A stretch of 64,000 nucleotides of DNA from Azadirachta indica. Its lineage: Eukaryota; Streptophyta; Magnoliopsida; Sapindales; Meliaceae. The translations under genes were made by a program, and so were the position numbers. The stretch is taken from positions 2,874,102 through 2,938,101 of the forward strand of contig CM040453.1 in the NCBI GenBank assembly GCA_022749755.1, given 5' to 3'. Positions 1 through 64,000 of the stretch are shown here, in pieces (the stretch's first letter is position 1; each line of letters begins with the position of its first letter). Under the pieces are notes generated by a model, which saw only the letters and a list, made by a program, of their open reading frames with translations, had not been told where the DNA came from and made no database searches.

Positions 1-1235
1 AATGGCATGCAGGCTGTACTAACACAAGATACTTTCACAATTCCGTGGGAGGGAGTATTCCTCCAAGTAACTTTCACCCTTTGAAGATCAGCAAAAGGCA
101 AACTGATGATAATCAAGAACCCTTCATCGTCTTCATAAATTGTTTTTGCAGCTGTGACTGGCCCATAAACATTCTTCATAACCCCACTAAACTCACTGGT
201 CCACGGTGGTTTGACAACCTGGATTTTCATGTCTAATACTCTTTCAGGGTGAGGATGACCATCATTCCCACGTGGGAAACAATCCTTCTTCCGTTTGTGA
301 CAGATGGATGAAATGTTTCCTCTGTCATTATTGCTCTGATCTGATGGCTGTGTTGACAAATTCAAACTGGTACCATTGAGCAATTTTCGCGGGTGGGGAT
401 TTATGCCATTCTTCAATAAAGGGGGACGCTCAAGCTCAAATTCTGCGTTTGGACTGTTCCTCCATGAACTATACTCATTTGCTTCATGAGGTATGGAGAA
501 GTTTATATCCCGACCTGTAAGCTCCATCCATCTCTTCCTCTCTTCCTCATCAAGAATGATGAGGTTAGGTGAACGGACGACCTCAATTCCATGAATACAC
601 TGAGGGTTAGACAGACCCCGGTAATGCTTTCTCTGCATCCTGTGAGATCGAACAAAACCCTTATCCACACCGAATGGAAAAGGGCGCTCCCCTTGCCGAG
701 AGTGCCCATTCATGTAACTCCTCAATTGCATCTTGCCCAGCGCATTTTCAGGCCTTTCCTTGAATACCCACATATACATGTTCTCCATGTCATGCTGAAC
801 CAAAAATGAATCTAGCTGCAAATCTGATTTCTCATATCCAGACACACCTTCAGAATTCCAGACAATTTTAGTTTTTGATTTTTCATTCAAAACAGGCTTG
901 AAGTAAAAACTGAAGAAAAACCAGGCACCCCATACACTATCAAGCCGCTTAGTGAATTTCTTTGTAGCTTTCGGGACATTGACTACTGTCTCAACCTCGT
1001 GAATCTGAGATCCAAGGCCAACATCTAAGATATCACAGGGGTCATTCCATGCTAAAAGAGGTGGGCCAGAATCAGAAGACAAAGGGAGATTGATATCTGG
1101 TGGCCGAGGAATAATGGCCGATCGATTCATTTCCCTCTCCAATTCATCATGAGACAAGAAACCCGAATCCATGGACAAAAGAGTGGATGGGTGATAATTA
1201 TCTATTGATAAGGTTGTTAGTAAAGCTTCCCCCAT
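1..1235 (-). CDS. HSP20-like chaperone superfamily protein (At5g02480-like), partial
   Basis: An open frame runs without a stop from the ATG at 1235 to the left edge, about 411 codons, so the C-terminus is missing. It begins MGEALLTTLSIDNYHPSTLL and continues with a conserved block including WGAWFFFSFYFKPVL. The last residues before the edge (AAKTIYEDDEGFLIIISLPF) look like the start of an alpha-crystallin/HSP20-type beta-sandwich. From memory this matches a plant-specific family whose Arabidopsis member is At5g02480, annotated only as HSP20-like; its biochemical role is not established. The first ATG after the inferred leader intron is used as start. The coding part seen is a single exon. 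Family assignment is fairly secure; function is not. Confidence 0.7.
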   Translation of the reverse strand, partial: MGEALLTTLSIDNYHPSTLLSMDSGFLSHDELEREMNRSAIIPRPPDINLPLSSDSGPPLLAWNDPCDILDVGLGSQIHEVETVVNVPKATKKFTKRLDSVWGAWFFFSFYFKPVLNEKSKTKIVWNSEGVSGYEKSDLQLDSFLVQHDMENMYMWVFKERPENALGKMQLRSYMNGHSRQGERPFPFGVDKGFVRSHRMQRKHYRGLSNPQCIHGIEVVRSPNLIILDEEERKRWMELTGRDINFSIPHEANEYSSWRNSPNAEFELERPPLLKNGINPHPRKLLNGTSLNLSTQPSDQSNNDRGNISSICHKRKKDCFPRGNDGHPHPERVLDMKIQVVKPPWTSEFSGVMKNVYGPVTAAKTIYEDDEGFLIIISLPFADLQRVKVTWRNTPSHGIVKVSCVSTACMP

Positions 1236-2100
1236 GACTTTTTTTCCTACCTTTCTCTCTTCTTGCTCCTGGGGAGGTGATTTCACTCAGACTACGGTCA
1301 ATAACAGCAGTCACATAAACATCTTCATATGCCAAGACAATCCCATAAATTATTTGATTTATCTATCAATCTACAAACCCACAGAGCGAGCTCATATATA
1401 TCTTCATGATCCGAATGCTCACGAATCCCCACCACAAAAACTCAGAAAGATTCATCAATCAATTGAGAGAACACCCAGCAATGAAATTTTAACATCATAA
1501 GTTACAGACCAACCTGAAAATAATAAATAAATAAAATCAAATCATAATCAAAAGAAACCTATCCTTCTTTTTGCTTGCTGAGAAAAAATGAATACTAAAA
1601 GAAATATACATACAAAATAAATTTGCATCTGCTTCTTCTTTACTTCTTTTGGCATTTGTCTTATAAAAAAAAAAAAGAATTCGACTTTCTAAAGCCAAAT
1701 AATTTGGATTAATCCCAGATAAGAAAAATTTTTTATCTTTTTTAGGGTTCCAATATGAGAAATTTAGGATTGAAAATTCCAAATTTCTTTTCTTTTTCCC
1801 ACACTTTCTCGGCAACCAAACACGGTGGAGATAAAGTGGAAAAAGAAAAACCAAATATTCCATGATTCACAGAATCTCTCATAACTGTTGGAATATGACA
1901 AATAAAGCATAGATTCACAGCAATGAAATCAATAACCCAAAAAAAAAAAGAAACTAAAAGAAAAAATCCCCTAAAAATTATAAATAGAAAATTAAAGAGA
2001 TGTTGATAAATTACCTAAAAGGAGAGGCTTCTGAATCCAGAAAAATCAGAGAGCTTGACAATCGATCCCAGTTTAGAGAAACAGAGAAGGGGAGATTGAG
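1236..2100 (-). other. 5' leader and leader intron of the HSP20-like gene
   Basis: On the minus strand a short leader exon ends CTCCTTTTAG before a GTAATT donor at about 2014, and a TTTTCAG acceptor lies at about 1514. This gives an inferred 5'-UTR intron of about 501 bases, with the second leader exon running from about 1513 to the ATG at 1235. Short open frames here are not genes. The splice sites are read by eye and have no transcript support. Confidence 0.45.
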
Positions 2101-2819
2101 ACTAACGGAGTCTGTTTAAAGAGACGATATTGGGTGGAAAACACCTGCACCAGTAAACGACGCCGTTGGCGATTGATGTCGTTAGTTAACGGTGAAAGGG
2201 AAAGCGAGATAAAGACCAGTGTCAAAAGTGGCGTCGAATATGTTGTGCTAGTGGCAATGTAACAGAAACATGTGATGTTAAGCCGTGTAACTGAATTATC
2301 CATAACTAATGTTTTACTTTTTAACTGTATAAACTACCAAGCTACTTTTTACACTTCAATTTTTACTCGAAAAGAAGGAGTTTTAACACAGAAGGGAGAA
2401 ATTTTTAACAGTAATTATTATGGGTTATTAATTTTTTTAAATAATTATCGTATAACATATATTATAAAAATAATTAATTTAAGATAAAATATTTTACAAA
2501 AATTTTTTAAAAATAACTATTAAATACATTCACGTAAAAATTTTTGATTAAAAAAATTTGAAAATGATTATTTTTTTAAAATATTTTAAATAATAATTAT
2601 TATCAAAAATTTATTATAAGTGTTAATTATTTTTGTTAAATTTATTTTCTAAATTTTGAAATTTTAAAATTTAAAATTTTAACATTTATATAAATAGTAT
2701 AAAAAATACGCATTTACCTTCTCTCTATTCATTCGAATCTATTAGTCAAATGTTATAATTAAGGATAAATTGATAAAAATACTTACAACTTGACTCTTTT
2801 GTTCTGAACTCATTGTTTC
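2101..2819. other. AT-rich spacer between the HSP20-like gene and the MTV1 relic
   Basis: Promoter-side flank of the HSP20-like gene, then very AT-rich sequence with long A and T runs at about 2450-2700. No coding frame, RNA gene or clear TIR element was seen. Confidence 0.4.
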
Positions 2820-3626
2820 AGTGGAAGACACCAGCTTTGCGGAGGAAAAATAACGACAAAACGGAAATTACAGAGCAAAGTTAGCAGGAAATGAAACATT
2901 GGTAAGTCACCCACCAAGTCATCTAGCTATCTGTCTTTGATTCCCTGAAACTGTCTGTATTCTTTCGCATTTAACATTCTCTCACTCTTGATTTCAATTA
3001 ATTCAATGAAAAATAAGCCCCTTCAGTTAGTCAATCGATCATATTGTTTTATCACCCATCGATCGATTTTAAAGAATCTCGTATCAATTTGATCAATACG
3101 CTGTCGTTTTTGGCTTTGATTGAATTGTACTAGATTGGAGTTAGGTGTGTTTACCGCATGAATATTAAAGGAAAGATAGGCGTTTCTTTTGATTTAGATT
3201 GATTTGATTGATTTGGAGTCAATTGGGTTTCTAGGATTTGAGTTTTATATGTTTTATTTTTTTTTTGGTGGGTTTGATTGAATTCGAGAAAGTTAGGTTT
3301 TTAAATTTAGGGGTTTAGGTTGAATTGGATTTTATTGATTCATTAGTTAAGTGGGTTTTCAAAACAAGTTTAGTTGTTAGTGGGTTTCTGAAATCAGAGT
3401 TGTGAATTGAGAAGATAAATCCTAGTTGAAGAGTTGTGGAATTTTATTGGAGATCGAGGGTGATCGATGGTGTAACGTCGGATGAAGACAATGTGATGCT
3501 TGTGTACAAATTGGAAGAGATTTGTAAGCTTCTGAGATGTGAGTACTGTTAAGAAGGTCTCCGATTTTATCTTGAAGCAGCTCAAGCACAAAAGCCTTAT
3601 TGTTAACAGAGGCATGAACTGTTCAA
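2820..3626 (+). pseudogene. Relic of the 5' part of MTV1 (ENTH/VHS, tepsin-like trans-Golgi adaptor)
   Basis: Translation from 3415 gives a clear match to the N-terminus of MODIFIED TRANSPORT TO THE VACUOLE 1 (Arabidopsis At3g16270): FYWRSRVIDGVTSDEDNV, then VYKLEEICKLLR, then in another frame VSTVKKVSDFILKQLKHKS. MTV1 is a clathrin-associated adaptor for vacuolar sorting at the trans-Golgi. The copy is broken: the start codon is ATA (3415-3417), a TGA stop follows at 3427-3429, a small deletion near 3535 shifts the frame, and several single bases are lost before 3626. An upstream leader-like exon ending at 2901 before GTAAGT, and a splice-like end at 3626, suggest a duplicated genomic fragment that kept its introns, not a retrocopy. 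The downstream exons of the family are absent. Confidence 0.75.
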
Positions 3627-6600
3627 GTAACTCTCTCTCCCCTCTTTTGCTCTGTGTGTTTTGTTAAGCACGTCGTTTCTTGATTTAATTTCTTGTTGTT
3701 TCTGTTCGGCCGTAGATTTAAGGCAAAATATGTTAACGAAAGTGTTTGTTGTTTAACTTTAAAATTGCAACTCTATTCAGCTAAGCTTCATATAACATGT
3801 CTCCATTCAGGCCAACTGGAGTTGATTTCCTTGTTGTACTATGCTGCTGATACTGCTATCTTAAGTTGCTGATACTACCAGTTTGTTGTCCATTGCTTTG
3901 CTGAATATAGCTGCTGATTTTCTCTTCTACTGCCTTGCCTGGGCTGTTATTTTCTACTGCTGTTTCCGTAGTGATGATCTGCTGCTTCTGCTTATTGCTG
4001 CTGGCTGTTCGGAGCAAAGAAACAGCAATTTATCTACTTTTAGTTTTGTTGTTTTGTATGAAAGAAAATGCTATTTGGCAACAAAAAAAATCTACTTATT
4101 TGCTGGTAGGAGATTTTTTTCTTTCTTGTTATTCTGCAGGAAAAAAAACTGCAAACTGTTGTTTTGCTTGCTATTTTGTCCCGCATCTCTACCTTTCTAG
4201 TTGTTAATTATACTCCAAACGTTGTTCTTGTATTCCCTTTTCTACATTATAATATATTATTCTAATTAAAAATTTGAGGAAAGAAATTGTAAGAATAATT
4301 TATAATTTATTGAACAATGGACAAATGTTATGATCAAATAATTGTGTCTAGAAAGAAATCAATTTTGAGGTAAAATATTTTTTATTTAAGTGTTAAAATT
4401 TTAAACTTCAAGAAAGAATTTTAGCGTTTTTTATCACAACTTTTTTTTTATACCAGAAGTATTTACCGATTTTCGAACCCCCCAATTAATAGAAGAAAAA
4501 TTTTCATAATTAATCCAGCTTGAACAATGTTTAAATAACAAATTAAATGGTTGAAAATTATGTATAATTACAAAAAATTTATGTATTTTTTTAAATTAAT
4601 GACGCAGAATTTTTTCAAATGGTGTATTGTGAAAATAATTATACCGATCAAACTTCTTTAGTTGAATTTGAGAATTTGTTAATTAAATACATAATTAATT
4701 TTAATTTAAATACATTTAACAATTTTATTATATAGTATATCATCTACTAATACACATAAAGGTAAAATTTATTAAGGATACGGTAAATTGGACGAGTGAA
4801 ATACTTATTCAATATAGTCATAGTATGTCAAGCGGTTTGAAAGATTAGAAAAATTCAAATTGTTTATATAAATGTTTCTTAATATTAAAAATAATATGCA
4901 CTCTTTTGTATTAAATAATTAATAAATGATAATTGTAAGAATGAGCTCATCATCGTGCCCTTTAGAAATGAGATGGCTCTTATCGATTTTTTTTCTCTTA
5001 TATTATTTGTTGTTACCCATTACGTCAAACATTAAAATTAGAGTCATCTTATATATTAATTAATTAATTTTTTTATCTAAATAGTGCCAAGAAAAGAACA
5101 AAATGATGAAATTATGCAATTTTATTAAGAATACGCAACATTATATCGTGACAATTATTTATTTAAATAAAATAAACCAAAGGGGCACTAGAAATCAAGA
5201 AGAAGCTCTTGTAATTGTTTAACGGACAATTTTACATATAAAATTTTAAAAGATTTCATCATTTCCACTAATTTCAAACTATGCCATGTAGTTGTATTTA
5301 GTTTGAAAGAGATTAGTATTTATTAATATATTTTAAATAAGTGCGATACACTTGATACTTGTTTAAATACACACACGTAAGAACATTTTAAAATAATACA
5401 GATATATAATATTTTTATAACAACTTAATTATTGTATTTATTTAATTACCTGTTAGTTAATTGATGATGTTGATTAAGATTGCTTTTATCATCGCTAATA
5501 ATGTGATGAATAGAGGCAGTTGGTTGGTCGGGTTCAGGTATTTTCTGTGTCTTTTTTTATAGGTCCATGAAAGTGATAAGTGATTGGTTATTTTTGAATA
5601 AATATTGATCAATAATGCAAAAGAGACTCCACAAAAAGATTCCATTTTTCATATTATATGTAGTGGGAAATAACAAGTGAAAACAATAGGTTGAAAAGTT
5701 ATATAAATCATAAAGAAACTCACTTTTATTCCTCTTAGGAAAAAGAAAATCCCAACTATGTTAACAAAGTGTACGAATAGCGCTAGCAAAGTCAGACCAA
5801 AATTCTCTTCCTATGTTTAATAGCTGATAAAAAAATTAATAGTATAAAAACAAGCACTTTTTTTTTTTTTTTTTCTAGAAACGTCGTTTGGAAAACATAT
5901 ATTTAATAGGTTTGGAGAAGATTATTTAGTTTACTGGATAATTCTCTCCCACATCAATCTTATTTTTTTTTTTAGAATTTATATTTAGTGCAGTATTTAT
6001 TGACTAATAATTCTGTTAATTTTACAGTAGTTATAAACGAAAGTCAGAAAACAGGTCTCAGTTTAGTTCAGCTATCAATAAGTGGTTGTGAGTCAGACGG
6101 GTGTATTACGGTTCTCCTTATCAGAAGAAGGTAGAAGACATAACGTGTCTTACATTCTATATTTTTGGACGGCGCTTATTGACTTATCAAATATGATATC
6201 GGAAACTGAGCGTTGTAATGATTCCACCTGTCTGTACGTCATGTCAACTTGTTGACAAAATTAGCTTATCAAGTTGGTAGCAAAGACTTGTTCCAGATAT
6301 TACCTGCATGTATCAACCAAATTATTTATGCCCTCAATTGACCTGCGTTGGTACATTAATTAAAAACGGAAACAATCTCTCTTATACTATGGATGAGAGA
6401 GTCCTTAATATATGCATGCATTATCGTTAACTATATAGTATATATTTCTAAGTATTAAAATTTGGAATTGAATTCATAATTATTTTAGTAACAAATTTTT
6501 AATAGTTAAAACATATATAAACGAATAAATTATTGATAAACGTTGTAGGTGTGTCTGATAGCTCACACTATATATGTTTGGTATTATTTTTGGTTCATAT

Positions 6601-6788
6601 TCTGACTGGGAGCTATACGGGAATCAAATTGACCCACCCGTTATCCCAAATGTAACTATCATCTAGTTTTCTATTAAAAATATAATAAACTTAGTCGACA
6701 TTAAACAATGCTCATCTTTGCAATACCCGTCACTACCATATATTTTCTTCATCCTCTACTTCTACTTTGTTCCTAATCATTTTCTCCA
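3627..6788. other. Intergenic spacer
   Basis: The first 570 bases (to about 4200) are less AT-rich and may be remains of MTV1 intron 1; small open frames there, such as one over 3883-4200, are unlike any family known to me. From 4200 to 6700 the sequence is strongly AT-rich with short homopolymers. The last 100 bases are the leader and promoter of the RING-H2 gene. No RNA gene or complete mobile element was recognised. Confidence 0.4.
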
Positions 6789-7292
6789 ATGGCCGATGAC
6801 AACAGTTATATTGATGATTCAAAACTTAAAGTAATTCTCATAAGCGTTGGATCAGCAGCACTTGTCGTCACAGTCTACCACTGCATCGCCGTTGGCTGGT
6901 GCAACCGTCACCAGCGCAGGCCAAGCCCACCGCAACCGGGGCATTCCTTGCCAGACAACGTCGAGATGCGGAGTAGCATGGAGAACTCAACGGCCCAGCT
7001 CATTCCGGCCCATAAGTACCATAAGGGCATGGGTCTGGTGGGGGATGATGGTATGTGTGCAGTCTGTTTGTGTGAATTTGAAGAGGGTGAAGAACTACGT
7101 ACTTTGCCTGAGTGTTTGCATTCTTATCATGCACCTTGTATTGATATGTGGCTTTATTCCCACTCAAATTGCCCTATGTGTCGCACCGATGCCACCCCAT
7201 CGCTGCAAATATTTCCAAGGCCGGATTCCAGTACCGACAGGTTGGAGTCTGGTATGTTGCAAAATGTCGTCGTTCAATCTCGGACGATGTGA
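6789..7292 (+). CDS. ATL-type RING-H2 E3 ubiquitin ligase, 167 aa
   Basis: Intronless gene, typical of the ATL family of plant membrane-anchored E3 ligases that pass ubiquitin from an E2 to substrates. Residues about 12-34 are a hydrophobic segment (VILISVGSAALVVTVYHCIAV). A basic, proline-rich linker follows, then a short GMG-containing stretch before the RING. The RING-H2 finger spans about residues 96-139: CAVC, C at LPEC, H-x2-H in LHSYHAPC, the conserved W of MWL, and CPMC, so all eight zinc ligands are present. The tail after the finger is short. The ATG at 6789 has a good context (CCAATGGCC). A broken tandem copy lies 750 bases downstream. Substrate and pathway cannot be read from the sequence; many ATLs act in defence and stress signalling. 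Confidence 0.85.
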   Translation: MADDNSYIDDSKLKVILISVGSAALVVTVYHCIAVGWCNRHQRRPSPPQPGHSLPDNVEMRSSMENSTAQLIPAHKYHKGMGLVGDDGMCAVCLCEFEEGEELRTLPECLHSYHAPCIDMWLYSHSNCPMCRTDATPSLQIFPRPDSSTDRLESGMLQNVVVQSRTM

Positions 7293-8042
7293 TCGATGAT
7301 GACAATATTTAATGATGGTTATTTTAATCTTGTATTCCATTGTGTTTTGATTTTGAGTGTTGGAATTTCGTATTTCTATATGCTACTAGTTAATATTGCT
7401 AATACATTTTGGCCAAGATTTCTAGTCATCAGTTTTCGCTCATAAGATAATCTAATTGAATTTCCAGTAACTGTAGAGGCGAAGAACCGTATGCACAACT
7501 AGTGGTGTAAATATATTATTAATTAGATATGTGAACGGTAATACTTAGGCAGTCTCACAAGGTTTCAGTAAATGACAAAATGTCAATCAAATGAGCAACC
7601 CGTCATCACTAATTCTAAAGCATATTAATGCCTCTAAATAATATTCTAATTTAATCACTTGATAAATTAAGTTGGGTGAAATCTATTGTGTGACTAGAAA
7701 ATCATATATAAATATATACAGATGACCGGAGAATCGGCAAATACTTAAAGAAATCGATTATTCCAATCAAGTCTTGTAATTTTGCTGAGCATGATCATTC
7801 AAATTGTCCGGCAGTACATCAGGTTACCGGCTGCCAATATATGCTAGATTATTATTTATTTATTCATATATATTTTGAAAATGCTTCAAGTGTACTCTTT
7901 TATGGGTAAAAAAAACTTTAATTGCATTTTTTTTTCCTTTAATGAATACAGCAACTGCACAATAGACAAAAAGATGAAGTTAATTGAGAGAATTGGCAGT
8001 ATTAAGCACCCAGATTTTGTATACAATCCCGGTTCTAATTAA
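7293..8042. other. Spacer between the two ATL copies
   Basis: 3' flank of the intact ATL gene and 5' flank of the broken copy. AT-rich, with no coding frame or repeat that can be named. Confidence 0.4.
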
Positions 8043-8571
8043 ATGTCAAAGTTTCTCTCAATCACGGACAACAATTCCACACGTCTTGCTGGTATGTATC
8101 CGCTCTCAGTGGCCACCATTGTCATTGCTTCAGCTGCTGCAGTGCTAATAATCTACCATTTCATCGTTGTCCGATGCTGCAGCAAAAGCCAAGCCATTGT
8201 TGAAACGCCACAAAACTCTGTGGATATTCCTAGCAGCTTAAAAGAGTCCATCACTGAGCATATTCCTACACACAAATTCTCTAAGGACATTGGTTCGATG
8301 TCAAAATCTGAAGACATAACTTGTGCTATATGTTTATGTGAGTTTAAGGATGGTGAAGCAATTAGAGTTTTGCCTGAATGCTTGCATTCAAATTCACGTT
8401 CTTTGTGTTGATATGTGTTTATTCTCTCATTCGAATTGCCCGCTTTGCCGTGCCGATACGCCGGCTTCTAGCTACGCAACCTTGGTCCCCAAGCAACATC
8501 AGCCAGTGAGCGATTATTTCTCTATTTATTTCACAATTGTTGACGCATTAAACCTAGATAGCATTAATTAG
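8043..8571 (+). pseudogene. ATL-type RING-H2 protein with a frameshift inside the RING
   Basis: Tandem paralogue of the gene at 6789. Frame one (8043-8411) gives an N-terminal hydrophobic segment (VATIVIASAAAVLIIYHFIV) and the first half of the RING (CAICLCEF, LPECLHS), then a stop. The second half of the RING (HVLCVDMCLFSHSNCPLC) continues in another frame up to 8571. The break is at about 8388-8395, where there is one base more than the HSFHVLC-type sequence would need, so the second zinc-binding His is lost from the first frame. The rest is intact and close to the neighbour, so this is either a recent pseudogene, a truncated allele or a sequence error. The conserved W before the last Cys pair is also replaced by C (MCL instead of MWL), which would weaken E2 binding. 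Confidence 0.7.
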
Positions 8572-9397
8572 GTCAAATTATTATGTTTTGGGTATGCATG
8601 TATTTTTTTAGTCAAGTATATTAACATTATTCTTTAATTTTGTTTTGGAGTTGCATAGAATCGATTATGTGGCAAGCTGTTTCTTCTCTGATTAATCAAC
8701 ACGTGGATCGTATTGCATTGCCTAAAGAATTAAGGTTGTAATTACGTATCGAAAATATTCGGGATTCGGAAGAAAGAAATCGGGTAATATGTAGTTAGTT
8801 TATTAAATCCTCTATATCTGATCAATAAATAAAACCAAAAAAATAGGGGCGAAGAATAAAATTAGCATTAACTCATTCATTAATTATTCAGCAATACGCA
8901 TCAATTACCATTTACCACCTACCTGAATCCTAAAGACAAATAAAGAAGATTTTTTATATCATAATTTACTCCACACGTTCATTAATATAATTGCTACATG
9001 ATATGTAACTCTTGCGCGAAAATCACATGCATATTTTTCGTCGCATGCATGTTCATTAAATAATCTATGATCTTTACAGAATACCAAATAAAATAAAAAT
9101 ATTATATAAAAAGGCTTGATTTGCCAAATTGATCCGTATTCAATGATCTTTCTGCTAAACTTGTAATGAAGTAGATCGAGGCATTCCCCTCACAACTAGG
9201 TCTAGACCACTGATTAAGAAAATAAAAAGGAAAAAGAAAATGTTCTATTGACAAACAATTAATATACCTAAAAAACAACTTCTCCAAACCCTTGTTTCGG
9301 ACTCTGAAATTCAGAAAGGACGTACGCTGCTTGCTTGAGTTGATAGGCTCTCGTCAGGATTTTCCCAAGAGTTTTATTTCTTTTTACCACTACCATA
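8572..9397. other. Spacer
   Basis: AT-rich. A short segment near 8660-8750 reads ATG-WQAVSSLINQHVDRIALPKEL after a possible TAG acceptor, but I could not join it in frame to the RING pseudogene. Nothing else is seen. Confidence 0.35.
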
Positions 9398-9908
9398 TCA
9401 ATTCTGGATGTCCACTTCGCGCCTGAACTGCTTAAGCACAGGATATATGTTGTCAAAGCCTGCATATATCTGCTCTTTCGTCTTTGCTCCGGTGATCACT
9501 ACTTTCCCAGAGATGAAAATAAGCGTCGTAACATGTGGATGCTTCATACGATAAATCAATCCCGGAAATACTTCTGGTTTGTAACGTGTAAATATATGAT
9601 GCCATTCCGACAGACGTTCAAGTCTAACGGGAAACTTCACGTCACATGATCCAACAATGTTCTGAATCTTGAAGTCCTTGAACTCCACAAGAAACCCCAA
9701 CTTCTGAACAATTCTTGCGTACTTTCTCGCGGCCTGTTTCACAGCGCTCTAGCTTTTGGCACCGGTGCAGACGATCTTCCCGGAGGAGAAAATCAAAGCT
9801 GTGGTTTTGGGGTCCCTGATTCATTGTGACAGCAGAGAAACGAACAGGGTTGTATTCAGCGTTACGTGCATGTAATGCAATACGCTTGAGGCATAACTTG
9901 CAACCCAA

Positions 9909-9913
9909 GTTAA
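9909..9913. repeat. Target site duplication GTTAA, left
   Basis: GTTAA directly before the 5' LTR and again directly after the 3' LTR (14026-14030). The duplicated bases belong to the TBP pseudogene reading frame. Confidence 0.85.
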
Positions 9914-10685
9914 TATTGGGTTGGATTTCTCCTATTTGGAGATGACCCAAATTTTCTCTTCAATAGTAACTAAGTTTAATTAACTCAAAAATATTTTAAT
10001 TTTTTCTCAAGTAGGGTTTAATATTTTTTTTTTTGCTGCAATATATATATGTGAGTTAAGAAGAGAGAGGCGGGTACTGTTCACCATCTAAAGAGAGAAA
10101 GTACAGTTCATCGTCTAGAGAGAGGCGGAACAGTAAACTTGAGACAGTTTTGATCAAGTGGCTAATTGGAGATCGATTTGTGGTCCGATTGAGCTGAAAT
10201 TTTACCAGCAGCTTCTTAACTCAGAGGAGTAAATTCTGAATGGTGGAGATCAGATTTGAGCTCCTTTTTTCCAGATTTCATGGTTGAAAGTTAGTCCACC
10301 ATTATGGTGATGTTTTTCTTGAACTCTCTCTTAATTTTTTTGTGAAACTTGATTGTTTGCCAAGATTGTGTGATCTTGAGAATATTGTGGATGTGTACCT
10401 CTAGTTCTAATTAGAGAGAAATTGTGTATTCCCATTATTTGATTATAGTGGAGTTTTTTGGATGGACTACGGTCCCGTGATTTTTACTCCTTACATTGGG
10501 GAGATTTTTCACGTTAAAATTAATTGTGTTATGATTGTTTTGTTGATGATGTAGTTGCTGTCCAAAAATTGATTTTGTGCCAAAGATTGTTACTCTATTT
10601 GTTTGTTTCCTATTAGGTTCACGCAAGAGGGGATAAGGTAATTATTATGCTTCCGCAAATTGGTTTATATTAGTTTATCCCAATA
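9914..10685 (+). repeat. 5' LTR of the copia element
   Basis: Begins TATTGGG and ends CCCAATA, a perfect 7-base terminal inverted repeat, in place of the usual TG...CA ends. Contains GAGAGAGGCGG motifs and a run of T at about 10020. Alignable over its whole length with 13252-14025. Confidence 0.88.
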
Positions 10686-10687
10686 AA

Positions 10688-10700
10688 GTAGTATCAGAGC
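10688..10700 (+). other. Primer-binding site (initiator Met tRNA type)
   Basis: GTAGTATCAGAGC lies just after the 5' LTR and matches the usual plant copia primer site TGGTATCAGAGC except for one base. Confidence 0.7.
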
Positions 10701-10732
10701 TTTGGTTATATTTATTTTGTGCCTTGTGTTGA

Positions 10733-11570
10733 ATGATGGAAGTTAATACAAGTAGAATGGTTAATTTGAATGGTGCAAATTATCACTTATGGAAGGGAAA
10801 GATGGAAGATCTTTTATATGTGAAAGATTATTATTTACCTGTGTTTGAGAAATAGAAACCCAATAATAAAACAGATGCACAATGGAAGTTGCTTCATCGT
10901 CAAGTGTGTGGGTATATCAGACAATGGGTAGATGACAATGTTTTGAACCACATCAGTGGAGAGATGCAAGTTCTTTGTGGAATAAGCTTGAAGAGTTGTA
11001 TGCCAGAAAAACCGGGAACAACAAACTATTTTTGATAAAGCAGATAATGAACTTGAAATATCGGGATGGAAAACCCATGACAGATCACTTGAATGTATTT
11101 CAGGGAATCATTAATCAGTTGGCTAGAATGAACATCAAATTTGAAGATGAAGTACAAGGGTTATGGCTTTTAGGCACATTATCGGACTCATGGGAGACAC
11201 TTAGAATGTCATTATCTAACTCAGCTCCTGATGGTATTATCACTATGGAATTGGTTAAAAATAGTGTTCTGAATGAAGAAGATAGAAGAAAGTCACAAGG
11301 TTCTTCACAGTCAGATATCTTAGTCACAGAAAAGAGGGAGAGGAGTAAGAGTAGAGGTCCGAAGAACAGAGATAAAAGTAAAAGTAAGACCAATAAGTTT
11401 GCCAATGTTGAATGCTATCATTGTGGTTTGAAGGGGCATATAAAGAAGTATTGTCGACAGCTCAAGTGAGACAACAAGAAGGATAAAGGAAAGGAAAAGA
11501 AAAATGATGACAGTAGTGATGATGACAAAGTTGCTACTGTTACAGATGACTTTCTTAGTATGTATGTATG
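10733..11570 (+). pseudogene. Copia gag, broken
   Basis: Starts ATGATGGAAGTT and gives [20 protein letters not shown], a typical copia gag opening. An in-frame TAG follows after VFEK, and a frame change is needed before WNKLEELYARKTGNNKLFLI (open from 10975). The nucleocapsid zinc knuckle CYHCGLKGHIKKYC (C-x2-C-x4-H-x4-C) is intact near 11420-11460. A TGA follows QLK, after which the old frame continues through an acidic KKDKGKEKK stretch. The protein would have packaged the element's RNA; it can no longer be made whole. Confidence 0.8.
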
Positions 11571-13234
11571 ATGATGTCAACCTTGTGTGCCATGAGACCA
11601 ACTGGGTAATTGATAGTGGTGCCTCCATTCATGCTACATCGCGAAGGGAATTTTTCACATCTTATACATCCGGTGATTTTGGAGATGTTAAGATGGGAAA
11701 TAATGGCTTAACTAAAGCCATAGGCATGGGAGATGTGTGCTTGGAGACCAATAATGGCACGATGTTACTTCTGAAAAATGTCAAGCATATTCCTAATATT
11801 CGTTTGAACTTGATTTCTACAGGTAAACTTGATGATGAGGGTTTCTCCAGCAACTTTAGTGGTGGTAAATGGAAGCTTAGCAAAGGTTCTCTGGTTGTGG
11901 CTCGAGGAAAGAAATGTTCTTCGTTGTACTTTATGCAAACAAAAATTACAGACAGCAGTATCAATATGGTAAAAAATGAAGATACAATTGAGTTATGGCA
12001 TAAAAGACTTGGTCACATGAGTGAGAAGGGTTTGAATGTTTTGGCCAAGAAGAATATGCTTTCTTGGTTGAAAAATGAATTTTTGAAGAAATGTGTTCAT
12101 TGCTTGGCAGGGAAGCAAACTAGAATTACCTTCAAGACATCTCCACCTTCAAGAAAATCAGGTATACTCGAACTAGTACACTCTGATGTTTGTGACCCTA
12201 TGAAAATAAAAACATTTGGTGATGCTCTCTATTTTGTGACTTTTATAGATGATCACTCAAGGAAGTTGTGGGTTTATACATTGAAGACAACAGATCAAGT
12301 ACTAGATGTGTTCAAACAGTTTCAGACTTCAGTTGAGAGACATACTAGGAAGAAGTTGAAGTGCATCAGAACTCATAATGGGGGTGAGCATTTTGGACCA
12401 TTTGATGAGTATTGCAGACAATTAAGAATTCGTCATCAAAAGACACCTCCGAAGACTCCTCAGTTAAATGGGTTAGCTAAAAGGATGAATAGAACACTAG
12501 TTGAAAGAGTGAGATGTTTGCTTTCACAAGCACAATTGCCAGTATCTTTTTGGGGGGAGGCTTTGAATACAGTTGTACATGTATTGAATCTTACACCGTG
12601 TGTTCCTTTAAACTTTGATGTTCCAGATAAAGTTTGGTCAGGAAAGAATGTCGCTTATAATTATTTGCGTGTTTTTGGATGTAAAACATTTGTGCATATT
12701 CCCAAAAATGGGAGGTCTAAACTTGATGTTAAGACAAGACAGTGTGTATTTCTCGGCTATGGTCAAGATGAGTTTGGTTACAGGTTTTATGATCTAGTGT
12801 AAAAGAAACTTGTAAGAAGTCGGGATGCTGTATTTATGGAAGACCAAACTATACAGGATATTGAGAAGTCAAAAGAAGCAATGGCTCAGTATAGTGATGC
12901 GTTGATAGACTTGGATCCAGTTCTTCTTACACATGTTCCAGCACAGCCTACAGATGAAGTCTTGGATGACCAACATGGTACAGATGATATTGACACTCAT
13001 ACACAGGTTAAGGTTGATGATGATATTCAGGATCAGTCATCTACTTCAGAGGTTTCACTAGATGCTCCACTCAGAAGATCTACCATAAACCGACAGCCCT
13101 CTACACAGTATCCTATAAATGAGTTTGTGTTATTAACTGAGGGGGGAGAATCTGATATGTTAACCAAGACTCTTCTGAAGGAAAAGCTTGAAGTTTGTTG
13201 TTCGATTGTTGGGTTGGCAAGTCCCTTCATATAG
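11504..13234 (+). pseudogene. Copia pol remnant: protease and integrase; RT and RNase H deleted
   Basis: The open frame 11504-12802 carries the aspartic protease core (WVIDSGASIHATS), the GAG-pre-integrase zinc domain (LWHKRLGHMSEKGL ... CVHCLAGK) and the integrase core (ELVHSDVCD, FIDDHSRKLWVY, SFWGEAL). Two catalytic integrase residues are changed: the Asp of the usual TDNGGE motif is His (CAT, 12374-12376), and the Glu of the usual NGVAERMNRT motif is Lys (AAA, 12479-12481). A TAA at about 12800 separates the chromo-like connector (12836-13234). There the reverse transcriptase and RNase H are missing and only the last RNase H residues remain. The element could move only with proteins supplied in trans. 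Confidence 0.85.
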
Positions 13235-13251
13235 TCGGAAAGGGGGAGATT

Positions 13252-14025
13252 TATTGGGTTGGATTTCCTCTTATTTAGAGATAGCTCAAATTTTCTCTTC
13301 AATAGTAACTAAGGCCAAATAACTCAAGTACATTTTAGTCTTTTCTCAAGTAGAGTTTAGTGTTTTTTTTTTGCTGCAATATATATATGTGAGTTAAGAA
13401 GAGAGAGGCGGGCACTGTTCATCATCTAGAGAGAGGCGGTTACTGTTCATCATCTAGAGAGAGGCAGAACAGTAAACTTGAGACAGTTTTGATCAAGTGG
13501 CTAAACGGAGATTGATTCGTGGTCCGATTGAGTTGGAATTTTACCAGCAGCTTCCTAACTCAAAGGAGTAAATTCTGAACGGTGGAGATCAGATTTGGAG
13601 CTCTTTTTCTTCAGATTTCATGGTTGAAAGTTAGGCCACCATTATGGTGATGTTTTTCTTAAACTCTCTCTAATTTCTTTGTGAAACTTGATTGTTTGCC
13701 AAGATTGTGTGATCTTGAAAATATTGTGGATGTGTACCTCTAGTTCTAATTAGAGAGAAATTGTGTATTCCATTATTTGATTATAGTGGAGTTTTTTGGG
13801 TGGACTACGGTCCCGTGGTTTTTACTCCTCACATTGAGGAGGTTTTTTTCCACGTTAAAATTAATTCTGTTATGATTGTTTTGTTGATGATGTGGTTGCT
13901 GTCCAAGAATTGATTTTGTGTCAAACATTGTTGCTCTATTGTTTATTTCCTATTAAATTCACACAAGAGGAGATAAGGTAATTATTGTACTTCCGCAAAT
14001 TGGTTTATATTAGTTTATTCCAACA
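13252..14025 (+). repeat. 3' LTR of the copia element
   Basis: Starts TATTGGG after the purine tract at 13239-13250 and ends TTCCAACA, followed by the right copy of the GTTAA target duplication (14026-14030). It differs from the 5' LTR at many positions, including a small duplication of the GAGAGAGGCGG motif region. Confidence 0.88.
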
Positions 14026-14070
14026 GTTAACCGTCGCCACTATATTCTGAATGATACGAGTGACAGCAGA

Positions 14071-16600
14071 TGAATTGATAACTGTATCCATACACCGTCA
14101 ATTTCTGCTGCTAGCTCCTGAAGATTATCAACTACTCTAAAATTAGTTTTTTTTTTTTTTTTTCTCTTCGCAGCAATAATATCAATCACTGCAAATTTCT
14201 AGCTATACCAGACGACACTAGCGTTTCTGAAAATATAGGGTTTTTTGAAATCTAGGTGTTTAACTAATTGTGAGGTTTTGTGAGTCGGCTGAGATTATAT
14301 TGGCTTACCAGCTGTTACCGGCTGTGTTTAGGTTTAATTACATGTTATTTTCTAGTCTATTTAGTATTACCAATCCAAACTTTTATTTCTTTAAAAAAAA
14401 ATGCATTTTTTATATTTATATAAAAATTACTAGAAGTTATTCTGGATATAAATTTAGATTTGGAAAGTATACAAATTCAACTATGTTTTATATTAATCTC
14501 CAAAATATACACACAATAGAGAATAAGAAGTTTTATAAACTAATAATTTTATATTTAATTAATGGCTCATGATCTTCAAAATAAGTTTTATAAACGATTA
14601 GCTAGTAAAACATAAAATAGATTTAAATGAATAAATTTTGAGTAAATATTAGCAAATCTTGTCAGAATCTCTTCATAAAAAAGGGAAAAAAAAATTGAGA
14701 ACTTTAAGATCAATCCATTAAAAGTCCTCGTTTTAATTTATCCCATTATCACTGCAGGTAGAAAATTTTTTTTTGAGTATTACTAATCCTAAATTTTTGC
14801 TTAAGAGAATGCATCTTTTTTGGAAAAAAAATTACTAAGTTATGAATGATAAGAGTCGTTTGAAGATGAAATGCTAACTGGATCCATTACTGATCAATTT
14901 CGTGGCTCTGCTAACTTCCCAATAATGCGAGCAAAAGAAAATCAACCAAACTCTTCACACTCTAAGTTCTATTGCTAGAAAATTAAATCAACATTGGATT
15001 CACTGCAGCTACAGATACCAATTAATGAACAATAAATTTGTAGCTGTAGCAGACCCTTCAATTAATTCTGGACTTTTGTGAATCAGCATGGTTTAATTTT
15101 ACTGGTCGTGTTTTAGGAAATTAAAATAAATTAAAGGGTTTAGAAGCTCAGTCTTTTGAGTATTACTAATCCAAATTTTTGTAATTTTTATTCTTAAGAA
15201 AATGTATTTTTTATATTTACTTTAATTATTAGAAAGTATTTTGTGATTTTCAAAATTAGATTTAAAATGTATGCAAATGAATTAAAATATATCTTCCAAA
15301 ATATATAAATAATATATATTTAAAAGTTCTATAAACTACTAATTTTCCCTTTTTATATTTCATTACTGTAAAATCAATTATTAATTTGCTCAAAGACATA
15401 TTTAATATTTGTTTATTATCATTCTAATTAATAATGTGCATGAGATTTTTTTTCCTTTTTTCACTTCTTCAAACAACACCCAAAATACTCATCTAACTCT
15501 AACTAAATATTATTTGACATAAATTAAATGCTTATTGTAATCATCTTACAGTTTTTTTTTTTTTTTTAAATTTACAAAATTAAAAATATTATCAGACTCT
15601 GAAAATTATTTGTAATAATAATGAATGTCTAAGGTAGCTGGCTAGGGATGGCATTGCATGGAGCTTCATGTATTTAAACAATTTAAATTACAGTGCATTG
15701 AAGAAGGTTCATGGCCTAAAATTAATAAAAGAACTCATAGCAAGCATTAAAATTCATGAGCAAAAAAATGCTTTAAATTTCATGATCGAACTAAAGGCAA
15801 GGCATTTAAATTTTAACTGTTTGGTTCAGAGTTGTCTGTGTCATCACAGTTGTTGCTGCTCTTATTATTGTTATCATTATTTAAGAAAAAGAGAAAAGAA
15901 AGGACGAGAGATAACTGATAGCTGATATATGGGTCCAAACGGTTGACAGTTGTTGGTTGGAATCTCCTTCCGCTCTGCAACTTCACAAAGAAGAACACGT
16001 CTTCTCCCAAGATTCTATATATGTATGATCAATAAGCAAAGCAAGATCAATATAATCGCATAAGAAGGATAAAAAATTTTTCTATAATACTATCTTTTAC
16101 GTCTAATTTATATGCGATCAATCAAATTCAAATCAAACGAATTCTAAGTGTTTGAATTAGATCTTCAGTTTACATGTATAATTGGATAACAATTATTTAT
16201 TAGATCAAAACTCTTGTTTTTCAATAAAAAGATAAGATACAATGATTGTATGTAAGGATAGTTTCATAAAGAACATGAATGGGCATTTTGAAATAATCCC
16301 TGACTAATTTCGGCCTTAATGCAAGGAGGCTCATTAGATGTACAGCTAGGTTCCCTAGCTGAAGCAATAACATAAATATAACATTGCAGATTTTTATTTG
16401 TACGATATTATTGTGTTAAAGGAAATTATCATGTGCCTTGGATTCTCCAAGTCCATGGTATAATTATGATGATCATCACAGCTTCTTTTTGTAGCTCTTC
16501 GCTTTTGCTTGAATAAATTCATTTCTCAGATTGGAGGGCCTGACTTCGGCCTTTTTTATTTCTTCATTTTCTTTCTAAAGAACAATAGAGGAGCTTGGGG
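14071..16600. other. Intergenic spacer, AT-rich
   Basis: Right flank of the TBP pseudogene, then long AT-rich sequence. Two segments resemble each other: ATTACTAATCC followed by a T-rich stretch and an ATG-CATTTTT motif near 14355-14410, again near 14780-14825, and again near 15160-15210. They may be decayed copies of one repeat. No gene is supported, including the 85-codon frame at 15668. Confidence 0.35.
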
Positions 16601-17556
16601 TGTATTTAGAAATGGTACATAACCGGTTTACCATTGAGGTGCCATCGCTGGTCACTGGCTGTTAATCTATTTTACCGAGAAAACTCTACCTATTTCAATT
16701 TGACAATTACACGACAAAGTCGAGAAAGACAATTTATGCATGCTGAAAAAGGTTAAGTAATATTAAAAGGGCTTGTTTCATTAGGCACCTACTCAGAGTC
16801 AGTAATTTTGTGAAAGGGCAATATGGTAAACTTGGAAAACAATGACACGTCACTGTTCTATTATTTGTGATCCCATGTGAGCATCCCTCAAAGGAAGAGA
16901 CCTGGCAACCAACCAAAAACTAGTGTGAGACATTTGCCGACTAATTTGCCTAGTTTGGTTACTTGTCCTTTGTGTGTTTTGATAAGCCCAATAGCCCCTA
17001 GTTTTCGAGTCATTTCAGCAAATTCACAGTGGTATATATTTTTGTTCTGTACTTGAAAACAGAACTTTGTGGTTCCAGCTTTAGAGTTTGTGTTTTCATT
17101 ATTCAATCCAAAGTATGTAAGTATTCAGTCCCCTCGCTAGAATGAGTGGTTTAGGCTCTTTTTTCATGTGGGTTTCTAGTAAAAAAAGCTCGTTAATCAT
17201 GCTTCATGATTTGGTAATGTGATCTTCAGAGAAAGATAGCTTTTTTTAGATGGTTTAAGCAGGTGTCCTTTTTGGGGTTTTGTTATTTGCAGATAAAGTT
17301 GTTTATATGCTTGTAAAAGCAGTTTGGTTCAAGAGAGAAGCAGTAAGCTTAATATTCTCTGGGTTCTCTAGTTAAAGTTGATGATTTTTAGTTCTTGCGC
17401 TTGGCTTCTGTTCAGTGAAGATCCCGATTCTGCAGTAAGTTTAAAGCTTTTCCTCCCTCTTTCTGGGTTTTAGGAATTTTGATGAAGGTTGAGCCATTTT
17501 GAGTAGCTATTGAAGTAATATTTAGTTGTTTATTGCTGTGTTTTGGGGGAAAAAAA
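16601..17556 (+). promoter_or_regulatory. Promoter and 5' leader region of the membrane-protein gene
   Basis: Less AT-rich than its surroundings from about 16700. A CAGTAAGT donor-like site at about 17430 hints at a leader intron, but no convincing acceptor could be paired. No TATA box could be assigned with confidence. Confidence 0.3.
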
Positions 17557-18498
17557 ATGAAGTCTTTGAGTAGTGTAGGACTTGGTTTGAGTGTGGTTTT
17601 TGGTTGCTTACTGTTAGCTTTGGTTGCTGAGCTTTACTACTTGTTATGGTGGAAGAAGAGAATCACTAGAAGAGATATTGAAAGTGACTACAGTAACCCA
17701 GCCAGAGAATTCCTGTACATGTTTTGTTGGAGAAGGCCATCTTCTTTGAGCGACACAGCTTTGAATCCTCAAGAACTTTGTTCTTCTGTGAGAATCACAG
17801 ATACTCTGGTTCAAGAACCACACTCTCAAAATCATTTGCACTCAAATAATAAAGATTTCTTGCTCAAGCCATTTGGTGATGATGATAGTATGGAGACAGA
17901 GCTGATGAGGCTGCATAATCTTTCAGGGCCACCAAGATTTCTCTTCACAATTATTGAAGAAACAAAGGAAGATTTGGAGTCTGAAGATGGAAAGTCTAGA
18001 TGTGATAACAAAAGCAGAAAAGGATCAAGGAGTAGAAGCTTAAGTGATCTGCTTCTCACAGTGGAAACTCCATATTTAACTCCTCTTGCTTCTCCTCCAT
18101 TTTTCACTCCTCCTCTTACTCCTATGAACTCTTCCTACAACCAACATGGATTCAATCCTCTCTTCGAATCATCAACAGATGCCGAGTTCAGTAAGATAAG
18201 GGCATCACCTCCTCGAAAGTTCAAGTTTTTACAGGATGCAGAGGAGAAACTTCACAGAAGACAGTTAAAAGAAGAAGCTGAGAAGAAATCTCATAAACCA
18301 GATGGGCTCTCTCAAGAAAATGGACTTAAAGCTCCTAGTTCAAAGTTTTCCAAAGATGAAGACGATGGTTCCTTTATCACAATCATTGTTGACAAAAACA
18401 AGGAAAAAGAGCATATAAATCAACATAACCAACTTCCACCATTTCACTCAAGTTCTTCGGTACTTCCTCTTGCTTCCTCACCTTCAACATTTTTATAA
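17557..18498 (+). CDS. Plant-specific single-pass membrane protein, 313 aa, function unknown
   Basis: Single exon. The first ATG of the frame is at 17557 in a good context (AAAATGAAG); the frame is open 24 bases further upstream but has no ATG. Residues 1-34 form an N-terminal signal-anchor (VGLGLSVVFGCLLLALVAELYYLLWW) followed by KKR, so most of the protein should face the cytosol. Next come an FLYMFCWRRPSSLS box, an acidic region, a short GPPRFLFTIIEETKEDLESEDG box, a basic serine-rich stretch (KGSRSRSLSDLL), a proline-rich TPYLTPLASPPFFTPPLTP motif, a predicted helical KFKFLQDAEEKLHRRQLKEEAEKK segment and a serine-rich tail. I recall this family from many dicots (an unnamed expressed-protein family) with no proven role. 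The arrangement suggests a phosphorylated membrane-associated adaptor, which is inference. Confidence 0.75.
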   Translation: MKSLSSVGLGLSVVFGCLLLALVAELYYLLWWKKRITRRDIESDYSNPAREFLYMFCWRRPSSLSDTALNPQELCSSVRITDTLVQEPHSQNHLHSNNKDFLLKPFGDDDSMETELMRLHNLSGPPRFLFTIIEETKEDLESEDGKSRCDNKSRKGSRSRSLSDLLLTVETPYLTPLASPPFFTPPLTPMNSSYNQHGFNPLFESSTDAEFSKIRASPPRKFKFLQDAEEKLHRRQLKEEAEKKSHKPDGLSQENGLKAPSSKFSKDEDDGSFITIIVDKNKEKEHINQHNQLPPFHSSSSVLPLASSPSTFL

Positions 18499-20305
18499 CC
18501 AGCCAAGAAGAAATTCATCCCATGTTAAAGCTCCATGCATGATCAACTAAATTCCATGGATTTTGTTTTCCTTTTTAGTTTTTGGGTTTTTCTCTCTTTT
18601 GGGGGATGGAATTAAGGATTAATCCTCTGTAAAAACCCTTGTAAAATGTAACTTGCGTTATTATTATTTATTATTTTTTGTTAATTGGAAGAGGGAGACA
18701 GCATTCTCTGCAACATGTTGTTGAGAAGTGGTCTTGTGCTGGTGGAAGACTTGCGGGGTTATTTGTTTAATTCAATCTCCATGTCTCCTGAGCTGTCTGA
18801 TACCTATAATCATTCGCATGAGTGATGGCACTACTGATTTCTATTGTTCACTGTAAAGAATCCTTTCAACGCTATTGACTCTTTATCTTTTTTTTCCAAC
18901 TTTTCTCTGTATTTGTAGTTCTTCCCTCCATGCTTATGACAACATAAATAAACTAAAATTTTTCCCATATCATACTCTTCGTACCCTTTTCTTGAATGAT
19001 TATGAATCGTGATCATTGTTTACTCACCCCACCGAACTTTTGTTTTGGATCGTCTGATGAATACCTGACGGGTGAATCATATATTGGAGAGAGGAGTTTA
19101 TCTGTATGCGGATAAACAGAAAAAAGCGATACCATTGAACAAAGAGACAAAACTGGAAAAGAGGGTAAGATTAGTGACAAGAGAGATGCTTTCGGGATTT
19201 TTCCTAAACAACAAAGAGACGTAAATTGCCCGTGAATATGTCTCGTGGGGATAGGCCGAAAGGTACCCACATTCAAGAATCATTACGGGCATTACCTTTT
19301 TTTTCTTTTTTTGAAGCTTTTTGTACATTAAATGTCTGAATATATTGCCTGATAATCATGAGCCATACAATAACTGATCATAATCCCCAACCCCAGATAT
19401 CCATGTTTAGCTCTAATTAATCTCTCTCATATGAGATCAAACTCTAATCAACACTAGTCCAGCATTCAACTAAGAGGATTTATAGGTGTTTTTATAAGTT
19501 GGATTTATGTTGCCCCGAAGAAGAGATGTATGAGATAATACAATATCGGATTGACCAAATTTTTTTATGTTAATTTGATGCATTCTTGGTTTAGTAACCA
19601 GCTTCTAAATTTAATTTGGTTTTGGTTTAAATTTTAAACCACAAAAGCCCATAATCATGAAATATTCCTTATAAACACTATTACAATGAGGTTAAATTGG
19701 GTAAATGGTGATTTAAAATAGATTAAAGCTCAAAGAATACTTTTTTTTAATAAAAAATTATTAAGACAAATCTAGACTAAGTAGTAGATACACTTAAGTT
19801 TCATCAAACTGCATCATAGTTATTATTCCGAAAAGTACACTGTTGCCATGCCACATAACAACTTTAGAAAGTGGGTCAAGAATTGATGATAAGGTAAAAG
19901 CTAACACAAAGCATTATGATCTCTCAGAAAAAGTCTCTCTTCCAGCAAAGATATTCTGGAAATTTTCAAGCACTATGGGACGCAAAATAAATCTGCTGCT
20001 TCGATTTTGTGAAGACAATGAAGGAGGTTAACATTTTCACAACATGCAAAGCAAATATTCTCTTTTCCTTTTCTCCTTTCCGGGCACAATAACAGTGTTG
20101 TTTTATGTTCTAAGATTACATGATCAAACAATCAATGAGATACAAATTTGAACTTACAATCAGATACATCCTTTTATCGTAAGTATAAAAAGGACACTTT
20201 AAAAAAAAAGTGTGAACGAGTATAACTATCTTGAAGAAGAAAGTGCCTGTATCCAGTTTGGCATGGAAATTCCATGAAGCAATGGGATTAGAACTTATGG
20301 TTTGG
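18499..20305. other. Convergent 3' spacer
   Basis: Holds the 3' ends of the membrane-protein gene (plus) and of GGB (minus). Short frames at 18831-19328 and 19843-20031 match nothing I recognise. The part nearest 20305 is probably GGB 3' UTR. Confidence 0.35.
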
Positions 20306-20570
20306 TCAGATTCCTAAAGCAGAAAAATCTGTTATTCCTAGTTTGGCACAAAGCGGGCTTAAGCCAGGTTCTTCCAAAAGGCTAAATGCAGTATATCCAT
20401 AGAAGGAGTGGTATAGATCCGGAAATTCCCCAGGCCATTTGCTGAAACCACCGTACTGTTGCCAAAGCAAACATGAACAGAATTATATTTGCTAAAATAA
20501 GATCCAAGATGTTTATCAGGAGCAAATTATACAATTATGTGTGCAAGTTTTTTCCTTTTCTTATTTTATA

Positions 20571-20604
<34 letters not shown>

Positions 20605-23600
20605 TAAAAATAATTGGTTTCAGAATCTTTCTGCTAAGGTAACAACGACAGCAATTTCAAAGATACTTCTAGTAATAAGTAAACGATTAATCGATCCAAA
20701 CTGTAGATAACCATCCACAGACTTTAATCTTCAAGATTGACAGGCATTGTGATAGGTTTAAGTATATGCATAGGGCATTGTTAAATGATAAATCAAATTG
20801 CACATCCGTTAAATGCAAAGGAGAAGCAGCAGCACCTGTGACTGACAAGTTAGCAAAAATCCATGTAATGCTTCCTTGTCAATGAATTTGTAGCCACCCA
20901 AGATCCTTAATACTGCCCCTATCCTACACAAGCAGATTTCCCATGTAAGAAGGTAAAACCAAATTATTCATGGGACTTTTAAAGGTTTTTTCACGCTTAC
21001 CAAAATGCATAACAAGTGTCACTAGGCTTGTTAGCTCTACCTTGAAATCCGCCATCAGCCGCCTGCCTCTGTATAAAAGAAACCAGACGAGATTAGGATT
21101 ACTTTTACAAAAATGATAAAGGTTAAATTAAATTACCTACAATAAAACAAACAAATGAAATCTGCATAATAAACAATGATGTTGCCATTTGTTTCCAAAG
21201 CATTTACTTGTTTGGCCATCTCTTTAAGCTCTTATGGTTGTCAAGTGGTTTTTGCATAGCTTTTAAGTCTACAATCTACAGCTTCATAGTATAGCAATAA
21301 AATTTCTAGATAATATAAGAGGAAAAAACCTGCAAGCACCAATTCAGCAGCAACGGCACATTTATAATGGAAGATGACACATCTTTTGACAGAACATCGT
21401 CTTCAAGGAACCCCATTAATTGAAGAGATGCGACAGCACAGTAAGTACCACCCCCTGAGCCACTAAGATGAAAACTGTTGGTAAACATCGTGGAAAATAA
21501 TTCAGCACTGAAAATCACAGAATCCATACAATAGAACTGCTGTTTAAAGATGTTATATTTTCCTTCTTTTTCAGTAACGAGGAGAAAAGACAACATTTGA
21601 ACAAATAGATTACCAGAAGAGGGGTTAGAGAGGAAAAAGAAGAGAGTACAAGGAAACTAAGACCACGCTTACAGATGACTCAACAATTTAGTAGGTTTAC
21701 CAAGATCAGTAGTGCAAATGAAGTTACAAAATCTTAAGAGAGAAAAATATCAACAATAAAAGAAACTTGTTTCAACTCACCATGTGATTCTGAACCAGGA
21801 GTCAAACCAAACCCACCATCATATGACTGTAGGAAAAGAATAACTGGTACATCAGCTTATAATTATAGATAGAATGCAAAGTATATGATTATTGAAAGAT
21901 TGGAACAGAGAAAAGAGAGGAGAATATACAGACCTGGCAATTTAATATGTACTCTTTTGCTTTTTCCTGGTCCATGCCACTCCAATCCTCCAGCATAAAG
22001 CAGATGGCAGCTGATACATCGCTTAGTTAAAAAGATATTTCACTAAAGTAAATTAAACAGCAACATTGTAAATCCATGTTGTTTTCATTTCTTACCAGCA
22101 CAATATATGAACCGAAGATCTGTCTCTGCTCCGAAATGGATGGGCATAAAACTGCAAAATAAAGAAGAATAAGTAACAGAATTATTTCTGTTTCATGAAA
22201 ATGAACCAGCCTAAAAGATCTTTCTTTAATAGGAAATTAGAAAGATGTATATTAAGAGAACTGAAAAGGATGCTTGCGAGTAGGGAAGGAATTAAGTTGA
22301 AATACTAACTAGATTATGGTCTAACTTAAATTCCATCTTAAAATATGCACACAGTTTTCTTTTCCTTCTTTGCTGGAAGCATCAGCGTATCTTTCAACCG
22401 TCTACAAATAAGCCTTTACAGAGAGTATATGGTTTATTGCATAGCAATCAAGCAACATGAAGCCACGTAGAAATCATTAGACAAATGGTTTATTTATTGA
22501 ACTTTTTAAGGAAAAAAGGACCACTGATCATACAATAATTTGATGAAGAATCTTTGTTCCCTGAAAGAAAACTTAGGAAAAACCAAAAATGAATGTAGAA
22601 GACAAAACATAATTCTATCGAGAACATACAGCAGTCCAGTAACTGCAATTGTGAACATATACTGTAAAATTTAAGGCATACCTCCCGTCATGCTGTTGAA
22701 GATTTCTCATTGATGTCAATACTGTTATGCGGTCAATATTTGCAAGATTATAACCAACAGTCTTTAGTATAGATAAGGCACAGTAGGTGCTTGCCAAGTT
22801 ACTACCATTGTGAGTCAAAACCTACAGGCAGATTAAACTGAATACTAAATACCCTGAAGGCGTAAGAATACAAGAACATAGAAATTTTAAGTTTGTTTTC
22901 TTCAAAACTTATCAGCAAAAATAAGCAGTAAACTAATAAAAAGGATGGTTCAGAAGAAACTCTCTTGTACCCCATTATCATCAGGAGGGAATTGAGAACT
23001 TCGAGAACCGTGAAATCCATAGAATTCTCCTGGAGCAAAACAAAAGCTCATCACATTACATGTTCTTTCCTTTTTGTAGCTAACTGAATATGCCAATCTT
23101 AAACCAGAACAAGCCCACCACTCAGTTCAGAAATAAACAAAGAAAGGGGAAAAGTAAGAGTAGAAGTCATGACTTTATATAATCAATTAAATATGAACTA
23201 TAGTATCAAGACAAACAGATAAAAGTTTATAAGCGAGCAAGGTCATACCATTGTTCAGGTCAGCTTTATTTCTTGGGTGAGCTTGCAATGATAAGATCCA
23301 ATCTGACACTTGATCCTTGTCGACCTAGGACACATATACATAGCATTAAGCTCTGATTAGTCTCATTATTCTCAACAAGGTCATGATCAATATAAAAGTA
23401 AACATTGCTCACTTCCGCCACGGTAAGACCTAGATAAGGTTAAATATTTGTGTATACACTAAAAATTCTTAATTAAATCCCCCAAAATACCAAGTACCAA
23501 AATTTTTGGAATTGTTACAAGTGTTTGCAATTATTTGACAGACATTTAATTCTAAATAACAGGACAGAATATTAAGTAATTAAAGATATATGTATCCAAA

Positions 23601-24320
23601 TCATACTACTAGCAAAAAACAAAAGATCCAGCATCTAAAATCACATGCATAATTCTATTTTTCACACGTTTCTGGGCAACCAAACAGAGGATATTAAAGG
23701 AAAGGGCATGGTTCCACTATCCTAAGAAGCATTATTGAAAATATATGACGTTAACAATTACAAAATTAAGCTAAATTTTCTCTCCTTTTCTTTTCGTTTC
23801 TAAAAGAGTCCCATAAGTTCTCAGTAACTTAACGACAAAACAACAAAAGATCTACCACTAAAAAATATATGCATAATCTTTATTTTTCCACGTTTTCTCA
23901 GCAACCAAACAAGCGTATCAAAGAAAAGTGCAGTCTTTCAACGAATCACTATCCTAAGAAGCATCGTTTAACATATATGACTTTGAAAATTACCAAATTA
24001 TCCAAAATATTCTCTCTTTTCTTTTTTTTAGAAAGATTCTCACATTTTCTCATAAACTTAACTGATGGATAGAAGTTAAATTTGCGTACTCGGTCTAAGG
24101 CGCCGAGAAGGTGGAGGCCGGAGATGGCGAAATGAGCGAGAGTGATGCGGTTGATCTCCTGCCACTGGTACTGATACGGCAAGAGCCGGTACATCATCTC
24201 CAGGAACGCCACGTGTCGTTCCCTGTCGAATTGTGATAGTGAATCATACGACGATGGTTGTTCTCCGTCTGATGAGGATGATGACAGTTGATCCGACTCT
24301 CTCTGTGACGCCGGTTCCAT
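20306..24320 (-). CDS. GGB: Protein geranylgeranyltransferase type I beta subunit (371 aa, 11 exons)
   Basis: Catalytic beta subunit of PGGT-I, which with the shared alpha subunit attaches geranylgeranyl to CaaL cysteines of Rho/ROP GTPases and other proteins in the cytosol. Exons read here, all with GT-AG introns: 24320-24090, 23324-23249, 23029-22971, 22821-22682, 22151-22096, 22010-21934, 21826-21781, 21454-21330, 21068-21001, 20923-20836, 20455-20306. They total 1116 bases and stay in frame. The order of motifs follows the prenyltransferase beta barrel: ERHVAFLEMMYRLLPYQYQWQEINRITLAHFAISGLHLLGA, GEFYGFHGSRSS, HNGSNLASTYCALSILK, GGFGLTPGSESHGGGTYC, NWCLQRQADGGFQGRANKPSDTCYAFW, YGGFSKWPGEFPDLYHSFYG. 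The zinc ligands D and C (PSDTCY) and H (LYHS) are present. Length is normal for the plant family. Confidence 0.93.
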
Positions 24321-24595
24321 TTACAAAGCCTAAGAGAGGAAGACTACAGGACGATAGAATCGGTTTATTAAAGCATTTTTGTTATTACAAAGATAATGCT
24401 TTCGCTAATCTGGGGTATTTTTGTACTTTTATGTTATCTTCGAGTTATATTCCATAAGTTGAGAAATTGAGTTATTTATCAATTTTGGTTGTGAATGTGT
24501 TAGTTGTTGGAAAACCTAACCTGCATTGCACGGTCGTCAGGCCACAACTAAAAAAACTTTGCAGTAATTTCGTCGAGCGGTTGGCGTGAGAAGCC
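24321..24595. promoter_or_regulatory. Shared divergent promoter of GGB and the FMN-binding gene
   Basis: Only 275 bases separate the two start codons, which point away from each other, so both promoters and leaders must lie here. No clear TATA box, as often seen at housekeeping bidirectional promoters. Confidence 0.6.
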
Positions 24596-27500
24596 ATGAA
24601 AGCAAACAAAGGAACTGTATTAACACTCGCAGAGAAATGCAAGGTCCGTTTCTATCTTTTAAACTTTGTTTTCATTTCTGTTATCGTTATGGTTCACCTT
24701 TTGAATTTAAGTTTGAATTTGTGTTGCAGAATATACTGGCGGCAAATTGGCAGGGTCAGCTCAATACCATCAAAGCTGACGCCAAAGGAAGGTACCTACT
24801 TTGTTCTTAAACCTCGTTTGCTTGTTGAGAGGAGAGATATATGAAATAAAAAGAAGTTCTATGATCGGTGTCATAGAATTTATCAGCATTTGTGTTGCCC
24901 GAAAATGCAAAAGCCGGCATATAACTGAGTTTGATGCAGGTGTATACTTAATTGGCCTAGGTGGAGTTAGCTTTTCGCCATAAGAACAAAACAGAACGAG
25001 CCTTGGGTTATATAGTTTTGTTTGGTTTCTTAAGTTTTCAAGGCAACCAAATGAAGGTTTTTATTTTAGCTAATGGATTGTTCTATTACTGTGTGTGATT
25101 ATTTTAGCAAAGAAGACATCTACACTTCAAAGGTGAAGTATATTCTCAGGAGAGGGAAACCATACATTTGGGTACCCGAAAAGGATCTGCACAATGTGGT
25201 ATGGTTCTCTTTCTGTATTTGTTTTGTAATTTTTTCCTCTTTTTTTTTCTGATAATTTACTTGTTTTCTATGAAAATCTGTGTTGATGGACAATCTGGAA
25301 TCACTGGGGAAACTATTTGGATGTCTAATGCAGATTGGATCAGTCTGGTCTGCATTACATGACAATATAAAGCTCAAGTCAGTTTGCTGATATAGGGACA
25401 TTATTACATCCACTCAATATAGAAATAAAGCCTTGTATTTGAATGTTGAAATGCAATTATTATGAGAATTGGATGAACATTGAAGAGGTTTGAGTAAATG
25501 CATTCAAAAGTGTAGCGGATTAATCTTAATCATCCAATTTGATGCGTGTTGTCCAAATATCCTATACATACAAGACAAATATAAACTGAATGCGTTGGTT
25601 ATCCAGGAGGCTCTAACTTTTGTGCATTTGTTTTTTGTTTCTACACCATTCAATATACCAAAGAGTTTCTTACTTGTTAAAGTGATAGTTATCAGTCATA
25701 ACCAGCATTCTTTACACATAGGTTATGAATCAGAACCAGCCGCTTTAGTATTTTTCTTTAGTCTTTTCTTTCTTTGTTATTTCCTTTAATTCTATATCAT
25801 AGAATTTTAGGGGATAGGCCTCTTGATCGATTAGCATAATGTCCTTTCTCTCCTTCATCAGAGATGACCTATAAAGATGCATAGGACAAGCTGTCTGCTC
25901 TGTTACTGAGCTTCCGACATCTACCCTTCACATGTGTCTATATGGTAGAGTATTTGGACATAGCTGATGAAACATTCCCAATTGCTTCCTCACTCTATTC
26001 AAATTAAGACCAGTGAAATGCTTGTTATTGCAAGTGGCTGTTAGTTAGATTGTATATATGTGGTGTATAAAAATTTATTGAAGTTCTTTGGTAAATAGTC
26101 TAATGAGAAATTTTCATATCATTTTCCCTGCTAAGTTTTGATCTCTTCCCATCTTTCCTTTTCATGTAGAACACAATCATTGATGAGCGTGGTTCATTTG
26201 CTGTAACCAGTCCCTTCCCAGGCTCTCTGGCTAAGTTACTTCGATCAATAAAAAAGGTTGGTGTTTATAATAGTTGCATTACTTTCCTTTTCTTGTCTTC
26301 CTCACATTAGGCAAAACAACACTCTAAAATTGTCTAGTTTTGCACATGCTGCAGTTACCAACTCGGGTTGCTCTCGGCGGGGATGTTGTGCCTCTTAAAA
26401 ATGAAAAGGTAAGCTTCTACTAAAACATGTTTCTGAATGTCAGGAACATTCATGTGTAACAATGACGTTGTAAGTGTTGATTACAATTTGTATGGCTGTG
26501 GTCATATAAAGGTGTTTCTATTACCCACTGTTCATATACTGATTACTTTTTTTAACCATTTTACATTTCTTTAACTTATTTTTATAAAAGTAATAGTGTA
26601 ACACAAACTTGTAAATCATTCAAGCCAAGCCAGTGGGGTACAGGTAAATTTTTGTTTTACAAGACCTAATTGGGAAGGTTTCTTTCAAAAATTACAAGGA
26701 CTTGGTGAATGACAGTTTAGAGTTAATGTTCAAGAACTATGGTTCGAGGAATGTCAATATTGACCCTTTCTTTGTCTTTCTTGTTATAGGCTCAATTGGC
26801 TGCAAAAAGTCTTAAAGAAGTCATGCTGTCTGAAGAAAGAATGATTGGTGAATCCAGTTATACAGTTTCAGGTGTATTAAGTTCTTCTAATTTTATTACC
26901 ACTTCACGAAACGAAAACCTCAAGGAGCTACTTGATGAGCATGAAAAGTACGTGATTTATAAGTTTAATGTAAGGTAAGAAACTTTTATTTCGATTGATT
27001 TCATCTGGTACTCATTGTTAAGAGTCTGTACCAGCTAGAGTGGTCAGTAGGCTGATGGCAAGGGTCCTCAAATATTAAAAATGGATTTGCTGACACAAAT
27101 GAATTGAGAAAGAAAGTAGTTGTATGATGTCTTAGGAGGAATTTGCTAGGTTCAACTTCTGGTACCCTGAGGATTTTATCTCTAATTGTAGTATTATTCA
27201 TTATGATTAGGATGACTAAATAATGAAGAAAAATGGAACACCAAAATGACAAAACCAACAAGTTGACTTACATCTGATATAAGATCTTTCTTGTTCAGTA
27301 CATGCATGTATATTGATGGTTACGGGTGCGCTCATGAAGTGGACATGAAAGATGTTGAAACGTCTACAGCAGATCTGTTTGGTAAGGCCCTCATCACATA
27401 ATGATGATCATCTTGGGCAAAACGGCATTTGTAATGCATCTCGTAAGTAACCTTTCTTGTATGTGCCTATACTGATCAAATTACATCTTAAATCTGTTTC

Positions 27501-28034
27501 ACATGTAGCGCCTCTCACTGCAAAGCTTATTGATGGCATTAATCAAAGTGAAGCAAGGCGCAAAGCATTGGTGCTTTTCTGTTTTGTATATTCAAATGAA
27601 AATGCAAGGGTAAAGCACCTACCTATCTATTTTGTTTAATGATTATTGCGGCAATACAATTACACCTGAAAACTGTTTTTGTCGAACACAAACTGTTGTT
27701 GAATTGCCAGATAGTGTATATTGCATTGACATTTTGTCTTCCACATGCTAGTCTCTGATTAAACTTGCTTGTGCCTCTGAACCTTCTGAGAATAAACTAG
27801 CTGTTGTTGGGTGTGAAGGATGCATTTATGCTTTCTGTTGATCGCATGGGATTTGATGTGCTGGGAAAGGTTGTTGGTCCAGTAACAAAGGATGGTCTAG
27901 GTGGATTCCAGTGGAAGGAATTCAGGTTCACATTCAAAGAAGAAGCACGTGATGTTGAAAGGTTTTGCAGGCAATTGGTGCAAATGGAAGAAGAGGCGGT
28001 CAAAAAAGTTTCAAGCTACAGCGGTCTGGTGTAA
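24596..28034 (+). CDS. FMN-binding split-barrel, pyridoxamine 5'-phosphate oxidase-like protein (308 aa, 9 exons)
   Basis: Exons read here: 24596-24643, 24730-24791, 25108-25198, 26170-26256, 26355-26408, 26790-26974, 27299-27381, 27509-27609, 27819-28034. They total 927 bases in frame with GT-AG introns. The product starts MKANKGTVLTLAEKCKNILAANWQG and contains KVKYILRRGKPYIWVPEKDLHNVN, DERGSFAVTSPFPGSLAKLL and LPTRVALGGDV, the beta strands of an FMN-binding split barrel. It ends FQWKEFRFTFKEEARDVERFCRQLV. I recall Arabidopsis homologues (At1g51560, At3g21140) listed as pyridoxamine 5'-phosphate oxidase family. The true plant PPOX is a different, larger protein (PDX3), so an enzyme activity should not be assumed. 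Intron 6-7 contains the KFNV-STCMYIDG junction, the least certain of the splice sites. Confidence 0.85.
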
Positions 28035-28673
28035 AAGTGATAAATTCAACCAAGCGTTTTCTTTTTATCCTATGAAATTTAGTTTATCTTTTGTAATGTT
28101 AGTAGGCCAGTAGATTAAGCAAATATGCACTAGCAATATTTTTGACACTTTTACACAAGTTCTGAATTTTGGATGTATACACCACAGTCTTCTGCTCCCC
28201 ATCAGTATTTGTTAACAATAATTGTTAGTCAAGATCAATACTTTTCATCAGTAGTTGATAACAACAATTCTTAATCAAGATCAATAGTTGTTGACAACAA
28301 CGGTACTTCTTAACAGTAGTTTATAACTTTTAGTTCTTAATCAAGATCAATAGTCGTTGACAACAACAGTACTTGTTAACAATAATTTATAACTTTTAAT
28401 GCAGATAATTCGAGACCTAATACAGAAGCGTGCTGTGGACAACAATTTTAAATTTTGGCATTAAAAAATATAACCTCTTAAGAAAAACGACAATTTAGAA
28501 AATGAAAAATATTTCATTCATATTCATATAAACTTGTTCCATTTAAAAAAGAGAAGAGAAGTTCAACACGATCCCTCAAAAACTAAAAATTCGATATAAA
28601 ATGACCAAAACCCGCATCATCCCATCCAGAAACCAGCGACCTCCACAAACACCAAGAACGTAAAACATGAAGC
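28035..28673. other. Convergent 3' spacer with short tandem repeats
   Basis: Separates the 3' ends of the FMN-binding gene and HSC70. Contains imperfect tandem copies of a unit with TTAATCAAGATCAATAG and TTGACAACAAC; two copies are 66 bases apart (28268 and 28334) and an older one starts near 28222. Bases 28550-28673 are probably HSC70 3' UTR. Confidence 0.5.
28200..28400. repeat. Imperfect tandem repeat, about 66-base unit
   Basis: Units share GATCAATAG(T), GTTGACAACAAC and (A/C)AGTA-TTGTTAACA boxes. About three units, each diverged by point changes. No coding meaning. Confidence 0.6.
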
Positions 28674-31418
28674 TTAGTCAACTTCCTCGATCTTGGGACC
28701 AGGGCCGCTGCCACCAGCTGGAGGAGCATCGTCATCCATTCCACCACCCATGTCAGCTCCGGCACCCTGATACATCTTGGCAATGATGGGATTGCAGATG
28801 CTTTCAAGCTCCTTCATCTTATCTTCAAACTCATCGGCCTCAGCGAGTTGGTTGCCATCAAGCCATTGAATAGCTTGGTCAATGGCATCCTCGATCTTCT
28901 TCTTGTCAGCTGGGGCAAGCTTTGAACCGATCTTCTCATCCCTGACGGTGTTCCTCATGTTGTAGGAGTAGTTCTCCAAGGAGTTCTTGGCCTCAACCTT
29001 CTTCTTGTGCTCCTCGTCTTCAGCCTTGTACTTCTCAGCCTCCTGAACCATCTTCTCAATTTCATCCTTTGACAACCTACCCTTGTCATTGGTGATTGTG
29101 ATCTTGTTCTTTTGGCCTGTGGTCTTGTCCTCCGCAGAGACATTCAATATACCGTTGGCATCAATATCAAAGCAGACATTGATTTGAGGAACACCCCTGG
29201 GAGCTGGAGGGATGCCAGAGAGCTCGAATTTGCCCAACAAGTTGTTGTCTCTAGTTCTTGTTCTTTCACCTTCGTAAACCTGGATCAAAACACCAGGTTG
29301 ATTGTCTGAGTAGGTTGAGAAAACTTGCTCCTTTTTGGTGGGGATGGTTGTGTTTCGTGGGATCAACACTGTCATGACACCACCAGCTGTTTCCAAACCA
29401 AGAGACAGAGGTGTGACATCCAAGAGCAACAGATCCTGAACCTTCTCATTGCCCTCACCACTCAAGATGGCAGCCTGAACGGCAGCACCATAAGCAACAG
29501 CCTCATCAGGGTTAATGTTCTTGCAGAGCTCCTTTCCATTGAAGAAGTCCTGCAACAGCTGTTGCACCTTGGGAATCCTAGTAGATCCACCAACAAGCAC
29601 AACATCATGGACGCTGCTCTTGTCCATCTTAGCATCCCTCAAACACTTCTCAACAGGCTCCATACACTTTCTGAAGAGATCCATGTTAAGCTCCTCAAAT
29701 CTGGCACGGGTAATGGTCGTGTAGAAATCAATACCCTCGTACAACGAATCAATTTCAATTGTAGTCTGTGCAGTGGAGGAGAGAGTCCTCTTTGCCCTCT
29801 CGCAAGCAGTCCTCAATCTCCTAAGAGCTCTAGGATTTCCACTAATATCCTTCTTGTTCTTCCTCTTGAACTCCTGAACAAAGTGATTCACCATTCTGTT
29901 GTCAAAATCCTCACCACCAAGATGAGTGTCTCCAGCAGTGGCTTTTACTTCAAAGATACCTTCTTCAATAGTAAGCAAGGAAACATCAAAAGTACCACCT
30001 CCCAAATCAAAGATCAACACATTCTTCTCACCGACGCTGCTAGCCTTCTTGTCAAGACCATAAGCGATGGCAGCAGCAGTGGGCTCATTGATAATACGCA
30101 TAACATTAAGTCCAGCAATGACACCAGCGTCCTTGGTGGCCTGACGTTGTGAGTCATTGAAGTAAGCAGGGACAGTGACAACTGCATTCTTAACAGTTGA
30201 GCCAAGGTAAGCTTCAGCAATCTCACGCATCTTGATAAGAACCATAGAAGAGATTTCCTCAGCAGCAAACTGCTTCTCTTCGCCCTTGTAATTAACCACA
30301 ATCATGGGCTTGTCACCGGGACCGGCAATGACCTTAAATGGCCATAGCTTAATATCACTTTGAACTGAGGCATCGCTGAATCTCCGACCAATCAACCTCT
30401 TTGCGTCTGCAAGTAATTAATAAACAACCAAGTTAGTATACACAGCTCCATGCACAACGACCACCTTACTTTGATGACAACGAATAAAAAAAGAACAACT
30501 TTGGATGACAACGATTAAAAGAACAGTAAATTTGAGTAACAAGTATTAAATAATAGAACGATGAAACGTTTAAGGCTTCCAATTTCATGGATAGGCTCAT
30601 AATAATAAATCAATATCACGCATCATTCAAGAAAATAACAACACATTCACAGAACAATCTATAATCTAGAATAGATAATACTGTAATTTCAAAGGAAAAT
30701 TTAGTTTCATTTATATGAAAAATCAATCTTAAGAATATTTCTCATCAGTTAACTCTAAAAGAATAAAAACAAGTGATTTTGTCGTTGATTTAACTATTCG
30801 TCTTGCAATTTATTTAGCAAAGGAAAAACACAAATCCGAATTAAACTTAGGGTACAAATACAACAAACGAGACAGAAACAACATGGAGTCAAATCCATGT
30901 ATGTTTATTAAACATGTCAAATCAACGATAATAAAATCGTAGCATTCGAACATAATTCATGGAAGTGGTTTAGATCTGTAATATAGTCCACATTGCATTA
31001 CAATCTTAAGGTTTCTGGGCCAGGAGCCCAATCAATCGCTCGAGAAACCTAGATATTATACTTCATAAAAAGCAGAAAAGACAAAACTACCCTCGAAACT
31101 CGCAGATCGAAGAGAACAACGCTACATTCATGCCCCTTGTCCTTGTCTTATACAAATCATTAATGACACATTTTCAGAAAGAAAACAAGTCAAAGAATGC
31201 TTACCAAAAACTGTGTTCACAGGGTTCATGGCGACCTGGTTCTTAGCAGCATCACCAATCAAACGCTCAGTATCCGTGAACGCCACGTAAGACGGCGTTG
31301 TTCTGTTACCTTGATCATTGGCTATGATTTCAACCCTGTCGTGCTGCCACACACCGACGCAGGAGTAGGTAGTACCAAGATCAATACCGATCGCCGGACC
31401 CTCTCCTTTTCCGGCCAT
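28674..31418 (-). CDS. HSC70: Cytosolic heat shock cognate 70 kDa protein (HSC70/HSP70), 648 aa
   Basis: Two exons: 31418-31205 (214 bases) and 30406-28674, joined in frame (phase 1) across a 798-base intron after NTVFG. Complete HSP70: nucleotide-binding domain with [22 protein letters not shown] and [12 protein letters not shown]; linker [13 protein letters not shown]; substrate-binding beta domain; helical lid; Gly-rich tail ending GPKIEEVD, the cytosolic EEVD that binds TPR co-chaperones. It folds and holds proteins in an ATP-driven cycle with J-proteins and exchange factors. The ATG at 31418 ([17 protein letters not shown]) is the family start; the frame is open further upstream to 31775, but that part is promoter and leader. 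First of a tandem array; the next two genes keep only its front half. Confidence 0.97.
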
Positions 31419-31800
31419 TATCACAGACCAGATAGAGAATAATGAATAAAGAAAATTTGCTTGCTTAGAGAAGAAGGGAAAAAAAAATAAAGGCAGATCT
31501 TGCGTTTGTGGAAAATAATCTGTGTGGTTTTCTGCAAAGCTAGGGTTGGGCGTTGTTTTATAGATGTATGGGATATTCATTCTAGAATGTTCTGTGGTCG
31601 TTGTGGAATTTTCAACCGTTGATTGGAGTGCAATGGAGGGTCTGGATTTTTCAAAAATTTTGAGTCGGATTTGTCGAGGTCGGCTACGCGCCCATGATTT
31701 TAAAAAGTGTAGGGTTTTTGAATTAGGAAAAGAGGATTGGAGGATCGGTCGGTCCAAGTCCAACGCGTCGTGCACATGTGAATCTAAAAAAAATTAGATG
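31419..31800 (-). promoter_or_regulatory. HSC70 promoter with heat-shock element and TATA box
   Basis: A perfect heat-shock element TTCTAGAATGTTC lies at 31580-31592 (three alternating 5-base units), with a further TTC unit at 31576-31578. On the minus strand a TATAAAA box is at 31562-31556, about 18 bases downstream of it. The spacing and sequence are like those upstream of the chimeric gene at 42521. Confidence 0.75.
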
Positions 31801-31969
31801 TGAGTGGGCCCACCTCTTCTTTTAAGTTGTATTACGCTGGTGGGCCTTAAATGGGCTGGACTTCGTGCCATTCGCTTCCCCGGACTCGGTGGAATATGAG
31901 TGAATTCCTCCAATAATAATTACTTATAATTTCTTTTAATTATATAATAATTTAGTTAGCGTTTGGCGA

Positions 31970-33400
31970 GGGAGGGGGCAGGCAAAGACCGAGACAAGAA
32001 AATGAAATCCACATTTCCATCCCACGTTGCATTAATTTTGATGACGACAACTAATATAATAATATTCTCTTTTTCTCCAGCCGAGGAATGTTTGAATTAA
32101 TTAGTTAATTAATTAATCAGACTTTAACCGTTAATACCAACTTCAATTTGAACTTTTTCTAACCCAATAGATATCTAAGGATTAATGTGGGCTTGAATTG
32201 AGCAAATTAACGAGAAAGTTGAAGTTATTGACTACATGATATATCCATCCATTTTTGTTTGATGATTTACTGCATTTAGATCCATATCCATGTCATGTAC
32301 TTTTACAAAATTTTTTCTTACGAATTAAGAATTTTTTGTTTAACAATATTTTCTCTGTATGTTACGGATGATTTATGACTCTGTAAATGCTATTTTGTTT
32401 ATGTGATAAATCTGTTAATTGGTACAAAGATTTTATCATTTAAAAGTAGTATATATTTCTTATTTTAAAACAGATTTTATTTAAATCTTTTATTTAAATC
32501 TTTTAATAATCTCCTCATATGGACATATATGACTCACAAGTCAACTAATTAATTAAAGAAAATGAAGGAGCATTTTCGTTTCATTAATTTTTTGTTTATT
32601 TGTGTTGATTTTAACGTGTTAATTTTACTGCAGATATAACGGCAGGGTATAAATTATTTTTTTCATTAAGTTGAAAAAAATTACTGATTAAGGATTAAAA
32701 TTACAACCAAATATCTTTGTTATGCACAGAAAAATTATTCGGTCGGTGAACTCACACGTCACATCAATTATGAAACCCCTGAAACTGGAAAGGCAGCGAC
32801 GACTTGACCCAAAAATAAACGGTTACATTTTCTCTATTATATTTGTTGAGCTTTCCTTTTTTAAAATAATCTGTAAGCATAAACCTAGAGGAAATATATT
32901 AACAAAAATAATATATCTGATTATGCTTCTCTTTCTGCATCGCCAATCATCCTTACCAACCACACGAACCGGGTATGTTTGTACGCCGGCCCGGCTAATG
33001 GTAGATCTCGTCTTAATTTGTTTACTTTAATTTCTAGATTATTGTGTGATTTAATTATTCTTATGTCCTTTACAGTTTCACTTTGTTGGAGATTAATATT
33101 ATATATAAGCAATCAAATTCTAACAGCTGACTGGAAAAGGGATGTCGGGAGAAATATGAGGACTCCGGTTAAAAGTTCGTCTGATAATTTTCTCTACCTT
33201 AAAAAGACGGACAGGGTAGTCTACAAGTACGTTATATATACTTTATACTACTCTTACAACATTTTTCGTAGTAGAAATTTTCACCAATATAGTGTTTTGG
33301 TAAAAGGTTAGGAGTATATGTATTCTAATTACTGTGGAAAAATATTTCCAGGAAACATAAGTACACGATAAACTTGAAAGATACGTACACCCAGCAGCAG
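31970..33400. repeat. Non-coding duplicated unit, copy A
   Basis: Shares with copy B, in the same order and orientation, GGCAGGCAAAGACC, TTGCATTAATTTTGATGA, TTGAGCAAATTAACGAG, AAAAATTATTC, CCGGTTAAAAGTT and TG-GGAAAAA blocks. The two are diverged, with insertions between blocks. Confidence 0.6.
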
Positions 33401-34229
33401 CAAATTTAGTATATATACACACAAGAGCACAAGTGTAACACATTCAGCCCGACAAATTAAATCAGGCAACCCAGTAATTACACTAATTAAGTGATTTGTT
33501 ATAATATTTTGTCTTTGCATTTGACTTACTTTAACAAATTAAATACGTACTGCTCCGATAACATTAATATAGAAAAGCAAAAATGCGGGCCAAAAAATGT
33601 ATAAATATTGTCTCTTTCGTGGTTCTTTCCAAAAAGGCATTTTGCTTTCAAGAAATGTTTTCTTTCCCATTATATACATTTACCCAATATTTATGACCAA
33701 GACTTAAATTTCTTAGAAAATATTCGAGCAAATTATCACGACTAATTTTCTATAAATTTTTATTTCTACGTACCTTAATCGTTAAGAAAGGAAATTGGTT
33801 TGCCCATTCCCGAATTAAACTAATCTCTAGCTGATATACATGTGATACGATTCTCCAGGCCACCAAATTTGACTGAAAGATAAACGACAATATATATATA
33901 TATATATATACACATATTTGACCGGGAGATTGGGCTTCAAATTGGATCTCATTAAACCCAATAACAGAACTGGGAGCCTCGGCTTTTGCACAAGCCCCAG
34001 ATGGGCACAGCCACTCCATAGCTTATTGTTTGCAAGCACGCTTGCATAATTACTGTCCATACACTTATGGCAAGGGAAGTATGATCCTTCAGCACAATTC
34101 TAACTAACATTTGTTCGCTTATTATTTTATGCTTTAAAAGCTTACATCTCTCGAAAATTCCCCTCATCCGCCGTTCACCAAAAGTGGGCATTTAATTAAG
34201 TCATATTACATATATTGTAAGGATAATTT

Positions 34230-34930
34230 AGACACTAGCTGGGCAACTGAATTAATTAACCAGACTTTAATTATTAATATCAACTTTTAACTTTTTCTAA
34301 CTATATAAAAACAAAGAGCATCAACCAATGTGAATGTGAACTCAGCAAACGATAAAGTTCTCCGTGAGTAGTATTTATGATATCAGTCATCATCAATTGA
34401 TTTTTCTTCATCCTTTTATGGCTTAGTTTTATGCCTATTATCTAATTTAATTGTATATTTTTAAATTGTTTCACACAAATTAGTAGCTTTTTTTATGATG
34501 TTTTTCTCTATATATTAGGGATGACATATTGACTTTGTAAATATTATTAGTTTAGGTAATAAACTTTCTAAATGACACAATTTTTTTACCATTTTGAATT
34601 TTATAATCATTTTAAAATATAATTGTATATATTTACGCTTTATTCACGGTATCATATTTCAATGCACTTAATTGGTTGAAGACTGATCAATTCATTACTA
34701 TAGAATTCTTTTTTAAAAGAAAAAAAAAAACTTTAAGAGTTAGGTGTAAAAAGAAAAAAAGTCACGTTCTAAAATATTATTTTGTTTATAAAAATATTTA
34801 CCTAAAAAAGACCTCCAAATAATTAAAAAATTTACGCACCAAAAAAAAAAAAAGCTTAAAAATAAGAAAGTGACTAGCATTACACAATCTAGTCCTTGAT
34901 ATTTATTTAATTAATGAAAAAATTAAAGCA
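34230..34930. repeat. Non-coding duplicated unit, partial copy C
   Basis: Shares TTAATTAACCAGACTTTAAT and TTTTTCTAAC with copies A and B, and AATAAGAAAGTGACTAGCAT and TTTATTTAATTAATGAA with copy B. Confidence 0.5.
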
Positions 34931-35290
34931 TCAATATTATTTAGTTTAATCATTATTATTTCATTATGTAACAATAACTCTCATTATTTTTAAATTTCAA
35001 GCATAAAAGAATTTCATAAACGCTAATTAAGTTCTATGTTTATTGTAACAATCAATAATTTTTTTCTTTTAATATGAGTATTAATTCTTCTACCAATTGC
35101 TTTTGGTTGGTGAGGAAATATATATATCCTTCTATCGCGTAGATGTAATTGTTCGTAGAAAATTCAACGAAAATCTCAGCCAAGGACAGATACAAGCTCT
35201 CGTGTTTCACAAAGTATATATATGTATATATAATCCCAACTTTTTCACCGACACCCAGATGGATCAGTAAGACTGCGAATAAAATTTTAA

Positions 35291-36918
35291 TTAATCTTAA
35301 GGGGTTTTAACACATACCTCCCCTGAAGTTTGTGACTTTAACACTTATATATAAAGTTTAATGAAATGTACACTTACCTCCCCTCTAACCATCTAAAGTT
35401 GTTAGTCAAACACGAATCGATTATAATGGCCTTATTTAAATGAGAAAATTTATTTTTTACTACTTTATTCTTCTTTTAATTATCTCATTTGAGCCCACAA
35501 GATTTTTTTTTTTCAATAATCATTTTCAAAACTTGAAGAAGTGTTTATTTGACATTTAAAAAGTAGAAAATAATTAAAAAACAAAACATTTGTAGGCTTA
35601 GCATTCACTTAAAATCGATTATAGCCGTTAGTTTTTCAATGGCTATATTCCCTCTTTAGATGATTATCCAAACATGTATTCATACATACATGAGCACAAC
35701 AAAATTGCGGAAAAAAAAACGAAAATAAAAACGAAAGAAGGGGTATCAACATAAATTCCTTCTCTTCAATAATGCATAACCCCAACAATAGCACCAAATT
35801 TTATTTTCTTAAATAATCTTTAACAAAGTTTAGAAAAATTATTAATAAAAAGAAGAAAGAAAAAAATACAATAGCATAAAAGAAAGAAAAATGCATTAGC
35901 ATTGTGAGATGACAGGGAAGAGGAAAACAAGTAGAAAATCCTTATGCAGAGCTGTTGATATTTTCAATCTATGTTACAGTAGCGAAAAAAAGTATCCAAT
36001 GCACAGTAAATTAGCAAACGCCAAAACCGAGCCAACAACCGGTAAAAACTAACCAGCCGAAGCAAGTTCCAATGCCTAAGTCCTAATATATTCCTCTCCA
36101 ACCTAAACTGTTTCTCATTAAGTTTCCAAGTATTAAGCCTCTTTATGGCCAAAGTAAAGCTATACAACAAACACCACCTCTTTACAACCATCAATGCGCT
36201 CGTTTTTTTTTTTTTTCTAATTCTAACAAAAAAATACCACCAAATCAAATCATAACATGGTAAATCCTAAAGCATCAATAATACCAACAATGATAATAAT
36301 AGCACTCGAAAAAGAGTTGCTATTGAGATTTGAAGATTAATCAAAGGGGTGGAGGAGGCGTTGACGGTTAAGTAGTGAGTATAGGAGGAGCTCGTTGCTG
36401 TTACCGGGTGGTGAAGAAGGAGCGAACTGCTAAATAATGAAAGGGGAGGGGGATAGGGGGAAGAAGGGAGGAAGCGATTATTGTTGCTAGGTAAAGATGG
36501 ATGAAGGGATAGAGGAGAAGAGGGCGGCAGCCGATTGGGTGGGTGAGTGGGTGGAAAAAAGATAGTTTTAGGGTTTTCACTTTTTAGGCAAAATAAAATA
36601 AAACTGCTTTTTACACTTTACGATTTTACCCTTAAATTTAACGGTTAAAATTAATTGAGGGGAGGTAAGTGAATCTTTTCCCAAACCTTTCCGCAAAGTG
36701 ATAGTTTTCTATACCTCAGGGGAGGTATTTAAAAATATCCTCAGAAACAAATTAGACTAAAGTTAGTTGCTTTTACTAATTTAGCCTTAATTGCAATGTT
36801 TAAGTAACAGTTTTGGATGGTCAGAGGGAAGGTAAATGTGTATTTCATTAAACCTTACATATAAGTATTAAAGTCACAAATCTCAAGAAAAATATGCTTT
36901 AAAATCCCTTAATCTTAA
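35291..36918. mobile_element. TIR DNA transposon, Mutator-like, non-autonomous, with 10-base TSD
   Basis: The element proper is 35301-36908, flanked on both sides by TTAATCTTAA (35291-35300 and 36909-36918). The ends are inverted: the left reads GGGGTTTTAA, the right in complement GGGATTTTAA. Similarity continues inward for over 100 bases through blocks such as TTTGTGACTTTAA, TAATGAAAT and CATTTACCTTCCCTCT (complement) against ACACTTACCTCCCCTCT. A long TIR with a 9-11 base TSD is the Mutator/MULE pattern. No transposase frame is seen, so it would be non-autonomous. A second, related end-like segment lies at about 36650-36760. Confidence 0.75.
36640..36770. repeat. Second TIR-like end nested inside the MULE-like element
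   Basis: Read in complement, GAGGATATTTTTAAATACCT followed by CCCCTGAGG and, further in, CACTTACCTCCCCTC resembles the terminal repeat of the surrounding element. It suggests a nested related insertion or an earlier end. Confidence 0.45.
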
Positions 36919-39900
36919 TTTTATAATGTACTTGTAATCAAGCAAGAAAGAGAAGAATGTCCATAGGGCAGGGCAGGCAAAGACCAAGACAACTTCCAAT
37001 AGAAGTCGTTGTAAGAATTCGAGCAATGAAAATGAAATCCAACCCATCCAACGTTAATTGCATTAATTTTGATGATGACAACTAATAAAAATCCTCCGGT
37101 TGAGGAATATTTGAATTAATTAAGCAGACTTTGACTATTAGTACCAACTTTAATTAAACTCTTTCTAACCAAATGTGGGATTTGAATTGAGCAAATTAAC
37201 GAGAAGTTATTTAGTACTATTGCCGATATCCGTCATGAATCATTGATTTTAATTTCTTTGATGATTAGCTGATTTCGTAATTAATTAATCGGTTTAAGTA
37301 CTAAAATTTTTACTGTTTTAATTTTAATCTTATGTTAAAATTAATTTTGTATATATATTTACCCATTACTCATAGTGTTAGCTCTTTAACATAATAGCGA
37401 CTACTTAAAATACATAATAAAACAAACTTAAAAGGTTAAAGAAATATCAATCCATCAAATTAGGGAGATTTAATTTTTCTTTTAAAAGAAAACACCAGGT
37501 GTAAAAGGATGCACCTTCTAACATTTATAATTATGTACAACGTAAAAAAAAAAAAATGCTAAAAGAAAAATAAGAAAGTGACTAGCATTATACATCGATT
37601 GGTCTAAGATAATTTAGTGTACATATAATTTATTTAATGAATTAAAAAAATTTAAGGAGAAATGTTCATGATCATATTATGCGAAGGACTTTAAATATTA
37701 TGTGATATGCACACCAAAGAGAAAGAACATGGAACATGAGAAGCATATGTTTAATTCGTTTCATCTTTTGTTTCTTTGCAATCAAAAAAATTATTCAGAC
37801 GTTGAACCCCACATGTTATTATTAGCTCAACAAACTAAAACTGTTAGTTGTCTCTGTTAAAGGGCGATGACTTGGTCCGTTGACCCGGTTTGGGAAGGCC
37901 GATCGAGAAGTTGCAACATGAAAAGACACGACAGACGAACTCCTCCGAAATCAATTGCAGCAAGGAATATGGCTTTGAGAATTTGACGATCCATCTAGCT
38001 TTTCTGAGGCCTCTATGAATTTGCCTTCCTAGCCTTGTAGCAACAACAACATTTGAAACTGAAAGTTGGATCGCTTTGAAGAAGTACGCGGCGCACCGCC
38101 GACAGGTAAGTTAACAGCTGTTTCTCCATTTTTAATACTGTCGTGTTAGTTTTAAGTTGAGTTTATTAGTCATGTTCCGTTTACAGTTTTAAATTGTTGG
38201 ATCGATCGAGATCCGGTTAAAAGTTGTACTGCAGCCAGCCAATTTTCTCAATCATGCCAAGATTGACGACAAAATCAGTCAAAAAGGTACATTACATTAT
38301 ACTCTTTCCCGCAAAATTTTCGTCGTTGATTTTACCTATCTTCTTGTTTAGGAAAAAGTTTCGAGTGTTTAAGGTACTGCGGAAAAACATTGCCTGCCAA
38401 ATAATAAATTAAAACTGCATGATTAATTAATTAAAGATACATTACACAGATACCCAACCAAGATCTCCCCAAGCAATAAACCATCTATTTTTTTTTTTTA
38501 AATTAATCTTCTTTATTCGTTATTTTCGTTTTAGTGAAATTATAAGAATATAAATCACAGGGTTTAATTTCTTACTGTGAATCGCTAGAACTATTGCTTT
38601 AATTTGTAACACTTTATACCCAGAAGTGAATAATTATTATAGCATCATATTTAAGCCCTGCTGGAAGATTAAAAGTACATAAATAACCCAATAAATGCTT
38701 AATAATATATATCGATGACTTTTTTTGCCTATATATATTTCATTCATTATATTTTTGACTAATTAGTAACCACAGTTAAACACTATTGATGTTTCGTTCC
38801 TGTAATTTACCTAAGGGAATTGACGTCTTCATTTTGGTACTGATAGTAACACATTAATGTACATTTCACACATCAACTCATGAGAGCCACATAATTAATT
38901 TGTCAACACATCCAAAGGACCAGAGTCCTTATCAAGCCTCTTTCTTGGACCTCAATTAACTCCAATTACCGTTATTAATTTTGATTCTGTTTTTTCTTAG
39001 CAAAGTTTATGATCAATAAACTTGATTTTTGAGCTTAAATTTCGCCCAACGTATTCAAATTTTTAAGACTAACTTACTGCTCAAGGAAATCGATATATAA
39101 AGGAATCTCTGCGTTGGTGCTACTTGATATGTGATGTCGAACTTATTCCCACCCGTCAAGAAAACCAAAGATATTGTCAAAACCCCCTCATTATAATGTT
39201 AATCGCCCACCAATTTTGACTCAGAAGAGAAGATAGGCACCAATAGTTACAGAATGAGTATTGCTGCCAGCTTGTGCCAGAACATATGCCCTTGAAATCT
39301 ATACCACTATGAGTTAGCCACTTTTTCCTATCAACTTCCTTTTATGTTTTATTTTTTTTTTTCGACTTTTTATCGGTTGATGACTACAATTCTCACTTAC
39401 CTTAGCGTTCAAAATTCTTTCTTAATTAACTTAAATATATTGTTTAAAAGTGTCTTGTTTTTTCGGTATAGTTATAATCTGGCAGCTCTCACCTGCCCAT
39501 TAAAGCACGGAACTCAGAGACTTTTCATTTCACATCTTTTCTTTTTCTTTTTCTTGAAAAACGCAGGAAAACCATGGATTTTTCTCTTGTTATGACACAA
39601 AATTTATGGGTAATGACTAGCCAGGTTTAGAAATATGCTTATGAAGAGAATTAAAATTATTATTTGCAACAATTAATTTGTTCATATATATATATATATA
39701 TATATATATGAAGTTGATGCTATCAGTATTGCGTCTTAATTTGGAGATTTTAGGATATTAGGGTGCATATGGAAATATTTGAACAAACCATTAAAAGATA
39801 GTAAGAAAAGATGTGCAAAATTTCCCAGCTTCGTGGATGGGAACATGCATGATGTTATCCAATCAAAGGTCTAATCTGGAACAAGAAAAGATAAACCCAA

Positions 39901-40262
39901 TAGTTTTCTAAAGGACAGTTATTCCAACCTATCATATCAGATGCTTTAGAGTCGTCGGGAAATTTAATTTAGGATTAAATATCTTTGTCAAAGCTTTCAT
40001 GATCATTTTTTTTTAAAGGTTAGAAAAGATAAACCAGGCAATAATTTTTTGCTTCTAAATTTGGCTGCAAGAAGACGTCAACACAAAAACAATTCACGCC
40101 TTTATTAATTTTACATGCACAGAATTCAAATACAACGACCAAACAAACACTCAGAACTTATAGTTTACATTACGTACATTTAACTATATGAAACAAATTA
40201 ATAAACACAAGAAGAAGAACAAGATGCTTGATACTATTGCTGATACACTAAACCCAGTGTGA
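36919..40262. other. Intergenic spacer with copy B of the duplicated unit
   Basis: Copy B covers about 36960-38440. After it the sequence is AT-rich with a TA microsatellite at 39685-39709. About 40080-40262 is probably the 3' UTR of the chimeric HSP70-DC1 gene. No other gene is supported. Confidence 0.4.
36960..38440. repeat. Non-coding duplicated unit, copy B
   Basis: Partner of copies A and C. It includes a GC-richer, exon-like stretch at 37860-38105 that ends GACAG before GTAAGT, without a convincing reading frame. Confidence 0.6.
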
Positions 40263-42521
40263 TCAGTTGAAGATCTGACCCAAGATAAGAGACGTGAGAA
40301 TAGTAGTTGGGTCGCCAATCAGGATACTCACAAGTATTTCGAAAAATATCTTGGCTATCTTGACAAATTTGTTGCCCTTCCATTTGTTTTTTTTCAACCG
40401 ACTCGTAATAGGCAGCTTCAGATTCTTGGGAACCAAACAATTTTTATCACTAGAATCTGCTTTTTTCCATTCTTTCAGTATCATTTCTGTGCTGCAAAAG
40501 GCATGGCACCGGTACTTCTTGCACTTAGACACATAAGACCACCCAGAGTTACCGGTTACACTGCCTTTAAGCATTTTTTTGTCGCACCAGAGGCACTCTA
40601 AATATAGTTCTTCTTTGGTAAGCTCAAATTCAACATCATCAACATTAAGCTTACTTGGAATGTTGAAACAACAGGGATGCAGAATATGGCCATTCTTCTT
40701 ACAGTGGTATACAGAGCCTTCTGCCTTTTTTGCACATACTTCACAGTATCTGTGACAATCTCTACAACGACATTTCCCAGGAAGCTTTTCTAAGAATTCG
40801 AAGGAGCAATTTTCGAACAAATCGTGTTCGGTAGTGGACTTAGGGAACATGCAGTCCGTATGTAGAGTAAAATCACACAGCTCACAACGATATATTAACC
40901 CAAAAGCTGGCCTCCTACAGCCATTGCACTTGCGGAGTGTATTGCAGTTTTTCAGCTGAAGCTCATGATCCGACCGGTGGTTAGCATGAACAGCTCTGCT
41001 GGGTAAATTTTTCCCTGTATCAGCCATCAAAATCCAAGATATAAATTAGTAAAATCCGTCGTCTAAGAACATGAAACATGAAGAACGGAGATTGAAGAGA
41101 CATTACCTGTGGTTTTGAACCCAAGAGAAATAGGGCTCAGGTCCACGATAACCAGATCCTCCACCTGCTTGCTGGGCTGACCACTCAAAATGGCAGCCTG
41201 AACTGCAGCGCCGTATGCAACAGCCTCATCTGGGTTAATTCTTTTACAGAGAGTCTTTCCGTTGAAGAAGTCCTGCAATAGCTTTTGCACTTTCGGAATT
41301 CTTGTAGAACCACCGACAAGAACGATGTCGTCGACGCTGGCCGTGTCTATCTCAGCATCCCTCAAACACTTCTTGACAAGGTCCATACACTTTTCGAAGA
41401 GATCCATGTTAAGCTGCTCGAATTTGGCACGAGTGATTTTTGAATAGAAATCAATACCCTGATACAAAGCATCGATCTCAATTGTAGTCTGAGCAGTGGA
41501 TGACAGAGCTCTCTTCGCAGTCTCACAAGCTGTTCTCAGTCTGCTCAGAGCTCTGGGATCTCCACTAATATCCTTCTTGTTCTTCGTCTTAAACTCCTGA
41601 ACAAAATGATTCATCATTCTGTTATCAAAATCCTCACCGCCGAGATGAGTGTCTCCGGCGGTGGCTTTCACCTTAAAGATGCCCTTTTCGATGGTAAGCA
41701 AAGAGACATCAAAAGTTCCACCACCTAGATCAAAAATTAACACTCTACTTTCACCAACAGTCGAAGCCTTCTTGTCAAGTCCATAAGCAAGAGCTGCGGC
41801 AGTGGGCTCGTTGATAATACGCATAATATTAAGCCCAGCAATTGCACCGGCGTCCTTGGTGGCTTGACGCTGAGACTCGTCGAAGTAAGCTGGAACAGTG
41901 ACAACTGCATTCTTTACGGTGTAGCCAAGGTAAGCTTCAGCAGTCTCACGCATCTTTTTCAGAATCTTAGAAGAGATTTCTTCAGCAGCATACCGCTTCT
42001 CTTCATCCTCGTAGTTAACCACGATGATGGGCTTGTCACCTTCACCGGCTTGGACTTTGAATGGCAAGAGCATGACATCGCTCTGAACTGATGGATCACT
42101 CAATCTCCTGCCAATCAGCCGCTTTGCATCTTCAAAAAACGAATAATTACCCCGTTAATACATACTGTTGCATAATGATATATCTGTTATTCAGGAAAAA
42201 AGAAAGAAAATCTTTCTGATAAAACTAACCAGATTCTTTATCCTTTCATCCCCTAGGAAAAAAAAATTAAGAACCCTAACGACAAAGAAAATGCAAGAAA
42301 CGTTTACCAAAAATGGTGTTCATGGGGTTCCTGACGACCTGATTCTTTGCAGCGTCACCAACCAAACACTCCGCGTCATTGAACGATACGTATGACGGCG
42401 TCGTTCTATTCCCTTGGTCGTTTACTATGATCTCCATTCGGTCATTCTCCCATACACCCACGCACGAGTACGTGGTTCCCAGATCGATCCCAATTGCCAG
42501 TCCCTCGTTATTTCCGGCCAT
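40263..42521 (-). CDS. Chimeric protein: HSP70 nucleotide-binding domain fused to DC1 zinc domains (662 aa)
   Basis: Three exons join in frame: 42521-42308 (214 bases, same size and intron position as HSC70), 42129-41107 (1023 bases) and 41014-40263 (752 bases). Residues 1 to about 412 are a full HSP70 ATPase domain with intact [22 protein letters not shown] and [13 protein letters not shown] motifs and the linker-like [13 protein letters not shown]. At FKTTG the message leaves the HSP70 sequence. The rest is DC1 (C1-like) Cys/His sequence: H...C-x2-C ([22 protein letters not shown]), [48 protein letters not shown], and a hydrophobic tail [19 protein letters not shown]. There is no substrate-binding domain, lid or EEVD. 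The family could bind ATP and J-proteins but not clients; DC1 domains bind zinc and possibly lipids. Alternative: two adjacent genes, since an ATG (41027) precedes the last acceptor. Confidence 0.75.
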
Positions 42522-42760
42522 TGTCTCTCACAAGCAGAGAAATGAAAGTAAGAAACTAATTCGTTAGAGAAAATAAAAGCAGAATAAAAATTTTTTTGGT
42601 TTGTCACTAAGAGCAAAGAATTGTTCTGTTTGGCAGTATAGTGTAAGGAAGGTGGTATGTTCTACGTATTGCTTAGGGTTTGCTTTATATTAGCAGTAGA
42701 TGGCGAGTTATTCGGGAATGTTCTGACAAAGTTATGTCAGCTATTGGTGTAGACACGTGT
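42522..42760 (-). promoter_or_regulatory. Heat-shock-type promoter of the HSP70-DC1 chimera
   Basis: Perfect heat-shock element TTCGGGAATGTTC at 42711-42723, and a minus-strand TATAAA at 42689-42684, about 22 bases nearer the gene. The layout matches the HSC70 promoter, so this copy should be heat inducible. Confidence 0.7.
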
Positions 42761-45302
42761 ACGCCTATGATCTTCTTTATTTTCATGGAAATTTCTTAGT
42801 TTTGTCGGCGTGACGCTTAGGCCTACACGAAACACCCACGTAGCGTCAAGTTATCTGGGTTAATTGTTGGAAAATCTTCTGCGAGAAGCTCCGTCTGTAT
42901 AATAAAAAGTGGACGCGTGTACACTTTGATCAATTTGAAACATTGGGCTGAATTGTGTAGACATTCCAACTCGCGAGGCCCAGTTCAATTGTGTGCCCCT
43001 TTTTTTTTATTTTATTTGTTTTTTTAATGAAAGTATGAAACCCTTCATTGAGAACAAAACACAATGTTAATTATTTGCATCGATAATACATTAAATGTGG
43101 AACAAGAACTGGCCAGAGAAAAATTTACATATGAAAATTTTTTTAAATGGTTTGAGATTGTGAGCTACAAATATAAATATTGTGATAAAGTAAAGTCATA
43201 GGAATATATAAAATAAAATAAAATAAAATAATTATACACATTGTTGGATATGGAAACTTACAAAAATTGATAAGGATTATAAAAATTGATATCAATTTTT
43301 GTTAGCCTTGATATCCAACACACGTAGTATATGTGAGTTACGAAATTATATATAAATATTGTGATAAAATAAAGTTATAGGAAAATATAAAATAAAATAA
43401 TTATACACATAATATATGTGATTTAATTTATGAAATTATATATGTATATATGCAATGTTTAGTTGCAAAAATAAATTAATTACTGTGGTTAAATGTCATT
43501 TGATGGAGAAATTATTTTTTAATTAAATAAATATAGCAACCCTATTTTAGTTAAGTTAAGATATTTGAATAACAAGAATTTCTTCTCTTGCTTTGTTAAG
43601 GTTCCAATTAGCGGAGAGATTAGGTTAGACGTGCTTTCTATCCCTACAGCAAGCATTTCAATATTCCTTTCTTGTTAGCCAAGGGGCCCTTAACTCTCTT
43701 CAAATTTTGTAATTTTCATAATGCAAATAAATTTGCATTATTTTGTTGATGTGACAAATTAAAACTATACAATTGTCACATTAAAGATAATAACTTTTAA
43801 GTGGTTTCAGAAAAATTTTATCTCAAGTTTACAAATTTAATATTATTGTTATTAGACATATTTTAATACTGCAGTATTTGTAAAATTTAATGCATGTAAA
43901 TAGTAGGATAGGAAATTATATATACATGTATAAAGCTAGTTTAGTCATCTTATTTTGATAATAAATCGTAAGCCATCTCTTGGATGGAAACTGTACTGAA
44001 GAAAAAATGCTTAAAAAAAGAAAAATAATTGGAGAAATTAAAAATTAATTAATATTTTATCTCAACAATTAAGTATTGCTGTTGCATGCCAAAAAAACAC
44101 GTTAAAACTTGTATTATGTGAGAGTAAATTTAATAGGAACTTCAAAAATCTCAGCCAAATTAAAGACGACGATCAAGCTGAGAAAGCAGATAATTTAGGT
44201 AGGGTTTGTTGAAAATTAGCATGTAAAATAAATTAAATTAAGATGAAGTCGGCAATTGAGCTAGGAAATTGAACGAGTAAAACACGTTGACGAAGACCTT
44301 GACTTACCAATAATAACTTTTTCCCACAAGAAGAAAAAGTTTACCAACGTAGATTGGAATCTAAATGAAATAAACTTGAAACTTAAATACAAATGAAATG
44401 AAAGTTTCTGACTCTTAAATTAATGAAACCAATCGTAACAAACTTTAATTTGTCTAGATGTTTATTCATTAAGTCATAATAAACTTGGTCTTTGTTTACT
44501 ACTAGTTGACCCGTCTACCCCTTTTTCCTTTTCCTTACCTCCCCCCACCCCCCCAACTCTCTCTCTCTCTCTCTTTTTTTTCGTTTTTGTTTTTGTTTCA
44601 GTCCTATTTCACTTGGCTTCAACGTCTTTGCGTCAAAAAGTCTCCTTAGTTAACATATTATTTATTTTTTTTAAAGTGCATGCTTTGTCTTTACGCATTA
44701 TAATTATGAGAATATGTGGGTTAATATATTATATTTAAAAAACACATACACCCGCCCATGAGGCCATTACATTATTAAGCACAAAATTATTAATTTGCTC
44801 AATCAGTTATTTATATATAATAATCCATGGGCCATATAATCTCTTATTATATCAAATTAATGACTAATGTAATTGATGGGTACTAAATGTGTTAAAATTT
44901 AAAAGAATACTATATATGATTATGAAGATATATAATAAAGAGAATTAAATTTAGTGTTATATTACATAGTATATATTTTGATTGTAGAGGAAATAAACTA
45001 GATACTACTATATAAAATCAAGAAAGAATTTATGATATTCATAGAATAGAATCACAAAATTAACCTTACTAGTTAAAACATTTTCGCATAGATCATGCTA
45101 CATATGAGTGTACGATGAATGCACGATCATGATCATGTGTATGCAGAATTTCCAAGAGCTTTTAGACTGAGTGCACGCGAAGAGGCAACGTAAATTAACA
45201 TATTAACCTTTATTGATTTCCTGAAAAATTAGCATGGAGAATTCGAATACAAGATCGAGATGAAAGAGAGAAAACACAACATGAAGACACTTAAACACAA
45301 CA
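42761..45302. other. Intergenic spacer between the two chimeric genes
   Basis: AT-rich. Contains a locally duplicated segment of about 130 bases (43160-43440) in which one copy has a small palindromic insertion, a CT microsatellite at 44557-44573, and the probable 3' UTR of the second chimeric gene just before 45303. No gene seen. Confidence 0.4.
43242..43320. mobile_element. Small palindromic insertion (MITE-like), 79 bases
   Basis: Ends are inverted: TGTTGGATAT at the left and ATATCCAACA at the right. The centre holds a perfect 20-base palindrome around ATTGATATCAAT. A second copy of the flanking sequence at about 43395-43420 (TTATACACATAATATATGTG) lacks it and looks like the empty site. 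Confidence 0.55.
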
Positions 45303-47492
45303 TCAGACGCTGAACAGAGACAGCACGGCAGAGGCTAGAATTCCGGTTGGATCTCCTGTTACGATACTCACAACGACTCTGAAGAAAAACTTCAATATCA
45401 TGGTATAATCGACCCCACTCCCTTTGTTCCGTCTCAACTGGGTTTTAATAGGCACCTTCAGATTCTTGGGAATCAAATAATTATTATCATTGGAATCAGC
45501 ATTTTTCCATTCATCCAGCAGCATTTGTGTGGTACAATAAGCATGGCAATTATATTTCTTGCATTTAGAAACATAAGACCACCCTGAATTGCCGGTTACA
45601 CTGCCTTTTAGCCTCTTGTCGTTGCACCAAATGCAATCTGCTGGTAATACCTCATCAGAAAGCTCAAATGTAACATAATCAATGTGTAGCTTCCTTGGAA
45701 GATTGAAACAACAGGGATGCATATTGCATCCATTCTCTTCGCAATGGTACACATAACCTTCAGTAGGTTTTACACAAGCATCGCAGTATCTTTGACAGTC
45801 TCTACAATGGCATTTTCCAGGAAGTCTGTCTAAGAACTCAAAGGTGCATTTTCTAAAGAATTCATGTTTTGCAGTGCGCTTAGGAAACATGCAGTGTGTG
45901 TGAAGATAAAAGTCTCCTCGCTCACATCGGTATATCAACCCAAACGCTGGCATCTTGCAGCCATCGCACGGGCAGAGTTTCTTATAGCTTTTTAGCTGAA
46001 GCTCATGATTCGGTTTGTGCCTAGCATTAACTGCCCTGCTTGGTAAATGTCGACCTGCATCGACCATCAAGAGAAAACATTAATTAACATATATATAACA
46101 AAATATCTTAAATCCAAGTCTACTCACATGACGCATGGATGTTACCTGTGGTTTTCAACTCACGGAACTGCGGCTTCACGTCCAAGATAATAAGATCCTT
46201 CACCTTCTTACTACGCTCACCGCTCAAGATGGCAGCCTGAACTGCAGCACCATATGCAACAGCCTCATCCGGGTCAATTCTTTTGGAAAATTTTTTTCCG
46301 TTGAAGAAGTCCTGCAATAGTTGCTGCACTTTCGGAATCCGAGTGGAGCCACCAACAAGGACAACATCATCAACACTGGTCTTGTCTATCTTAGCATCCC
46401 TCAAACACTTCTTGACAAGATTCATACACTTCTCGAAGAGATCGATATTTAGCTGCTCAAATCTGTCACGAGAGATGGTAGCATGGAAGTCTATATCCCT
46501 ATACAAAGAATCGATTTCAATTGAAGTCCGAGAAGTAGATGAGAGAGTCCTTTTTGCGTTCTCGCAAGCAGTCTTCAATCTGCTAAGAGCCCTGGTATTT
46601 CCACTAATATCTTTCTTATTCTTCCTCTTGAATTCCTGAACAAAATGCTTCACCATTCTGTTATCAAAATCCTCACCACCAAGACGAGTGTCTCCCACAC
46701 TGGCCTTCACTTTAAAGATACCATTTCCGATGGTAAGCAAAGACACATCAAAACTACCAGCACCCAGATCAAAGATCAATACAGTTTTTTTTATCACCAA
46801 ATGAAACATTCTTCTCAAGACCATATGCAATCGCTGCAGCAGTGGGCTCGCTGATTATTTGCATTACATTAAGTCCGGCCATGGCAGCCGCTTTCTTGGT
46901 CTGCTCACGCTGAGAGTCATTAAAATGAGCTGGAACAGTGATAACTGCATTCTTAACCTTTGAATGAAGGTAATCCTCAGCAATATAACGCATCTTGGTG
47001 AGTACCATGGAACTGATTTCCTCGGCAGTAAACTGCCTATCTTTACCCTTGTAGTTGACCACAATCATTGGCTTCTCATGCGGACCAGCAACGACCTTGA
47101 AGGGCCAGCGCCTTATATCTCTCTGGACTGAGGAATCACTGAATCTCCTTCCAATCAACCTCTTTGCATCTACGGTATTTGTACACAGATAACCAGTTAA
47201 TCATTATATTAGCGACAAGGAAAAAGGTCCAGTTTCTTTGACTCTTTAATAACAGGAAGCCAAAGGAAGGAAAATTACCAAATACGGTGTTCATAGGGTA
47301 TTCGTCGACCTGTTTTTTGGCCGACTTGCCAACCAAACGTTCTGTATCTGTGAACGCCACATACGACTGCGTAGTCCTGCTCCCTCGATTATTGGCTATG
47401 ATCTTCACGCTGTCGTTCTCCCATACACCGACGCATGAGTACGAAGTCCCCAGATCAATTCCGACTGCTGCTCTCTTTCCCTTTCCAGCCAT
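45303..47492 (-). pseudogene. Second HSP70 NBD-DC1 chimeric gene, with a one-base frameshift
   Basis: Same structure as the gene at 40263: exon 1 47492-47279 (214 bases), exon 2 47169-46146 (1024 bases), exon 3 46054-45303 (752 bases). The extra base in exon 2 is in a run of eight A (plus strand T8, 46785-46792), which ends the first frame at KKNCIDL; reading on in the other frame restores [16 protein letters not shown]. The ATPase part is more diverged: phosphate-2 motif DLGAGSFDV instead of DLGGGTFDV, and linker region [18 protein letters not shown]. The DC1 part is fully open with YRCERGDFYLHTHC (one Cys of the CxxC lost), CHCRDCQRYCDAC, YHCEENGCNMHPCC, ADCIWC and the tail VVSIVTGDPTGILASAVL. 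It is either a young pseudogene or a sequence error in a homopolymer. Confidence 0.7.
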
Positions 47493-47700
47493 TCTCTCGC
47501 AGCCAGCACAGAAAAAGAAAACGAAGAGTTTGGTCAAGAAGAAAATTAAAGCAAAGAAGGAAAATGTTATGTTTCTGCGTACAGCTTGGGAAGAAATGTT
47601 ATTTAACAGTGTATGATTGTTCCGTGCAGGGCCCTAGTATGCAGAAATTTTCTATTGGAGGTTGGTGTTGGAATTTCTCTTCTTGTCTTGTCTAGTTGTC
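47493..47700 (-). promoter_or_regulatory. Upstream region of the second chimeric gene
   Basis: No perfect heat-shock element was found; only weak GAA/TTC units near 47643-47680. A minus-strand AAATAA-type box lies near 47601. Promoter strength and heat response may differ from copy 1. Confidence 0.35.
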
Positions 47701-50700
47701 GAGAGCGTTTCTATGCCGTTAATTGGTCCTTATAGACGTGTACGTCTAGGATCATCGTACGCTGATGACTCCTTGGGGCAGCCTTTGGTTAGTAGCTGGA
47801 GGAAATTTTGCAGTCTGTTACCTCTCTCTAACAAGAGTCTGAATGTGTTTTCTCTCTAATAACCAAGTTAATCTTTTACATAAATGTTGCAGCGGCTACT
47901 TTTAATAATATTCTTTTTTAATAAAAAGGAAAAATAGCCATTTTCTTATGCTGTGCCTCGTTCTGTAGAGACCACAAGTTGTCATGTGGGTTAGAATGTA
48001 AGCCCTGGCCCAAGTTTAATTGTGGGCTCATTCCCCTGGATAACTTGAAGTAATAGGTTTGTCTTACCGTTCATATACAATGATAATTTTCTTGTCCGTG
48101 TTTTCCATTTAAGTCTATAAACTCGTATTATTATTCTTTTCGTCATATTATTTTATTGTATATGTTACAATCCTGACTCTTGAGTTTTAGCATCCTATCA
48201 TTTAAACTTCAGAACTTGGTATGAAAACCCTACAAGTAGAGTTCTATTCGTAATTTTTTTTCAGCTGATATAATTGTTTTTGTTTTTGTAAGATAAAGAC
48301 TTATTTTTGGTAAAATGTATTATTATTTTTATTTAATAAAATTTTGTCGTTCCATCAAATTATTTAATAACAAAAAACTTTTCCTCCAACTTCCTACAGC
48401 GGCAATTGGGCCTTGATATCTGGGGTTGTCAAAAGAAGTCCGATCTACTTCTAAGCAAGTATTTCTGCGGTGTCCCATTTGGTGGGCCTGGGGGCGCACA
48501 ACAGCACATGTGGACCCCATGTTTATCCTAGTGGGTGAAAGCAAGAGAATGATAGATAAGAGTGGCCCCCACCACAGCACGATAATGTTACAAAAGCTAA
48601 GCATAAACGAAAACTAATCAATTAGTGAGTTGTATGCGAATTGAAGAACCTTAAACAAATAAATAGGAATCTACCGCTAGAATCTTCACAGAGATAGATA
48701 TGCACGTGAGCAGGGTTTTTTTCAAGTGAGATTTGTCTGCTTGTTATTTGTTGATAATATCATTTATAGATTTACAGCTCTCAAATTCTGCCTCACCGCA
48801 CGTGACCAAAAGTGTGCATATCGATTTACTCATGTCATGATTCATCTCATATATTATCAAGATTATACATCCATTTAATTCTTTTAAAAGATATGGAAGA
48901 TATATGATGTTATACTACCTTCAAATATTAAAGAAATTATATGTTTTATAATTTTTGGCTCTAAAGATGCTCAAACATATATATATAAGCTAATTATTAA
49001 ATAACAATATTTTATGAAAACAGAAAATAAGGGAAGGGAGAGGAAGATGTGGGCAGCAGCTAGCCTAGATCTGTGGGATGGGGAGGTGACAGGAAGTGAA
49101 CAAAATAATGGGTGGTGCATGCAAAAGCTGCAAACACAAGCTTTGCTGCTTTCCAACTATATATATATATATATGTATGTATTTATACAGCATATATAGA
49201 ATACAATAACCACTTTACTTGTTTACGCATGAAAATGAGTTAAAAGACCATGTTGTTCTGCCTCCAGTCCAGGGCCAGTGTTTGATTACATTACACTACA
49301 TTACATAGATAGGCCTAGCTGGGGGTATTAGATTCCGACACCACCATCCTTTAAATAATAAAATTTGTTTCTCCACCTTTTCTTAATTATATTCACATGT
49401 TATATATATATATACATATATAATTTCTTTATCATCTGATTTATTTTATTAACTAGATCTCTCTGCAACTGCAAATATAAACAAACAGTTTTTTCAAAGT
49501 TTAGAATTCCTTGCTCGTTCGAGCATTATTTCTTTACCTTAAAAGGAAATCCTCCTTGGGTTATTGCAGGATCTTCTAGGTAGGCTGTGTTAGGCTAGCA
49601 TTTTCATTATATATTTCTCTTGGATTTGCCACTTTCGTTGTGTTAAACCCACCACAATTGCCTCGTAAACGAATGGTTTAATATTTTATGCTTCGAGTGT
49701 TAATTGATGGGATGTTGCTAATTAATGCAATTGAGAATTAGACAATTGATGGTGTACCTTCAACTACTGTGATTAGAAATAATAGGAACTACTCAGCTAA
49801 ACAAAATAAGAAAGCCTGCGCCACCTAGTTGTGCATATCTTTTAATTGATTAACTAATAAGACGATTTATAATTCATTTCATTATCAAGTATCTATATAT
49901 ATATATATATATATATAAGTAGGTATAAATTGCACCATTTTATATATTTAAGAGCCAATTTACAAGTAAACTCCGAATTTCTGATTTTGGAAAAAATGAT
50001 ACATGATGACGCACTGCCTGCAGCTGTAAATTTAAATTTTAAGTTTTGAAAATGAATATCATGCCATGTCCCCATCTTGAAAAAAAATTTAACCTCTCAG
50101 ACGGAAGCTTTTTGCAGACTCGAGCCAGCTTAAGCTCATTAATATCGGTTGGTAAGCATCATTTTTATATATGTCTAATCAAATTAGATGTTAACACTTT
50201 GAATTAATTATATATGTTACGAATGACATCATATTTTGAATGGGATGGGATATTGAAAACGCGTAATGTGTAGTCAATTGCAATCAAAGTTGGCAATGAG
50301 AAGACCACGGTGGTCCAAGTTTATAATAAGATCGAATTAATGACCCCATCATATATATAAATGTTATTAACTTTTGAGACACAATTTGGCTTCCCGAAGA
50401 CTACTAGTGTTCAAAATTTCCCCGCGTTAAGGTGAGCAATCAAATAAATAATTTTCTCTTTTTAAGGCAAAACATGCCACTTAATCGCTTTGAGATTTGC
50501 TTCAAATATGTTTTAATCTAGCTGCTAGTAGTATTTGATAAGGAATTAATTCCCTTTGGATATATAGAAAATATCTAGATTTTTTTCATTTTTTGTTCCA
50601 ATGCTTAATTATTCCCTCACCATCATTAATATCATCTATATTTAGGCATTTATTAAGAATAAAATATCTAGCTATTTATCTTATCAAATAAGATTATTGA

Positions 50701-53700
50701 GTCTTAGTAATAACTTAAAATTATGTGTCCGAATAGATATATGCTTTGTTTTTTTAATTATTAACTAATGAGATGAGTTTTTGATATTATTCCAAGTGCT
50801 TAAGTTAGTACATATGATCAGATCGAGCTCAATATGTATAAGGTAAGATGGATGATTAGGTAATCCGAGGCTCCACCCTGTGAACAATGAAAAAGCTAGC
50901 AATAGAACATAACCCAATGCACATCGCTTTTCAGAGCACATGACTGGTTTATAATCAGAGACATAGAAGCCTGATAGAAAAAAGAAAAGATTCTGTTCCT
51001 CTCATAAGTATGTATAGTGGCATCTATCTGCACTTGATGATAAAGATAAAGATTTAATGATTGTTTTAAAATTAAGCAGGAAAATTGCATATATATTAAT
51101 TTCCGACCACGTTTTTCTGACTGCTGCCTTAAAATAATCAATCTTCGACATGGATTTCAATTCGATCTTCCTGTAAAGTAAAAAAAAAAAAAAAAAATTG
51201 TGGGTATATAAAGCTTTTGGCACTTACTAATACATTTATGCTTTGACATCTAAACAATTAGTAATTGTGAATTAAAAATTACTAATACATGACTAGTAAT
51301 AGTTGCAGTACTTGTGATACAAAAGCGAAGAGACTGCGTCATTTTAAAAGGCCCATAAGGCAGGGCTTGTTGTAAAGTGGTTGGACCACAGCTACTTCTT
51401 AATTTGCAATGGAAAACTGAGAATAGCATTCTGAAATATCTTTCTTGGTTTTCAGACTTTTATCAGTGATATTGTCCACAATTTACCCGATAAACCAGCA
51501 ATTTCAGTACTTGATGACTTTAATATCAAATACGACTTAATTTCCCATGTTGCTATCTCTCTCTCTCTCTCTCATTTGTGCATTAATTTGTGAGTTTCAT
51601 ATTTCATATTTAAGTTTTACATAATAATTGAGGTATTTATGTCTCTCAATAATAATTTAATTTAATTTAATGGGAATTTATAGGGTCAATTTCCCAACCG
51701 CATTTTATGCCCAAAACCCGATGTACGTGTCGCGGGTAGGTCGATGTAGTGGACCATGGTGCATGCATGGATATGGTTGAGGATACCTAAAATGAAAATG
51801 AAGGGAGACATTGATTTGCGAGGCCTTCATGTAGTCCATGTGCATTGTTTTATCATCCTCTATATACCTAAATATACACTATATTTGAAGGAATAACTAA
51901 ATATCACCTTTTAATCTAATCATTATAATAAATTTTGAACATATACCATACATTAATCGTTTGTAAACCAAATATGTATTTATATTTGTTTATTTATTTT
52001 TGTTAAATATGTGTATGAATCGAAATCCAAAAATTGAGCGCATATATTTTAACACGTATAATATATACATATATATATATGCATGGTTAGCAATAAATTA
52101 GAAGAGCGTGCGTCTTATCCTTAAGTCCCTATCCGATGATCAATCTCTATTAAATAGATTTGAAGTGATCACTTCTTCACATATACAACACGTGCCCCCC
52201 TTTTTCATTATCAATCTCCATTAAAATCGAGTTCATGTTATCCCTTCCCAGCTAACACTCTCATACTTAACTCTCTTAGACTCTTCCATTTAATTTCCAT
52301 TCATTAATCTTCACAAATACATAGATGAATATATTGCTGTCTTCATTTATTGAGATTAAAATATAAGTTTTGAGTTATTGTTTTATTATTATTACTATTA
52401 ATTTAATTTGCTGATGATGACATACGTGATAATTGTTGAAGATAATATCAAGATATTTAGGAGATCATGAAATTAAATTTAGCTAGCTATAGCTAGCTAG
52501 TAATTGCTTTAAGATGTATCATAATTCTTATATTTTTTTCATATAAATAAATTCGTCTTATTGTTGTTTAATTGTATTAAAAAACACTAACTATTTAAAT
52601 ATTTTATGAAATATTTTGATTATTATTTTAAAATTGAGTAAAAATAAAATAGTTATCAACATATTATGGCTGCCGATAGATCATTATTATGGAAATTTTA
52701 CACGAGCACGATGCAGAAAAAAGCAAATACAAAGACCCCATCCTAGGCATCATAATGCAACCAATTAATATAACCGATACTTTCGCTCGTCTCTTACTTT
52801 TGGCCCAATACTAAACGGTAGAAAAAACTCCAAATTTTTAGCAAAAATAAAAAACCCAAAATCTCTTATTGATATTTAAAAAAAAAAAAAACACAGTAGT
52901 ATCGCATATATTAATTTACATCATTTTCATGAGTATGTATGCCCTATGTATATAATCATGTTCTCTAGCTGATGATTGATAAACGCATAAGCCATCAAAA
53001 TCATGTGTCCTTGTACTATAACTCGGGGGTAAGGTGTTGGAATCAGACGGCGGATACTCGATCACCAGCAAAGATTAATCCGAATCGTGCGGTGTCACCA
53101 TGAAAAATTTAAACGAAAATCTTGGCCACCTGTTCCATGATGTGGGGACCTTGAAATGTGGTGGTGTGAGACCAACTTTTTCACCGCCCCAGATCAGATT
53201 CATGGATATTATGAGAAGAACAACAATATAATTTCTATAATATAATATATAAATATATAATTTTAGCCAGAGAGAGAAAAAGGCATATAAATAGATTGAC
53301 GAATTATTCTAGGGTTTTCGCCGAAGCCAAAAGACAAGAACCTTACAAGAAGGTGACGTGGGACCCTTCAATTTCTACGTGTCAAATTCGAAAAGTAAAA
53401 AAAAAAAAAAGTTATTCCCGACCGGAAGCATCTGATGAAGGCAACTCTCTCCACCCCACATACGGAGGCTTGGCCGCCACCACAACCTCTTCCTCCAACA
53501 ACCGCTCTTGATTTCCATATTTAGCCCTAGCGAACTAGTTCACGTAATTATGTAAAATTACAAATATAATTAAATTAAATACAGAATAACTATATGTATG
53601 TACATAGGCTAGGAGGATAATTCTCTTATTCATACCAAAATGTGACTGGTATTTTGCTTTTTATGCCGCCTTGATTAGTGGAAGAATTAGAAAAGCAAAA

Positions 53701-55147
53701 TAACCTAATTAAGTCTTAGTTGAAAGATTCGATTTCCATTGGAAGTTTAATTGATTAATTAGGTGATATCGACTGACTAATTGTGACAATTTTGTGAAAT
53801 TTATTATATATGGCTGTATATTATTAAATGATGAACAGTGAAAATGCAGCAGATAGTGTACTAGCTTGCTAGACCTAATTAGCCTGGCTTGTAACTGAAT
53901 AGTTGTTTTTTTAGTGAATATTTTCATATTCGAATTTATGGATAACATTTAACAAATTTGAAAAATATTTAAAATACAGCAGAAATAATTATAGGGCAAA
54001 TTCTTTTTGGCAACATATTTTTAGAACTATTTTATACAAGAAAGTGCTTTTTGTCTGAAAACACTTTCCGAAAACACTATCGGACATATCCCCTAATTGG
54101 CCTAGACCTTAATTGGCCTGATTATGGCTCATTATCTGTCCCCTGCTATATTCATTACAATGACTCATAATTTTACAGTGCAAATTAATAATTCTTTGAT
54201 TGTGATAAATCCTAATCAATGAAATGAAAGCAACAAGTCACACGCAAAACGAACAACAACTAAGCTGATTGGAAAATCTTCTACCATGGATGTGTAGTTT
54301 CTTAAGTATCATGGAATATTATTACTTTCTCCTTAGTTTATTTTCCTGTCAGATTAATTATTTAATTATATATACCTTTTGATCCAGTGAACCATAGTGC
54401 GAATATGTTGAATATTGAATCACTAAGTATATAGGGTTTGTATAATACGGATGCCTTTAATATTCTCTCTTTTTTCAGAGGTTAACGATAAATATTACAA
54501 AAAAAAAAAAATAGAAAGAGCTCGGACTTGTATATACAGCTTTACTGTAGAATAATGATATACCTAATAATTAAAGAAATAGAAAAAAATGGTATATTTT
54601 TCATGCATGCAGAAAATTAAAAAATTAAATTAAATTAAAAAAAACCCTCTTGGACAATCCTAAGAAACAAAGGCACATTCGATTATGACAAATCCACCCA
54701 ATTAAGACCACCCCACAAGGACTTAGCTTTTTCTTTGTTTATTACATAAATTTCACAGCGATGAACATATAATTTCATATTAAGAATGGGAGATTAGGGC
54801 CCGTCTCTTTTTCTCTATGTCTACTTGCATGGCCACTAGTATCTTTTTTGAGCACTGTAAAACACTGTAAAAGAGAAAAAGCTTACATGTTAAGAAACTT
54901 GTTGATTTCCTCTACACAAACCCTAAAATTTAATAAAACAAAAAGAGAGAGTAGAGATAGAGAGAACAAAGAACAAATAAATAATAAAACCCACCCTTAG
55001 CTAGCTTCCTTTATCTTTCCATCTCCTTCTCCCTTTCTCTTTCTCTTTCTCTCTTTCTCTGCAACTCTCTTGTTTGATGTGATTCTCCACCGTATTTCCA
55101 AGAACCCATCAACCTTTACAAAAGAGAGAAAAATTTGAATAACCACC
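47701..55147. other. Long AT-rich intergenic region
   Basis: About 7.4 kb without a supported gene. It holds TA microsatellites (49158-49173, 49895-49916, 52067-52080), a CT run (51557-51573), and AGCTAGCTATAGCTAGCTAG, a short palindrome near 52481-52500. Short frames at 48329, 50896 and 53296 have no recognisable domain. The last 250 bases, rich in CTTTCT, are the leader and promoter of the Dof gene. Confidence 0.45.
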
Positions 55148-56325
55148 ATGGTTTTCTCTTCGGTTCCTGTCTATCTAGATCCACCCAACTGGCAACAGGT
55201 AGAGTTTTCATTAATTTTCTCTTACTAATTTCTTTGTATATGTAGCTTCAGTAGCTAGCTTCTCCAATAAAGCTAATCAAAAGATAAATAATATTCCAGT
55301 CCTTTTTATATAATCTCATCTTGAATATACCACAACAACATACGTAGACATAATTTTATTATTCTTTTTTCTTTTTTTACTTTATAATTTTACAGCAACC
55401 AGGAGGCGGCAACGAGAATTCCCAGTTTCCACTACCACCGCCGCTGCCTACTATGGGTGGCGGCGGTGGTGGAGGAACTGGCTCAACCAGGCCAAATTCG
55501 ATGGCTGAGCGAGCACGACTAGCCAAAATACCACAGCCTGAAGCACCCCTAAAATGTCCAAGATGCGATTCTACAAATACCAAATTTTGTTACTTCAATA
55601 ACTACAGCCTTTCCCAGCCTCGCCACTTCTGCAAGACCTGCCGGCGATATTGGACTAGAGGAGGTGCACTGAGGAACGTGCCAGTTGGTGGTGGCTGTAG
55701 AAGAAACAAGAGAAGCAAAGGAACTAATAGATCCAAATCTCCGGCCGTAACCGACGGCCAAGCAACTGGGCCTGCCTCCTCAAATGCACTGTCTTCTAGT
55801 CGTTGCACAACTGATATAATAGGGCATTTGACAAATTCACAACCACAGATACCTCTTTTGCCTACTTTGCACCATCTTACTGATTACAATTCTGGCAATA
55901 TCGGGTTGAATTTTGGGGGAATTCAGGCGCCAAGTGTGGCAGCAGGTGGTGCTTGTAACGGCAATGAAATTGGATTTCAGGTTGGTTGTGGTTCAAGTGG
56001 TGCTGGGTCAATTTTGTCAAGTGGACTTCTTGAGCAGTGGAAGTTGCAACAGGTGCAGCAATTTCCTTTCTTGAGCGCTGGTTTGGAGCAAGGGACGGGG
56101 TTGTATTCATTTGAGAGTGAAGGTGTAGAGCCACAGGGCTATATTGGTCAGCTTCGGTCTAAGCCATCGGATTCTGGGAATACAACTGTGAAAATTGAGG
56201 AAAACCAAGCCTTACATTTGTCAAGAAATTTTTTAGGTGTTTCAGGAAATGATCAATACTGGAGCACCAATGCATGGACTGATCTTTCTGGATTCACTTC
56301 TTCTTCCACCAGCCATCTCCTATGA
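55148..56325 (+). CDS. Dof zinc-finger transcription factor, Dof5.1/Dof2.4-like (326 aa)
   Basis: Two exons: 55148-55198 ([17 protein letters not shown]) and 55396-56325, joined in phase 0. The short first exon with MVFSS...LDPPNWQQ is the hallmark of the Dof5.1/Dof2.4 clade. The Dof finger is at about residues 67-120: [20 protein letters not shown], then [20 protein letters not shown] and GGGCRRNK, a single C-x2-C-x21-C-x2-C zinc finger that binds AAAG sites. Before it is a Gly-rich loop; after it come serine- and glutamine-rich stretches and the conserved C-terminal [12 protein letters not shown] end ([18 protein letters not shown]). Dof5.1 acts in leaf axial patterning and Dof2.4 in early vascular cells in Arabidopsis; the role here is inferred from that. 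The leader is CT-rich. Confidence 0.92.
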
Positions 56326-59300
56326 TTTTGATCTCTCTAAGAAAAAGAAAAAGATCCAGGCTTCGTGATACTATTATTTTTTCTCTTTTGAATTGCTACA
56401 GGTTCCAAAAAAAGGAGAAATCAACTTGAAGATAAGAATTTCAACCAACAGCCCTAATTAACTTGCAGGTTGAATTTGAACATCCACAAATTGAAGGCGA
56501 CTTGGGAAGGATAAAAATCGATAGATCTTCAATCTTGTCTAGTCATGAAGTGAATGAAATTTAGAAGTGGTAGGCTTCTAGTCTTGTATTTTATTTGCTG
56601 TTGTTAATTTTTTCCCTTGTATTTAATGGGTATGTTTACAGGTGTAGGTATGTGTTCATGGAGTTTGGTTATCTGACATGAAGGACTAAAATTATTATAA
56701 TTATATTGATCATATGCACTGTACTATGAGACTTCCTCGAAGCAATATATATTATATAAGAAATTAGTTAGCTTGTCCATCATTTTATTTTTGCTCTTTT
56801 CAAATTGTTTCATATTCCAATGAGATCATGAACTAATCTAATTGCCAATGTGCCAAATTAGCTTTATTATAAACTACTGTTAACAGTTGTTGATTGATTT
56901 AAGAATTTCGAAAGGGGAAAGTTCAGCATTCTATGAAGCTCATGGATGATGATCATCTCAGTTCAAAACAGGAAAAAGCTCAGTCTCCATGTTTGACTGG
57001 TTTTATGAAATGTAAGACACTCCCATCTCCTGCGACTGTTTTTTTCTCTCTCCGCTGCCACAAACACAGACGTTTATGCATATATGGACCTAAGATAGAA
57101 CTCAACCACGTATATGACCATCTAATAATTTGTGGCACGCTTTGCTTTTTTGGGACAATGCAGCGCAACTTCCTTTACTGGTAGGTTGTCAATGTTTCAG
57201 TGTTTTCGGTTCATGCATGCCTTGTTTCATCACCATCATATTAACTCTTGATAAACTGAGTCATTGCTGTTACTACTCTCAGTTCCTTTAATCATTCGCT
57301 TGGAAGTTTCAAATTCCAATGTGTCTTTGGTCTCACATATAATGTTTCAGGAATTTTACCTCAGGTTAGTTATTTTTCACCCTCCCGAGAAAATTTTTTT
57401 TGTTCAAGTACAAATATCTTCGTGCCATGCCTTGCTTTAATTAACAATACTTTCACTCAAGAGAGAGACAAAAATTTTATAATAATGATGTTCAAATAAG
57501 CTTAAGAGAAGGTACTTTAGTTATTGTTGCTTTGTGAGATGTGGTGACTAAAATGATTACGTAATTATAGGAAATTTGACCAAATCAAACGTACTTATTT
57601 GTTGTTTGTGCAGTAGAGATGGACAAGAAGAGGCAAGAAGCTAAAGGAAAAACGCCAAAATCCCACTCAAAACCATGCAAAAGATCCATATAGTATTCTC
57701 CAATTTTGTTTGCAAATTTCTAACGTAAGACCACAGAAGCACAATGAGTCAAAAGTAGCATAATAAGAACAAGAAATTTCTCAGACTTTAATAACCTTTT
57801 GTTTGATTTTGGTTCCCCCTTCCCTTTATTAATTATTAATTTGTTCATACTTATTAAGATTATGATGTCACTGTAACAGTAGTTCTTTTAGGGTAATTGC
57901 ATATTATAATAGAGAAGGGAATCTGGGTTTTGGATCTGCTTTTGCAATGACCAATGCTGTTTACTAACAAGGAATAAAGTTTCCAATTTATAAACTGTCA
58001 AAAAAGCAACTCTCTCTCTCTCTTATTCAAAGAAAGCAACAGTGATGGATATGGTTGTTTTGTTCGGCTGGTTATGTGGTATCGACGAGATAGAGAAACC
58101 GACATTGTCGATAAAAATGGGGTCTTAGATGATGAGGTAGAAAAAATGAAAAAAGAAAGAGAGATAATTGAAGGGAAGAAGAAGAAGAAGAAGAGCTCGA
58201 AAATCCAAGCAAAATCTATATGGCTAAGTGTAAATGTTGTTGTTATGTTGATGGCCACATGTTAATGTTATGGGGTGTGTGTGTGTGTGTGTAGGGCTTG
58301 GCGTGAGAGGTTCTCCCTGTTTCCATGGCAGCTTTCACTTTATGAAACGTCATTGTTTGCTTTGCTTTGCTTTGTTTTGCTTTCCCTTTAATTTCTTTCT
58401 TTCTCACAGAGATTCCAATCTATGCCGTTGTTCTTCTGCTTCTCAGTCCTTGCACGTTCTTCCACATGTGCTCAATCATATTTGTATTAGATTCTTCTGC
58501 CATTTCTAGAACCTTGATTGGCCAATGCAAATAATATTGTACGAATGAATAAAGTGTCATGATATATTTAAATATTTTTCATGAACCATCACTGCCAAAG
58601 TTATGCCATAACTATTTACGTCAAAATTTCTCTCTCTATAATTACATTAAACAATTATAATTAATACTATTTAGCAATATTTTGATAATTATGTAAATAA
58701 AAAAAAAAAAAAGCAATCTCTGACAAAAATATATTAGAGTGTTACGTCATTAATAAAATGAGAGAAAAGAGATACAATGAAAAAAAAAAAAAACACGGGC
58801 CTTCCAAAACTTGAAAAGAAGGTTTATTTTTTTTTTTTTAAGTAACTGGAGAAAAAATTCCACCATTAAAACTAGGAAACTAAAAAATTATCAGATTCTG
58901 AATTATGGTTTTTATTTTAATTATATATATGTATGTATGTAATTTTATTTATGTAGTTGAATTATATCAATGGCCTATTGATTTTGATCTTGATCTTGTT
59001 AGTGACGTGGTGTATGATTGATTAGTCCACGTAAGTTCTGCCAATATTTCGCATTATTTAGTCAGAACTCATAAGTGGAAGCTTGAGTAAGAGCACTAAT
59101 CTCATGAATTTTGCTTGATTTTATATAAAATTTAGATATACAGCCAAAGAACGTTGGATTTTTCCTTCATAATTTATGCTGTAGAGAATATCTTAGTTTG
59201 ACCCTACGATGATGACAAAATACATATAATTTAATTCCCAGAAAAAAGGGGAAAAAATATCTTCAAAGTGTATGTACATAATTAATTAATAACATCAACT

Positions 59301-59573
59301 TACGAGTGCCAAATAATTAATTGATATTTCATTCAATATTTCTAACAGAGAGTAAATTCCCTTATCAAGTCTCACTCAAATATTTCTCGGTATGTACATA
59401 TATCTCATATGATTGATGTTGAAATAGAATTTTCTTTCTGTGCATAATTTTTTTTTTTATCTTTTAATATTGAATGACTGATTTACTTGGCTACAAGCAT
59501 TTCATATGCAATATTTTAACATATATAAATAATTAATTTATTAAAAATAAATCAATCATTAGAAAGATATTTT

Positions 59574-59660
59574 AACAATATGATAAAAAGAAAACACAAG
59601 CATGTATACACACACGCATACATGCTTGTGTGTTTTTTTTTTTTTTTTCATCGTATTGTT
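59574..59660. repeat. Long imperfect hairpin (MITE-like or small-RNA-like)
   Basis: Left arm AACAATATGATAAAAAG then AAACACAAGCATGTAT; the right arm, in complement, reads AACAATACGATGAAAA, then an A run, then ACACACAAGCATGTATG. The loop is about 12 bases. Arms of about 35-40 bases with few mismatches. Confidence 0.6.
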
Positions 59661-61637
59661 ATGCATCCATTCCATGCTTTCTTATAAGCTAAGTATTGAA
59701 TTAAGGGAGGAATGGTGTCATATAATTAAAGGCAAAAGGTGCAATATCTTGTACTAGGGGGGACCATTAGATTTCAAATAATTTGTACCAATACAAGTGA
59801 AAATCATTTAATCAATCAATTTGTCTCCCATATATATACGCATGAGTCATCCCTTTATGACCAAATTAATAATTAAACTGTACGTTCTCAAATTTCTTCT
59901 CTCTCTATATATATATATAGACATCTTTAATTTACATGTTGATTAATTAATTACTAACTTAATTCTGAAGTAAATCGATATGGTCTTATCATTACCAAAA
60001 GAGAAATCTTCTCTGTAGTACTAGTTGATAAGTCTTGGATGCAGACCTTAGTGCTAACTCGTGTAGAAACTGATCATGATGCCATTAAGCAAACACACTT
60101 CAATAAATATTTATTATTAGCCCACTCACGATGAGAAAACTTTGACCGAGAAGATAAACACCAATGAAATTGCAAATATGTGTGGCTTTAATTTCTGTCT
60201 TCATCTTCTTAAGTGGAGTTTGATTAGCAGCTTAATAGTCCCTAATTAAAAGTAGCACTAATTGAAACAATTGCGGCCAACGTGTAGCCATTTGTGAGGC
60301 TCATGCATGCAAACTATCTCCCTAACTATATCGTATTAATAGTTGTTAATTTGTTGCTATATATGTTTATATACATATGATGTCACATTTGTGAACCACG
60401 TAATTATTGGCTTTTTCTATTAACTTGGGTCTTTGTCTTACTTTAATTACTCTATAAAGTTGATAGGATATGCCACCGGCTTTGTTAATTATATAAATTC
60501 ATTAATTTTGAACACATATTTGTCCTTTCGATATTTTGAGTCAAATTGATCATCATGATAAGAATTAATTGGGGCTGATTGTTAAAACAAAGACTTTGAA
60601 GATCTTGTTCCCTTTATTACTTTTTCAATTTACGAGTTGAGCTACTTTTGAATTTGCAAAATGTCCTATATATATAACTTAAAATTTTAAGTTAAAAAGA
60701 AGCCAATATTTATTGACAATTCATTCGTTTAACAGCTAGTAATTTTAAAAGTTACAACGCTTCAAATTAAATGTATTCTTTTTTTTTTTTTTTTTTTTTT
60801 TACAGGCGTTATTCATTAGTACTCCAAATAAATCAAAAAGAAATATCAAAGAGAATAGTCGACTGTCGATGTTTTTTAAGCGGTATTGGTTTGATCTTAT
60901 ATGGAAGGAAAACCTGCTAGATGGTTAGTCAAACGAGGTTTCAGATAGCCATTATATATTATATTGAACTCAAGTTGTTGGATAAAAGGTTAATTGCGTA
61001 TTGAAAAGAATTTGGAGAACCTGAATTCGCATTTATTTATTTATTTATTTATTAGTTCACCTCTGATCTCGGAATTTGAAGCATTGATTAATCAACAAAC
61101 TAACTGGACCACAGGCGGCGGCAGAAGAATTCTTTTAAAACAAATTTGCTTGGCAAACACAACGGAGCATCAAGTTGGGGCAAATAAATTATGAAATAAT
61201 GAGTATGATACATAATAGTTTTCGTTTTATTCGTTGGTTTTAAAATTCCTGAGGAGAGCGGACTGGGTATATAATTTAAATCAGAGAACAGAAGACTTAG
61301 GTATGACAACTAATGTCACCTTATCAAATTAATTCTTATCTAGCCATGGAATTCCACAAGCGCCCCCTTAAATTTTTGCGCTATTCGTGTAGATCGACAA
61401 GCCAGTTGACTAACATTTTGGCTAGCTAGCTTCGCAACTGTGAGTCATATTAATTATTCCATCATATACCATTCAAAACTATAATGTTCCTACATAGGAT
61501 AAACTACTTTAATTAGATGTTATTCTATCGCCAAAACTTAGGAAAAATGATTACAAAAAAGAAAAGAAAACTCCGAATGAATAACATGAAATTGAAACAT
61601 AATTTAGGAACAAAAAGGAAGTCAATAGAGGAATGAA

Positions 61638-61640
<3 letters not shown>

Positions 61641-61709
<69 letters not shown>
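61641..61709. repeat. Compound microsatellite (AC)n(TA)n(GA)n
   Basis: Uninterrupted AC repeats, then TA repeats, then GA repeats over about 70 bases. Likely length-variable. Confidence 0.9.
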
Positions 61710-62046
61710 GTATATCAAGAGCCACATTGTTTGGTAATTTGCATACAATTTAACAATTATTCAGTCAATCAACCTTGCACGTCGTTAGGCTTAATAACTT
61801 TCAAAGCAAACCATGCATTCTGTTTCTGTGGGAGATAGACTTGGCGATCTAGTTGACCCAGCTGGCAAAACCTCAAGTAAACGATTACTTTATTCTCTAA
61901 AATCGATTATTTTATTCACTAACATTGCTATAAATTACAAGCAAGATTCACAGAAATAATGCACGGCAATTGCAGAAGCACAAGCATTTGATTAGCTAGG
62001 AATTGATTTGTTTTAGCTCAGCTACAGAAGTTATACATTAATAGAG

Positions 62047-62300
62047 ATGACGGCGCCACCACACTCTATGGCTTGCCGGACTACCGTTCTATTTCTCAGA
62101 GTTCTTACATTTGCTTGTCTTTTGGCGTCTCTAATTCTCCTTGTCACCAATAATATAGACTTGGATGTCGACAAATTTCGCTTCAACGATATTTATGCCT
62201 ACAGGTAACTCCAAAGTTCTTAAGTAAATAATATTATTATTAAAAATAAGATACAAATTAACGTGCATGGTACAAAAAAAGCACTTGTTACATAAAACTA

Positions 62301-62341
<41 letters not shown>

Positions 62342-62854
62342 GCTTGATACATACACCAATTATATTTATTTATTTTTTTCTGAATTTGCAGATACTTGCT
62401 TGCTACAACTGTCATTGGACTTGCCTACACATTCCTGCAAACTATTTTGTCACTGTTTTATATTAGCACTGGAAATCGCTGCATCAGCGGAGATGGAAGC
62501 TTCACAATTGAATTCTATGGCGACAAGGTCCGCACTTATAACCCTTCATCTTCCTTATAATCATACATAAAGGAGACTTTTCAACTTTTATTCTTGAAAT
62601 GAAATGTTTTTGTTTAATTCTTGACATTTTTGTTTCATTTTCAGATCGCGTCATATCTACTAGCCACAGGCGCTGCTGCAGGATTTGCGGTGACCAGTGA
62701 ATTGAAGAGATCGGGTGAAGAAGGAATACCGGACGACGTCGACAAGTTTCTGAATAGGGGATATGGAAGTGCTGCTCTCGTCCTCATCGGCTTTGTCTGT
62801 ACTGCATTGCTATCAGTTTTCTCATCCTATGCACTCCCAAGGAAAGCCAATTAA
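62047..62854 (+). CDS. CASP-like membrane protein, CASPL4D type (167 aa)
   Basis: Three exons join in frame: 62047-62204, 62392-62527, 62645-62854. The product has four hydrophobic segments: VLFLRVLTFACLLASLILLV, YLLATTVIGLAYTFLQTILSLFYI, IASYLLATGAAAGFAVTSEL and GSAALVLIGFVCTALLSVFSSY, the MARVEL-like fold of CASP/CASPL proteins. The Arg in the first helix (FLRVL) fits the family. CASPs form the Casparian-strip membrane scaffold; CASPLs are broader and their roles are mostly unknown. It resembles Arabidopsis CASPL4D1 (At2g39530), a near neighbour of the GGB gene there. ATG 62047 was chosen as the first in frame; a second ATG is eight codons on. Intron 1 has a TA microsatellite at 62308-62338. 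Confidence 0.85.
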
Positions 62855-63590
62855 CTCTCCCTTACAAAAAACACATATATCTTCCTCTGTTGTTGTTTCA
62901 AGCATGTTTACATTTTAATCTCTGAGTTCATCTTAATTTAATTTCTTTGTGAATCGCGAACGTTGGTGTTTCTGTTCGAAGTCTATTTCAGTTTCGAATT
63001 ATTTGTCAATTGTACGACCATATGAATAATAATATTGAAATTATTTTTTTCTTACGAGTAGAGAAACTTGATCATGGCCGTTAATTCGTTTACACTCATG
63101 ACCATATCCGTATGGGTGTGGTAGTAGAAGTAAGCCCACCTGATGGTTACAGGCCCAAGGCAACCAGAAATGCTGACCGTAAACCAGCATACGTTATAGA
63201 ATTTCTAACTACACCTTAACGTGTTTCCACTGGACAGACCCACTATGTTTGGATGCAGGCGCTTTGGGCTCATTTTAAGTTTTAAGACGCTGACCCCACA
63301 TAATAAAATTTAGCGCCTGAGAGCACATATTAAATAACTGCTGGCCAAGAAGGAAATAGTCCAGAAAATTTTAGATAATTTTGTCCCTTCCTAGTTCCCT
63401 CGGGATATCAAGAAATACGGAAAACAGACATCGCCACCACAATTTCTTTAAACAGGCTAAATTACAAGGCACCGATTCTTCATGAAAAGGGGTAACGAAA
63501 AATGCACTTTCAAACGCAAACTCGTACACTAATATCAAGCACAAGACATCAAGGACAGGCCTGGTTCTTAACTAATACACAAAGCCAATA
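62855..63590. other. Convergent 3' spacer
   Basis: 3' ends of the CASPL gene (plus) and of the partial DC1 gene (minus). Nothing else recognised. Confidence 0.4.
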
Positions 63591-64000
63591 TCACTTTCCG
63601 ATCAACTCCACGAGAAGAACGGCGAGAATTGCAGTAGGATCACCGAGAAGAATACCAATAATAGTCCTAAACACCATCTTCACCATCTTCATGAATTTGC
63701 TGCCACTCCTCCGATTGGTACTCAATCGACGATCAGTGGGAAGCTCCAAATTCTGCAAAGCCAAGCTCCTATCGTCGTTAAATGCTCCGTTTTGCCATCC
63801 ATCCAGCATCATATCCGTTGCACAGTAGACATGAAAATGATATTTTTCGCATTCTGAAACATATGACCAGCCCCTGATGCCGGATACGGTGCCTTCAAGC
63901 TTCTTCTTCTTGCACCAAATGCACTTCGACGATACCTTATCACGAAGAACAAATTTAACATTGTCGATAGACAGATTATTTGGAAGCTTGCGGCAACACG
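63591..64000 (-). CDS. DC1-domain protein, C-terminal part only (runs off the right edge)
   Basis: The minus-strand frame from the edge to the stop at 63591 encodes the end of a third DC1 protein: CCRKLPNNLSIDNVKFVLRD, CIWCKKKKLEGTVSGIRGWS, YVSECEKYHFHVYC, then a basic spacer and the hydrophobic tail GILLGDPTAILAVLLVELIG. Residue by residue it follows the last exon of the two HSP70-DC1 chimeras ([47 protein letters not shown]). It is probably another chimera or the unfused DC1 ancestor; the upstream exons lie outside the window. Confidence 0.8.
   Translation of the reverse strand, partial: CCRKLPNNLSIDNVKFVLRDKVSSKCIWCKKKKLEGTVSGIRGWSYVSECEKYHFHVYCATDMMLDGWQNGAFNDDRSLALQNLELPTDRRLSTNRRSGSKFMKMVKMVFRTIIGILLGDPTAILAVLLVELIGK

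Follow-up and report, generated by a model that had tools for sequence, protein, structure and literature searches.

We found that copy A, a gene on the minus strand of DNA from neem (Azadirachta indica), is very likely a single spliced gene, as predicted from the DNA and from homologues, that joins an HSP70 nucleotide-binding domain (NBD) to a DC1 zinc module. All positions below refer to the stretch of 64,000 nucleotides that was analyzed (the window). Sister genes in Citrus show the fusions to be a real gene family, apparently undescribed so far, and not a reading error. Taken as a whole, copy A is probably a non-canonical cytosolic HSP70 gene that would be heat-inducible and would encode a client-free ATPase tethered by its DC1 part.

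Structure and domain architecture of the fusion gene

The predicted exons and introns of copy A are as follows.

Exon 1: 42521-42308, minus strand, 214 nt; start codon and first part of the NBD (phosphate-1 loop)
Intron 1: 42307-42130, minus strand, 178 nt, GT..AG; located before DAKRLIG
Exon 2: 42129-41107, minus strand, 1023 nt; remaining NBD, linker VEDLVIVDL and the equivalent of the first strand of the substrate-binding domain (SBD-beta)
Intron 2: 41106-41015, minus strand, 92 nt, GT..AG (GTAATG...ATACAG)
Exon 3: 41014-40263, minus strand, 752 nt with the stop codon; DC1 (C1_2) Cys/His modules, a basic stretch and a hydrophobic C-terminal tail

The initial annotation had proposed that exons of 214, 1023 and 752 nt close in frame to 662 amino acids, and this was borne out: the frame is open and both introns are GT..AG. 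The spliced total is 1989 nt, that is, 662 codons plus a stop, with no internal stops. Exon 2 is symmetric (phase 1-1) because both introns follow the first base of a codon (after 214 and 1237 nt). The ordinary HSP70 gene within the window has its intron at the position of intron 1. Intron 2 contains a branch-point-like stretch, TTTTACTAAT, 30 nt from the intron end (read by eye).

The annotation also held that the NBD and linker are complete and that the SBD, lid and EEVD tail are replaced by DC1 modules and a hydrophobic tail. Pfam searches, homologues and selection all agreed with this. Residues 9-415 matched the HSP70 profile (PF00012) from position 1 to 402 of 599 (E 3.6e-179), and profile positions 403-599, which correspond to the SBD and lid, were unmatched in the Pfam search. 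Residues 428-468 matched C1_2 (PF03107; E 8.8e-08, 32.8 bits against a cut-off of 26); later Cys/His stretches of exon 3 had no Pfam match to C1_2 on their own. The linker, VEDLVIVDL (residues 394-402), is a hydrophobic segment flanked by Asp (DLVIVD). The join is at Gly413, past the linker and past the segment that corresponds to the first strand of SBD-beta, and so just after the interdomain linker as had been claimed. The best 19-residue mean hydropathy at the hydrophobic end was 1.92 (residues 639-657). Copy A ends in LGQIFN, without EEVD, whereas its ordinary neighbor ends in IEEVD.

We looked for remnants of an SBD in or near copy A. A tblastn search of the window with the ordinary SBD (E up to 0.01) matched only the ordinary HSP70 gene. 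The start of intron 2 was considered as former SBD-coding DNA and rejected: in register, 13 of 30 bases matched in copy A and 6 of 30 in copy B, which is too weak.

Many of the Cys/His positions of the DC1 part were invariant among nine aligned sequences (P0007, P0008 and copy C, described below, were left out of the alignment). Among solved structures, the DC1 exon is nearest in sequence to PDB 1v5n (E 2.2e-05), from Arabidopsis At1g60420, which we take to be nucleoredoxin. There, the DC1 domain sits in a PDI-like (thioredoxin-type) protein, in contrast to its HSP70 context in copy A. AlphaFold models were poor (mean pLDDT 52.6 for Citrus P0001 and 61.0 for the DC1 exon, the latter of low to medium confidence) and speak neither for nor against the proposed structure. 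A Foldseek search with the DC1 model gave 95 matches at E <= 10 and none at E <= 0.001; among the best 50 of the 95, C1-bearing chains led, with a PKC chain at the top (E 0.014) and 1v5n at rank 23.

Related genes in the window

The window contains a second fusion, the end of a third DC1 module and an ordinary cytosolic HSP70 gene. The tandem copies go unmentioned in the initial annotation.

Copy B: 47492-45303, minus strand; exons 47492-47279, 47169-46146 and 46054-45303; same three-exon NBD/DC1 plan as copy A
Copy B NBD frames: 46772-47170 and 46123-46776, minus strand; altered phosphate-2 loop and RIINEP
Copy C: about 63600-64000, minus strand, truncated at the window end; final 133-135 residues of a third DC1 module with its tail
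Ordinary cytosolic HSP70: 31418-31205 and 30406-28674, minus strand; 648 amino acids, ending in GPKIEEVD

The exon plan of copy B and its in-frame donor and acceptor join are those of copy A. The fusion is present twice in the window, at 60-69% identity. The frame of copy B is broken by one extra base in a run of eight A's, which could be a sequencing error. In addition, its phosphate-2 loop reads GAGS instead of GGGT, its RIINEP is changed to QIISEP, and its C1_2 score (25.7 bits) is just under the Pfam cut-off of 26. The DC1 module and tail of copy C are 42-46% identical to those of copies A and B.

The closest relative of the copy A NBD within the window is the ordinary HSP70 (80% identity, versus 69% for copy B), which could reflect slow divergence or gene conversion. 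Trees of the NBD and of the DC1 part both group copy A with copy B, with low support (0.60 and 0.79), and are compatible with a single fusion as well as with several.

The remainder of the window includes several unrelated features.

RING-H2 finger protein: 6777-7292, plus strand; N-terminal hydrophobic stretch (by eye); presumably ATL-like
Copia-type LTR element: 9926-14023, plus strand; direct repeats, separated by 3339-3341 nt, flank frames for gag (10936-11469) and for part of pol (11444-12802)
Open frame of 331 amino acids: 17503-18498, plus strand; start looks membrane-like (by eye); Pfam gave no match at E <= 0.001
Dof zinc-finger transcription factor: 55354-56325, plus strand
Apparently three-exon frame: 62048-62854, plus strand; resembles a four-helix membrane protein (by eye), presumably of the CASP-like kind

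In the two frames scanned, the Copia-type element has an integrase but nothing that matches reverse transcriptase. Neither Rfam (gathering threshold) nor a tRNA scan gave any hit in the whole window.

Fusions in Citrus and Pistacia

We searched about 5.8 billion proteins with the DC1 region of copy A (residues 400-662). There were eight matches among 650 candidates, and all were from Citrus (P0001-P0008). All eight carry precomputed HSP70 and C1_2 domains. That is, the pairing of PF00012 with PF03107, which the initial annotation could not place in or out of domain databases, is already in them. A second DC1-region search, with P0006 as query, gave nine matches among 440 candidates, one of them new (P0009, from Pistacia vera). 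A third, with P0009 as query, returned only P0009 and P0006 (2 matches among 145 candidates). No wider spread beyond Citrus and Pistacia was found in the three DC1-region searches, whose sensitivity is set by shared 5-residue words. We take Citrus to belong to the Rutaceae and Pistacia to the Anacardiaceae; both families are within the Sapindales. In a Pfam rescan of P0001-P0007 and P0009 (P0008 was left out), HSP70 was found in eight of eight and C1_2 in seven of eight. The exception was Pistacia P0009, which fell under the Pfam threshold used; its DC1 homology was seen by alignment.

The Citrus proteins P0001-P0008 have the same order of modules as copy A, with no SBD in between and with conserved Cys/His residues and tail. 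Identity to copy A is 62-69% for P0001 and P0003-P0006, of which P0005 and P0006 are incomplete. The Citrus proteins are separate paralogues; the RIINEP Arg is lost in all eight and kept in copy A. P0001-P0005 and P0008 have inserted residues at the join (of the NPNYNS type, or TTTSFAA), which copy A does not. P0001, from C. sinensis, is named 'Heat shock cognate 70 kDa protein'.

P0008, from Citrus unshiu (914 amino acids), is a merged model in which an HSP70-DC1 fusion runs on into an ordinary HSP70. Over the 260 residues of P0008 that were compared, the neem ordinary HSP70 shows 98% identity. This model suggests that a Citrus fusion copy also adjoins an ordinary HSP70, as in the neem window.

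Pistacia P0009 (heat shock cognate 70 kDa protein-like, 864 amino acids) has HSP70, a homologous DC1 module and tail, and no EEVD. Unlike copy A, it retains SBD-beta and the lid (HSP70 profile 1-589 of 599). P0009 could be a merged gene model, and the trees have weak support. Taken as it stands, it suggests that HSP70 and DC1 fused first and that the SBD would have been lost later, which is the simplest history.

Residues of the ATP site and of the J-protein contact

We compared 20 positions in the NBD and linker across 11 fusion sequences, with the sites located by motif. As several of the Citrus models are incomplete, each position was covered by between 6 and 11 of the sequences. Residue numbers are presumably those of the bovine protein (K71, E175, D199, T204). 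At 17 of the 20 positions, every fusion sequence that covers the position agrees with ordinary HSP70. K71 was kept in 7 of 7, and E175, D199 and each linker Asp in 11 of 11; T204 was kept in 10 of 11, with Ser in copy B. In contrast to these, copy A alone among the 11 has the RIINEP Arg, and the Asn is present in three of the 11 (copy A, P0003 and P0009). These counts are not independent events because Citrus contributes 8 of the 11 sequences, and six of these share 88-97% identity with each other in the NBD. As a scale, 23 of 412 NBD columns are kept in no more than a tenth of the fusion sequences.

In DnaK, R167 contacts the Asp of the J-domain HPD motif (as described in PMC8215388) and N170 contacts linker residue D393 (as described in PMC12406271). 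In our analysis, the RIINEP Arg is assigned as the equivalent of R167 and the Asn as that of N170. As judged from these residues, the fusion family retains the ATP site and, for the most part, not the contact with J-proteins; copy A has both. Residue conservation thus supports, for copy A, the proposal that the catalytic motifs are retained and that the protein could hydrolyze ATP. The companion proposal, that it could dock J-proteins, holds up in part: copy A has both the Arg and the Asn, but the Arg is gone from the other ten fusions and the Asn from eight of them, and the SBD-beta contacts are missing.

It is possible to read copy A as a client-free HSP70 whose chief role is that of a dominant-negative decoy: it would titrate J-proteins or exchange factors away from normal HSP70, with the DC1 part only a stabilizing tail. 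We consider this unlikely. The presence of the Arg and Asn in copy A fits such a role, as does HSPA13, which has no SBD and for which the authors discuss action through retained J-domain-binding sites (PMC9691929). However, with the Arg in 1 of 11 fusions, J-binding is no family trait, and the many invariant Cys/His positions would be needless in a passive tail.

Promoter and selection

Each of two genes in the window has a perfect three-unit heat-shock element upstream of its start.

Copy A heat-shock element: 42711-42723, minus strand; perfect three-unit GAACATTCCCGAA, first base at -202 from the ATG
Ordinary HSP70 heat-shock element: 31580-31592, minus strand; perfect three-unit, first base at -174, 30 nt before TATAAA

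The TATAAA of copy A starts at -168, 34 nt past the start of the heat-shock element. There are exactly two perfect TTCnnGAAnnTTC sites in the 64 kb, and these are the two listed above. This number is not above chance (1.16 expected; 31 of 100 shuffles had at least two). By our own arithmetic, the expected number of perfect sites in the 250 nt before any one start is about 0.005; it is the placement in the two promoters, and not the number of sites, that is telling. In contrast to copy A and the ordinary HSP70, copy B has no three-unit element upstream of a TATA box: its 400 upstream bases contained none at zero or one mismatch, and no TATA box by the pattern used for copy A. The perfect element of copy A favors stress induction, to the extent that this can be predicted from a promoter. 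The roles put forward in the initial annotation, as a decoy, a membrane- or lipid-directed motor or a stress sensor, are putative.

Copy A is under purifying selection. Compared with the NBD of ordinary HSP70 (411 codons), dN was 0.114 and dS was 0.891. Between copies A and B in the DC1 part (248 codons), dN was 0.250 and dS 0.899, for a dN/dS of 0.28 (0.20-0.41 by codon bootstrap, 200 resamplings); YN00 gave 0.43. Most of the amino-acid change in the NBD falls on the copy A branch because the ordinary HSP70 branch hardly changed. If dS is split equally, dN/dS on the copy A branch may be near 0.25 by our own estimate, which is looser than for ordinary HSP70. We also simulated neutral drift with copy A as the starting sequence and 0.1 substitutions per site. 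None of 1000 simulated sequences was free of stops (mean 5.9 stops); the simulations used substitutions only and ignored indels.

These results bear on a second alternative, that copy A is a decaying T1-like truncated HSP70 gene or a transcribed pseudogene and has no function. Plant truncated cytosolic HSP70s (Hsp70T) fall into two lineages, T1 and T2, according to the main text of PMC10687569. T1 genes lack EEVD, resemble full-length HSP70 and lie in tandem clusters, as does copy A, which shares the first and last of these as T1 criteria in that text. SBD-beta, however, is retained in the four described T1 subtypes (it is described as typical in T1 and atypical in T2), whereas copy A has no SBD. 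What distinguishes the T1 subtypes is the lid and the C-terminal domain; in the NBD and SBD-beta they are similar to full-length HSP70. No truncated type is described there with a DC1 or zinc module, and the main text of PMC10687569 contains no occurrence of DC1, C1 domain, zinc, Citrus, Sapindales or Pistacia.

T1 genes were hardly expressed in the four species surveyed there, which, with their tandem clustering, is in favor of this alternative. Copy B, frameshifted and without a heat-shock element, indicates that copies of the fusion can decay, and the looser constraint estimated for the copy A branch points the same way. In contrast, copy A has 662 codons without a stop or frameshift, a state that no neutral simulation preserved; dN/dS is well under 1 in both modules; and its heat-shock element and TATA box are intact. 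Decay of copy A therefore seems to us rather improbable.

One gene or two

Intron 2 contains an ATG at 41027, in the frame of the DC1 exon and 13 nt upstream of the acceptor. A DC1-frame ATG is at this same distance from the acceptor in both copy A and copy B (MADTG... and MVDAG...). This may be where a once independent DC1 gene had its start codon. The same ATG is one support for a reading of copy A as two adjacent genes or products: a truncated, NBD-only HSP70 that ends in intron 2, and a separate DC1 protein that starts at 41027. Intron 2 is short (92 nt), so it might plausibly be retained, and the product would then be an NBD-only protein that stops at 41063. However, from the stop of the HSP70 frame at 41063 to the ATG at 41027 there are 35 nt, with no obvious space for a terminator and a promoter. 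In addition, the donor, the acceptor and the clean in-frame join are preserved in copies A and B, and the join is at the same place in Citrus gene models from four species or hybrids (these models are predictions). We regard two genes as quite improbable, and a single spliced gene as very likely.

An assembly artefact that joined unrelated sequences, for which the possible sequencing error in the A run of copy B is the one point in favor, can be dismissed, as can a chance frame: the fusion recurs in copy B and in Citrus assemblies.

Discussion

NBD-SBD allostery is usually taken as defining an HSP70. Our results indicate that the fusions keep the NBD and the linker and have a zinc module where the client half would be. 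Two systems are informative for what such a protein might do. The NBD of DnaK with its linker and without the SBD has ATPase activity about 40-fold above that of the NBD alone (as described in PMC12406271 and PMC8215388). Copy A resembles a natural version of this linker-bearing construct, DnaK(1-393), extended by DC1, and because of this resemblance a fast, client-insensitive ATPase would be expected. HSPA13 (STCH), an ER HSP70 of Eumetazoa with an NBD 39% identical to that of HSPA1A, also has an HSP70 NBD and no SBD, and its ATPase is not stimulated by peptide; its description in PMC9691929 does not include a zinc module, whereas copy A has DC1. For plant DC1 domains, binding of diacylglycerol is described as unclear in PMC13033517.

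Within these limits, we propose the following. Probably within the Sapindales, a tandem HSP70 gene would have fused with an adjacent DC1 gene, with loss of the SBD after the fusion and then tandem duplication. Judging from its promoter, copy A would be made upon heat or proteotoxic stress through a heat-shock factor (HSF) site. The protein would bind and hydrolyze ATP free of control by clients. Since the linker is present and no SBD would draw it out, it would stay in the crevice of the NBD, which would make the ATPase fast and uncoupled. Through the DC1 module and tail, the nucleotide-cycling NBD might be tethered to a partner or a membrane. There, it could tune local HSP70 action through nucleotide-exchange factors and, in the case of copy A, also through J-proteins, and it would hold no client.

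We found no description of an HSP70-DC1 fusion in the titles and abstract openings among the literature matches listed, a set that lies largely outside subscription journals. Likewise, the word HSP70 is absent from the main texts of two papers on DC1 families (PMC10707348 and PMC13033517).

As a broader and more tentative notion, which we hold to be possible and no better than that, the fusions may be a class specific to the Sapindales: heat-induced, client-free HSP70 ATPases in which DC1 and a tail replace the client clamp and bring a fast, constitutively linker-docked NBD to a chosen partner or membrane. Most members would be uncoupled from J-proteins as well, and the class would have evolved stepwise through a Pistacia-like stage.

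For Citrus genomics, some of the fusions are named plainly as 'heat shock (cognate) 70 kDa protein' and could be miscounted as chaperones. The cluster in neem, in which one intact and one broken fusion accompany an ordinary HSP70 and a third DC1 module, together with the possible intermediate in Pistacia, may trace the steps by which one domain replaced another. A family that is under selection and has the ATP machine and linker, with a zinc module for the client half, is a natural test of what a lone NBD does in cells, parallel to HSPA13 in animals. If the notion of a Sapindales class is true, it would provide a natural HSP70 motor that has been uncoupled from clients and reused as a regulator.
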